NCBI GenBank assembly: GCA_945787955.1
Contig: CALZKF010000001.1
Location: 1 to 51,001, forward strand
Source: an uncultured Acidobacteriota bacterium
GTDB taxonomy: Bacteria; Acidobacteriota; Polarisedimenticolia; Polarisedimenticolales; Polarisedimenticolaceae
Length of the DNA: 51,001 nucleotides
Direction: 5' to 3'
Both the position numbers and the translations under genes were made by a program. The notes beneath the pieces are model-generated. The model searched no databases, had not been told where the DNA came from, and saw only the letters and a program-made list of their open reading frames with translations. Shown piece by piece: positions 1 to 51,001 of this stretch. Position 1 is the stretch's first letter. Each line of letters opens with the position of its first letter.

Positions 1-1
1 C

Positions 2-1798
2 TCCACCGTGATCATCAGTTCCATCGACGGCATCGGCCCCACCAACGCCGACCGGCTGGAAGGGTTCACCATCACCGGCGGCACCGGGTTCTTCCGGGAC
101 TTCCCCGGATCCGAACCGGACCTGCTGGTGGGCGGCGGCGTATTCGTGTTCGGCAACAGTGCCCCGACCATCACCAACAACGAAATCACCGGCAACATCC
201 TGGCCGACGTGAACAATCCCGAGATCTGGTACGGCGGCGGGATCTACATCCATTCCAACAACGCCACGACCGCTCCGGCGCGGCCGGTGATCACCAACAA
301 TCTGATCACGGGAAACATAGTCGACTCCCAGGACGGCAGCAGTGAGAGCGCCGTAACGTATTCTCTCGGCGGCGGCATCTATGTCGGGTACCACTCCATC
401 CCGGTGATCGAAGGCAACACGATCCTCAGCAACCGCACCGGCGACTTGAATAAGCTGTATCAGACCGCCGCCGGAGGCGGGATGGCGGTCTACTCCCTGA
501 ACAGCCTGCCGGACACGCCGATCATCACCCGGAACGCCATCGTGGACAACACCGGCACCGATCGGGGTGGCGGCATCTCAGGCGGACCCCGGTACGACGG
601 CGACCTGGCCGTGTTCATCCCGGCCTTCGGCACCATCTCCGACAACCTGATCGAGTACAACTCGGCGGGAGAGGGGGGTGGCGTCAAATTCAACAACGTC
701 CGGTTCACCCTGATCAACAACACGGTGGTTGATAATGAGGCGGACTTCGGCGGCGGTGTGAGCATCGGCCCGACCCAGAACGTCGGTGAAGAACCGACCC
801 TGGCCAACAACATCGTAGCGCTGAACTACGCCGAGGTCGAAGCCGGCGGTCTGCACGTCGACCAGGCGGAACCGTTGGTGCGGTACAACGACATCCATGG
901 CAACCTCGCCACGTTGTACCTGAACCCCAGCGAGGTCGGAGGCGACAAGGTCGATCCTGACTACATAGGGCTGAACGGCAATATCTCGGTGGATCCGCTG
1001 TTCGTCAGCACTACGCCGGGAAGCGAAGATTACCGCTTGCAGGTCGGTAGCCCGGTCATCGACACCGGCAACAACGCCGACGCATCCACCCTGGACCTGG
1101 ACGGAAACCCCCGGACAATTGACGGAACCTACAACGGCACTTCCACCGTTGATCTTGGCGCTTTCGAATTCACTCCCGATTTCGATCTGGACGGAGCTCC
1201 GGACCTCACCGATCCCGACGACGACAATGACGGTGTGGACGACATACTGGACTGCAACGATTTCAACCCCCGCGTGAGCAACATACCCGACCCGATCGGC
1301 AACAGCCTTAATCTGGATCGGTCCGGGGTCGATGTGGTTCTGACCTGGGCAAAAGTTCGCCAGGGTCGCGCCTCCAACGTCTACCGCGGTAACTTCGCGG
1401 TGCCTGGAATATGGCCGTACGACGAAGCCTGCCTGTTCACCGAGGTGCTCGACGGCCAGGCGGTGGACAACGCCAACCCGCTGTCCAACGAAGGTTTCTA
1501 TTACTTCATAACCGCCGTCAACAGCTGTGGTGAAAGCGTCATGGGCCAGTACGTTACTGCAGGGCCGGTGAACCCGCCGATAGCCTGCGCAACCGTGAAC
1601 GGTGACTTCGATACCGACGGCGTGGCGGATCTGGACGACAACTGCCCCTTGGCCATGAACGCAGTCCAGGCTGACGGTGACCTGGACTTCGCCGGCGACG
1701 TTTGCGACAACTGCCCCCTGAACGCCAACCCATCCCAGCTCGACACCGATCTGGACGGCGCCGGTGATGCCTGCGACCTGACGGTACGCCTGACGTAA
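2..1798 (+). CDS. Secreted right-handed beta-helix protein with thrombospondin type 3 repeats (5' truncated by window; apparently frameshifted at 3' end)
   Basis: Reading frame open to the left window edge; repeated NNxI-type beta-helix rungs (TITNNEITGN, VITNNLITGN), DxDxDGxxDxxDNCP TSP3 motifs near C-terminus. Confidence 0.8.
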   Translation, partial: STVIISSIDGIGPTNADRLEGFTITGGTGFFRDFPGSEPDLLVGGGVFVFGNSAPTITNNEITGNILADVNNPEIWYGGGIYIHSNNATTAPARPVITNNLITGNIVDSQDGSSESAVTYSLGGGIYVGYHSIPVIEGNTILSNRTGDLNKLYQTAAGGGMAVYSLNSLPDTPIITRNAIVDNTGTDRGGGISGGPRYDGDLAVFIPAFGTISDNLIEYNSAGEGGGVKFNNVRFTLINNTVVDNEADFGGGVSIGPTQNVGEEPTLANNIVALNYAEVEAGGLHVDQAEPLVRYNDIHGNLATLYLNPSEVGGDKVDPDYIGLNGNISVDPLFVSTTPGSEDYRLQVGSPVIDTGNNADASTLDLDGNPRTIDGTYNGTSTVDLGAFEFTPDFDLDGAPDLTDPDDDNDGVDDILDCNDFNPRVSNIPDPIGNSLNLDRSGVDVVLTWAKVRQGRASNVYRGNFAVPGIWPYDEACLFTEVLDGQAVDNANPLSNEGFYYFITAVNSCGESVMGQYVTAGPVNPPIACATVNGDFDTDGVADLDDNCPLAMNAVQADGDLDFAGDVCDNCPLNANPSQLDTDLDGAGDACDLTVRLT

Positions 1799-2148
1799 GC
1801 GACTGTGCTCCCCTGGACCCGAATACATCAACAGGACCGGGAGAAATTATCGACCTGATCGTGGAACGGAGCGGCACGCATGCAGTGCTGAGCTGGGCGC
1901 CAGGGTCGCCGGCGACCCGTTACGACCTGGCGGGCGGCTTCCTGTCGGACCTGGCCGTGACCGGGGACACCAGCCTCGCCACCTGCCAGGCCGAGGACCT
2001 GAACATCACTTCGTGGACCGACACACGGCCGGAAGCGCCCTCCGGTGACGCCTACTACTATCTGGTCCGGGGCGACGCGGTTTGCGCCGGCTCTTACGGG
2101 AGCGACTCGGGAGGGTTGGAGCGACCGACCCCGGCGGCGTGCCCGTGA
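1783..2148 (+). CDS. Out-of-frame continuation of the preceding gene (TSP3 remnant plus C-terminal YYYLVRG..GSYG..S.G.ER..CP domain)
   Basis: Frame +1 reads PDGTPDVSDCAPLDPN directly in register with the TSP3 repeat broken in the upstream ORF, then continues to a TGA at 2148. Confidence 0.65.
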   Translation, partial: GTPDVSDCAPLDPNTSTGPGEIIDLIVERSGTHAVLSWAPGSPATRYDLAGGFLSDLAVTGDTSLATCQAEDLNITSWTDTRPEAPSGDAYYYLVRGDAVCAGSYGSDSGGLERPTPAACP

Positions 2149-2331
2149 GCCGACCGCCGGCATAAGTGTTGATACGACAGGGCTTCCCCTCGAGACCGCC
2201 TGCTGATCTCCCGATCCGGCCGGATTGATGCGGTTGTCACCCCGCAATTGTTCGTTTATAGTTTTGCCTCTTTCGATCATTCGAAGTACGGTTGAGAATC
2301 CTGAAATACCGGTAATCAGAGGGCAAATCCA

Positions 2332-3066
2332 ATGAAGTTGGTTCAGAGCACATTTCTGAGTCTGGCGACCCTGGCGGTCGTCTTTATCGCAATCCTCTCG
2401 GGCTGTTCCGGGAGTGATCCTCTCAGCACAACCGTCGGCGGCCTGGTGCTGGATTTCCAGATCACCGATCCCGGTTCAACGCAATATGAAGAGGCCAGCC
2501 TCCTGCTGATCAAGGCGATTGTCCGGCCGACCTCAGCCCAAAGCCTGGAAAGCCTGGGTGGCGCAGGGATCTCATTACTCGCCAACCAGAGGCCTGAGAT
2601 GGATCTGAATGCAACCTCAAACACGATACCGGCCGCCAGTCTTCCCGCCGGCACTTACATCTTGGATGAGATCAGCTTCCTTCCCAGTGGATTTGTCCCC
2701 ATTACGCTGGTGGACAACGACGCTCCTACTGATCCGTTGTTTGACTGCATTGACCGGAAGGCCGTACTGCCCGGTGACGAATTTGAACGAGCCATAATAG
2801 CCTCGAGACTAGGCTTCCTCCCCTCCGAGCGGCTGATCTTCAGACCCGGCTCGACCATCGTGATTCCAACCGACGACGTGGTTCTCCATCCGATCAGAAT
2901 CAGGTCGGAACTGCTGATCCAGGCCTATAGGAACGCCATGACCTGTTCGGACGATGAGCTGCTTTGCCGCAATGTGTCCCAGAATACGGTGCCGCCCTGC
3001 ATCACAGGGTTCCGCGCCAACGATTTCATCACCGAACTCGAAGGGCTGGATTGGATCAGCTACTGA
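2332..3066 (+). CDS. Putative lipoprotein of unknown function
   Basis: ORF with signal peptide and lipobox (AILSGCSG). Confidence 0.7.
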   Translation: MKLVQSTFLSLATLAVVFIAILSGCSGSDPLSTTVGGLVLDFQITDPGSTQYEEASLLLIKAIVRPTSAQSLESLGGAGISLLANQRPEMDLNATSNTIPAASLPAGTYILDEISFLPSGFVPITLVDNDAPTDPLFDCIDRKAVLPGDEFERAIIASRLGFLPSERLIFRPGSTIVIPTDDVVLHPIRIRSELLIQAYRNAMTCSDDELLCRNVSQNTVPPCITGFRANDFITELEGLDWISY

Positions 3067-3071
3067 ACAGG

Positions 3072-3992
3072 ATGAACACTTCTACCCCAAGGATACTGTT
3101 CCTCGCGTTTCTACTGGTGTTGCTGGCCTGCACGGTATCCTGCGATGAGATCCAGGACGACATTATCGAGGTCGGCCTGCTCCAGATCCATCCGGTACAG
3201 CCGGTCCAGACCGTTCCAACCCTTGGCGAAGACAGCATCCAGCAGACCGTCTGGACGATTCTTGAGGCATCGATCCAGTTTCCCGAGATCTCCTACGACC
3301 TGGCCTTAAGCGGCGACTGCCTCTTCCAGCAATCGTACATCTCCCTGTCCACAGGCAGCGGCGAGTGCATGCTCGGCGCCGCAGTAGCGGTATCTCCCAC
3401 GCCTACGACCGGTGTCCTCACCTTCACCGTGGAAATGGACGCCTCCCGGGTCCAACAGGTCGACATATCCTCTGGTGGTGATCTGGATGGAGACGGGGTT
3501 CTCAATGAAGACGACAACTGCCCCCTGGTCACCAACCCGGGTCAGGAGACGGTGGTGGACGTCTTCGAGGAGGAGATCGGCGAAGCCTGCGCATTCGATA
3601 CCAGCGGTGGCGTAGGTGATCCCGTGTATTTTCTGGACAATGAACTGGACGAGATTCCGGACATCGCGGACAATTGCCCCTTCCACCCGAACCCGACCCA
3701 GGAAAACACACCTGACCCGTCGCTTCCGGCCGGCTTGCCCTCTGACGGGATCGGCGATGCGTGCACCGAAAGCGCCGCGGTCTCCGTCTCCGGGCAGACG
3801 ACCTTCTCGCTGGATGTGGACGTCGATCCGTACGTCCAGGAAAGGCGGCGGATGCTCCTGGTCCTGGATTTCGGTAGTGACCTGTCCGGTATGAGCTGCA
3901 ACTGGGTTGCGGGATCCTGCGACCTGGATCCGGCCTCGATCCGGTCCTGTGTACTGAACGACAGGTTGTCCGCAGCCTCCGGTTGCCCCTGA
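3072..3992 (+). CDS. Putative lipoprotein with thrombospondin type 3 repeats
   Basis: Internal ATG at 3072 gives MNTSTPRILFLAFLLVLLACTVSCDE signal/lipobox; DLDGDGVLNEDDNCPLVTNP and DNELDEIPDIADNCPFHPNP repeats. Confidence 0.75.
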   Translation: MNTSTPRILFLAFLLVLLACTVSCDEIQDDIIEVGLLQIHPVQPVQTVPTLGEDSIQQTVWTILEASIQFPEISYDLALSGDCLFQQSYISLSTGSGECMLGAAVAVSPTPTTGVLTFTVEMDASRVQQVDISSGGDLDGDGVLNEDDNCPLVTNPGQETVVDVFEEEIGEACAFDTSGGVGDPVYFLDNELDEIPDIADNCPFHPNPTQENTPDPSLPAGLPSDGIGDACTESAAVSVSGQTTFSLDVDVDPYVQERRRMLLVLDFGSDLSGMSCNWVAGSCDLDPASIRSCVLNDRLSAASGCP

Positions 3993-3993
3993 C

Positions 3994-4614
3994 TTATTTC
4001 TTTGTCGGGCGTCTCCTGCGCTGCTTGCCCGACGCCTTTTTCTCCATCTGCTCATCGATGCTGTCGGCCAGGACCGATGCCTCCACCGGCTTGGCAAAGC
4101 AATCGACGGCGCCGCATTCCCTGATCCGGGCCTCGGTTTCCGGTGTATGGAACCCGGTCATTGCAATCACAATGGTTGCGGAAGTGTCCGGGTCGGCTTT
4201 GATGGTGCGGCAGACCTGGAAACCGTCCATACCCGGCATGCGCAGATCCAGCAGGACCACATCCGGCTTGAATGTCGCAACCAGCCGGCCGGCCTCAAAG
4301 CCGTCGGAGGCGGTCATCACTTCGAACGAGTCGTTTCTGGCCCCCAGATGCTCCGCCAGGAGATCCCGGATGACACCGTCATCGTCGACCACCAGAACCC
4401 GTGAACGTCCCGACCCGGCATGGAGCTCCTCAGCCAGAGGAATTCCGTTGTCCTTCATGAACTTGACGAGATCATCGCGGCGAATCCGCCGGTGACCGCC
4501 CGGTGTCCGGAAGGCCGGCAACCTGCCGGCATTAACCCAATTAATTATGGATAGCGGCGAAACATGGCACAATTTCGCGGCTTCGAAGGTAGTGAATACT
4601 GCTTTCTCGTTCAT
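3994..4614 (-). CDS. Excisionase/MerR-type helix-turn-helix domain fused to response-regulator receiver domain
   Basis: N-term FTTFEAAKLCHVSPLSIINWVNAGRLPAFRTPGGHRRIRRDDL (HTH_17-like); C-term VLVVDDDGVIRDLL...DVVLLDLRMPGMDGFQV...AKPV receiver motifs. Confidence 0.85.
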   Translation of the reverse strand: MNEKAVFTTFEAAKLCHVSPLSIINWVNAGRLPAFRTPGGHRRIRRDDLVKFMKDNGIPLAEELHAGSGRSRVLVVDDDGVIRDLLAEHLGARNDSFEVMTASDGFEAGRLVATFKPDVVLLDLRMPGMDGFQVCRTIKADPDTSATIVIAMTGFHTPETEARIRECGAVDCFAKPVEASVLADSIDEQMEKKASGKQRRRRPTKK

Positions 4615-4704
4615 CCCGTCACCTTAGGTAATTTAAGGTATTAAAATATAGAAATCCCATATTGCCAGAAATAGTCAACTTGTCAAGAGGATATTCGGAA
4701 CGAG

Positions 4705-5925
4705 TCAGCATTCCAGCCTTACCGTCTCCACTATCCGTTGCAGCGCCTGCCGGACTACCTCCGTACGGGGGTGCCGAACGATGATATAGCCGTCCCCTTC
4801 GTAGCTTCCGGACCGTCGGCTGCCCGGCTCGGGGAGGCGAGCCTCCACGACCAGATCGCCTATCAGGTCCCTGATCCGGTCCAGCCCCAGAATCTTCCTG
4901 ATCGGGCCCTCTCCCTGCCCCCGAAGGTAGGCGGCCCCGGCTGCGTACTTCCGCTCCGGGGGCTGAAAGCGCTCGTACACCATGAGATCTGCCCAGGCGC
5001 CATAAAGGTCGATCTCGTTGGCATAGGAGATCAGGGTGGTGAACTGGGCACCCGGCGGTCGTGCCCCGACTTCCGAAACCGCGATACTGCCGTCCTGCCG
5101 GCGGAACCATTCCATATGACTGAGGGCGGTACCGACACCCAGCGCATCCAGCGCCCGGGAAGCCACATGCCGTATATCATTGTACCGGGCATCGTCCACC
5201 TCCCGGGGGATCATGACACACCACTGAATCCACGGGTTCTCCAGGACTTCGAGCGGTCCCGGGTAATAATGGCTCAGGGAGTGCCACACCTGCCGGCCGT
5301 GTATCGACACGCAATCGAAGGAGTGCTCGTCACCCCGGACGAACTCCTCCATCAGGACCGGCCGCTCCGGCGTCGGTTCGGCAGCGGCCAGAGCGGCTTC
5401 AAGGCCGGCCGGATCTTCAACCCGGTGGGTGTCTTTCCCTCCTGCGCCGTCGATCGGTTTTACGACAACCGGGTACCCGGTCTTGTCAAGGAACTCACGG
5501 ACTTGTTCCCGGCTACCCGCCAGGACATGCCTGGCGCAGGGCACTCCGGCAGCCTGCAAGGTCTCCTTCATGAGCGCCTTGTCCCGGAAGTTCCTCGCTG
5601 CCGGCACCTTCATGCCGTCGATGTCCAGGACTTCCCGGACCTGGGCCAAGGGAACTTGCAACTGTTCCAGGGCTCCCAGCAAACGATGGACGGGGCCGAG
5701 AGACCGTCCGATCCTGCGGACGGCCTCCGCAATCATTCCCGGATCAAGGGCGTCCGGCAAAACCTCACCGGCCGCCAGCCTGGACCGTATCGACTCCGGG
5801 AGGCCGGAAACCGGATCCTGACTGACCAGCCCCAGGCGAACACCTGGCAGCTCCGCCGTCGCCTTGAGAAATCTGAGCGTCGTCTCCAGGAAAAACGGCG
5901 CAACAAATACGACTACCGGCATCAC
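4705..5925 (-). CDS. ATP-grasp domain carboxylate-amine ligase-like protein
   Basis: 406 aa; TGYPVVVKPIDGAGGKDT nucleotide-binding motif, SHMEWF, SEVGARPPG. Confidence 0.8.
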   Translation of the reverse strand: MMPVVVFVAPFFLETTLRFLKATAELPGVRLGLVSQDPVSGLPESIRSRLAAGEVLPDALDPGMIAEAVRRIGRSLGPVHRLLGALEQLQVPLAQVREVLDIDGMKVPAARNFRDKALMKETLQAAGVPCARHVLAGSREQVREFLDKTGYPVVVKPIDGAGGKDTHRVEDPAGLEAALAAAEPTPERPVLMEEFVRGDEHSFDCVSIHGRQVWHSLSHYYPGPLEVLENPWIQWCVMIPREVDDARYNDIRHVASRALDALGVGTALSHMEWFRRQDGSIAVSEVGARPPGAQFTTLISYANEIDLYGAWADLMVYERFQPPERKYAAGAAYLRGQGEGPIRKILGLDRIRDLIGDLVVEARLPEPGSRRSGSYEGDGYIIVRHPRTEVVRQALQRIVETVRLEC

Positions 5926-6050
5926 TGGCCTCCCTGCGGAACGGACGGCGCTGTCCGGCCGACTGCCGCCATGTTAACGGAAAAACGGATCCGTACCCAT
6001 TTTCAAGGGAATCGAGTTAGGATGATTCAGAAACATTCAGGAGCCTGGTC

Positions 6051-7271
6051 ATGCATGTAATTTTCGTCGAACCGGCATTCCCTAAAAACCAACGGGATTT
6101 CGTCCGTGCGCTGGCCTCTGTCGGTGCCGGTGTGACCGGGATCGGAGAGCGAGCAGTTCATGAACTGGATAACGATCTCAAGGGCTGGCTTGCGGGTTAT
6201 GAACAGGTTTCGTCGGTCTGCAATGAGAGAGAAATGCTGGATACGGTCCGCCTGATCCAGTCCCGGGGCTGGGTGGATCGTCTGGAAGCAACCATCGAAG
6301 CGCACATCCAGCCTGCAGCCAACGTTCGGGACGCGGCTGGAATCCCCGGCACCTCTCCCCGGACCGCGTTTCTGAGCCGGGACAAGCCGGCCATGAAGGA
6401 AGCTCTGCGCCGTGCCGGAATCGCCTGCGCCGCTTCCACCGGCACCGACTCCGCCCGGGAGGCCCGTCAGTTCGCCAAGGAAACCGGCTACCCGCTGATT
6501 CTCAAGCCGCGGGATGCTGCCGGCGCAGCCGGCACCTGGCGAGCAAACAACGAGGAAGAGCTGGAAACGGCAATCCGCGATTCGGGGCTCCTGGACGGCA
6601 ACTCCGTGGCAGTTGAAGAGTTCATCGAGGGCCACGAGGGTTTCTACGACACGCTGACCGTAGACGGCCAGATACGATACGAGTTCATCTCGCACTATTA
6701 CCCCAACGTGCTTGAGGCGATGAGAACCCGCTGGATCTCGCCACAACTGCTGACCACCAACCGACTGGAGGCACCGGACTACAGCGAGGTCAGAGAAATG
6801 GGTGCAAGGGTGATCCGGGAGCTGGGCATCGGAACTTCCGCAACACACATGGAATGGTTCTTTGGCCCTAAAGGTATGAAATTCTCAGAAATCGGCACCC
6901 GCCCGCCGGGGGTGGGGACATGGGACCTGTACTGCAGCGCCAACGAATTCGATCTGTACCGGGAATGGGCCCTGGCGGTGATCGGCGGGAATCCGGCAGC
7001 CGGCCCCACAAGACGTTATGCCGCCGGTTTGATCGCCCTGCGCCCGGAAACGGATGGCTTCATCCGCGGCTATTCCGGAGTGGATTCGGTGCATGACCGG
7101 TTCGGGGAACACATCATCGACACCCATTTCCCCGGCGAAGGAACTCCAACCCAGCCGGTAGAGGCAGGGTATATGGCCAACGCCTGGGTCAGGGTCCGGC
7201 ATGCGGATTACGATGTCTTGAAGGGAATACTTGATGAGATCGGCCGGACCGTTTCGGTCCACGCCGGCTGA
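6051..7271 (+). CDS. ATP-grasp domain carboxylate-amine ligase-like protein (paralogue of the divergent neighbour)
   Basis: 406 aa; TGYPLILKPRDAAGAAGT, SHYYPNVLE, THMEWF, SEIGTRPPG shared with 4705..5925. Confidence 0.8.
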   Translation: MHVIFVEPAFPKNQRDFVRALASVGAGVTGIGERAVHELDNDLKGWLAGYEQVSSVCNEREMLDTVRLIQSRGWVDRLEATIEAHIQPAANVRDAAGIPGTSPRTAFLSRDKPAMKEALRRAGIACAASTGTDSAREARQFAKETGYPLILKPRDAAGAAGTWRANNEEELETAIRDSGLLDGNSVAVEEFIEGHEGFYDTLTVDGQIRYEFISHYYPNVLEAMRTRWISPQLLTTNRLEAPDYSEVREMGARVIRELGIGTSATHMEWFFGPKGMKFSEIGTRPPGVGTWDLYCSANEFDLYREWALAVIGGNPAAGPTRRYAAGLIALRPETDGFIRGYSGVDSVHDRFGEHIIDTHFPGEGTPTQPVEAGYMANAWVRVRHADYDVLKGILDEIGRTVSVHAG

Positions 7272-7273
7272 CC

Positions 7274-8440
7274 ATGGGAGACGGCATGAACCTTCTCACG
7301 GCGACCTTGTTGACCCTCGTCCTGACCTGCCCGGTCTTCGCTTCCGGACCGCCGTCTTATTGGAGCGAAGATCTGTCGGGTGCTCAGGCGGTGGCCGGCA
7401 CACCGGCAGGCGCGTTGGCGACAGCCCGGGCCGGTGAGAAAGAACTGACATCAGTCCTCAATTTCAGGTTGCCTGCTGAAACCGGGGACCGGAGTCTGGA
7501 GATCAAGGGCCAGGTTCGCTCCCTGATATTTATTGAAGACGGGGCCGCTCTCCTGGCGGTGGTTCAGAAGCAGTTCAGGAAAAAAAGCTGGGACACCTTC
7601 CTCCTGAAGATCGACACCGCAACTTCCAAGACCACCCGCCTGGTCACGCTGCCCCGATCCGCTGCAGGAATGACTCTGTTGCCCGGCGCCAGGCACCTGC
7701 TGGTGGCGTGCAACCGGGAGATCCGTTCATTCACCCTGCCCGGATTCCGATCCGGGCAGCTGTACCGGTTGCCCGGCGGAAATCTGGCGCTGGCCCATTA
7801 CTCCGGCCCACTGATTCTGGTCGGCCGCACCCACGACCTTGTACTGGTCAACCTTGAAGACCCTCCGGGTGAAGAGCAGATGCCGATCCGCCAGCGGTTC
7901 GCCATCGCCAGTCCCCTGCGCTCGATGACGATCTCCGCCGACGCAACCCGGCTGTACGGGGTGACTCTGGATGGTGTGAAGGTGGAACAATCGCTGGATG
8001 CGATGGACCTCTCCGCCGCCGTCCTGCCCCAGTTGCCTGCAGTACCGGAACCGGAGGCGATCAAGGCACCGGTCGAAGTGGTGAGACCACCGGTCCGGAA
8101 AACGGTAGTTCCTCCGGAACCGCAGCCGGATGCCGAGCCGCAAGCACAGGCCGATGCCACCGATTTCCAGCTGTTCGGCACGCTGCAGGGTGCGGCGGCA
8201 AGCCGGGTTGAATCGGTTTTGATTCTCGGCCCGAATAATATTCTCCGTGAAGCGGCAAGAGTACGGCCCGACGCCGATGGGCGTTGGGGCGTGGCAGCAC
8301 TCCCCCCCGGGCGTTACCGCATCGTTCTGGACGGCGGCGGCGGTCATGTGATTGTGTCCGAGCCCCGGTTCGCCGCTATCCAGGTGATTGAGGGTGAGGC
8401 CGTGGAGGCACCTCCGTTCGACGTCCAACGAATCCGCTGA
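7274..8440 (+). CDS. Exported protein of unknown function with C-terminal carboxypeptidase-regulatory-like beta domain
   Basis: Signal-like N-term MNLLTATLLTLVLTCPVFASG (start possibly 7286); C-term GRWGVAALPPGRYRIVLDGGGG. Confidence 0.6.
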   Translation: MGDGMNLLTATLLTLVLTCPVFASGPPSYWSEDLSGAQAVAGTPAGALATARAGEKELTSVLNFRLPAETGDRSLEIKGQVRSLIFIEDGAALLAVVQKQFRKKSWDTFLLKIDTATSKTTRLVTLPRSAAGMTLLPGARHLLVACNREIRSFTLPGFRSGQLYRLPGGNLALAHYSGPLILVGRTHDLVLVNLEDPPGEEQMPIRQRFAIASPLRSMTISADATRLYGVTLDGVKVEQSLDAMDLSAAVLPQLPAVPEPEAIKAPVEVVRPPVRKTVVPPEPQPDAEPQAQADATDFQLFGTLQGAAASRVESVLILGPNNILREAARVRPDADGRWGVAALPPGRYRIVLDGGGGHVIVSEPRFAAIQVIEGEAVEAPPFDVQRIR

Positions 8441-8549
8441 GGAATCCCTGTCCTCCACGGAACCGCGCTGCACTCGCTCCTGTGGCAGCACAACCGGGAG
8501 ATCAAGAGTAGAATTCACGATTCCGACCGCGAATCAGGAGAACTCCCGC

Positions 8550-9908
8550 GTGGCTGACCATCTGCCGCAACTCGACCGTCAGGATCCGTCCGTCCTCCGG
8601 ATGGCGGCGCCGCTGATGGTCTCGTTCGTCATGCGGGCGGCCTTCACCATGGTGGACACCGTGTTCGCCGCCACCATCGGCGACCCGGCGGTAGCGGCCA
8701 TCGGCCTGACCATCCCGTTCGAGTTCGTGCTCATCGCCATTTGGGTCGGCCTTTCCACCGGCCTGACTTCGAATCTATCCCGGGCGGTAAGCAAAGGCGA
8801 GAACCGGCGCATCGAACAGTACATGAAATCGGCTTTGAGGCTGGTCCAGATCATCTCCCCCGGGTTCGCCCTGATCGGAGTTGCCATCTGGTTCGTCGCG
8901 CCCCACATGGGCCTGGAGCAGGAAGTTACCAGGCAATTCCGGATCTACGGGACCACCATGTTGTGCGGCGCCTCACTGACCTCGTTCTGGTCGATTCTGC
9001 CCGATTCCATGGTCAAGGCTCACCAGGACACCCGAACCACCATGTGGGCGGGAATTCTTTCCAACGTCTTGAACCTGGTAATGAACGCCCTGTTCCTGTT
9101 TGTGTTCGGGTGGGGGATTTTCGGGATCGCCCTCTCGACCGTGCTGGGCCGGTTGGGAGGGCTGGCCTACGCCACCGCCAGGGCCAACGCTCACGAGAAT
9201 CGCCGCAAGGCGGGACAGGTTGAGATTGATTGCACCCCCGACCCGCGGCCGTTCCGAACGCTGTTCACACTGGCGATCCCGTCCGCCCTGACCTTCGCCC
9301 TGATGGCTTCGGAGACCGGGTTTGTAAACCTGCTTCTCTCCCGTATGCAGCACGCCACCGAGGCGATCGTGGCGTACTCCATATTCTACCGGGTCGCGCT
9401 TTTCGCCCTGAACCCGATCATCGCCATCGGCGTGGCCCTGCTGCCGTTTACCGCCCGGCGGTTCGGCAGGGGTGATATCGGCGGCATCAGGAAAGGGCTC
9501 ATGGAGGCCGGACTGGCCGTGGTCGGCTACTCGATGCTGATCGTGGGGCCGGTTATGGTGATCATCGCGCCCTGGGTCGCCCGCTCCCTGACCGAGTCGG
9601 ACTTATCCGCCGGCTTCACCCGGGTAATGCTCTACATTGTACCGGTCAGTTGCCTGCTTGGCTCGCCGTTCCTGCTGTGCCGCCCGGTTTTCGAGGGAAT
9701 GCAGCGGGGCAAGCCGGGTCTGATCACCGCACTGGTGCGCTACCTGCTGCTGACTGTGCCGATGGCCTGGTTGGGGATTAAGTTAGCGGCCGCAACAGGG
9801 ATTTACCCGATCTATGGTCTGGTCGTGGGACTCATGATCGCTTCCCTGCTCAGCTCCGCCATGTTCAGCATCTGGCTCTTGAAGACACTGAAGGGGCTGG
9901 GAACCTGA
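8550..9908 (+). CDS. MATE family efflux transporter
   Basis: Multi-TM protein; LRMAAPLMVSFVMRAAFTMVDTVFAATIGDPAVAAIGLTIPFEF; GTG start at 8550 preceded by caggag. Confidence 0.85.
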   Translation: MADHLPQLDRQDPSVLRMAAPLMVSFVMRAAFTMVDTVFAATIGDPAVAAIGLTIPFEFVLIAIWVGLSTGLTSNLSRAVSKGENRRIEQYMKSALRLVQIISPGFALIGVAIWFVAPHMGLEQEVTRQFRIYGTTMLCGASLTSFWSILPDSMVKAHQDTRTTMWAGILSNVLNLVMNALFLFVFGWGIFGIALSTVLGRLGGLAYATARANAHENRRKAGQVEIDCTPDPRPFRTLFTLAIPSALTFALMASETGFVNLLLSRMQHATEAIVAYSIFYRVALFALNPIIAIGVALLPFTARRFGRGDIGGIRKGLMEAGLAVVGYSMLIVGPVMVIIAPWVARSLTESDLSAGFTRVMLYIVPVSCLLGSPFLLCRPVFEGMQRGKPGLITALVRYLLLTVPMAWLGIKLAAATGIYPIYGLVVGLMIASLLSSAMFSIWLLKTLKGLGT

Positions 9909-9913
9909 CCGGC

Positions 9914-10453
9914 TCAGCCCTCGTCCGGTTTCCGCAGGACTGAGAGGTATTCCCGGTAGGCGGTACGGAGAGCGGTGTACACCTTGCGGTCCAGTTTGAG
10001 TTCGTCGGTGATCTGCATCAGGACACGGCCTTCCAGTGCCGAGATGGATCGGTCCGCCGCCGACACCGCAAAAAGACAGTCTAAGAGAGCGATGCGCTGT
10101 TCCTTCGTTGATATTTCCCGGAACTCCCGGGTGACCAGATAGTCCTCGCTGGCGCCGAACAGAATGCCCTGCCGCCGGGCCATCTCCACCACCAGGGCGG
10201 CCTGGTCTTCGCCAAGCGACCCTTTCTCACGGACGATGCGGCACATGGTTGAGGTTTCGGCATGGTGAACGACCCGGTCGGCGTTGGCGACGCGACCGAG
10301 GATATACGCGAAGGCGGCGATATAACGAGCCTGCGACCGTTCCATGTCCTCCAATGCAGCGGCAATCTTGCGGACCGTGGCCGTATCCCCCGGCGTCGCG
10401 CCGGTACTTGCAGCGGCGCTTCGGCCCAGTCCGATCAGATCGAGTATCGACAT
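9914..10453 (-). CDS. TerB-like (tellurite-resistance-type) alpha-helical protein
   Basis: ATG at 10453; MERSQARYIAAFAYILGRVANADRVVHHAE...LLDCLFAVSAADRSISALEGRVL. Confidence 0.65.
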   Translation of the reverse strand: MSILDLIGLGRSAAASTGATPGDTATVRKIAAALEDMERSQARYIAAFAYILGRVANADRVVHHAETSTMCRIVREKGSLGEDQAALVVEMARRQGILFGASEDYLVTREFREISTKEQRIALLDCLFAVSAADRSISALEGRVLMQITDELKLDRKVYTALRTAYREYLSVLRKPDEG

Positions 10454-10475
10454 TGTGTTTCCTTCTTCCGCCGGC

Positions 10476-11636
10476 TTAGGCCCTGTGCAACAAGCGGGAC
10501 AGTTTTTCCATTCCCCGTTCCATGACATCCGGCGGGTCGGCGGTATAACAGACCCGAATATGAGACGGATACGGTCCGAAGCTCGGGCCGGGCGCCACGG
10601 CGATACCGTTCCGGGCCAGCTCAACCAGGAGGCCCTGCAAACCGGTTTCATGATCCGCCGCACGGTCGGCCACATCAAGGAACAGGAAGGTACTGCCTTC
10701 CGGAGCCGGTACACCCAGAATCCGGGAAGCCGACGCGCCGGCCGCCCGGTACACCCTGCGGGCATTGTCTACCCAACGATCACCGGGTCCGCCGAGAGCC
10801 CGAAAGGCGGCCAGCTGGGCGGCTGTCGGAGTGCTGTAATAATTGTGGATCGAGATCCTCTCCAGCATCTCCATCACTTCCGCCGGGCCGGCAACATAGC
10901 CGCAACGGTTCCCTGCCATTCCGAACGCCTTGGAAAACGAGTGCACCGAAAAAGTCCGTTCCGGGGCCAGGGGCCGACTGTAGACATGCCTGCCGGTAAA
11001 GGCGTAATCCTCGTAAACCTCGTCGGAGATCAACCAGAGCCGGTTGGATCGGGCCCAGTCGGAGAGAGCGTCCAGCTGTTCTCCCGGGATCAGGCGCCCG
11101 GTTGGATTGTTCGGCGTGCTCAAGTACAGCGCCACGGTCCGATCGCTGCGCCTCGACTCGAGGGCAGCCACAGCATCGTCGGGGCCGGAAACATCGCCGA
11201 TAAACGGCACCGGCACCGGATTACCGCGGTACGTTCGGACCAGGCCGTCGATCAACGGCCAGTACGGCGCCAGGATCATGACCTCATCCCCCGGGTCCAG
11301 GATCGTGCCGAGCACCGCTGCCAGACCTGCGGTTGCCCCGGCGCTGATCAGAATCTCCGATGGGCCGGTGGACAGACCACTGCGTTCGGTGACCCGGTCC
11401 GCGACGGCCGAAACCAGCCCGGGCAGACCCCGGGTCTGTGCATACCGGTGCATACCGGGATACTCGGTCACAGCCAGGTCCTCCATGCGGCACCCCTCCG
11501 GGGGCTCCATCCAGGTGTCTCCGACCTGGAACCGAAACAGTTCCCCCGAATAATCAGCGAGGATTCCGGCAACTGAGGAGAATACCGCCCCTTTGATCGT
11601 GGCCGTCGAACCGGCTGTGTGAGGATGACGAGGCAT
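10476..11636 (-). CDS. PLP-dependent aminotransferase, class I/II
   Basis: EILISAGATAGLAAVLGTILDPGDEVMILAPYWPLI, STPNNPTGRLIP, SDEVYEDYAF, SFSKAFGMAGNRCGYV. Confidence 0.9.
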   Translation of the reverse strand: MPRHPHTAGSTATIKGAVFSSVAGILADYSGELFRFQVGDTWMEPPEGCRMEDLAVTEYPGMHRYAQTRGLPGLVSAVADRVTERSGLSTGPSEILISAGATAGLAAVLGTILDPGDEVMILAPYWPLIDGLVRTYRGNPVPVPFIGDVSGPDDAVAALESRRSDRTVALYLSTPNNPTGRLIPGEQLDALSDWARSNRLWLISDEVYEDYAFTGRHVYSRPLAPERTFSVHSFSKAFGMAGNRCGYVAGPAEVMEMLERISIHNYYSTPTAAQLAAFRALGGPGDRWVDNARRVYRAAGASASRILGVPAPEGSTFLFLDVADRAADHETGLQGLLVELARNGIAVAPGPSFGPYPSHIRVCYTADPPDVMERGMEKLSRLLHRA

Positions 11637-11686
11637 GGGCCGTATTGTACATGCCGGGAGGCGTTCGGGAAGGGCAGGCGTATACA

Positions 11687-12724
11687 ATGCCACCTATGCG
11701 CAAGCGAATTTTGATCCTCCATACCGGCGGCACGCTGGGCATGAAGCCGCGGGATCCGGAAAGGGCCCTCGCTCTCAATGAGATCGGGGCGACTCTGTTG
11801 CATTACGTCCCCGAACTGGAGGAGTTTGCGGATATCACCACGCGGGTGCTGTTCAACATCGACAGTACCGACATCACGCCGGTGCACTGGAAGATGCTCG
11901 CGAATGAAATCGCCACGGCGGTGGATTCGTACAACGGTGTGGTTATCGCCCACGGCACCGACGCTATGGCCTACACCGGGTCGGCGTTGTCGTTCCTCCT
12001 GCGGAATCCGCCCTGCCCGGTGATCCTGACCGGCTCCCAGCTCCCACTTGCCGACGCACGCAGCGACGCGCCGGGCAACCTGATCGGAGCCGTGGATCTG
12101 GCAACCCACGAGATCCAGGAGGTGGCGATCTATTTCCACAACCTGCTCCTGCGGGCCAACCGTGTGACGAAATCCAGCACCTTCGCATACGGAGCGTTCC
12201 AGTCGCCGAACTTCCTTCCGCTGGCGGAAGTCGGCACCAGCATTCAGGCGTACAGCAAAACCCTCAGCTCCGATTGTCCGTTCAAGGTCGAGGGCGATTT
12301 CGATCCCCGTGTCGCCGTCATTCGCCTCAGCCCCGGTCAGCCGGCGGACGCGCTCAGCACACTTCGTGACACCGACACGAAAGCGATCCTGGTGGAAGCG
12401 TTCGGCAGCGGCAACATCCCCGTGGAACGGACCGGTATCGCCGACGCCATCAGGATGCTGACCGATACCGGAAAACTGGTTGCGATCGGATCCCAGTCTC
12501 CCAACGGCAGGGTCGACCTGGACCGCTACGCCGGCGGCCGGCTGGCCCGGGAGGCAGGCGCCATCGGCATCGGCGACATGACGCTGGAGGCGGCGACCGT
12601 GAAGCTGATGTACCTGTTCGGCACCCTCGGGTCCGCCGACGAGGTCCGCAAGGCGATGCCGGTGGCGATTGCCGGCGAACTGACGCCGCCCCATGTCCGA
12701 ACTTCACCGTTCCTGAAGCAATAA
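11687..12724 (+). CDS. ansA: Type I asparaginase
   Basis: KRILILHTGGTLGM N-terminal motif, VVIAHGTDAMAYTGSALSFLL, VILTGSQLP. Confidence 0.85.
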   Translation: MPPMRKRILILHTGGTLGMKPRDPERALALNEIGATLLHYVPELEEFADITTRVLFNIDSTDITPVHWKMLANEIATAVDSYNGVVIAHGTDAMAYTGSALSFLLRNPPCPVILTGSQLPLADARSDAPGNLIGAVDLATHEIQEVAIYFHNLLLRANRVTKSSTFAYGAFQSPNFLPLAEVGTSIQAYSKTLSSDCPFKVEGDFDPRVAVIRLSPGQPADALSTLRDTDTKAILVEAFGSGNIPVERTGIADAIRMLTDTGKLVAIGSQSPNGRVDLDRYAGGRLAREAGAIGIGDMTLEAATVKLMYLFGTLGSADEVRKAMPVAIAGELTPPHVRTSPFLKQ

Positions 12725-12865
12725 ACATCTGTTTTCGGGTCTTTTTGAAATAATACTATCTCTGTCAATTTTGTCCGGTCAGCCCCCCCCCGAAGGGCCG
12801 GATTGTGCGCTACGTTGGATATGGCGGCGGCGGCGGAAAGATCTGCGTCTTCAGGAGGAATCAAC

Positions 12866-14491
12866 ATGAAAGAGCAGGTACTGCTGGGAGATGAGGCGGT
12901 TGCGCTGGGGGCGGTCCACGCGGGACTCACGGCGGCATACGCCTACCCCGGCACTCCGTCCACCGAGATCACCGAGTTCCTGATCCGGTACAAGGAAAGA
13001 TACGGCAGCCCCCATGCCGCCTGGTGCGCCAATGAAAAAACGGCGTTTGAAGAGGCGCTGGGGGTTTCCATGGTCGGCCGCAGGGCTCTGGTTTCCATGA
13101 AGCATGTAGGGTTGAACGTTGCAGCCGACCCGCTGATGAATTCGGCCCTGCTGTCCATCGAGGGTGGTCTGGTCGTCGCAGTTGCCGATGATCCGGGCAT
13201 GCACAGTTCACAGAATGAACAGGACAGCAGGTTCTACGCCGACTTCGCCCATCTGCCCTGCCTGGAACCGACCGACCAGCAGGAAGCGTACGAGATGACC
13301 CGGGAGGCGTTCGAACTATCGGAATGGTATCGAACGCCTGTCATCATCCGCCTGGTGACCCGCCTGGCCCACAGTCGCGCAGTAGTCCATCTGTCCAACC
13401 CGGTAGAGGAACGCCCCCTTCGCAAGACCACCAACCGGGCCGGCTGGATTCTCCTTCCCGCCAACGCCAGGAAACAATGGCAGTCCCTGCTGGACCGGGA
13501 AAATGACCTGCAGGAACGATCGGACAACAGCCCGGTGAACCACCTGGACCTGAACAAGGCCGATAAATCACTGGGAGTCATCACCACCGGGATCGCCCGA
13601 AACTACTATTTCGAGAACCTGGACGACCTGAGCTGCAAACCGTCCCATCTTCATATCGGCATGTACCCACCCCCCCTGGACAAGATGCGAAAGCTTGCGG
13701 CCCACGTGAACACGCTGTTGATACTCGAAGAGGGCTACCCCTTGCTGGAGCGGCAGATCCGCGGCCTTCTGCCCCGGGCCAAAGGCGACCTCGTGATCCA
13801 CGGTAAAATGGACGGTACGGTGCCGGCAGCGGGCGAACTGACGCCGGACATCGTTCGAAAATCCCTCGGGCTGGAAATCCCCCAGGGGATCCGAATCGAC
13901 GGGCTGCCGCTGGCGACGCGGCCTCCCCAGCTCTGCGCCGGCTGTCCCCACTGCGACACGTACAACGCACTGACGCACGCGATGGAAGGTTTGGAGCAGT
14001 CCGTGGTTACCGCCGACATCGGATGTTACACGCTAGGTGCGCTTCCGCCCTATTCCACTATCGAGTCATGCGTCTGCATGGGGGCATCCATCGGCATGGC
14101 CAAAGGCGCATCGGAAGCCGGCTATCGGCCGGCTGTTGCGATGATCGGCGACAGCACTTTCCTGCATTCCGGAATTACTCCGCTCATCGACGCCGCGGCC
14201 GGCAATACCGACATGACCCTCGTGATTCTGGACAATGAAACGACCGCCATGACCGGTGGGCAGGATCCTTTGATCCCCAGTTCCCGACTGGAACAGATCG
14301 TGCTCGGAGTCGGTGTGGACCCGAATCATTTCCATGTACTGCCGGCTCACCCCAAAAAGGTCGATCAACTGGCCGGCATCCTGCGCACCGAGATGGAGCA
14401 CAAGGGGCTTTCGGTAGTGATCGCCGTTCGTGAATGCATCGAGACAGCCAAGCGAAAGAAGGCGACCGCCGCCGCAACGGCGAACCGCTGA
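12866..14491 (+). CDS. iorA: Indolepyruvate ferredoxin oxidoreductase alpha subunit-like, TPP-dependent
   Basis: AYAYPGTPSTEITEFL, PQLCAGCPHCDTYNAL, DIGCYTLGALPPYSTIESCVCMGASIGMAKG; aggagga RBS before ATG 12866. Confidence 0.85.
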   Translation: MKEQVLLGDEAVALGAVHAGLTAAYAYPGTPSTEITEFLIRYKERYGSPHAAWCANEKTAFEEALGVSMVGRRALVSMKHVGLNVAADPLMNSALLSIEGGLVVAVADDPGMHSSQNEQDSRFYADFAHLPCLEPTDQQEAYEMTREAFELSEWYRTPVIIRLVTRLAHSRAVVHLSNPVEERPLRKTTNRAGWILLPANARKQWQSLLDRENDLQERSDNSPVNHLDLNKADKSLGVITTGIARNYYFENLDDLSCKPSHLHIGMYPPPLDKMRKLAAHVNTLLILEEGYPLLERQIRGLLPRAKGDLVIHGKMDGTVPAAGELTPDIVRKSLGLEIPQGIRIDGLPLATRPPQLCAGCPHCDTYNALTHAMEGLEQSVVTADIGCYTLGALPPYSTIESCVCMGASIGMAKGASEAGYRPAVAMIGDSTFLHSGITPLIDAAAGNTDMTLVILDNETTAMTGGQDPLIPSSRLEQIVLGVGVDPNHFHVLPAHPKKVDQLAGILRTEMEHKGLSVVIAVRECIETAKRKKATAAATANR

Positions 14492-14503
14492 CGAGGGGAC
14501 CTG

Positions 14504-15088
14504 ATGAGATGCGACATCGTTCTGGCTGGCGTTGGCGGACAGGGCGTCCTTTCCATTTCCGCCATCATCGCCGCCGCCGCCCTGGAAGAAGGCCTGTACG
14601 TCAAGCAGTCGGAGGTGCACGGCATGTCACAGAGGGGCGGCGCCGTGCAGGCCCACCTTCGGATTTCCGACAGCCCGATAGGCAGCGACCTGATCCCCCG
14701 CAGCAGGGCGACCATGATCCTGAGCATGGAACCGATGGAGAGCCTGCGCTACCTGGAGTTTCTCTCACCTGACGGCACCCTGATCACCGCGTCCAAGCCG
14801 GTGCTGAACATCGAGCGCTATCCGGACCTGGACCAGGTCCTGGACTCCATTCGCCGCCTGCCCTATTCGATCCTGGTAGATGCCGATCGCCTCGCCAGGG
14901 AATCCGGCGCGGCCAGGTCCACCAACATGGTCATGGTCGGCGCCGCCGCCGGACTGCTCCCGATCGAACCGGCAGTCATTGAGCGGTTCATCCTCAAGAA
15001 ATTCAGGAACAAAGGGGAGAAGGTGGTGGAGATCAACCTCAAGGCGTTCCGGGCCGGCATGGAGGCGGCCGTATGCGCACCGACCTAG
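14504..15088 (+). CDS. iorB: Indolepyruvate oxidoreductase beta subunit-like
   Basis: MRCDIVLAGVGGQGVLSISAIIAAAALEEGLYVKQSEVHGMSQRGGAVQAHLRI. Confidence 0.9.
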   Translation: MRCDIVLAGVGGQGVLSISAIIAAAALEEGLYVKQSEVHGMSQRGGAVQAHLRISDSPIGSDLIPRSRATMILSMEPMESLRYLEFLSPDGTLITASKPVLNIERYPDLDQVLDSIRRLPYSILVDADRLARESGAARSTNMVMVGAAAGLLPIEPAVIERFILKKFRNKGEKVVEINLKAFRAGMEAAVCAPT

Positions 15089-17307
15089 GCGCCGGCGAGG
15101 CACTGGAACGCCTGGCTGCGAGGGCGGAGGAACAGGGCCGCACGGTCCTTCTGGAACCCGAGGGGCTCGAACTCCTTGAGGGGCTTGGAATCGCGGTGCC
15201 TCGGCACCTGTTCGTCCCGAACGGCAGTTCCCTGGATGCCGGGAAACTGAAACGGATCCAGTCGAGCTCGGTCGTAATCAAGGTCGTATCGCCGGAAATC
15301 CTGCACAAGAGCGATGTGGGCGGCATCCGGGTTGTTCCCTGCACCATCGATGACATCAGGCGGACACTGGTCGAGATGGAACTCGCGCTGGATCGCTTCC
15401 CGATCGAAGGATTCCTGATCCTCGAGAAGATCGACTATGACCGGTCCCCCGGCGGCGAGCTACTGGCCGGGTTGCGCTGGACCGACGACTTCGGCCCGGT
15501 ACTGACCTTCGGAGCCGGCGGCGTGTACACCGAGTACCTCAACGATCGCCTGGGCGAAGGTGGCGTCGGCATCACTTCCGCATCTTACGGCGATGCGGAA
15601 AGCGTGCAGGCGATGGTGGCACGCTCTTCCGTTACTCCGATGATCGACGGCAGCCTCCGGAACCAGCCTCCCCGGGTTGACCTGAACGTATTGCACCGCA
15701 CCCTGCAGATCCTGATGGAACTCGGCAGGAGTTCGATGCCGTTTCCGTTGCAGGAGTTTGAAATCAACCCGCTGGTGCTTTCACCCCAAGGACCGGTCGC
15801 CCTGGATGTGCTGGCCCGTCTTGGGGCAACACAGCCGGAACCACGTCCGGCTCCGCCGCTGCACAAGATCGGCAACCTGCTGCACCCTCGGAGCATCGGG
15901 ATCATCGGTGTCTCAAGCAGGATGAACCCGGGCAGGATCATTCTGAACAACACGATCCGGGAAGGATTCGACCGGTCCAGGCTCTATGTGGTCAAGCCGG
16001 GCATGGACGAGATCGAAGGCTGTCGATGCGTGGCGGATATTGCTGCTCTGCCTGAACCGGTCGACCTGTTTATCCTGGCGGTGGACGCCGCCCAGACACC
16101 GGGCGTGGTGGAGGAACTGGTTCGGCTTCGCAAGGCTGAAAGCCTGATCGTCATCCCCGGCGGCATGGAGGAACGGGACGGCAGCGAGGAAGAGGTCGGC
16201 AGGGTCCGTGATGCCCTGCACCGCTCCAGACTGACCGAGTGGAACGGCCCGGTTATCAACGGCGGCAATTGTCTCGGTGTGCGGTCAAGGCCCGGGAATT
16301 ACGACACCTTGTTCATCCCGGACTACAAGCTGCCGGACCGGCCGCAGAAAGTGTCCCCGATCGCCATGATATCGCAAAGCGGGGCGTTCGCCGTTGCACA
16401 GGCCAGCAAACTCGGCCGCATCAACCCGAAGTACCTGGTCACCATCGGCAACCAGACCGACCTGACCGCCGGCGATTACCTGACCTACCTCAAGGACGAC
16501 GGGGAGATACGGTTGTACGCCTGCTACGTGGAGGGGTTCAAGCCCGGTGACGGATCGCGGTGGCTCAAAGCCGCCAGGGCGATCCACCGGTCCGGCCGCA
16601 GGGTTCTGCTCTACCGTGCAGGGAGGACGACGGCAGGAGCCCGGGCTTCCGCGTCACATACCGCTTCCATCGCCGGTGATTACCAGGTCAGCCGTCAACT
16701 GGCGGAGGAAGCCGGAGCTATAGTTGCTCGCAGCCTGGCGGAATTCGACGACCTGATCCGGCTGTTCACCTTCCTGGAGGGCAGGAAACCGGCTGGGGAC
16801 CGACTAGGGGCCCTGTCCAACGCCGGGTTTGAATGCGTTGCCATGGCGGACAGCCTGGGGCCGTTCCGACTGGCCGATCTGGGAGACGACACACGCGGGA
16901 AACTCGCCGGCCTGTTCCGGGCCTGCCGCATCGACGGCATCGTCAGCGTCAACAACCCGCTGGACCTGACACCGATCATGAATGACGAACTTTACGTGAA
17001 TGCGGTGCGGGAGGTGCTGGGGGACCCGGCAGTGGATGTCGGCCTAGTCGGCTGCGTGCCGCTGACCGCCGCCCTCGAGACCTTGCCGGCAGGTGACCGG
17101 CACACGGAAGATCTCGCGTCCGGCGGCTCAATCGTCAGCCGGCTCGGCCGATTGAACCGCGAATGCGGGAAGCCATGGGTTGCCGTCGTAGACGCCGGCC
17201 GGATGTACGACCCGATGGCGGCCGCCCTCACCGATCTGGAAATCCCCACGTTCCGAACGGCGGACCGGGCCCTGCGGCTGCTCTCCATCTGGCACCGCGC
17301 CTGTTGA
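15073..17307 (+). CDS. Acyl-CoA synthetase (ADP-forming), ATP-grasp (beta) domain N-terminal and CoA-binding/ligase (alpha) domains C-terminal
   Basis: N-term VVIKVVSPEILHKSDVGGI (ATP-grasp_5); then LHPRSIGIIGVSSRMNPGR CoA-binding, AMISQSGAFAVAQ, SHTASIAGDY; overlaps iorB by 16 nt. Confidence 0.85.
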   Translation: MRTDLGAGEALERLAARAEEQGRTVLLEPEGLELLEGLGIAVPRHLFVPNGSSLDAGKLKRIQSSSVVIKVVSPEILHKSDVGGIRVVPCTIDDIRRTLVEMELALDRFPIEGFLILEKIDYDRSPGGELLAGLRWTDDFGPVLTFGAGGVYTEYLNDRLGEGGVGITSASYGDAESVQAMVARSSVTPMIDGSLRNQPPRVDLNVLHRTLQILMELGRSSMPFPLQEFEINPLVLSPQGPVALDVLARLGATQPEPRPAPPLHKIGNLLHPRSIGIIGVSSRMNPGRIILNNTIREGFDRSRLYVVKPGMDEIEGCRCVADIAALPEPVDLFILAVDAAQTPGVVEELVRLRKAESLIVIPGGMEERDGSEEEVGRVRDALHRSRLTEWNGPVINGGNCLGVRSRPGNYDTLFIPDYKLPDRPQKVSPIAMISQSGAFAVAQASKLGRINPKYLVTIGNQTDLTAGDYLTYLKDDGEIRLYACYVEGFKPGDGSRWLKAARAIHRSGRRVLLYRAGRTTAGARASASHTASIAGDYQVSRQLAEEAGAIVARSLAEFDDLIRLFTFLEGRKPAGDRLGALSNAGFECVAMADSLGPFRLADLGDDTRGKLAGLFRACRIDGIVSVNNPLDLTPIMNDELYVNAVREVLGDPAVDVGLVGCVPLTAALETLPAGDRHTEDLASGGSIVSRLGRLNRECGKPWVAVVDAGRMYDPMAAALTDLEIPTFRTADRALRLLSIWHRAC

Positions 17308-17327
17308 TCCGTCCCCGTTCCGGAGAG

Positions 17328-17355
17328 TTGACTCGGGGGTTCTCTTCCTTATATT
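17328..17355 (+). promoter_or_regulatory. Possible sigma-70-type promoter TTGACT-N16-TATATT ahead of the peptide-binding protein gene
   Basis: Direct read of sequence; very short distance (about 18 nt) from -10 to the GTG start makes this tentative. Confidence 0.3.
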
Positions 17356-17372
17356 GCACTCAGGAGGTATCT

Positions 17373-18986
17373 GTGCGCACCGAGGGAAAACTGCTGGTTA
17401 TTCTGAGCCTTTTGACTCTGCTCGCCGGCTGTGGCGGGGACGGGGAATCCACAGGTCCCGATCTCGCCCGGGACCCGGCCAGCGGCGGAACGGCGGTCAT
17501 CGGCGTCATTTCCGACATGGATTCCTGGAACGAGTACCTTGCGAAACAAACCAGTTCCCTCAAGGTCCTGCGGAGGATCTACCTGCCCCTGGCCCGTGAA
17601 ACCTGGAAGGGAGACGACGGCGTACCGACCCTGGAGCCGCGGATCGCCGAGAGTTGGTCGACGTCCGGCGACGGTCGAACCGTGACTTTCCACTTGCGCG
17701 AGATGAACTGGAGCGACGGCACCCCCGTAACGGCGGAAGACGTCCGGTTCACATGGACCGCCCAGGTCTCGGAGCAAGTGGCGTGGAGCAGCGCCGACTC
17801 CAAGTCCGCCATCCGGGATGTCAGGGTGGATGACGATCGCACCGTCACCTTTGAGCTCCACCGGACCTACCCGGAAATGATGGCCGACATCATCACGGGC
17901 GGTATCCTGCCTCGGCACATTTTCGAAAGAGTCCCGTTTAAGGATTGGTCGACGTACGACTGGTCCAAAGCCGGTGTCGGGAGCGGACCCTACCTGTTAC
18001 AGCGCTACCGCCCCGGGGAAGAGGTCAGCCTGGCGCGCAATCCGGCTTTCTACCGCCGGAACCTGCCGCATCTGGACCGGATCGTGTACCGGATCGTCCC
18101 GGACCTGGGGAATCTGATCCTGCAACTGCAAGCCGGCACGGTGGATCTGGTGGAAGGGATCGCCCCATGGCAGGCCGAATCCCTGATGTCGACACCGTCG
18201 CTGGACATCCGGGAAATGCGCAGCCTGGGCTATGACTACATCGGGTGGAACGCAATCCGGCCCCCGCTGAACGATCCGGAAATCCGCACGGCGCTGACCA
18301 TGGCCATAGACCGGGAAGGGATAGTCGAGGAACTGCTCTACGGCCACGGCAAAGTCAGCACGGGCCCTGTGCCCCGGAACTACCGGGTGGCCGTGAACGG
18401 TGAAGCCTGGCCATACGACCCGAAACGCGCGAGGAATATCCTGGCCGCCAAGGGCTTCAGACTGAAGGCCGGGGTCCTGCATCGGAACGGAATTCCTTTC
18501 GAGATCGAAATGACCACCAACGCCGGCAACGAGCTGCGCAACATGGTCATGGTCCGTGTCCAGGAGCAATTGGGGCGGGTCGGGGTCAAGGTGCGGCTGC
18601 TGCCGCCGATGCAGATGAGTGCATTCGTCGCCCACAACATGTCCGGTGACTTCGATTCCTACGTTGGAGGCTGGGCCTTCGAGGGCAAGGTCGAACTGCG
18701 CTCGCTGTTTTCCTCCGAAGCGATGCCCCCGATCGGCCTCAACGTCGTGCAATACCAATCTGCTGAATTGGATGTCGCCCTCGATGCTCTGGAAGCGGCG
18801 GCGACATTACCGAAAATGGCCGACGCACTCCAGCGGATCCATGACCGTATCCACGCCGACCAGCCGTATACCTTCCTGTTCGAATCATCCAGGCTGGCAG
18901 CAAGTTCAACCCGCCTGCACGACCTTGCCCTGGACGTCCCCGGTGATGCGCTTGCCAACCTGGAACAGGCCTGGATCGACCCCTGA
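17373..18986 (+). CDS. ABC transporter substrate-binding lipoprotein, family 5 (peptide/oligopeptide)
   Basis: Lipobox LLAGCGGD; ESWSTSGDGRTVTFHLREMNWSDGTPVTAEDVRFTW; caggagg RBS before GTG 17373. Confidence 0.9.
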   Translation: MRTEGKLLVILSLLTLLAGCGGDGESTGPDLARDPASGGTAVIGVISDMDSWNEYLAKQTSSLKVLRRIYLPLARETWKGDDGVPTLEPRIAESWSTSGDGRTVTFHLREMNWSDGTPVTAEDVRFTWTAQVSEQVAWSSADSKSAIRDVRVDDDRTVTFELHRTYPEMMADIITGGILPRHIFERVPFKDWSTYDWSKAGVGSGPYLLQRYRPGEEVSLARNPAFYRRNLPHLDRIVYRIVPDLGNLILQLQAGTVDLVEGIAPWQAESLMSTPSLDIREMRSLGYDYIGWNAIRPPLNDPEIRTALTMAIDREGIVEELLYGHGKVSTGPVPRNYRVAVNGEAWPYDPKRARNILAAKGFRLKAGVLHRNGIPFEIEMTTNAGNELRNMVMVRVQEQLGRVGVKVRLLPPMQMSAFVAHNMSGDFDSYVGGWAFEGKVELRSLFSSEAMPPIGLNVVQYQSAELDVALDALEAAATLPKMADALQRIHDRIHADQPYTFLFESSRLAASSTRLHDLALDVPGDALANLEQAWIDP

Positions 18987-18989
18987 ATC

Positions 18990-19976
18990 ATGGCTTCCAT
19001 GATCTTCAAAAGGCTCCTGCTGGCAATCCCCCTGACTTTGGGCGCCGCCACCCTGATTTTCGTGCTGATGGAATCGGCCCCCGGCTCCCCGGTGGACCAA
19101 TGGATAGGCAACCGGCCGGTGCCACCGGAGATCCGTGACCGCCTGGAGAAGGCCTACGGTCTGGATCGGCCTGCACCGGAGAGGTATGTGAGGTGGCTGT
19201 CCGCGGTTTGCCTGCAGGGTGAGCTGGGCTGGTCCCATTCCAGATCCCGCCCCGTCCGCCAGGCGATCGCCGAAGCGCTGCCGGCAACCCTCCTGCTCTC
19301 GGGGGCGGCCCTCCTCGTGCATCTGACCACAGGTATCGGGCTCGGACTGTGGTCCGCCCTTTCCCGTGGGAAGGTCATGCGCACCGTCCACGGAGCGGCC
19401 CTGGCGCTGTACGCCATGCCGGTATTCTGGGTCGGCCTCATGGCGATCATGCTTCTGGCCGTACGGTTTCCGATTTTCCCGCCCTCCTCGATGCGATCGG
19501 TGGACGCGGCCAACCTGGGTACTTTTGGCCGGGCACTGGACATCCTGCGGCACCTGAGCCTCCCGGCCCTGGTCCTCGGACTATCGTCCGCCGCCGGTCT
19601 TTCCCGCTTCGTCCGAGGAGGCCTCCTGGCAGCCCTGGCGGAGCCGTTCGTCCATGCCGCCCGGGCCCGGGGCCTGCACCGGCGGGCAGCCACGCTGCGC
19701 CATGCTCTTCGACCGGCATTGGTCCCGGTAGTGAACCTGGTCGGTATGACACTACCGATCCTGGTTTCAGGCACCCTGATCATCGAGGTGGTCTTCGGCT
19801 GGCCTGGTATGGGTCGGTTGACCTACGACGCGATCCAGGCCCACGATCTTCCGGTGGTGCTGGCCACCACGGTGCTTGCCGCCGGATTGGTCATCGTCGG
19901 TAACCTGCTGGCGGATATCGCAATGGCTCTGCTGGATCCCCGCGTGAGGGACGGCCTCGGCGGGGAAGGGTTATGA
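18990..19976 (+). CDS. ABC transporter permease, DppB/OppB type
   Basis: MESAPGSPVDQW, multi-TM, VARARGLHRRAATLRHALRPALVPVV EAA-like loop, FGWPGMGRL. Confidence 0.9.
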   Translation: MASMIFKRLLLAIPLTLGAATLIFVLMESAPGSPVDQWIGNRPVPPEIRDRLEKAYGLDRPAPERYVRWLSAVCLQGELGWSHSRSRPVRQAIAEALPATLLLSGAALLVHLTTGIGLGLWSALSRGKVMRTVHGAALALYAMPVFWVGLMAIMLLAVRFPIFPPSSMRSVDAANLGTFGRALDILRHLSLPALVLGLSSAAGLSRFVRGGLLAALAEPFVHAARARGLHRRAATLRHALRPALVPVVNLVGMTLPILVSGTLIIEVVFGWPGMGRLTYDAIQAHDLPVVLATTVLAAGLVIVGNLLADIAMALLDPRVRDGLGGEGL

Positions 19977-21004
19977 CCGGCCGCCGCCTGCGCCGTCGAG
20001 CCGGGTATGCCGCCCTGATGCTGGTGGCGGTTGCCGTGGCGGCTCAGTTCACCGCAGGCCGGGATCCCGACGCCCAGCCGGACGGTCTGGTCCTCCGGAA
20101 TCTACCCCCGCTGAGCCGGGTCACCGCATTGAGTCTGGCCGACGGCTCCCGTATCTACTGTCACGAGGTGGAGGAGATAGCGCCGGGTGAGTTGCGCTTG
20201 CGACGCGGCCGCACCTGGTCCCCGCTCCCGACCACCGACCTGCTGGGAGGATCCCTGACCAGCGGCGGCCGGAGCGAGCTGTTCCTGCTCGGCACAGATT
20301 CCTATGGTCGGGATATGGCCGCCCGCCTGGTCCACGGCGGGAAGGTTTCGTTGCTCATCGGGATCCTGGCCGCCGCCATGGCTGTTTTGGTCGGATCCAT
20401 CGTCGGCCTGGCCGCCGGCTTCGCCGGCGGGGTCGTGGACGGAACCCTCATGCGGTGCACCGACCTCGCCCTTTCGATCCCGAGATTGTACCTGGCGCTG
20501 CTCCTGGTCGCGCTGTTCGGTCCCTCGTTGTTGAACACCGTCCTGATTCTGGGCGCCACCAGCTGGATGACCTCGGCCAGGCTGGTACGTGGGCAGGTGC
20601 TGGCCCTCAAACGGAACGACTGGGTTGCCTCCGCCCGGGCCGCAGGCGCCGGACCGCTGCGCCAGGCGATAATTCACGTGTTCCCCGGAGCCGCTGCCCC
20701 GGTGCTGGTGGAAGCGGCGCTGAGAACCGGCGATTCCATCCTGTTGGAGACATCGCTGTCCTTCCTCGGCCTGGGTGTCAGACCACCTGCGGCCTCCTGG
20801 GGATACCTGATCGCCGAAGGCCGCGACCGGCTACTGGACGCCTGGTGGATCGCCACGTTCCCCGGGTTGGCGGTAGCCGCAACCGTCCTGGTGATCAACA
20901 GCCTGGGCGACCGTGCCGTCCGCCGCCGTCAACCGGCAATCGTGCCGGAGCGGGTCCGAGCAGTCCGGTTGCCGCTGCCCGCAGAATCATCCTCCCTTTC
21001 GTAG
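19973..21004 (+). CDS. ABC transporter permease, DppC/OppC type
   Basis: LGTDSYGRDMAARLVHGGKVSLLIG, WVASARAAGAGPLRQAIIHVFPGAAAPV, LLETSLSFLGLGVRPPAASWG. Confidence 0.9.
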   Translation: MTGRRLRRRAGYAALMLVAVAVAAQFTAGRDPDAQPDGLVLRNLPPLSRVTALSLADGSRIYCHEVEEIAPGELRLRRGRTWSPLPTTDLLGGSLTSGGRSELFLLGTDSYGRDMAARLVHGGKVSLLIGILAAAMAVLVGSIVGLAAGFAGGVVDGTLMRCTDLALSIPRLYLALLLVALFGPSLLNTVLILGATSWMTSARLVRGQVLALKRNDWVASARAAGAGPLRQAIIHVFPGAAAPVLVEAALRTGDSILLETSLSFLGLGVRPPAASWGYLIAEGRDRLLDAWWIATFPGLAVAATVLVINSLGDRAVRRRQPAIVPERVRAVRLPLPAESSSLS

Positions 21005-22152
21005 AGCCGCAATTCTTCCACCGACGGCAGGATCATCCGGAACCGTGCTCCACCTTCCAATGCATTTTCGACCCAGATCACGCCGCCGTGGGCTTCTACC
21101 GCCAGGCGGGAAAACGTCAGGCCGAGTCCCCGATTGGCGCTGACGCCCTGGTCCTTCAGTTCCAGTCTGGCGAACTTCTCGAACACCTTGTCCTGATAAT
21201 CTTCAGGGATACCGGTGCCCTGATCGGTGACACTGACCTCCACCCCTTCCGCACGGGCCTCGCAGGTCACGGTAATCACGCCACCTGACGGTGAGTGGGT
21301 CATGGCGTTTACCAACAGGTTGTCCAGTACACGGGTCAGAACCGACCGGTCACCATGGATCTCCGTATCCGGGGAGATGAGCTCAACCTTGATGGATACG
21401 GTGTGCTGCTCCGCCAGCCCTTCCAGGCCCTCCAACGCCCCATTGATAAGCTCGTCTGCGGGAACCGTTTCCTGATTAAGCTTGAGCCGCCCTTCCTCCA
21501 AACCGGCCACATCCAGAAGATCCAGGATCATGCCGTGCATCCGCGCCGCCTGGTTACGGCAGCGGTTGACCCGCTTCTTCTTCGCATCGTCGATCTCTCG
21601 CGAAAGGAGTTCCAGGTTGCCCAGCATCGATGTCAGCGGGTTCTTGAGATCGTGAACCAGAGACTGGGACAGCGTGGCCTTCAATGCCTGCAGTTCTTCC
21701 AATTCCCCGTTGCGCAGGTGCAGTGCTTCCCGGGTCCGGTGCAGTTCCGACACCAACCGCTGCACCCTTAGCATCGACCGGACCTTGGCGAGGAACTCAT
21801 CCCGGCGCACCGGTTTCACGACGTAGTCATCGGCGCCGCAATCCAGCCCCTGAACATGAGCCGACGATCCTCCCAGCGCGGTGACCAGCATGACCTGGCT
21901 CAGGCGCGTGGCTTCATGGTTCTTGAGCCTCTGGCAAACCTCCATGCCGTTGATGTCCGGCATCATCACGTCGAGGAGAACAAGATCAGGCGCTTTTTCC
22001 AACGCCATCTTGAGCGCGGTTTCGCCGCAATCCGCCATGCGTACGGTGTACCCTTCCGGCCTGAGGTACTCCTCGAGCAGCATCCGGTTCTGTTGCTCAT
22101 CGTCCACAACGAGGATGTCCACCGATTCGGGGCTGTAATCTATCCTGCTCAT
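20929..22152 (-). CDS. Receiver-histidine kinase protein (REC-HisKA-HATPase)
   Basis: ILVVDDEQQNRMLLEEYL...LVLLDVMMPDINGMEV...VVKPV; SLVHDLKNPLTSMLGNLELL H-box; DQGTGIPEDYQDKVFEKFAR, GLGLTFSRLAVEAHGG. Confidence 0.9.
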   Translation of the reverse strand: MSRIDYSPESVDILVVDDEQQNRMLLEEYLRPEGYTVRMADCGETALKMALEKAPDLVLLDVMMPDINGMEVCQRLKNHEATRLSQVMLVTALGGSSAHVQGLDCGADDYVVKPVRRDEFLAKVRSMLRVQRLVSELHRTREALHLRNGELEELQALKATLSQSLVHDLKNPLTSMLGNLELLSREIDDAKKKRVNRCRNQAARMHGMILDLLDVAGLEEGRLKLNQETVPADELINGALEGLEGLAEQHTVSIKVELISPDTEIHGDRSVLTRVLDNLLVNAMTHSPSGGVITVTCEARAEGVEVSVTDQGTGIPEDYQDKVFEKFARLELKDQGVSANRGLGLTFSRLAVEAHGGVIWVENALEGGARFRMILPSVEELRLYEREDDSAGSGNRTARTRSGTIAG

Positions 22153-24140
22153 GCCACGTTCTCCTTCCTCTCCAAGTATGATCTGACCTGCTGCGGTAGC
22201 CGGTTGATTTGAACCGGTGCTGCGATCAATCCATCGAACCCCGAATCCCGTATCGTTGCCGGATCGGTCGCCTCCGTGCCGGCCATGGCAACCAGGGACA
22301 CACCCCGGGCCGCAGGGTCGGTCCTGATTTCATGGGCCAGGGCGAAGCTGTCGGCGCCTGCAAGATCCAGGGCGATCAGGGCCAGGTCCACACGCTGAAC
22401 CCGCAGGACCCTGAGAGCCGACTCACCGCCGGCAGCCTCCAGAACGCGGAAGTCCCTGGTCTTGAGAGCGTTGGTCGCCAGACGCCGGTTCAACTGATCG
22501 GAATCGACCACGAGGATAGTGCGCTGGCCTTCCTTGGCCACTGGCGCCGAACTTTCCGGAATTCGGGATCGATCCGCGGCCTCAAGGACTTGAGACGGGA
22601 GTTCCCTGGGCAGGTCCACCCGGCAAGCGGGGAAGCGGCAGGTGAATGTCGCCCCTGCACCTGGCGTCGATTCCACAGCGACGGTTCCGCCATGCATCTC
22701 CACCATCCGGCGAACCAGCCCGAGCCCCAGGCCGGTGCCGCGGAATTTCCGCGTGTACGTGCCGTCCACCTGGTAAAACTGCTCGAATACCTTCGCCTGG
22801 TGTTCCTTCGCGAGGCCGATCCCGGTATCCACGACCTGAATGACCAAGTCGCCTCTCTCCATCCGCGCCAGAACCCGTACCGATCCACCGTCTGGAGTGA
22901 ACTTGATTGCATTGCTGACCAAGTTCAGGAGGATCTCCCGGAACAGCCGCGGATCCACGGATACCGGGCCGATTTCGGGCTCACATTCCGCGTCAAGAGT
23001 CAGGCCGCCGTTCTCCGACTGGCCCTGCAGCATTGCGACGACTTCGGACACAATGGTAACCACTTCAACCACATCCAGGTTCAACGGCATGCGACCCGAT
23101 TCGATTTTCGACAGATCCAGGATGTCGTTGATCAACGAGAGCAGGTGATCGCCGCCGTCATGGATCGCCTTGAGGAAATCGAGCTGCCGCCGGCTCAAGC
23201 CGTCGGTTTCCTGGGCGCACAGCACCTCCGAAAAGCCGATCACCGCGTTCAGAGGCGTCCGGAGTTCGTGGGAGACGGTGGCCAGGAATTCGCTCTTGGC
23301 CTTGCTCGCTTCGGTGAGCGCCTCGTTCGCCCCAACCAGCTTGCTGTTGGTGTCTTCAAGGGAACCGAGAGCGGTCTGCAGTTCCCTGGTCCGGTCCTTG
23401 ACCTTCCATTCCAGGACACGGTTGAGCTGTTCAACCTGCTCCATCCGGCGCTGATGTTCCGTCTGCCACCGCTTCTGAATCCTGAAGAACGAGACCAGCA
23501 GCCAGACCGGAGCGATGCCCAGTGCGAACCCCATAACTCCCAGGGATTCGTACAGGAGGATGATCGCGCAAGCGAAACTCAGGCCGGTAAAGTAGGAAAC
23601 TGCACTCCAGCGGAACGATTCGTTCCAGACCGAACGAAACGACTTGGACTGGTCGATAGCCACCACCATGGCAACAAGACCGTTGTCTCCCAGGAACAGG
23701 ATGACGGTAGCAGCCAGGAGCGGGGCCAGCAGGTCCCGCAAATGCTCACCTGCAAGACCACCGGCCAGTAGGAACATCCATCCGGCCAGGCCGGCTGCCA
23801 GCGTCTGGGCCCCCAGGTTGAACACATAGCGGACCACGGTCGCCTTGCGGCGGCCTCTAAGGGTCGCCCCAACGACGCCGGCCACCGCCACCAGCATGGC
23901 CGGCCCCGGACCAATCATCGCCAGGCTGCAGAGGATGATCGGATGCGTGACGGTGAATTGGACACGGACATTCGGAAGCCGGACGGGCCAGGCTCCGGCC
24001 GCACCTCCCGCAACCAGCAGGCAGGCCAGTGTTCCGATAGCGGCCCACTGCCCCTCCGCGGCAAAATGATATGCAACGGCAGTCGCCGCGGTGCATACCG
24101 CGGCGATGTAATACCGGATCAAACTGGATTTCTTATCCAA
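22149..24140 (-). CDS. Membrane-anchored hybrid histidine kinase with C-terminal (degenerate) receiver domain
   Basis: N-term multi-TM; EFLATVSHELRTPLNAVIGFSEVL H-box; GTGLGLGLVRRMVEMHGG; C-term RTILVVDSDQLNRRL. Overlaps the next gene by ATGA. Confidence 0.9.
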   Translation of the reverse strand: MDKKSSLIRYYIAAVCTAATAVAYHFAAEGQWAAIGTLACLLVAGGAAGAWPVRLPNVRVQFTVTHPIILCSLAMIGPGPAMLVAVAGVVGATLRGRRKATVVRYVFNLGAQTLAAGLAGWMFLLAGGLAGEHLRDLLAPLLAATVILFLGDNGLVAMVVAIDQSKSFRSVWNESFRWSAVSYFTGLSFACAIILLYESLGVMGFALGIAPVWLLVSFFRIQKRWQTEHQRRMEQVEQLNRVLEWKVKDRTRELQTALGSLEDTNSKLVGANEALTEASKAKSEFLATVSHELRTPLNAVIGFSEVLCAQETDGLSRRQLDFLKAIHDGGDHLLSLINDILDLSKIESGRMPLNLDVVEVVTIVSEVVAMLQGQSENGGLTLDAECEPEIGPVSVDPRLFREILLNLVSNAIKFTPDGGSVRVLARMERGDLVIQVVDTGIGLAKEHQAKVFEQFYQVDGTYTRKFRGTGLGLGLVRRMVEMHGGTVAVESTPGAGATFTCRFPACRVDLPRELPSQVLEAADRSRIPESSAPVAKEGQRTILVVDSDQLNRRLATNALKTRDFRVLEAAGGESALRVLRVQRVDLALIALDLAGADSFALAHEIRTDPAARGVSLVAMAGTEATDPATIRDSGFDGLIAAPVQINRLPQQVRSYLERKENVA

Positions 24141-24152
24141 ACAAAGCCCCGT

Positions 24153-25745
24153 TCAGTCTCCCTCCGGAAGGCTGTCGGCCCATAACACGCCGTCAGCCCA
24201 CAACACTCCATCGGCCCACAGCACACCGTCGGCCCACAACGCCGTGTCCGCCCACAGCACACCATCGGCCCACAGCACACCGTCGGCCCACAACACACCG
24301 TTGGCCCAACCGTCGCCACCCCAAAGTGACGCGGTGTCCTGTATAAAGACCAACTCGCTGCCGTCTTCCGATCGAACAAGCCGCGGAGACGGAGCCGCAT
24401 CGACGACGCCCTCTTCAGCCATCGCCGCCCGCACATCGAGGATGCCAGCACCGTAAGCAAACAGATCGACACCGTCCGGCTTGACTGCAGAACGCATCAT
24501 CCGGGCCTTGACGGTAGCCGGATTCAGTTCCGGCTCGATGGACACCATCAGGGCTGCCGCGGCGGCAACCACGGGAGTCGCCATGCTGGTACCGGACATT
24601 TCGTAATACGCCGGATCGTTGCCGCGGAATGCGACCCGCCGTTCGGGATATTCCAGATCCAGGTAGGACTGAGCGGACCGCAGGGAGACGATACGATTAC
24701 CCGGGGCGATCAGATCCGGCTTCAGGGTCTGGACCGCCAGGGTCGGTCCCCGGGAGGAGTACGACGATACCGCATCGTCCTTCGGCGTGAGGGTGTTCCA
24801 GTCGGTCAGCGATCCGACGGTGATGACGCTGGGGGCGTTCCCTGGGCTGCCTACCGTGAAATGGCCGTAGGTGCCCCAGTTGCCTGCAGAGCAGACTACG
24901 ACCAGTCCGGCATCATGGGCTTTCTCCACCGCACGGACCAGGGGATCGTGTTCCGGGGCTTCCAGCACCGGGTGCCCCAGTGACATACTGAGCACGCGGA
25001 TTCCAAGACGGTCCTTGTTGGCGATGACCCATTCGACGCCGGCGATGACCGTATCGGTCTTCCCCGAGCCGTCGCCGGCCAGCACCCGGACCGAGACCAG
25101 GTCGGCGCCGGGAGCGATGCCGCGGTACATCCGCTTCGATGCTGTACCAGTACCGACCAGGATACCGGCCACGTGGGTGCCGTGTCCGAACGGGTCCACC
25201 GGCTGGTCGGCTGCGGGGTCGACCAGGTCGACGAATTCCAGAAGCCGGCCGTTCAGGTCGGCGTGAGGCGCTACACCCGAGTCCAGCATGGCGATGGTCA
25301 CGCCGCGCCCGATCCCTCGATGATAGCCTCCCGGACCGCTGACACCGACCACTTCACCGGCGATATCCAGCGCCGGGTAGACATCGGCGTTCTCGGAAAT
25401 CCATGCGACGTTGGGGTCGTCCAGCAGGCCGTCGAGTTCGGAGGCCTTGACCTCGACCACCAGACTGTTCACGGTTTCGAACCGGCCTTCCACCGTCCCG
25501 CCGGATTCGCCAACCAGGCTCTCGGACTTGTTGTCGGGGAGGGTGTAGTACTGGACGATGACCTCGATCATGGCATCGGGGTCCTCTGCGATCGCATCGT
25601 CCACGGACTGGCTGACCGACCGCTGGGGAACAACCTGTTCCACTTCCGTGGATTCGGCTGCCATCAGCGGCAGCAAGCCGATCAGAAGCAAGGACAGGGC
25701 GATGCCGAGCCTTCCGAGTAACCACCGGGATCCTTTCCTGGTCAT
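24153..25745 (-). CDS. Secreted subtilisin-like serine protease (S8) with C-terminal GVLWAD tandem repeats
   Basis: TIAMLDSGVAPHADL, GHGTHVAGI, SGTSMATPVVAAAAAL catalytic motifs; signal peptide; C-term GVLWADGVLWADGVLWADTALWADGVLWADGVLWADGVLWAD. Confidence 0.92.
   Translation of the reverse strand: MTRKGSRWLLGRLGIALSLLLIGLLPLMAAESTEVEQVVPQRSVSQSVDDAIAEDPDAMIEVIVQYYTLPDNKSESLVGESGGTVEGRFETVNSLVVEVKASELDGLLDDPNVAWISENADVYPALDIAGEVVGVSGPGGYHRGIGRGVTIAMLDSGVAPHADLNGRLLEFVDLVDPAADQPVDPFGHGTHVAGILVGTGTASKRMYRGIAPGADLVSVRVLAGDGSGKTDTVIAGVEWVIANKDRLGIRVLSMSLGHPVLEAPEHDPLVRAVEKAHDAGLVVVCSAGNWGTYGHFTVGSPGNAPSVITVGSLTDWNTLTPKDDAVSSYSSRGPTLAVQTLKPDLIAPGNRIVSLRSAQSYLDLEYPERRVAFRGNDPAYYEMSGTSMATPVVAAAAALMVSIEPELNPATVKARMMRSAVKPDGVDLFAYGAGILDVRAAMAEEGVVDAAPSPRLVRSEDGSELVFIQDTASLWGGDGWANGVLWADGVLWADGVLWADTALWADGVLWADGVLWADGVLWADSLPEGD
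24178..24309 (-). repeat. 18-bp tandem repeat (about 7 units) encoding the GVLWAD hexapeptide
   Basis: Repeated unit gcccacaacacaccgtcg (plus strand) with few substitutions. Confidence 0.9.
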
Positions 25746-25822
25746 GTGCACACCTCCGGGGACCGCGGCGTTCCATAGCACTCATCGGCATGGTGAAAAC
25801 CGCTTTGCAGGTACCCCGTAAT

Positions 25823-25838
25823 TGCAATTCTTAGGCCA
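25823..25838 (-). promoter_or_regulatory. Sigma-54 (-24/-12) promoter upstream of the subtilase gene
   Basis: Minus strand TGGCCTAAGAATTGCA: GG-N10-GC core with TGGC and TTGCA boxes, 78 nt upstream of the ATG. Confidence 0.65.
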
Positions 25839-25905
25839 GGCAGGCTAATTCGGGCTAATTCACTTGTTTCCAAAGGTTTAGTATTAATCAGCTTCGTCAG
25901 GCCCC

Positions 25906-26025
25906 GTGTCCCGATAAGCGACAGTTCCTGATAGGTGTTCCGCATGGCTCCTACAACTCTTTCCATATCAGCAGTTTGCAGCCCGTGTCGCATCATCCGA
26001 CACGCCGTGTTCCGATCGGCGACAG
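25906..26025. promoter_or_regulatory. Three imperfect dyads GTGT[C/T]-N9-GACA[G/C], candidate enhancer sites for the adjacent sigma-54 activator
   Basis: 25906-25924 GTGTCCCGATAAGCGACAG; 25985-26003 GTGTCGCATCATCCGACAC; 26007-26025 GTGTTCCGATCGGCGACAG. Confidence 0.4.
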
Positions 26026-27425
26026 TCCAGGCCGAGTCGCTCGATCTTTTTGTACAGGGTGCTGCGGTGGATACCGAGTCTGCGGGCGGCCAGTTTCTTG
26101 TTGCCTCCCGCTTCATGCAGCGCCTCGGTGATCCGGGCCGCCTCGATCTCCTCCAGCGTTCCGCGTGCCAGGCGAACCCGACTGCGCTCCGCTCCCAGCA
26201 ACATCGGCGGAAGGTCGTCGGGCCCGATCTCCTCCGAGCGGCACAACACGACCATCCGCTCCACGACATTCTCCAGTTCGCGGATGTTCCCCGGCCATCC
26301 GTACTCCGACATGCGGTCCAGGACCGCGGGATGGAACGCCTCTGCGAAACGGCCGTGCCGTCGCGTGTAGCCTGCGAGGAAATGCTGCGCCAGGGCCGGG
26401 ATGTCTTCCGGATGGTCCCGCAAGGGGGGCATATGGATCGGTATGACATTGAGCCGGTAAAAAAGATCGGGACGGAACGAACCGTCCCCGATGGCGGCGT
26501 GGAGGTCTTTGTTCGTGGCGGCGATCAGGCGGACATCCGCTTCCAGAGTTGCCTCACCTCCGACCCGCTCGAATGTTCTTTCCTGTAAAATGCGGAGCAG
26601 CATCAACTGGGTGGCTTGGGAGATCTCTCCGATCTCGTCCAGAAATATCGTGCCGCCGGAAGCAATTTCGAAGCGGCCCTTTTTCAGCCGGGAAGCCCCG
26701 GTGAACGCACCGCGTTCGTGACCGAACAGCTCACTGTTGAGGAGGTGTTTCGAGTAAACCACGCAGTTCGCGGTTACGAACGGCCCGGAGCGGCGATCCG
26801 ATGCTGCATGAACGATACCGGCCACCAGCCCTTTGCCTGTCCCGCTCTCGCCGGTGATCAGGACGGTCGAATCGGTTCTGGCGATCTCGCGCACCGTATC
26901 CACCAGGCGTCGGGTCGCAATGGAAGACCCGATGATCTGCTCAAAAGGATCGGCTTTGGTGATCTTTTCCTTCAGCGCCTCCACCTTGCGACGCTCGCTC
27001 AACAACTGGCTGGCGAGCCGCTGACGGTGGGCGCCGAGAGTGCGCCGTTCCAGGACCTTGTTCACCAGTTGTTCGATCTTTTTTGCAGGGACCGGTTCCA
27101 GAAGGTAATCGAACGCCCCGGCACGGAACACGTCGATCACCGCTGACGCGTCCAGCTCCGGGGTCTGGGCCAGGACCGGGATCGACGGGAACTCCTTTTT
27201 CAACCGGTTGATGATCCGGACCACTTCACCACCTGAGTCGGACACCACCAACACCATGACGTATGGGCGGCTTGACAGCGCCCCGACGGCCTGCTGCAGG
27301 CCCTCGACCCGGTCCAGGGTCAGCCCGGTCCACCGAATGTCCGCATAGGGCGGATCGGATCGGTTGGCGATATCCACCAGCAGCACAACGGGCAATTCCA
27401 TTTTTGTAATCGGTTCGTGGGCCAT
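25968..27425 (-). CDS. Sigma-54-dependent transcriptional regulator (receiver-like domain, AAA+, Fis-type HTH)
   Basis: ITGESGTGKGLVAGIVH Walker A; ERGAFTGASRLKKGRFE (GAFTGA); GGTIFLDEIGEIS; C-term NKKLAARRLGIHRSTLYKKIERLGL. Confidence 0.92.
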   Translation of the reverse strand: MAHEPITKMELPVVLLVDIANRSDPPYADIRWTGLTLDRVEGLQQAVGALSSRPYVMVLVVSDSGGEVVRIINRLKKEFPSIPVLAQTPELDASAVIDVFRAGAFDYLLEPVPAKKIEQLVNKVLERRTLGAHRQRLASQLLSERRKVEALKEKITKADPFEQIIGSSIATRRLVDTVREIARTDSTVLITGESGTGKGLVAGIVHAASDRRSGPFVTANCVVYSKHLLNSELFGHERGAFTGASRLKKGRFEIASGGTIFLDEIGEISQATQLMLLRILQERTFERVGGEATLEADVRLIAATNKDLHAAIGDGSFRPDLFYRLNVIPIHMPPLRDHPEDIPALAQHFLAGYTRRHGRFAEAFHPAVLDRMSEYGWPGNIRELENVVERMVVLCRSEEIGPDDLPPMLLGAERSRVRLARGTLEEIEAARITEALHEAGGNKKLAARRLGIHRSTLYKKIERLGLDCRRSEHGVSDDATRAANC

Positions 27426-27602
27426 GGTCCTCCCTTTCCAATCTTCTTTAATGCAATCAGGAAGCCAGAGCGGAAAACCCGGAAATACGAATCGGTGTCG
27501 CCAGACATGTCGTGATCAGCGTCCGGCGGTATTACAATGAGCGTCAGTCCACCTCTGGAACCGTGCGAATGTTTGTCACTGGACCGACCCAGGGAGCCTT
27601 CG

Positions 27603-28223
27603 ATGGAGACACAACACCACGAACTGCTGGATGCAGCCGCTTTCCTGACAAGGTTCGATGCACCTCTGTCGGAACAGGTCAGCCCGGACTGGCTTCAGGC
27701 CCTGCTCAGCCCCGGTTCCGAAGGTCCGCTGACGACCGGGGACGACGTCAGGAAGGCGGTCCGGGATCTGTTCCGTGTGGCCGGCTACAAGCCGACCGGC
27801 CGGGGAAAACCGGCTTCCGAATACCTGGTGCGGGCGGTCTCCGAAAGCAGGCTGTCTTCCATCAATCCTGCGGTGGACACCTGCAATGCGGTGTCGTACC
27901 ACAGCGGCCTGCCGATCAGCGTGGTCGATGCGGAGCTTGCACTGCCGCCGTACCGCATCGGACTTGCCGGGGAGGACGGCCGGTACATCTTCAACCGGTC
28001 CGGCCAGGAGATCCGGTTCGAAGGCCTGTTCTGCCTCTACGACTCCGAAGGGCCCTGCGCCAACGGCGTCAAGGATTCCCAGAGGACTAAAACCGGAGAC
28101 GGCACTACCGCCACGCTGACGGTGATCTGGGGCACCACCGCCCTCCCCGGACGAACCGAGGCGGCCCGGGACTGGTACCTGAGGCTGCTCCACCGGCTGG
28201 GAGCCGGGACCGAGTTGATCTGA
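27603..28223 (+). CDS. Stand-alone B3/4 domain protein (phenylalanyl-tRNA synthetase beta-type editing fold)
   Basis: KPTGRGKPASEYLVRAV...INPAVDTCNAVSYHSGLPISVVDAE, TVIWGTTALPGRT. Confidence 0.75.
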   Translation: METQHHELLDAAAFLTRFDAPLSEQVSPDWLQALLSPGSEGPLTTGDDVRKAVRDLFRVAGYKPTGRGKPASEYLVRAVSESRLSSINPAVDTCNAVSYHSGLPISVVDAELALPPYRIGLAGEDGRYIFNRSGQEIRFEGLFCLYDSEGPCANGVKDSQRTKTGDGTTATLTVIWGTTALPGRTEAARDWYLRLLHRLGAGTELI

Positions 28224-28238
28224 CCCGGCGGCCAGTTC

Positions 28239-30188
28239 TCAATCCCGGACCACCTTAAAGCCCCGGCGGTCGGACAGGAACGCTGAAAGCCGCTCCCTTG
28301 CAGGCTCGTCACCTTCCGTGATGGCCGCATCCAGCGCGCGCCGCGCTGCCTCTACAGCGGCATCGTCCTTCCCGGCAGCCGCGCGGGCCATAGCCAACAG
28401 TTCGAGAGAAGCCGCATCTTCGCTTCCTGCCACAGCCACCAGATCTTCGGTAAGCAGCAACAGTTCCGAATTCGCCTCTCTGCTGGGAGCAGGGGCCGTT
28501 GCCAGCAACCGGATCAGGGATCGGTACGGACCCGGACGCTGCGGATCACACCGGATCGACTCACGAAAAGCACGGGTGGCATCGACGTAGTCGCCTCTCC
28601 TTGCCATGAGATTCCCCAGGTTGGCCCAGGCTGAACCATGATCCGGCTCCAGGCGGACCACCGCCTCGAACTGCTGCTCCGCTGCCGTGAAGTCGCCGGC
28701 CCCCAGGCACAACCGTCCGGCCAGCATCCTGGCCGGGACATTGCCCGGTTGACATTCCACCGCCTGGACCGCGGCAGCCAGGGCTTCATGGGGCCGATCC
28801 AGTTTCTCGAGCATGAGGCCGAGATTGTAAAGTACGGCTGCATTCCCCGGTTGCAGCTTCAAGGCGGTGCGGTAATATTCCACCGCTTCCTCGAGCCGTC
28901 CGTCGGACTGCAGGAGATTGGCCAAGTTGTTCCAGGCGTCTGCCAGATCCGGTTCCTCGGCAACAGCCTGCCTGAAAGCCTGTTCCGCCTCCGCAATCCT
29001 GCCCTGGTCCTTGAAATGCAGCCCCCTGTTGTTGTGTATGCGGCCGTAGCCCGGATCATCCTCCCCAAGGGCATCCGCCGCTGCGATGGCGGGTCTGTCG
29101 GCCTTGAGACGTTCTCCTGCAGGTGCGGGTGGAGGTGATTCCAGCCTGCGGTGCAGGCCGGCTGCTGCGACCCGGTGACCTTCTGCCGAGAGATGCAGAC
29201 CGTCCCCCACGGTGAACCGGAGCCGAGGACCGGGAAGGCCCGGCGATGCCTCGAAATCTTCCGAGAGGCGGAAGGAACGGATACCGAACTCGGCAGCAAG
29301 CTCCTCTACGACCAGCCGGTCCTTCCCGTCGTCCATGAAGTGAACATCCCGCACATGGTGGTTGTCGAACATCGGCATGATCGCGACCATCGCAAGGAAC
29401 TGTTCCGTTTGCGCCAGGTCGGCCAGCATCCGGAACCCCTGGACCACATTGTTGTCACCGATCGCCTGCCGGTTCCATGAGACCGGATCATGCTCCGCAC
29501 CGTAGCCGTAGAGGTTGAATCGGACAGCCGCCATCCGGAACAGGTGCGATCCCTGGAACAGGGCATGCACCCACTGCGGACGGCGGCCGGCCGGCCCCAG
29601 GAGGTGGGCTTCCCTGTTGAAATCATCGTAGTCGTTTTCAACGAATACCAGGATCACCACATCCGGATCGAAGCGCAATCCCTTGACCCGCAACAGCTCG
29701 ACTTCCGCCAGAGTGCAGTAGCCGCTGACGCCGAAATTGAAAACCTCGGTGGAGCCGTCGGGGTAGTACTGCTCCAACTGTCGGGTAAGGGTCTGGTCGA
29801 GATCGGCCAGATCGTGACCTTCAACCACCGAATCACCGAGAACGATCACCCTGCGGACGCCTGCCGGTTTGGCAAGTTCACGTTCGATATCCCGCTGCCC
29901 CCAGCGGTTGGTGCTGGGATAGCTGGAGGACATGTCGGCTGCGTCGTCCCGGTAAGCGGCCTTGAGCTCGAAACCGAGCACCGGGTTGTCCGATCGGCGG
30001 TAGACCGTGTTCTCACCATCGATCTGCAGCACTTTGTAGTGTGGAGCGTAACCAAGGACTCTTATGCCAAGTTCACATATCAGAATGCATAGGATAACGG
30101 CGGCCGTTGCGATCATCCAGCGCACGACCCTGCCGAAACCGGGCCTTATTGGCGACAGCATCTCCAATCCCCCTCCGGAACCTGTCAA
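28239..30188 (-). CDS. SGNH/GDSL hydrolase-like protein with C-terminal TPR repeats (start possibly MLSPIRPG downstream)
   Basis: VIVLGDSVVEGHDL, FNFGVSGY, GDGLHLSAEGH catalytic-type blocks; TPRs NNRGLHFKDQGRIAEAEQAFRQAVAEEPDLADAWNNLANLLQ. Confidence 0.8.
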   Translation of the reverse strand: MTGSGGGLEMLSPIRPGFGRVVRWMIATAAVILCILICELGIRVLGYAPHYKVLQIDGENTVYRRSDNPVLGFELKAAYRDDAADMSSSYPSTNRWGQRDIERELAKPAGVRRVIVLGDSVVEGHDLADLDQTLTRQLEQYYPDGSTEVFNFGVSGYCTLAEVELLRVKGLRFDPDVVILVFVENDYDDFNREAHLLGPAGRRPQWVHALFQGSHLFRMAAVRFNLYGYGAEHDPVSWNRQAIGDNNVVQGFRMLADLAQTEQFLAMVAIMPMFDNHHVRDVHFMDDGKDRLVVEELAAEFGIRSFRLSEDFEASPGLPGPRLRFTVGDGLHLSAEGHRVAAAGLHRRLESPPPAPAGERLKADRPAIAAADALGEDDPGYGRIHNNRGLHFKDQGRIAEAEQAFRQAVAEEPDLADAWNNLANLLQSDGRLEEAVEYYRTALKLQPGNAAVLYNLGLMLEKLDRPHEALAAAVQAVECQPGNVPARMLAGRLCLGAGDFTAAEQQFEAVVRLEPDHGSAWANLGNLMARRGDYVDATRAFRESIRCDPQRPGPYRSLIRLLATAPAPSREANSELLLLTEDLVAVAGSEDAASLELLAMARAAAGKDDAAVEAARRALDAAITEGDEPARERLSAFLSDRRGFKVVRD

Positions 30189-30215
30189 CCGCCTGCCCAG
30201 ATTGTACGTCGATTC

Positions 30216-30254
30216 AAAAAATAAAAACGCCCGGAAGCGTGATGCCTCCGGGCG
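30216..30254 (-). terminator. Intrinsic terminator downstream of ahcY
   Basis: Stem CGCCCGGA/TCCGGGCG with T-tract (plus strand aaaaaataaaaa) on the minus-strand 3' side. Confidence 0.85.
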
Positions 30255-30280
30255 TCCTCGAATTCAGGGACTTTTATGCT

Positions 30281-31783
30281 TTAGTAGCGATAGTGCTCCG
30301 GCTTGTACGGTCCATCCACAGGTATGCCGAGATAGTCAGCCTGTTCGGAGGTCAGACGGGTCAGCTTCACGCCCAGGTGGGGGAGATGCAGCCGGGCGAC
30401 CTCCTCGTCCAGGTGCTTGGGAAGAACGTAAACCTGGTTCTCATACTTCCCGTGGTTGACGTGCAGTTCAATCTGGGCCATGACCTGGTTGGTAAACGAT
30501 GCGGACATAACGAAACTGGGGTGTCCCGTGGCGCAGCCCAGGTTCAGGAGCCGGCCTTCGGCCAGCATCATGACACTGTGACCGTCGGGGAACCGCCACT
30601 CATCGTACTGCGGCTTGACGTTGATGCATTCGATGCCCTTGATCTTCTTGAGACCGGCAATATCGATCTCGTTGTCGAAATGGCCGATGTTGCCGACAAT
30701 CGCCTTGTCCTTCATCCGGCTCATGTGGGCGGCGGTCAGGACATCCTTGTTACCGGTGGTTGTGATGAAGATGTCGGCGGTTTCCACCACGTTCTCAAGG
30801 GTGTTGACCTCGTACCCTTCCATGGCGGCCTGCAGCGCGCAGATCGGGTCGATCTCGGTGACCACGACCCTGGCGCCCTGGCCCCTGAGTGCCTGTGCGC
30901 AACCTTTGCCGACCTCTCCGTAGCCGCATACCACGGCGACCTTGCCGCCGATCATGACGTCACTGGCGCGGCAGATCCCGTCGGTGAGGGAGTGGCGGCA
31001 ACCGTAGATGTTGTCGAACTTGCTCTTGGTTACCGAATCGTTGACGTTGATGGCGGGGAACAGCAGCTTGCCTTCATTCGCCATCTGGTACAGGCGATGC
31101 ACACCGGTTGTGGTCTCTTCGCTGACGCCATAGATGCCGGCTGCGACCTTGTTCCAGCGTGTCGGGTTTTCCGCCATCTCCTCCCGGAGCAGATCGAGGG
31201 TCACGCCCCACTCTTCCGCATCGTTGTCCGGGTCGAAGTCAGGTACCTGGCCGGCGTCTTCAAACTCCTTGCCTTTGTGGACCAGCAGGGTGGCATCGCC
31301 GCCATCATCCACGATCAGGTCCGGGCCGGACCCGTCGGGCCACATCAACGCCTCGCTGGTGCACCACCAGTATTCCTTGAGGGTTTCCCCTTTCCAGGCG
31401 AACACCGGCACGCCCCGGGGATCTTCGGGGGTGCCGCCGGTTTCCGGTCGTCCCACGACCACTGCCGCAGCAGCGTGGTCCTGGGTTGAAAAGATATTGC
31501 AGGACACCCAGCGGATATCCGCTCCCAGGTCGGCCAGGGTTTCGATCAGTACGGCGGTTTGGATCGTCATGTGCAGGCTGCCCATGACCTTGACTCCGGC
31601 AAGCGGCTGTTTGCCTGCGTAGCGTTCGCGCAACACCATCAACCCGGGCATTTCGTGTTCCGCCAGCACCATCTCTCGGCGGCCAAAGGCCGCCTCGCCA
31701 AGATCCTTGACCTTGTAAAGTGGCCGGCCGGCCTTTGCGGCAGCCTTGAACGGGTGAACCTTCTCACCAGTTGCAGTCGTCAT
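30281..31783 (-). CDS. ahcY: Adenosylhomocysteinase
   Basis: [63 protein letters not shown]-term [24 protein letters not shown]. Confidence 0.98.
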
Positions 31784-31812
31784 CTCGTTTCCTCCAGTCC
31801 CCTTGGGATCCG

Positions 31813-32769
31813 TTATCCGGCATTTCTTGCCGTCATGGCGAACAATGCCGGTCCTTTTGCGTTTCGTTCCATCGGCAACAGGCTGTGCCGTACCGTTTCG
31901 AACCCTGCCTCTCCCGCCCGGCGAGTAATGTCCGATTCCGGGAAGCCCAGCCAGATGTGCCCCATGTTCGTTTCGAATTCAGCCCGCTCATGGGGCACCA
32001 TGTCAACGATCAGGATCCGTCCCCCCGGCTTCAGGACCCTGGCTGCCTCACATAGAGCCGCATCCGGATCCGCCAGGTGGTGCAACACGAGGATCATGAT
32101 CGCCGCATCCAGAGCGTGGTCCGGCAGAGGCAGTGTTTCAAGCGCCGCCTGGTGCAACCGGATGTTGTCCCGGATTGCCAGCCGCTTCTTCGCTGCGATC
32201 AACATCGCCTCGGAATCGTCTACCGCGTGCACCTGCCGGACAAAGGGAGCAACCACCTCCGCCATCAGTCCAGTGCCGCAGCCAAGGTCCCCCACCACCC
32301 AGGCCGGGTCCAGTAGACCGGGAAGCGCCATAAGACCGAAGCGGTCGCCGAACAGATCTTCCCGCAGGCGGTCCCACCCCGGCGCGTCCCGATCGAAGAA
32401 CTCCTGGGAACGGCTCCTGCGAGAGGCCATGACTTGCACGACCCGTCGAGCGTCTTCCTTCGATTCCTGCAACTCGGCGATTCGCTCCCTGAGGATCAAC
32501 CACAGGGAGGCGGCACTCTGATCCAAGTCGTCGGGGAACAGAACGTACAGACGCCTCGTTCCCTCTCGCCTCCCATGGATCCAGCCGGCCTCCGAGAGCA
32601 TTTTCAGGTGCCGACTCACCGTCGACTGGGGCAAGCCCAGGACTTCGCACAACTCACTCACCGACAGGTGCCTGCGCTCCAGCAACAGGAGGACTCGGCC
32701 CCGAATCGGGTCGGACAGGCTCGACATCCGGCGAAAAATCCCGGCTCCCGGCGCATGTCTTATGGTCAT
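31813..32769 (-). CDS. ArsR-family HTH regulator fused to SAM-dependent methyltransferase domain (SahR-like candidate)
   Basis: [58 protein letters not shown]; then [47 protein letters not shown]. Confidence 0.88.
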
Positions 32770-32789
32770 GGCGGAATCAACTCCATCCG

Positions 32790-32803
32790 TATATCCGGAT
32801 ATA
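32790..32803. promoter_or_regulatory. 14-bp perfect palindrome TATATCCGGATATA upstream of the ArsR-methyltransferase/ahcY operon, likely operator
   Basis: Exact self-complementarity; 20 nt upstream of the start codon; a GATATC lies a few bases further. Confidence 0.6.
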
Positions 32804-32914
32804 TTGTTTGATATCACCGTCCTCCTGTCAAGATCTACCGCGGAAAATTGATGGAAACCCTTGAAAAGCAAGTAATTAAAGGTGAAAGTGGGATATTCCC
32901 GATACGAGGTGCTC

Positions 32915-33703
32915 ATGTTCAAAGTCGGCTATTTCCAATTCCACCCCCGTTTCGGCGAACTTGAAACCAATCGGAAAACGGTGTTCAAGGCGCTGGAACC
33001 GGTGGAGGCTGATCTGATGGTCCTGCCGGAACTGCCGTTTACCGGGTACACCTTCCGGGACCGGAAAGAACTCGCAGCACTGGCCGAGGACCCGGCTAAT
33101 TCCGAATCGGTTGATCTCCTCACCAGCCTCTGCCGACGGAACCGCATATACGTCGTCACCGGATTCGCCGAAAGGAGCGGCACCAGGATATTCAATTCCT
33201 CCCTCCTGATCGGTCCGCGCGGGTTGCTACGTATCTACCGCAAAATCCACCTCTTCAATGATGAAAAGAGATATTTCGACCCCGGGGATCTTCCGCTCGA
33301 AATCAACACGATCCGTGGAGTCCGGGTCGGCATGATGATCTGCTTCGACTGGGTTTTTCCCGAGGTCGTACGCACGCTCACTTTGCAGGGCATGGAACTC
33401 CTCTGCCATCCATCCAACCTGGTACTCAACTACTGCCAGAAGAGCATGCTGACCCGTTGCCTGGAAAACGGAGTCTTCGCAGTGACCACAAACCGGTTCG
33501 GCCTGGAGAAGCGGCCGCATGCCAGCCTCAAGTTCACAGGCGGCAGCCAGGTGGTCGGGCCCCGGGGACAGTTGCTGGTCCGGGCGCCGTCCCAGCGCCG
33601 CCAACTCCAGATTGTGGAGATTGATCCGAAGGAATCGAGAAACAAGTCCCTCACCCCCAGGAACCATCTCCTGAGAGACCGGCGTCCGGAATTCTACCGG
33701 TGA
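32915..33703 (+). CDS. Carbon-nitrogen hydrolase (nitrilase superfamily)
   Basis: LMVLPELPFTGYTF (Glu), YRKIHLFNDEKRYF (Lys), VGMMICFDWVFPEVVRTL (Cys). Confidence 0.9.
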   Translation: MFKVGYFQFHPRFGELETNRKTVFKALEPVEADLMVLPELPFTGYTFRDRKELAALAEDPANSESVDLLTSLCRRNRIYVVTGFAERSGTRIFNSSLLIGPRGLLRIYRKIHLFNDEKRYFDPGDLPLEINTIRGVRVGMMICFDWVFPEVVRTLTLQGMELLCHPSNLVLNYCQKSMLTRCLENGVFAVTTNRFGLEKRPHASLKFTGGSQVVGPRGQLLVRAPSQRRQLQIVEIDPKESRNKSLTPRNHLLRDRRPEFYR

Positions 33704-33724
33704 GACCGTGGTAAAATCGAGGTG

Positions 33725-34534
33725 ATGGAATCAGAATCCGTTCCAGGAACCGGAATTGGTTTCCCGCACCTCCCGGAGTTCCGCCCGGACCAACCCCTGG
33801 TCGATGGGAAGTACTGCGTCAGGTTTGCCTCCACCCCGGATGAATATGAGGCGGCCCTGCGCCTTCGATTTGAGGTTTTCAACCTGGAGCTGGGGGAAGG
33901 TCTGGCTGATTCTTTCGATTCCGGCAAGGATCAGGACCTTTATGACCCGTACTTCCACCACCTGATCGTGCTCGATACGGAGACGGACCGGATTGTCGGC
34001 ACCTATCGGATGCAGACCTGCGAGATGGCGGAGAGAGGTGCAGGTTTCTACTCCAACGACGAGTTCACCCTGGACCGGCTCCCCCTGGACGTCAGGCGGG
34101 AGGCGGTGGAGATCGGCAGGGCTTCGGTGGCCCTCCCATACCGCAACCGGCAGGTGCTGTTCCTGCTCTGGAAAGGTCTGGCCCAGTACCTGTCGTTCAA
34201 CCGCAAGCGGTACTTCTTCGGCTGCTGTTCCATCACCAGCCAGGACGTCATGGAGGGCCTGGCGGTGCACCGGCACCTTGATGAGAGCGGTCTGATCCAT
34301 CCGGCATTTCGGGTCGAATGCCGGCCCGAGTACGCATGTCACCCCAAAAAGGGCGCACTCCCTTTCGAGGGTGCGGCCAAAATTCCCCCCTTGTTCAAGC
34401 TGTACCTGCGCTACGGCTCCCGGGTCGTCAGCCCTCCCGCCCTGGATCGGGAGTTCAAGACCATCGACTGGCTGGTGCTGTTTGACTTCGAAGAACTGGC
34501 GCCCCATTCGAGGAAACTGTTTTTCGGTTTCTGA
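33725..34534 (+). CDS. GNAT N-acyltransferase, OlsB / hemolysin-acyltransferase-like
   Basis: ALRLRFEVFNLE, DPYFHHLIVLD, RIVGTYRMQT, GFYSNDEFTL, AVEIGRASVALPYRNRQVLFLLWKGLAQYL, YFFGCCSI. Confidence 0.8.
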   Translation: MESESVPGTGIGFPHLPEFRPDQPLVDGKYCVRFASTPDEYEAALRLRFEVFNLELGEGLADSFDSGKDQDLYDPYFHHLIVLDTETDRIVGTYRMQTCEMAERGAGFYSNDEFTLDRLPLDVRREAVEIGRASVALPYRNRQVLFLLWKGLAQYLSFNRKRYFFGCCSITSQDVMEGLAVHRHLDESGLIHPAFRVECRPEYACHPKKGALPFEGAAKIPPLFKLYLRYGSRVVSPPALDREFKTIDWLVLFDFEELAPHSRKLFFGF

Positions 34535-34549
34535 ACCGGTGCTCTTTTG

Positions 34550-35311
34550 ATGAGATTAATCCGGGTCGCCTTCAAGATGACCGTGATCGTCTTCACGACG
34601 CCGGTGACCTGGCTGGTCATTACCTGCGGCCTGCCGTTCGTGCGCCTGTTGGGCGGCTCGGTTCCGCACTGGCGGGCTCGCATTTTCCATCTCTGGGCCC
34701 GGGTCATCGCTCGGGCATTGGGCATGCGGGTCACGGTGGAAGGAAAACCTCCGTCCAGCCCGTTCCTGCTGGTGGCCAACCACCTGAGCTACGTGGACGT
34801 CGTCCTTCTGGTCTCCCAGATGCCCTGCACCTTCGTTGCCCGGGCCGACCTCAAAGACTGGCCGCTGTTCGGCCCCATGGTTCCGGCCGGCGGCACCCTG
34901 TTTCTCAACCGGGACCGGAAGCGTGACATCCCCCGGGTGATCGAGCAGCTCAAGGTCCCGTACGAGGCCGGCGTCGGGGTGGTGATATTTCCCGAAGGCA
35001 CAAGCAGCAACGGTGAAACGGTCCCGCCATTCCGCTCCTCTCTCCTGGAGCCGGCGGCCCAGGGGCGGTTTCCTGTGTACCACGCCGTCATCCGCTACGA
35101 AACTCCTGCGGGACAGCCGTCTGCCAGACAATCGGTCTGCTGGTGGGGGAGTATGGAATTTCTGCCCCACCTGATCGGTTTGTTTGGTCTCCCTCGATTT
35201 GACGCCAGCCTGGTATTCGGGAGGGAGCCGATTGTCCGCGGGGATCGGAAACAACTCGCCACCGAACTTCGGGAGGCGGTAAAATCCCGGTTCCGGCCGG
35301 TGCCGGAATAG
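34550..35311 (+). CDS. 1-acyl-sn-glycerol-3-phosphate acyltransferase (PlsC/OlsA type)
   Basis: Acyltransferase block NHLSYVDVVLLVSQMP, VVIFPEGTSSNGETVPPFRSSLLEPA. Confidence 0.88.
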   Translation: MRLIRVAFKMTVIVFTTPVTWLVITCGLPFVRLLGGSVPHWRARIFHLWARVIARALGMRVTVEGKPPSSPFLLVANHLSYVDVVLLVSQMPCTFVARADLKDWPLFGPMVPAGGTLFLNRDRKRDIPRVIEQLKVPYEAGVGVVIFPEGTSSNGETVPPFRSSLLEPAAQGRFPVYHAVIRYETPAGQPSARQSVCWWGSMEFLPHLIGLFGLPRFDASLVFGREPIVRGDRKQLATELREAVKSRFRPVPE

Positions 35312-35319
35312 GAGCCTTC

Positions 35320-35862
35320 ATGGATCTGGTGAATCTGCCGGCAGGACCGAACATCGCCACCCTCCAACAGGGAGTCGATCTGATCCGCCGCTTGGAAGAC
35401 GAGCTGTATCAAGCCGAACCTGCCAAGCCTGTTTCCGGTGGCGTCGGCAACCAGTTCCGGCACGGCCTGGACTTCTACTTCTGCTTCCTCGACGGTCTCG
35501 AATCCGGGAAAATCGATTACGAATGCCGGCGGCGGGACAACCGCATCACGGAGGACCGGCTGTATGCGGTGGAGTGCATCGGGGACCTGATCGGGAAGCT
35601 GGCCCAACTGAGTGACGGTGATGCCGCGCGCCCGATCCGGACCCGGGGCGAAGCGCCTGCCGGGGCCGGCCATGAAACCGCCCCCTGGGCCGACTCATCG
35701 GTCCTGCGGGAGTTGCAGTTCCTGTCCAGCCACACGGTCCACCATTACGCCATCATCCGGCTGCTGCTGGCGGCGCAAGGGTTCGAGACCGGCAAGGACT
35801 TCGGCGTGGCCCCTTCCACCCTGAGATTCTGGGAGCAGCAGACAGGCAACCCCGCCGTCTGA
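35320..35862 (+). CDS. DinB-like four-helix-bundle protein
   Basis: HGLDFYFCFLDGL near N-term, SSHTVHHYAIIRLLLAAQG metal-ligand-type His cluster. Confidence 0.55.
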   Translation: MDLVNLPAGPNIATLQQGVDLIRRLEDELYQAEPAKPVSGGVGNQFRHGLDFYFCFLDGLESGKIDYECRRRDNRITEDRLYAVECIGDLIGKLAQLSDGDAARPIRTRGEAPAGAGHETAPWADSSVLRELQFLSSHTVHHYAIIRLLLAAQGFETGKDFGVAPSTLRFWEQQTGNPAV

Positions 35863-35875
35863 CCGGGAGACCCCC

Positions 35876-38437
35876 TTGGCCGGCAAAAGCAGAGTGCTGT
35901 GGCCGGCGGTCCTGATCTACACCGCGCTGCTGCTCGCCTCCCACACCGTGCGATGGGCCGCCGGGCCCGGGCTGCCTGAAACGGATCCGGAGCTCCGGAC
36001 TGTCGGCCTGGGCCAGGTGCAGCTGGCGTTCCATGACCTTCCCGGGTTTGGGACAGCGGGCCGGTTTCCGGTATTGCTGATCCACGGCAGCCCGGGAAGA
36101 GCCGCCGATTTCCGGAGCATGGCTGACGCCATGAGAGGCCAGCGCAGGATTCTGATCCCCGATCTTCCCGGGTTCGGCCGTTCAACGCGAAGCATCCCGG
36201 ACTATTCCATCCGGTCCCACGCCGATTACCTGCTGCAGCTCCTGGAAAAGGAGCACATCCAACAGGTCCACGTGGTCGGTTTCAGCATGGGCGGCGGGGT
36301 GGCCCTGAACCTTTACGACCTGGCGCCGGACCGGATCGCTTCGATCACCCTCCTGTCCGCCATCGGCGTCCAGGAACTGGAACTGTTCGGCAGCTATCGG
36401 CTCAACCGCATGGTCCACGGAGCACAACTCACCTTCATGAAACTGGTCCTGGAAGGCCTGCCTCATTTCGGTCTCCTGGACGGCGGTATTCTGGACATCC
36501 CATACGCCCGGAACTTCTACGATTCGGACCAGCGCCCGCTGCGCCGGATACTCACGGAACTGCAACCGCCGATGCTGATCATCCACGGCCGTGAGGACAT
36601 CCTGGTACCGTTCGCCGTGGCGGAAGAGCACCACCGCATCGTGCCGCACTCGGTGCTTCACGCCACACCGAAAAGTCATTTCATGGTGTTCAGCCAGGGG
36701 CCGATGCTGGCCGCGGCCATTGGCCGGTTCCTGGGGGAGGTTGAAGCGGGCCGGATGCCGCGACGGAACGATGCCGACCCGGCCAGAATCGCTCAGGCGC
36801 AACAGCCGCCCGACTCCACCGCTTCCCCGCCCGCCGCCGGGATCGGCCTCCTTGTCCTGATGCTGTTGATCGCCGTGGCAACCCTGGTCAGCGAGGACCT
36901 GACCTGCATCGTTACCGGCCTGATGGTGGCCCAGGGCAGGATCGACTTCCTTCCCGGCGCCCTGGCATGCTTCATCGGTATTTTCATCGGCGACGTGATT
37001 CTGTTCCTGGCCGGACGCTGGATCGGTCGCGCCGCGATCCATCGCGCTCCTCTGAGGTGGCTCCTCTCGCCGGAACGGGTGGAGCAGGGCTCAATCTGGT
37101 TCCGCCGCCGGGGGCCGGTTGTGATCGCCTTGAGCCGGTTCACACCAGGAACACGCCTCCCGACCTATTTTGCCGCCGGGATGTTCCGGACCGGATTCCT
37201 GAAGTTCTGCCTGTACTTCATCCTGGCCGCAGGCGCCTGGACGCCGATCCTGGTCGCCCTTGCGATGTTCACCGGGTCCGACGCGGTGGCCTGGCTGGGA
37301 CTTGCGGAAACCTACGGTCTCCCGGTACTGATCGCACTGGCAATCAGCCTGTTCATCATAATCCGTATGCTTGTTCCCCTTTTGACATGGCGGGGCAGGA
37401 AACGGATGAAGGGCCGCCTGACACGGATGCGGTACTGGGAGTTCTGGCCGCCCTGGGTGTTCTACCTGCCGATCGTCCTGCATATCATCTGGTTGGGGAT
37501 CAAACACCGCTGTCCGACCCTGTTCACCGCGGCGAATCCGGGTATACCGTCGGGAGGATTCATCGCCGAATCCAAGAGCGACATCCTGGACAGCCTCAAG
37601 GGCGCCGGGGATGTCATCGCAAGGCATACCAGAATCCCGGTTGCAGCAGGTCTTCAGAAGGCTCAGCAGTTCATGACGCGGGAACAGCTCGACTTTCCAG
37701 TCGTTCTGAAGCCGGATATCGGCCAGCGCGGCTCCGGCGTGAAGATCATCCACAGCACTGAGCAACTGGAATCCGGACTGTCCTCACTCCGGGAACCGAT
37801 GATCCTGCAGGAGTACGCCCCCGGACCCGAGTTCGGCGTGTTCTGGTACCGCCTCCCGGGAGAGCCTCAAGGGAAGATCTTCAGCATCACCGAGAAAGTC
37901 ATCCCTGAGGTAACCGGCGACGGCAAGCGAACCCTGGAGAAATTGATCCTGGACGACGAACGTGCCGTGGCCATGGCCGGGTTCTACCTTGAAGCCCACC
38001 CGGACGCATCCGACCGGGTCCCGAACGACGGAGAAAAGGTCGCCCTCGCAGAACTGGGCACTCATTGCCGTGGAGCGATGTTTCTGGACGGTATGTGGGT
38101 CAACGGCGAGAAGCTGGAAGCCGCCGTCGAAGGGATCAGTTCATCCTTCGAAGGTTTCTGGTTCGGGCGATACGACATCCGCGCAACGACCGCAGACGAC
38201 CTGACACACGGCAGGAACTTCAAGATCATCGAGCTGAACGGCGTGACTTCCGAAGCAACCCACATCTACGACCGCAAAACGTCTCTCTTCCAGGCCTGGA
38301 AGGTACTTGGCAGGCAGTGGGACATCGCATTCGAGATCGGAAAGCGGAATCGGGAGGCCGGCAGTGAGCCGACCGGCATCGGTGAACTGTTCAGGCTATC
38401 GCAGCGTTACCGGACCAAGGCAGCGCGGCGCAGCTGA
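35876..38437 (+). CDS. Triple-domain fusion: alpha/beta-hydrolase + DedA/VTT membrane domain + ATP-grasp ligase
   Basis: VLLIHGSPGRAADF, VVGFSMGGGVAL, HGREDILVPF (hydrolase); GIFIGDVILFLAGRWIGR, LSRFTPGTRLPTYFAAG (DedA); DFPVVLKPDIGQRGSGV, ELNGVTSE (ATP-grasp). TTG start assumed. Confidence 0.88.
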   Translation: MAGKSRVLWPAVLIYTALLLASHTVRWAAGPGLPETDPELRTVGLGQVQLAFHDLPGFGTAGRFPVLLIHGSPGRAADFRSMADAMRGQRRILIPDLPGFGRSTRSIPDYSIRSHADYLLQLLEKEHIQQVHVVGFSMGGGVALNLYDLAPDRIASITLLSAIGVQELELFGSYRLNRMVHGAQLTFMKLVLEGLPHFGLLDGGILDIPYARNFYDSDQRPLRRILTELQPPMLIIHGREDILVPFAVAEEHHRIVPHSVLHATPKSHFMVFSQGPMLAAAIGRFLGEVEAGRMPRRNDADPARIAQAQQPPDSTASPPAAGIGLLVLMLLIAVATLVSEDLTCIVTGLMVAQGRIDFLPGALACFIGIFIGDVILFLAGRWIGRAAIHRAPLRWLLSPERVEQGSIWFRRRGPVVIALSRFTPGTRLPTYFAAGMFRTGFLKFCLYFILAAGAWTPILVALAMFTGSDAVAWLGLAETYGLPVLIALAISLFIIIRMLVPLLTWRGRKRMKGRLTRMRYWEFWPPWVFYLPIVLHIIWLGIKHRCPTLFTAANPGIPSGGFIAESKSDILDSLKGAGDVIARHTRIPVAAGLQKAQQFMTREQLDFPVVLKPDIGQRGSGVKIIHSTEQLESGLSSLREPMILQEYAPGPEFGVFWYRLPGEPQGKIFSITEKVIPEVTGDGKRTLEKLILDDERAVAMAGFYLEAHPDASDRVPNDGEKVALAELGTHCRGAMFLDGMWVNGEKLEAAVEGISSSFEGFWFGRYDIRATTADDLTHGRNFKIIELNGVTSEATHIYDRKTSLFQAWKVLGRQWDIAFEIGKRNREAGSEPTGIGELFRLSQRYRTKAARRS

Positions 38438-38446
38438 CACTCCGGT

Positions 38447-38477
38447 CAATAAAAACCGGACCCCTCTCGAGGTCCGG
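38447..38477 (-). terminator. Intrinsic terminator downstream of ferredoxin gene
   Basis: Stem CCGGACC/GGTCCGG, loop cctctcga, T-tract on minus strand (plus strand aataaaaa). Confidence 0.75.
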
Positions 38478-38509
38478 CAGGAAGCTTATTGCTTGCTTGT
38501 CTGTTGTAG

Positions 38510-38734
<225 letters not shown>

Positions 38735-38874
38735 TCACTCAGCACTCCCGTCGTCTGAGACGCTGTAATAGTGGTACATCATTTCCGACTGTGCATCCTG
38801 AATCACGGACTATGATGGTCCATAGGTAAACACCTGAAATCAGTACCTTTTGGGGTCTGATTCACCTGCAGGGA

Positions 38875-39648
38875 TCAGCAGGCTTCCACCACCAGGTGGA
38901 CGCTCTCTTCGTCCGGCTGCTCTCCGCCAAAACCGCCGTATTTCGCAGTTACCTGAAGGCCTGCCTGCTCCATCAGCCGCAGGGTCGTCTCCGGCGCCAT
39001 ATAGCGGTGCACGATGGTCTGCCGGACCTGCCGAACCGGATCCTCCCCACGGATGGTGAACAAATAGGTCACCTCAACCGTGGAGGCCCGGGGATCCCAG
39101 ACGTCCCTCTCCCTGACATCGATCTCCCGCTCGCCGTCCAGAATCGTTGTGAGATATTCCACGCCGTCGTCGGCTTCCCCCAGAGGATCCGGTTCGTCCT
39201 CCGGGTCGACCCGGTAGACGTCGAACAGCAGCCGGCCGCCCGGACCAAGGTGCCGCCGCGCGGACTCGAAGCAGGAAAGAACCTGGTCATCCGACGGCAG
39301 GCAATACAATCCGTTGAATGGAATCAGAACACGGTCGAATGTACTGCCGATGTGGAAGGTAGTCATGTCGCCCTGGAGCAGTTCGATTCTGTCGGCATGT
39401 TCAGGAGGGAGTTCGGTGATTCCTTCCATCGCCAGTTTCAGCATCGCCGGGTCCCGGTCGACGCCGGTTACACGGCTGCCGGCCTGGGCCAGCGGAGCGA
39501 GCAAACGGCCGAATCCACACCCCAGTTCCAGGACCGATCCCGCTCCGTGACAGGCGTTGACGTAGAAAGATGAGTCCCCTGCACTGCCGCGATGCAGAAG
39601 CTGGTATAGCCGGGCCGATTCCATTTTTTCCTGGTTCAGTGCACTCAT
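38875..39648 (-). CDS. Class I SAM-dependent methyltransferase
   Basis: SVLELGCGFGRLLAPLAQAGSRVTGVDRDPAMLKLA, LGPGGRLLFDVYRV. Confidence 0.85.
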   Translation of the reverse strand: MSALNQEKMESARLYQLLHRGSAGDSSFYVNACHGAGSVLELGCGFGRLLAPLAQAGSRVTGVDRDPAMLKLAMEGITELPPEHADRIELLQGDMTTFHIGSTFDRVLIPFNGLYCLPSDDQVLSCFESARRHLGPGGRLLFDVYRVDPEDEPDPLGEADDGVEYLTTILDGEREIDVRERDVWDPRASTVEVTYLFTIRGEDPVRQVRQTIVHRYMAPETTLRLMEQAGLQVTAKYGGFGGEQPDEESVHLVVEAC

Positions 39649-39981
39649 AAGAGGACACTATAATCCACAAGAGCTTACAAATCTTTGTCACTCCCAGCTC
39701 CGCTCCGCGTCGTTCCGTTGCAAGGATGTCCCCCGGATTTCCGGCTTTCCGGAATGCCCGGAACATCGCAACAAAGGGATAAAGCCCCTAGTTTCAGGCA
39801 CCTGCGTACGGTTCGGGCGCCGTCGGTTTTTCCGGGTATTTGGGTTCTCATTATTTTTTCACCGAGTATGCGGAGGGTGAGGACTAACAGGCGTTTTGGC
39901 ATCGCGGAGGTACCAGGTTTGCTCTACACTATGGGCGAGCCAATTACCGGCATTACAGCCGTCGGCCTGAAAGGAGAAGGG

Positions 39982-40635
39982 ATGAGAGCATCGAAACATA
40001 CGGCGATATGTATGATCCTCGCTTCAGTCACCCTCTCTTCATTGTTGTTGTTCGTTGAGCAGGACAACTCCGTAGTGGTCGCCTACGAACCGATTGCCAA
40101 ACCGGCGCCGGCCATGACCCACGCCGAACGTTCGAATCGTATCCGCTCCGCCATCCTGACCCTGGCGAAAAAGCACCGCACATTCGGCGACCGGGAAAGA
40201 CTGCGGCAACTTGCCGACATGATCTACCATGAATCCCTGGCGGAGGAGTTGGATCCGCTCCTGGTGGCCGCCATTATCTCAACGGAAAGTTCTTTCCGGC
40301 CCGCCGTGGTCAGTACAGCCGGCGCCGTGGGACTCATGCAGCTGCGGCCGTTCGTTGCCCAGGACGTGGCGGAACGGAACGACCTGCTGTGGTCCGGAGA
40401 GATCACCCTGGTGGAACCCGATCAGAACGTGCGCCTCGGCGTGCTGTACTACCGGGAACTGGTGGACCGCTTCCAGGGCGACGAACGGTTGGCCCTAATC
40501 GCCTACAACCGGGGCCCGACCCGCCTGCGTTCCCAGATGCGGACCAGCAACGGAGCGGTCGCCAGCCGCTACGCCGAGAACGTGCTTCGCCTGTACCAAC
40601 AGCTTTGCGAGGATTGCGGCCTGCTTCAGGCGTGA
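39982..40635 (+). CDS. Lytic transglycosylase (SLT domain)
   Basis: LLVAAIISTESSFRPAVVSTAGAVGLMQLRP, NVRLGVLYYRELVDRF, ALIAYNRGPTRL; aaggag RBS. Confidence 0.85.
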   Translation: MRASKHTAICMILASVTLSSLLLFVEQDNSVVVAYEPIAKPAPAMTHAERSNRIRSAILTLAKKHRTFGDRERLRQLADMIYHESLAEELDPLLVAAIISTESSFRPAVVSTAGAVGLMQLRPFVAQDVAERNDLLWSGEITLVEPDQNVRLGVLYYRELVDRFQGDERLALIAYNRGPTRLRSQMRTSNGAVASRYAENVLRLYQQLCEDCGLLQA

Positions 40636-41531
40636 TGCGCAATAAAGGGTACGTTTACCGGGAAATCCTCACCGAACCGATCCGGAATGACGATCTTCTG
40701 GACTTCCTCACCTTCAAATATCCTCATTCCACCCGGGACCAGTGGCAACAGCGGATCCTGGAAGGCCAGGTACGGCTGGACGGTGACCAGCTGAGCTGGC
40801 ATCGACCGCCCTGGGACGAGCCGGACGCTGTCAGAGCCTTCGGAGTGCTGCACCGCGACGACGACCTGCTGGCGGTGGCCAAGCCGGCCGGCCTCCCTAC
40901 CCTGCCCGGAGGCGGCTTTCTCGAGAACAGCCTGCTCTACGCGGTACGGGAGTTCGATCCGGCCGCCTCACCGCTGCACCGATTGGGACGATGGACCTCC
41001 GGGCTGGTCCTGTTCGCCCGGAACCGGGTAGCGATGGCAAAAGTGTCCAAGGTGTGGAGACTGAACAGGGTCCGCAAGGTTTACCGCGGACTGGCAAATG
41101 GAGAACCGCAGGAAGAGCGGTTCGACATCGATGCGCCGATCGGACCGGTACCCCATCCATTGCTTGGAACGGTCCATGCCGTTTCCGAGAACGGCAAGCC
41201 GGCTCGCTCCCGGGTCACCGTACTGGAGCTGAGGGAAGGCTGCTTTTTAGCCGAGATTGAAATCGAGACCGGCCGGCCTCATCAGATCCGCATCCATATG
41301 GCATCATGCGGCCATACACTCTGCGGCGATCCCCTTTATAAGTCCGGAGGGATGCCGGCGATCGACAGCACCGCCCTGCCAGGCGACCCCGGGTACCTGC
41401 TGCACTCCATGGCACTGGAGCTGGATCATCCCGGCACCGGACAGTCTCTGAAACTGTTCTGCCGGCCGCCCGAGGTGCTGGAGACCTCAGAGGGGGACAG
41501 TCCCCTGCAGGGACAGTCCCCACTCGGTTAA
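40635..41531 (+). CDS. RluA-family RNA pseudouridine synthase
   Basis: LLAVAKPAGLPTLPGG, LHRLGRWTSGLVLFARN, ETGRPHQIRIHMASCGHTLCGDPLY; start overlaps upstream stop (TGATG). Confidence 0.88.
   Translation: MRNKGYVYREILTEPIRNDDLLDFLTFKYPHSTRDQWQQRILEGQVRLDGDQLSWHRPPWDEPDAVRAFGVLHRDDDLLAVAKPAGLPTLPGGGFLENSLLYAVREFDPAASPLHRLGRWTSGLVLFARNRVAMAKVSKVWRLNRVRKVYRGLANGEPQEERFDIDAPIGPVPHPLLGTVHAVSENGKPARSRVTVLELREGCFLAEIEIETGRPHQIRIHMASCGHTLCGDPLYKSGGMPAIDSTALPGDPGYLLHSMALELDHPGTGQSLKLFCRPPEVLETSEGDSPLQGQSPLG
41493..41521. repeat. REP-like double dyad GGGGACAGTCCCC-TGCA-GGGACAGTCCCC inside the 3' end of the pseudouridine synthase ORF
   Basis: Two GGGGAC-A-GTCCCC mini-palindromes forming a larger dyad centred on CTGCAG. 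Confidence 0.7.
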
Positions 41532-44500
41532 GGGCAACTCTCCACCCGGACCTCGCCGCATACGTTGCTGGCCTGGGGTCTGGCTGCTCCGCTGGAATCC
41601 TGTCCGCTTCCCCCTTCGCGGCCGCCCACAGACGGAACCACCAGGTAGTACTCGTTCCCGGAACCCGGGGTAAAGGTGGTCGGCGACGTGTTGTTGCACA
41701 CATCCCCTGCCGGTGCATGGCTGTACTGTCCGGTGGACTGCAACAGGTTCAGATCCCCGGCCTGGACCGAATAGGTCTGCCCCGGGACTTCGATGCTGTT
41801 ACAGGACTCGGACCAGGAGGCCTGGATGTCGCCGCCAACCAGGTCGAACTGCACCGGGCTCACCACCGAACCGGGCCACCGGATGACGTCGCAGGTTGCC
41901 GGCCCCGGTTCCTGAATCTCAATATGGACCTGGTCGACATACCAGCCCTCGCCGTCATTGCGGCGACGGTTGTCGGATCCGAACACAAACGCCAGCCAGA
42001 CCGTGTTGCCGCGGTACGCCGTCAGATCGAAGGTGCTGGTGACCCAGCCGCCGGATGTTCCGTGGAACGCCGGTCCGTTTTCCAGGCCGTTGCACCCGGC
42101 ACCGGCGATATTGCCGTTGGGGGAATATCCTCCGACCGGCGTGAGGGTGGAGTAGATGTCCTGGCCGTCGGCCACCCCGTCTACGACCACACGGCCGCCG
42201 TCACCGTTGATGACCGTTTCATACCAGTGCACCACCGTCATGGTGGCCACATCGGCGGTGGCCGGGATCTGGAACCCGGGTCCGCCGGTGGAATCCTGTC
42301 CCCCGTAATGCAGCCAGGCGTAGTTCAACGTGGCGTAGCTGTTCCCGGGGCCGTTGCCGGCATGGAAGCTGATGCCGTGGGCGGCGTCCTTGGTTTCCAG
42401 GTTCCATTCATCCTTGGTCGGCTTGTTGCACCCCGGCAGGCCCGGATCCGATGCCAGGTGGGACCAATCCGGCGCGCTGCCCGAATCGAACGTCTCATCC
42501 AGCAGGACGGTATGGATCGGCGCCGGCACCCCGTTGTCCACCAGGACCTGGAACGCGGCGATCCGGTCTGCATAGCTCAGCGCTCCGCCGGACGATACGA
42601 TATCCACCACATCGAATACAGCCAGGTTGCCGCAGCCGAAGGACGGATCCACGGTAAACCGGATCCCGGCGGTCACAGCTGCCTCCGAGCCGGGCAGGAT
42701 ATCGCCGAACAGCTGGGGGCCGGCGTCCAGCACCTGGATGCCGGCGGTTGCAGGCGCCAGCCGGGCCTGAACCTGGACAGCGGCTTCACTGCCCACGTTG
42801 CGCAACCGCGGGCGAACGGACCAAGTCTCCCCTGGCTCCACGTTGGGGTCCCCGTCGCCGTCCAGTTCGACCAGGGGCAGTTCCACAGAGTCATACACCA
42901 CCACCGGTCCGAACGATTCCACAAGGACCTGCCATGCCCCCCGGCCGTAGGTTCCGGAGGTCACCATGCTCTGGGTCGGGTTATACTTCAGGTCGGTGAC
43001 CACCAGCCCTTCCGGCAGACCGTTCATGTACGGCTGGAAGGAGGCGCCGCCGTCGGAGCTCCGGAAGATCCCGGTGTCGGTTCCGACGATGACGTCATCG
43101 GAGCTGAGCATCAGGACGCTGTTGGCCGGCACGTTGGGCAGACCGGCCCCGGTTTCCACCCAGTTGCCTCCCTGGTTCCATTCCCACAGGTGAGCGGTGT
43201 TGAAGCCGCTTACCACCGCAAGGGCCCGGTCCGGGTTATCCGGGTCGGAAGCGACGTCGTTGACGCCTCGCCCCGGGAGGCCTGCAGTGATGTCGGCCCA
43301 GTTGTTCCCACCGTCCGCCGAGCGCCAGATCCTGCCGCTGCCGCTGCCGGAATACAGGACGTCGGTGTGGATCCGATTGATCTCAAGAGCGAACAGCGAA
43401 CCGGAGTTGTTGGTGAGATCCGACGGTCCGACCTGGGTCCAGCTGCTGCCGTTATTGTCGGAGCGGTACATACGGTGGGTGCCCAGAAACAGCGTGGACG
43501 GCTGCAACGGGTCCAGGAGGTACGGCGTGACCCAGTTGATGCGGTCGCCGTTGATGATCCCGCTGCCGCTGCCGGTGATCCTGCCGAACCCTCCGAGCAC
43601 ACCTGACGTGGAGCGGTACACACTGGGGTAACCGCCGCTGGGGTACGAGGTAATGAAGGCGTAGTTCGGATTGAACGGGTTGAAGTGGCAGACGAACCCG
43701 TCGCCGGTGACGGTCTGCAAACTCCAGATGTTGCTGGTGGTCCGAGCCAGGGAACTGTTGTCCTGGGCGCCGCCGCAGATGACGTCGGGATTCTGGGCAT
43801 CCACGCCGATGGCGTAAAACTGCGTGATATTCAAGTTGCCGTTCTTGTTGCTGAAACTGGCTCCCAGGTTCTCGGTCTTCCAAAGGCCGCCGTCGCCGGC
43901 GGTATAGAACGCGTCGGGGTTGCCCGGATCCATGACCAGGACATGCATGTCCTGATGCACCTTTTGGGACGATCCCCAACCGTTGCTGAGATCGGTCCAG
44001 GTCAGGCCGCCATCCATGGACCTCCAGTTTCTGATGGTCCCTCGTATGACAATGTCCGGATTGGTGGTGTGGACCCTCAGGACCATGTTGTAGGAACACT
44101 GGCCGTCGCAGGCGTCGCTGCCGGATGCTCTCAGTTCCCACGTGGCGCCGCCGTCGGTGGTACGCCACAGTGCGTTGGGGCTCTGGAACAGGACATAGAC
44201 CGTGTTGGAATCGCTGGGAGAAACCGCCAGCTCGGTCCGGCCGGTGCCGCTGCTGGGCAGGCCGGAAGCGGTCTGAAGTATCCAGCTCACACCGTTGTCC
44301 GTGGATTTGTAGACCCCTCCGGAGGTCCCGGCCCAGAAGACATCCAGCACCGTCGGGTCCTGGGCGATCTCGTAAACCGCGGCGGAGAGGCGCTTGGTCC
44401 AGGTCAGGCCTGCATCGCCTGTGGTGTAGATCCCGCCGGAAGTGCTGGACCCGCCGGTGCAGCCCCGGATCCTGCCGCCGGTGACCAGATGGGACGAATC

Positions 44501-45208
44501 CCTGGGATCAACCACAACGTTGGCGAAGGAGGACAGGTCCTCCAGGGTCTGGCCGGCGCTGCCGTTGCGGCTTTCCCACGTCAGACCACCGTCGGTAGAG
44601 CGCAACAGGCCGATGCCGAAGTAGCTTTCACAGCCCTGGTTGTTCTCGCCGGTACCGGCCCAGATCGTATTCGGAGCATTAGGATCCACGGCGACAGAAC
44701 CGATAGTCATGGTCCCGGCGGTGTCGAATATGCTGGTCCAGGACAGGCCGTCGTTGTCCGATTTCCACAGGCCGCCGGAAGCGGTGCCGACGTACAGGAT
44801 GCCCCCGGTCCAATCGGCGGCGAGAGACGATACGCGTCCGGAGATGTTTCCGAAGGTCCAGCCCCCGAACGTGGACGGCGACGGACCCATGGAGACCCAG
44901 AAATTCTCCGGTTCGTCGATGCCTGCGGACCGGCGCTGCCTCTGGGCCTTGATGGCGGCCCGGGTCGCGTCGACGCCGGCTGCCCGCAGCTCAGCCATCT
45001 CTACGTCGGAAGAGGTGCCGGCCCGCCGGGTGGAATAAAACCACTCCAGCCGCTTCTGGATCCGTTCCTGTTCGTCCAGCTTGGTATCGACGATCACGGG
45101 ACGGAGCGGTTCCAGCTGGGCCAGGGCGGGCTGCAGGCCGGCGGCAAACAGCAAAACTGTAAGCATGGAGGCGAACGGGGGGAACTTGATCATCAGAAAA
45201 AGCCTCAT
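41528..45208 (-). CDS. Large secreted sortilin/Vps10-type (BNR-like repeat) beta-propeller protein
   Basis: Signal peptide MLTVLLFAAGLQPALA; repeated WTSIFDTAGTMTIGSVAVDPNAPNTIWAGTGENN, STDGGLTWE, SDNGLSWT motifs. Confidence 0.85.
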   Translation of the reverse strand: MRLFLMIKFPPFASMLTVLLFAAGLQPALAQLEPLRPVIVDTKLDEQERIQKRLEWFYSTRRAGTSSDVEMAELRAAGVDATRAAIKAQRQRRSAGIDEPENFWVSMGPSPSTFGGWTFGNISGRVSSLAADWTGGILYVGTASGGLWKSDNDGLSWTSIFDTAGTMTIGSVAVDPNAPNTIWAGTGENNQGCESYFGIGLLRSTDGGLTWESRNGSAGQTLEDLSSFANVVVDPRDSSHLVTGGRIRGCTGGSSTSGGIYTTGDAGLTWTKRLSAAVYEIAQDPTVLDVFWAGTSGGVYKSTDNGVSWILQTASGLPSSGTGRTELAVSPSDSNTVYVLFQSPNALWRTTDGGATWELRASGSDACDGQCSYNMVLRVHTTNPDIVIRGTIRNWRSMDGGLTWTDLSNGWGSSQKVHQDMHVLVMDPGNPDAFYTAGDGGLWKTENLGASFSNKNGNLNITQFYAIGVDAQNPDVICGGAQDNSSLARTTSNIWSLQTVTGDGFVCHFNPFNPNYAFITSYPSGGYPSVYRSTSGVLGGFGRITGSGSGIINGDRINWVTPYLLDPLQPSTLFLGTHRMYRSDNNGSSWTQVGPSDLTNNSGSLFALEINRIHTDVLYSGSGSGRIWRSADGGNNWADITAGLPGRGVNDVASDPDNPDRALAVVSGFNTAHLWEWNQGGNWVETGAGLPNVPANSVLMLSSDDVIVGTDTGIFRSSDGGASFQPYMNGLPEGLVVTDLKYNPTQSMVTSGTYGRGAWQVLVESFGPVVVYDSVELPLVELDGDGDPNVEPGETWSVRPRLRNVGSEAAVQVQARLAPATAGIQVLDAGPQLFGDILPGSEAAVTAGIRFTVDPSFGCGNLAVFDVVDIVSSGGALSYADRIAAFQVLVDNGVPAPIHTVLLDETFDSGSAPDWSHLASDPGLPGCNKPTKDEWNLETKDAAHGISFHAGNGPGNSYATLNYAWLHYGGQDSTGGPGFQIPATADVATMTVVHWYETVINGDGGRVVVDGVADGQDIYSTLTPVGGYSPNGNIAGAGCNGLENGPAFHGTSGGWVTSTFDLTAYRGNTVWLAFVFGSDNRRRNDGEGWYVDQVHIEIQEPGPATCDVIRWPGSVVSPVQFDLVGGDIQASWSESCNSIEVPGQTYSVQAGDLNLLQSTGQYSHAPAGDVCNNTSPTTFTPGSGNEYYLVVPSVGGREGGSGQDSSGAARPQASNVCGEVRVESCP

Positions 45209-45345
45209 CGACCGAAGTTCTCCGGCCGCGATCGGATCATCACGTCAACCGCATTTATATACGTCACGAACGGGATTGCGGCAACATTGTGATTAAATTC
45301 AAAAGTCTTTTTATTGCAGTATCTTAGATCAGATAACGCGTCCAG

Positions 45346-45367
45346 AAAAATGGGGACATTGCACTTT
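45346..45367 (+). repeat. Solo copy of REP/IR-like sequence AAAAATGGGGACATTGCACTTT
   Basis: Shares AAATGGGGACATT with the terminal inverted repeats of the RAYT element. Confidence 0.6.
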
Positions 45368-45467
45368 ATATCCAAATTCTTAAAGCTCTGCCACCAATTC
45401 AAGCCGGAACCTGAATCGGGATGTATCCTCCTTGCAGGGTTGATGGTCCACGGGCCGCCCCGACCGA

Positions 45468-46523
45468 ATGGAGATGACGATGCCGAACCGTACAGGTCAT
45501 TTAGCGGCCATTCTGATGATCACATTGGGGACGTTGTGCCACACCCTGGCCCAGTCCGACCCCCAGACCGAGGACTGGAGCAGGCAGGACCAGCGGTACA
45601 TGGAGCGGATGAAGAAGCAGGGCGAACAGGAAAAGCAGGCGAGCAGGAGCCCTGAAGCGATCCGCGAGGCGTACATCCAGGAAGCGAAAAAGTTGATCAG
45701 AGACAAGAACTACGCAGCCAAGAAGACGGCGCACTACATGGTTCGAACCGACGATCCACGATTGAACCCGGCAGCAGCCGGACTCCTGCTGGAGCAGTTT
45801 CGCAATTTCTTTATCCAGTATTGGGCGGACGAAGTCGAACTCAAACCGTATGAGAGCATCGCCCCGGTCTTTATCTTCTATTCGTACTACAAGTTCAACA
45901 AGATCGTAACCGGAAAGGCCCGGTTCGACGAGTTCCAGCCTGCGGGACATTACCGGGGAGGCCTGGACCTGATTACTCTGCATTCCGACAGCTCGGCCCT
46001 CGGCGAGTTACCGGTCACCCTGGTCCACGAGGCGGCTCATCAGCTTATGGAAATGATGCATTACGGCAACCGTTCCAGCTGGGTCAGCGAAGGCATGGCC
46101 AACTACTTTGCTCTGACCGAAACCGATGCACATGGGAGTTACAGTCCCGGCAAGATCGGCACCGTGCGCAACTCGGTTGCCAAGGACGGAGGCAAGTCGC
46201 GATCGGCCGCGGCGCGAAATCACCTTGTCCTGCTGAAGAAGGAACTCCGTAAGAAGGATGGCGGGTTGCGAATCCTGGACATCGTGGACATCCGATCACA
46301 CGAGGAGTTCTACGGGCCGGAGATCCAGCTCAACTATGCCGCCTCATGGGTCCTGGTGCATTACCTCCTCCATGGTGAGGAGGGGCGGTATCGACCGGGA
46401 TTCATCCGGTTCATGGAACAGGACGACCCGACGAATACCGGCCCCGAAGTACTCCTTGAGTCGCTGGGCGCGGACGCAGAATCGTTTCAAACCGGCTTCA
46501 CCCGTTACGCCGGGAAGATGTAA
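45468..46523 (+). CDS. Secreted putative zinc metalloprotease (gluzincin / DUF1570-like)
   Basis: LVHEAAHQLMEMMHYGNRSSWVSEGMANYFALTE (HExxH plus downstream Glu); signal peptide. Confidence 0.7.
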   Translation: MEMTMPNRTGHLAAILMITLGTLCHTLAQSDPQTEDWSRQDQRYMERMKKQGEQEKQASRSPEAIREAYIQEAKKLIRDKNYAAKKTAHYMVRTDDPRLNPAAAGLLLEQFRNFFIQYWADEVELKPYESIAPVFIFYSYYKFNKIVTGKARFDEFQPAGHYRGGLDLITLHSDSSALGELPVTLVHEAAHQLMEMMHYGNRSSWVSEGMANYFALTETDAHGSYSPGKIGTVRNSVAKDGGKSRSAAARNHLVLLKKELRKKDGGLRILDIVDIRSHEEFYGPEIQLNYAASWVLVHYLLHGEEGRYRPGFIRFMEQDDPTNTGPEVLLESLGADAESFQTGFTRYAGKM

Positions 46524-47402
46524 ATGGGGACATTCCGCTTTTTCACAATCATCACCACATCCTGGCTGAGTTGCCCCTGTGCAACCTAAGTCACTGCAGC
46601 AATCCCACATTTATCGCCAACTGCTGTAAAGTTACCATTAGGTCCCAGCACTTCCTCATAACGCAGGAAGGCCATGCCAAGAACTGCACGCGCCGCACGG
46701 GGGGACATTTGTTACCACGTGATGAACCGCGGGAACAGCCGCTCGATCGTATTTCACAATAACGATGATTATCGGTACTTCGAAACGCTCCTTGCCCGTG
46801 CAAAAAAACGTATGCCGATGAGAATATTGGCCTGGTGCCTCATGCCCACTCACTTCCATTTGCTCCTCTATCCACTCAGGGACGGGGATCTGGGGAGATG
46901 GCTTCACTGGTTGTTAACGAGCCATGTGCAGAGGTACCGAAAAAAATATGATTCCTCCGGAAGGATCTGGCAGGGCCGATACAAGGCACCTCCGATCCAA
47001 CAGGACAGTCATCTTTTATGGGTGATGCGCTATATTGAGCGCAATCCAGTAAGAGGCGGTATTGCTAAGAATGTTCAGAGCTGGGAGTGGTCAAGTTTTC
47101 TTCGGCGGACGATCAAGAATGACACTCTACTTGATCTTGCTCCTATAGAGCTCCCCACGCCCTGGGTCGATTTTGTGAACGAAGCGATTACGCAGAAGGA
47201 GCTCGAGGCCGTGCGGTCGAGCTTGTCATCAGGGCGCCCACTCGGCGATTCAGCCTGGGTTCGCCGATCCTCGGAGGAGTTGGGTTTGATGAGTACACTT
47301 CGATCGAGAGGGCGACCCAGAAAGAATGGACAATCAACCTCGAGGCTCCAGAATAATTAATACCGCAAATATCAATCCAAAAAGCGGAATGTCCCCATTT
47401 AC
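46520..47402 (+). mobile_element. RAYT/REP-associated transposase element bounded by perfect 24-bp inverted repeats
   Basis: GTAAATGGGGACATTCCGCTTTTT (46520-46543) and its exact reverse complement (47379-47402) flank the transposase ORF. Confidence 0.8.
46674..47360 (+). CDS. REP-associated tyrosine transposase (IS200-like TnpA, RAYT)
   Basis: MPRTARAARGDICYHVMNRGNSR, WCLMPTHFHLLLYP (HUH), HVQRYRKKYDSSGRIWQGRYK, YIERNPVRGG. Confidence 0.93.
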   Translation: MPRTARAARGDICYHVMNRGNSRSIVFHNNDDYRYFETLLARAKKRMPMRILAWCLMPTHFHLLLYPLRDGDLGRWLHWLLTSHVQRYRKKYDSSGRIWQGRYKAPPIQQDSHLLWVMRYIERNPVRGGIAKNVQSWEWSSFLRRTIKNDTLLDLAPIELPTPWVDFVNEAITQKELEAVRSSLSSGRPLGDSAWVRRSSEELGLMSTLRSRGRPRKNGQSTSRLQNN

Positions 47403-48871
47403 CTCACCGGGCGGCCGGACAGGAGTCGGGAATACAGGTTCAGATAATGCCGGCCCTGGGTATCCCACGAGTAATCCTGCGCCATGCCGTTCTGCATCAG
47501 GCGGCGCCAGCCGTCCCGGTCCGAGAACGCATTCATGGCGGACTGCAGAGCCCAGCGGAAGTTGTCTGCATCGTAATGATCGAATACGAAACCGGTGCCG
47601 CTGTTATCGTCCGGGTTCCACATCTTGACCGTATCGGCCAGGCCACCGGTCTTGCGGACCAAAGGCACGGTTCCGTAACGCATGCTGTACATCTGGTTCA
47701 GGCCGCACGGCTCGAACCTCGACGGCATGAGGAAAATATCAGACCCGGCCTCGATACGATGGGCCAGCCTGGCATTGAAGCCGCGGTAGAAACATACTTT
47801 GCCCGGAAACTCCAGTTGCAGGGTGGCGAAGTAAGACTCGTAGGACTTGGCGCCACTCCCCAGCACTACCAGGCGGACATCGTTGCCGGCCAGGATTTCC
47901 GGCAAAATCCCGAACATCAGGTCGAACCCTTTCTGGGAAGCAAGCCGCGAGACGATCCCCAGCACCGGCCCGCCTGGCTCCGGGCTTAATCCCAGTTCCA
48001 TGAGAAGCTGATCCCGATTGATGCGCTTACCATCCAAATCGCCCGCCGAGAAGTTGCGGACGATGTTGGGATCGTGCTCCGGCGACCAGATCGAGCAGTC
48101 CACACCGTTGACGATCCCGACTACCGAACCTCCTCGGCTCTTCAGCGTATCCTCCATCCCCATGCCGTACTCAGGCGTCTGGATTTCGCGGGCGTACGTT
48201 TCGCTCACCGTGGTGATGGCGTCGGCGTACAGGATGCCGGTTCTCAGGAAATTAATCCGATCCGCGGCGAGGTCTTCCCGGTGGAACATCTTTTCGTGAC
48301 CTGCCATTCCCAGGTCACCTATGATCCCTGCTTTGAACACTCCCTGGTAGGCGACATTATGGATGGTCAACACCGTTCGGGAGTCGTTGAACAGCTGGTC
48401 CCAGGCATACAGGGTGCGGAGGTACAGCGGGATTAGTGCGGTATGCCAATCGTTGCAGTGAACAATATCCGGTCGCCACTGCAACCTCTGGCAACTCTCG
48501 ATGGTTGCCCTGCAAAACATGGCGAAGCGCTGGTGCTCGTCCGGGTCGGAACCGTACAGCGCCTCCCGGTGGTAGTACTCGGGACAGTCCAGGAGGTAGA
48601 GCGGCGCTCCGTCGGGGGCAGTAACCGTTTCGTACACCGAGCCGGCCACCTGCCGGCCTGCCATGTCCACTTGGATATCGGTCAGGCCGTGGACCGGTTT
48701 GAAGTCATCCCGGCCTTGGTCGATGCTGCCGTACAGAGGCATGAACACCCGGACGTCGTGGCCGGCGCGGGCCAGGAATCCCGGCAGGGCGGCTGAGACG
48801 TCGGCCAGGCCACCGGTCTTGGCGAATGGGGCGACTTCGGAAGAGACAAAGCAGATTCGCAGCGGGTTCAC
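47399..48871 (-). CDS. glgA: Glycogen synthase (ADP-glucose)
   Basis: MNPLRICFVSSEVAPFAKTGGLADVSAALPGFLARAGHDVRVFMP (GTG start 48871); MPSRFEPCGLNQMYSMRYGTVPLVRKTGGLADTV. Confidence 0.95.
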   Translation of the reverse strand: MNPLRICFVSSEVAPFAKTGGLADVSAALPGFLARAGHDVRVFMPLYGSIDQGRDDFKPVHGLTDIQVDMAGRQVAGSVYETVTAPDGAPLYLLDCPEYYHREALYGSDPDEHQRFAMFCRATIESCQRLQWRPDIVHCNDWHTALIPLYLRTLYAWDQLFNDSRTVLTIHNVAYQGVFKAGIIGDLGMAGHEKMFHREDLAADRINFLRTGILYADAITTVSETYAREIQTPEYGMGMEDTLKSRGGSVVGIVNGVDCSIWSPEHDPNIVRNFSAGDLDGKRINRDQLLMELGLSPEPGGPVLGIVSRLASQKGFDLMFGILPEILAGNDVRLVVLGSGAKSYESYFATLQLEFPGKVCFYRGFNARLAHRIEAGSDIFLMPSRFEPCGLNQMYSMRYGTVPLVRKTGGLADTVKMWNPDDNSGTGFVFDHYDADNFRWALQSAMNAFSDRDGWRRLMQNGMAQDYSWDTQGRHYLNLYSRLLSGRPVR

Positions 48872-49004
48872 AGCTTCTCCGTTCGGTTCGTACGAGCAGC
48901 CAGGGTCGATTGTACCACCGTACGATTGCCTTGTATTCCGGCATTTATCTGCCCCACCGGCTCTCGCTTGAGGCAACTCTCCCGGCTAAGCGGCCGCTCA
49001 GGAT

Positions 49005-49538
49005 ATGGATCCGTATCGCGACGAACCGGCCCTGGACAACCACCAGACGCCGATAGGCAGGCAGGAACCGGAGACCATCCCTACCGACGAGATAATCGAC
49101 GGATTGTCACGGGAACTGGACCATAGCGCGGCAGCACAGCCCGATACCCGCAGCCCCAAGGGGATCATGCAGCCGATGGTCTGGACCATGATGCTGTTGG
49201 TGGTCCTGCTCGGCGGCTGGACCTTCCTGGTACAGGAGCCGGTCCTGGAACCGGCGCCGCTGGACCTGAATTCATTCCGGGCCACCCCGGAGATCCTGCA
49301 GATCGATGTGGCGGCGCCGAACGTGCAGGCCCAGATCAGCATCAATCGCTGGATGAAATTGCGCCCAGAATCCCGGATTCGACTGGTTGAGAACGCCAGT
49401 CGCGTCGCATCCACGGCCGGTTATCACAGCTTCACGTTCAACGGCACCGACGGCAGCGTATTGGCCCGGTGGCGCCGGGAAGACGGTGTGCAGCTGCTGT
49501 ATCCCAAACCGGATTCGGTGAACGTTCACATGCCTTAG
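49005..49538 (+). CDS. Single-pass membrane protein of unknown function
   Basis: ORF with one central TM (MVWTMMLLVVLLGGWTFLV). Confidence 0.5.
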   Translation: MDPYRDEPALDNHQTPIGRQEPETIPTDEIIDGLSRELDHSAAAQPDTRSPKGIMQPMVWTMMLLVVLLGGWTFLVQEPVLEPAPLDLNSFRATPEILQIDVAAPNVQAQISINRWMKLRPESRIRLVENASRVASTAGYHSFTFNGTDGSVLARWRREDGVQLLYPKPDSVNVHMP

Positions 49539-49561
49539 AATGGGGCGAAGTCCCGATTTTA

Positions 49562-50278
49562 TCAGAGCAGTTTCTCCCGCCGCTCCGCCCGGGTGAACCC
49601 CATGGCGATGACCGCCGCGATGGCGAACAGGAACCCGATCCGGTTCTGAACCGTCCAGGCCAGGACATCCGCCGGGTCACGGCCGTCTCTCAGCAGCACC
49701 GCCGGGTTCCAGAACGGTGAGATTCGGATCTGGGTGGTACCGAAACCGGTGAACAAGAAGTTCAGCAGCAATACGACGATCACCACCAGGCCGCCGCTGG
49801 CCTCCGATTTGAACAATGCCGCCAGGCTCATGGACACCGCCAGGTAGAACAGCGCCGGCTGCATGGCGCCGTACAACGCTCCCAGCGGGTAATCGGTAAA
49901 GAAGGCATAGGCGGCACCGGCCAGCAACGCTTCAGCAGCCACCAGGGTCAGCACGGAAACGATCAGCTTGGAGATCCAGATCCGATGGGCGCCGCCGGGA
50001 ACGGTATAGGCGATCTCCAGGGTGCGCTTGTCGATCTCACCGGCGATGATTTTCCCGCCCAGGAAGATCCCGAGCACCGTCAGGGGCGTACCGATCAATC
50101 CGGTCTGGGCGTCCAGCGGAAGATACTGGCCCTCGCTCATTTTCATCAGAACCAGCAGCCATAGCAGTACAGGCCACAGCAGCGAGAACAGCGGCACCAG
50201 CCAGAACCGCTTGCCCATAAGCAGCCTCGCCGAGAGGCGCAGCAGTCGGATCTCATCCCTGAATCGCTGCGCCTTCAT
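49562..50278 (-). CDS. ABC transporter permease (ABC-2 type)
   Basis: Multi-TM; LTVLGIFLGGKIIAGEIDKRTLEIAYTVP; start overlaps upstream ATPase stop (ATGA). Confidence 0.8.
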   Translation of the reverse strand: MKAQRFRDEIRLLRLSARLLMGKRFWLVPLFSLLWPVLLWLLVLMKMSEGQYLPLDAQTGLIGTPLTVLGIFLGGKIIAGEIDKRTLEIAYTVPGGAHRIWISKLIVSVLTLVAAEALLAGAAYAFFTDYPLGALYGAMQPALFYLAVSMSLAALFKSEASGGLVVIVVLLLNFLFTGFGTTQIRISPFWNPAVLLRDGRDPADVLAWTVQNRIGFLFAIAAVIAMGFTRAERREKLL

Positions 50279-51001
50279 GCTTCCACCTCCGCCAGCCCGT
50301 CGCCTACAAGCCAAAGGTAACCGTCCTCGAGGGAGGGCTCGATCGGTACCGCTGCCGGATGGGGTTGGGTGCGGCTGAGAACCCGGCTCCTGGACATGCC
50401 GCCGGCCTCCGGCACCTGGTCGGCCACCAGCACACCGTCGGGCAGAGTGCCCTCCTCCTCCGCCGTCAGCCGGACCTCCCAGACACGTCCCGTCGCTTTC
50501 TCGGCCAGTGCCATCGGCTCGCCATCGTAGACCATGCGGCCCCTTGTGATGACTATGACCCGCTCGCAAGCGACCGCCACGTCTTCCACCACATGGGTGG
50601 AGAACAGCACCACCCTCCCGGCTGCCAGCCGAGAGAGCAGGTTCCGGAACCGGATCCGCTCCCGGGGATCCAGGCCGACAGTCGGCTCATCCACGATGAT
50701 CACCGGAGGGAGGCGCAACAAGGTTCGGGCCACCGCCACGCGCTGGCGCTGGCCACCGGAGTAGCTGCCGATCGGCTGGTCGGCCTTCTCCAGGAGTCCT
50801 ACGTCCTCCAGCAGCCGGTTGACCCGTTCATCACGTTTTTCCTCCGGCAGGTCGTACAGCATGGAATAGTACTGCAGGTACCCCCGGGCGGTCATGTCCT
50901 GAGGCAGTCCGAAATCCTGGGGCAGGTACCCGACCCAGCGGGCCAGGTATTTACGGAGCTTCTCCAGCCGAACATTCCCCAGCCAGATCGTACCGGCCTT
51001 G
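50275..51001 (-). CDS. ABC transporter ATP-binding protein (5' truncated by window)
   Basis: SYSGGQRQRVAVARTLLRLPPVIIVDEPTVGLDP; frame open upstream to window edge (KAGTIWLGNVRLEKLRKYLARWVGYLPQDFGLPQD). Confidence 0.9.
   Translation of the reverse strand, partial: KAGTIWLGNVRLEKLRKYLARWVGYLPQDFGLPQDMTARGYLQYYSMLYDLPEEKRDERVNRLLEDVGLLEKADQPIGSYSGGQRQRVAVARTLLRLPPVIIVDEPTVGLDPRERIRFRNLLSRLAAGRVVLFSTHVVEDVAVACERVIVITRGRMVYDGEPMALAEKATGRVWEVRLTAEEEGTLPDGVLVADQVPEAGGMSRSRVLSRTQPHPAAVPIEPSLEDGYLWLVGDGLAEVEA

What the first reader, a model, noticed from the sequence alone, without database searches (positions are those of the whole stretch)
32915..38437. Five-gene co-directional operon combining amidase, OlsB-like GNAT, PlsC, DinB-like and a hydrolase-DedA-ATP-grasp fusion
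Intergenic gaps are only about 21, 15, 8 and 13 nt. OlsB (N-acyltransferase) plus OlsA/PlsC (O-acyltransferase) is the established ornithine-lipid pathway. Here they are linked to a nitrilase-fold amidase, a DinB-like protein and an enzyme with both lipid-scramblase-like (DedA) and ligase (ATP-grasp) domains. This predicts a new acylamino-acid/aminolipid whose head group is extended by ATP-dependent amide ligation and which is handled across the membrane. I did not recognise this combination as a described system.
Basis: partly seen in the sequence, partly recalled or inferred. Interest (0 to 1): 0.8.

Follow-up and report, generated by a model that had tools for sequence, protein, structure and literature searches.

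The report
Conserved aminolipid head-group modification operon
Many unrelated bacteria share a gene group that probably builds an amino-acid membrane lipid, adds something to its head with ATP and moves it across the membrane; no such system was found in the papers we could search, and its product has not been seen.

Summary
The five-gene operon is real. The window lies in a relative of Ca. Polarisedimenticola (Acidobacteriota). Four of its five genes recur together far outside this genus: OlsB-like GNAT, OlsA-like PlsC, a metal-type DinB protein, and an alpha/beta-hydrolase–DedA–ATP-grasp fusion. At least 576 relatives of the ATP-grasp were found; the 80 loci kept span more than ten phyla. 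Across 396 Acidobacteriota genomes, all 35 carriers of this DinB are among the 54 carriers of this ATP-grasp, and 47 of those 54 carry the GNAT; at least two of the remaining seven carry an OlsF-like fusion instead. In Vibrio and Photobacterium the order is VTT–ATP-grasp–DinB–NRDE(TANGO2)–YHS–MauE/DoxX–OlsF. The amidase is confined to the genus. The fusion keeps all three active sites. Its hydrolase appears periplasmic and its ligase cytosolic. Best reading: an ornithine-lipid-type aminolipid is made, its head group is extended by ATP-dependent amide ligation, the DedA domain translocates it and the hydrolase trims it. This is the logic of MprF/LpiA–AcvB without tRNA and with unrelated enzymes. 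The module is secure (about 0.95). The chemistry is inferred (about 0.5). The head group is unknown. I found no description of the system.

The parts
32915..33703 (+). Carbon-nitrogen hydrolase (nitrilase-fold amidase); accessory gene found in this genus only. Upstream GTG at 32882 is also possible.
   Evidence: PF00795 140 bits. Glu-Lys-Cys motifs LPELPF, YRKIHLF and MICFDW read directly in the sequence. Next to the cluster only in the window and in L037/L052, which are one genome.
33722..34534 (+). OlsB-like GNAT N-acyltransferase (predicted lyso-aminolipid synthase)
   Evidence: PF13444 93 bits; best NCBIfam hit OlsB 124.6 bits, cut-off 350; in 47 of 54 ATP-grasp genomes; alignment A2.
34547..35311 (+). 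OlsA/PlsC-like O-acyltransferase (predicted second acyl chain)
   Evidence: PF01553 70.9 bits; best NCBIfam hit OlsA 133.3 bits, cut-off 300; 38 of 100 surveyed loci.
35320..35862 (+). DinB-fold protein with an intact putative metal site (H48, H138, H142) and invariant Y67-x-x-R70-x-R72, R130-E131
   Evidence: Alignment A3/A6; AlphaFold pLDDT 93.3; Foldseek best match 3dka DinB-like, TM 0.59/0.72; 35/35 genomes with it also have the ATP-grasp.
35876..36805 (+). Fusion residues 1-310: N-terminal TM anchor plus alpha/beta hydrolase, predicted periplasmic; triad S137-D241-H268
   Evidence: PF00561 94.5 bits; triad conserved in 51, 53 and 54 of 55 aligned fusion proteins; N-terminal hydrophobic helix in 39 of 51, with positive-inside bias 29:4.
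36806..37405 (+). Fusion residues 311-510: VTT/DedA domain, predicted lipid translocase or scramblase
   Evidence: PF09335 57.2 bits, cut-off 33.9; E340, R421 and R427 conserved in 55, 54 and 55 of 55, matching E39, R130 and R136 needed in YqjA/YghB (PMC6849406); last TM followed by a basic, cytosolic segment.
37406..38434 (+). Fusion residues 511-853: ATP-grasp ligase with a membrane-interface helix (about residues 531-543) and the near-invariant motif NP..(A/G)G...E.K
   Evidence: PF08443 23.5 bits, cut-off 21; K567, K612, E652, D767, E786 and N788 invariant in 55 fusion proteins; nearest solved structures are cyanophycin synthetase and GshAB.

Best explanation
The operon is an aminolipid biosynthesis and head-group tailoring module. 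Step 1: the GNAT N-acylates an amino acid, probably ornithine, with a 3-hydroxyacyl chain. Step 2: the PlsC protein adds the second acyl chain. Step 3: the ATP-grasp domain, held at the cytosolic membrane face, activates the lipid's free carboxylate with ATP and couples an amine or amino acid to it by an amide bond. Step 4: the fused DedA/VTT domain moves the product across the inner membrane. Step 5: the periplasmic alpha/beta-hydrolase domain of the same polypeptide removes or trims the head group. The DinB protein is a metal enzyme or thiol/metal accessory for the same lipid. NRDE/TANGO2, present in about half of the surveyed loci, probably handles or hydrolyses acyl groups. The amidase is a local addition with a similar trimming role. 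Shown here: gene content, co-conservation, intact active sites and likely topology. Inferred: every reaction step, the substrate and the direction of transport.
For: Co-conservation with several independent rearrangements: GNAT-PlsC-DinB-fusion across Acidobacteriota and other phyla. 35/35 DinB carriers and 47/54 ATP-grasp carriers overlap as predicted, Fisher p about 1e-36 and 1e-33 (genomes are related, so these p values are not independent tests); two of the 7 carriers without this GNAT have OlsF-like PlsC-GNAT fusions. The reverse does not hold: 28 of 342 genomes without the ATP-grasp have the GNAT, so the ligase fits as an add-on to an older aminolipid pathway. In genome G037 the GNAT-DinB pair and the NRDE-fusion pair lie far apart, yet all parts are kept. 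In Vibrio and Photobacterium the series ends in OlsF; a V. cholerae member of that enzyme family (VCA0646) makes ornithine lipid (PMC12186959). Ligase, DedA and hydrolase active sites are conserved within one polypeptide, and topology places the ligase inside and the hydrolase outside. Nearest solved ATP-grasps make amide bonds between amino-acid units.
Against: No lipid product is known. Two ATP-grasp genomes (G018, near complete, and G252) have no PF13444 protein at all, and three more have only weak, unlike ones. In Azospirillum, Paracoccus and Komagataeibacter the ATP-grasp has no GNAT beside it. The GNAT and PlsC are well below the OlsB/OlsA equivalog cut-offs, so ornithine is not established. 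Which carboxylate is activated, and with which amine, is unknown. The DinB role is a guess.
Confidence: 0.5

Rival explanations
1. The ATP-grasp works before the GNAT: it makes a small dipeptide or amide head group from soluble amino acids, which the GNAT then acylates; the VTT and hydrolase domains only handle the finished lipid.
For: Cyanophycin synthetase-, GshAB- and RimK-like ATP-grasps use soluble or peptide acceptors.
Against: The ligase is fused to a membrane translocase and carries a conserved hydrophobic interface helix, which a soluble reaction would not need. GNAT occurs without the ligase in 28 genomes, so the GNAT does not need its product.
Confidence: 0.15
2. The ATP-grasp activates a fatty acid and makes an N-acyl amide itself, as proposed for acyl-histidine in Legionella; it is a second acylation route beside the GNAT.
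For: ATP-grasp acyl-amide synthesis has been proposed (PMC11631085). Genomes G018 and G252 have the ligase with no PF13444 GNAT.
Against: The GNAT and PlsC beside it already make the acyl amide. Nearest structures are amino-acid ligases, not acyl-activating enzymes.
Confidence: 0.13
3. The VTT-ATP-grasp unit serves another envelope carrier, for example undecaprenyl phosphate recycling with amino-acid decoration as in UptA-type DedA proteins, and the aminolipid genes are only co-regulated.
For: An undecaprenyl-phosphate transporter UptA model matches the VTT domain at 62 bits. Some loci have VTT-ATP-grasp with no aminolipid genes nearby.
Against: UptA cut-off is 250 bits (not met). DinB is never found without the ligase in 396 genomes, and GNAT tracks the ligase genome-wide even when it lies at another locus.
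Confidence: 0.12
4. The hydrolase domain is the O-acyltransferase of the pathway, like the alpha/beta-hydrolase OlsI of planctomycetes, rather than a trimming enzyme.
For: OlsI is an alpha/beta-hydrolase-fold O-acyltransferase for ornithine lipid (PMC12493201). Four GNAT loci with the fused hydrolase lack PlsC.
Against: PlsC is present in 22 of 26 full-length GNAT loci with the fused hydrolase and in only 7 of 16 without it, the opposite of replacement. The domain appears to lie outside the membrane, away from acyl-ACP.
Confidence: 0.06
5. Chance neighbourhood of unrelated housekeeping genes.
For: None beyond the mixed annotation.
Against: Recurrence across more than ten phyla with different local gene orders, and the genome-wide co-occurrence.
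Confidence: 0.02

Closest known systems
OlsBA and OlsF ornithine-lipid pathways
   Same: GNAT N-acyltransferase plus PlsC O-acyltransferase, here as separate genes; OlsF fusion in Vibrio and Photobacterium relatives.
   Different: Sequence scores far below the OlsB and OlsA cut-offs. Known head-group changes (hydroxylation, methylation, taurine transfer) were not linked in the papers searched to an ATP-grasp, DedA or DinB gene.
MprF / LpiA with AcvB (aminoacyl-phosphatidylglycerol synthesis, translocation and turnover)
   Same: A lipid head-group synthase fused to a translocase, with a periplasmic alpha/beta-hydrolase that removes the head group (PMC11980842, PMC13197417).
   Different: Ligase is an ATP-grasp rather than an aminoacyl-tRNA transferase; translocase is DedA/VTT; hydrolase is fused; predicted substrate is an acyloxyacyl aminolipid. 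Works alike, not a member.
Ornithine-taurine lipid (cerilipin) of Gluconobacter cerinus
   Same: A known lipid whose ornithine carries a second unit (taurine); the head group is known (PMC4484230, PMC12493201) and is the kind of product predicted here.
   Different: No gene for that step is named in the papers read. Komagataeibacter, of the same family (Acetobacteraceae), carries a diverged ATP-grasp on plasmids with no aminolipid genes beside it, so a link is not shown.
OlsH/OlsI ornithine-lipid pathway of planctomycetes
   Same: Uses an ATP-dependent amide synthetase and an alpha/beta-hydrolase-fold protein (PMC12493201).
   Different: OlsH is a GH3 adenylating enzyme that makes the N-acyl bond, not an ATP-grasp acting on a finished lipid.
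Cyanophycin synthetase ATP-grasp
   Same: Best fold and profile match of the ligase domain.
   Different: No polymerising partner domains; fused to membrane domains.

Membership tests
OlsBA ornithine-lipid pathway | PF13444 N-acyltransferase next to a PlsC O-acyltransferase | tested here: met
OlsBA ornithine-lipid pathway | NCBIfam OlsB and OlsA equivalog cut-offs | tested here: not met
   124.6 against 350 and 133.3 against 300. Not filed as OlsB/OlsA; called OlsB-like and OlsA-like.
OlsBA ornithine-lipid pathway | Product is ornithine lipid | not testable with these tools
   Needs lipid analysis.
DedA/VTT family | VTT domain over the curated cut-off | tested here: met
   57.2 against 33.9 bits.
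DedA/VTT family | Membrane-embedded E39, D51, R130 and R136 (YqjA/YghB numbering) | tested here: inconclusive
   E340, R421 and R427 near-invariant with the SRF.PG.R spacing of 6; no acid 12 residues after E340 (V352), D373 is conserved instead. Matched by motif and spacing, not by structure.
ATP-grasp ligases | Curated ATP-grasp profile hit and conserved ATP/Mg residues | tested here: met
   PF08443 23.5 against 21; K612, E652, D767, E786, N788 invariant.
Cyanophycin synthetase | Equivalog cut-off | tested here: not met
   30.3 against 850 bits.
MprF / LPG synthase | LPG synthase transferase and flippase domains | tested here: not met
   Absent from the Pfam hits of the fusion. Analogy of logic only.
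DinB superfamily | DinB fold and His metal site | tested here: met
   Below the Pfam cut-off by sequence, but the fold matches 3dka, 2f22 and 3gor and three histidines are invariant. Metal binding itself not tested.
TANGO2/NRDE (partner in relatives, not in the window) | TANGO2 profile and NRDE motif with N-terminal Cys | tested here: met
   PF05742 36.5 against 22.6; PDB 8sv7 and 9bwa at 1e-25; M1-C2, R19-D20-E21 invariant.
Nitrilase superfamily (gene 1) | PF00795 and Glu-Lys-Cys triad | tested here: met
   140 against 23.2 bits; triad motifs read in the sequence.

The most novel reading that the evidence does not exclude
A widespread, undescribed counterpart of MprF that uses ATP-grasp chemistry instead of aminoacyl-tRNA to extend the head group of ornithine-type lipids and moves the product with a fused DedA domain, with a bacterial TANGO2 homologue as a regular part of the pathway. 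That would give a first genetic context in which the disputed function of TANGO2 could be tested in bacteria.
Probability: 0.4. Interest if true: 0.85.

Novelty: new variant of a known kind. Interest (0 to 1): 0.68.

Why it matters
If true, a new class of bacterial membrane lipid with an extended head group is made across more than ten phyla, many of them uncultured soil, sediment and marine lineages. It would supply a gene-level route to head groups such as ornithine-taurine, for which the papers read name no enzyme. It would also give a DedA protein a concrete predicted lipid substrate. NRDE/TANGO2 homologues sit in about half of the surveyed loci; human TANGO2 disease has an unresolved mechanism, with acyl-CoA binding recently reported (PMC11867700). 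A short operon in cultured Vibrio and Photobacterium makes the idea directly testable.

Tried and rejected
(1) Amidase as a core part: rejected, only in this genus. (2) NRDE and the fused hydrolase as strict alternatives: raw counts suggest it (full loci: hydrolase without NRDE 29, NRDE without hydrolase 20, both 10, neither 6), but the tree-corrected test had too few independent pairs, and other pairs were equally underpowered. (3) Amidase as a replacement for NRDE: not supported, since the same-genus genome G001 has both, unlinked. (4) Hydrolase as an OlsI-like O-acyltransferase: counts go the other way. (5) Literature for the combination: no description found; the library lacks most subscription journals. 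(6) Identity of V. cholerae VCA0647-0649: no record held in the collections searched. (7) Link of Komagataeibacter ATP-grasp to ornithine-taurine lipid: its neighbours hold no aminolipid genes.
Full report
Observation. The window holds five co-directional genes at 32915-38437: a nitrilase-fold amidase, an OlsB-like GNAT, an OlsA-like PlsC, a DinB-like protein, and an 853-residue fusion of alpha/beta hydrolase (1-310), DedA/VTT (311-510) and ATP-grasp (511-853). Gaps are 18, 12, 8 and 13 nt, or 21, 15, 8 and 13 with ATG starts. Domain assignments were confirmed with Pfam and NCBIfam. The GNAT and PlsC resemble OlsB and OlsA most but fall well below their equivalog cut-offs. The window is contig C1 of a 3.8 Mb, 87% complete genome; its nearest named relative is Ca. 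Polarisedimenticola svalbardensis, 80% identical in the ATP-grasp domain.

Conservation of the set. A search of 60 related genomes found the full fusion in 13 including the window genus, plus partial forms. Wider flanks show GNAT-PlsC-DinB directly upstream of it in most. A scan of one genome per species returned at least 576 relatives of the ATP-grasp; the best 80 span Acidobacteriota, Planctomycetota, Verrucomicrobiota, Bacteroidota (with Balneolaceae and Rhodothermia), Calditrichota, KSB1, Gemmatimonadota, Desulfobacterota, Spirochaetes and Leptospiraceae, Lentisphaerae, Chloroflexi (Anaerolineae) and Acidimicrobiia, including the isolates Cerasicoccus frondis and C. maritimus. Among 100 loci, VTT is found in 91, DinB in 63, alpha/beta hydrolase in 59, GNAT in 53, NRDE/TANGO2 in 49, PlsC in 38, MauE/DoxX-like in 27 and YHS in 9; many loci are cut by contig ends. 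The amidase occurs beside the cluster only in this genus.

Genome-wide test. In 396 Acidobacteriota genomes, 54 have this ATP-grasp, 75 the GNAT and 35 the DinB. All 35 DinB genomes are among the 54 ATP-grasp genomes; 30 have both within 8 kb. The GNAT is in 47 of the 54 and in 28 of the other 342; 39 of the 47 lie within 8 kb. Fisher p is about 1e-36 and 1e-33; genomes are related, so these p values overstate independence, but the hits span many genera. Of the seven without this GNAT, G007 and G061 carry OlsF-like PlsC-GNAT fusions (655 and 612 aa), G018 and G252 carry no PF13444 protein, and the other three carry only weak or unlike ones. NRDE is broader (80 genomes), enriched with the ATP-grasp (29 of 54, p about 2e-9) and within 8 kb in 19; away from the ATP-grasp it sits beside the OlsF-like gene in G007 and beside the GNAT in G144 and G175.

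Independent architectures. In Vibrio sp. THAF191d and Photobacterium sp. GJ3 the parts are separate genes in one order: VTT, ATP-grasp, DinB, NRDE, YHS, MauE/DoxX-like, OlsF-like. Salinivibrio has VTT, ATP-grasp, DinB, NRDE. Variovorax has ATP-grasp and GNAT. Azospirillum has a VTT-ATP-grasp fusion alone, and Paracoccus has ATP-grasp, hydrolase and VTT. In G037 GNAT-DinB and NRDE-fusion lie far apart in one contig. Splitting, fusion and replacement of parts, while the set is kept, is what a shared pathway predicts.

Active sites and topology. In 55 aligned fusion proteins the hydrolase triad S137, D241, H268 is kept in 51, 53 and 54; the VTT charges E340, R421 and R427 in 55, 54 and 55; and the ATP-grasp residues K567, K612, E652, D767, E786 and N788 in all 55. 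E340, R421 and R427 fit E39, R130 and R136, which are needed in E. coli DedA proteins (PMC6849406); the fourth, D51, has no acid at the same spacing. An N-terminal hydrophobic helix precedes the hydrolase in 39 of 51 proteins, with more basic residues before it than after in 29 and the reverse in 4, which puts the hydrolase outside; the last VTT helix is followed by a basic stretch, which puts the ligase inside. The VTT-ATP-grasp model has mean pLDDT 85 and a short helix at the ligase start, too short to span a membrane. Its best PDB matches are cyanophycin synthetase and GshAB, then D-Ala-D-Ala ligases, in agreement with the profile search. DinB folds with pLDDT 93 and matches DinB-like metal proteins, weakly (best E 1.1e-3).

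Mechanism. The simplest account is a five-step aminolipid pathway: N-acylation, O-acylation, ATP-dependent extension of the head group at the cytosolic face, translocation by DedA, and trimming outside by the hydrolase. That the ligase is an add-on to an older aminolipid pathway fits the asymmetry: GNAT without ligase is common, ligase without GNAT or OlsF rare. That the substrate is a lipid fits the fusion to a translocase and the conserved interface helix. The amine that is added is unknown. DinB is unassigned: a metal- or thiol-dependent step is a guess from its fold.

Comparison. MprF and LpiA with AcvB show the same logic on phosphatidylglycerol: cytosolic synthase, fused translocase, periplasmic alpha/beta-hydrolase (PMC11980842, PMC13197417). 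None of their defining domains is present, so this is analogy, not membership. Ornithine lipids with hydroxylated, methylated or taurine-bearing head groups are known (PMC12493201, PMC4484230). A V. cholerae OlsF, VCA0646, makes ornithine lipid at low salinity, lowers polymyxin susceptibility and is the last of a four-gene operon (PMC12186959); overexpression of vca0646 with vca0647 causes T6SS-independent cell death (PMC11573629). Whether VCA0647-0649 are the MauE/DoxX, YHS and NRDE genes seen before OlsF in Vibrio sp. THAF191d was not tested. Human TANGO2 binds acyl-CoA through its NRDE motif (PMC11867700).

Verdict. The operon and its wide conservation are established. The system was not found in the literature that could be searched. 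Its product and the reactions of the ATP-grasp, VTT, hydrolase and DinB parts are predictions.

Noticed in passing
L036:7310-13037 (Vibrio sp. THAF191d) and L173:5369-11163 (Photobacterium sp. GJ3): Same seven-gene order VTT-ATP-grasp-DinB-NRDE-YHS-MauE/DoxX-OlsF in two genera. V. cholerae VCA0649-0646 also ends in OlsF, is HapR-controlled and causes cell death when overexpressed; identity of its first three genes not checked.
   Followed up: partly
L170:7929-9014 and L171:7998-9077 (Komagataeibacter plasmids typed as conjugative): A diverged member of the ATP-grasp family sits next to a methyltransferase, an iron-containing redox enzyme and ABC transporter genes; the same family (Acetobacteraceae) includes the ornithine-taurine lipid producer Gluconobacter cerinus.
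   Followed up: partly
L036:10319-10795; L126:1349-1933; other YHS loci: YHS domain (seleno)protein and MauE/DoxX-like membrane protein recur beside the module; a redox role is possible but unexplained.
   Followed up: no
G000:C68:855-1136 (L133:798-1544): Second PF13444 protein in the window's genome, unlike the operon's GNAT, possibly an exosortase-type N-acyl amino acid synthase.
   Followed up: no
window 30281-32922, minus strand: ArsR-type HTH fused to a SAM methyltransferase, divergent from the operon, followed by S-adenosylhomocysteinase; same arrangement in L037. The TTG start of the former overlaps the amidase start.
   Followed up: no
L104:4479-6398 and 18 other loci: Ferric-reductase/Rieske-type membrane proteins fall within 7 kb of the ATP-grasp in 19 loci by single-linkage clustering; positions vary, so this may be chance.
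   Followed up: no
L115: Two ATP-grasp copies in opposite orientation about 5 kb apart.
   Followed up: no
Acidobacteriota family f18 (for example G085, G126, G352): OlsB-like GNAT present without the ATP-grasp or DinB; likely plain aminolipid producers and a natural comparison group.
   Followed up: partly
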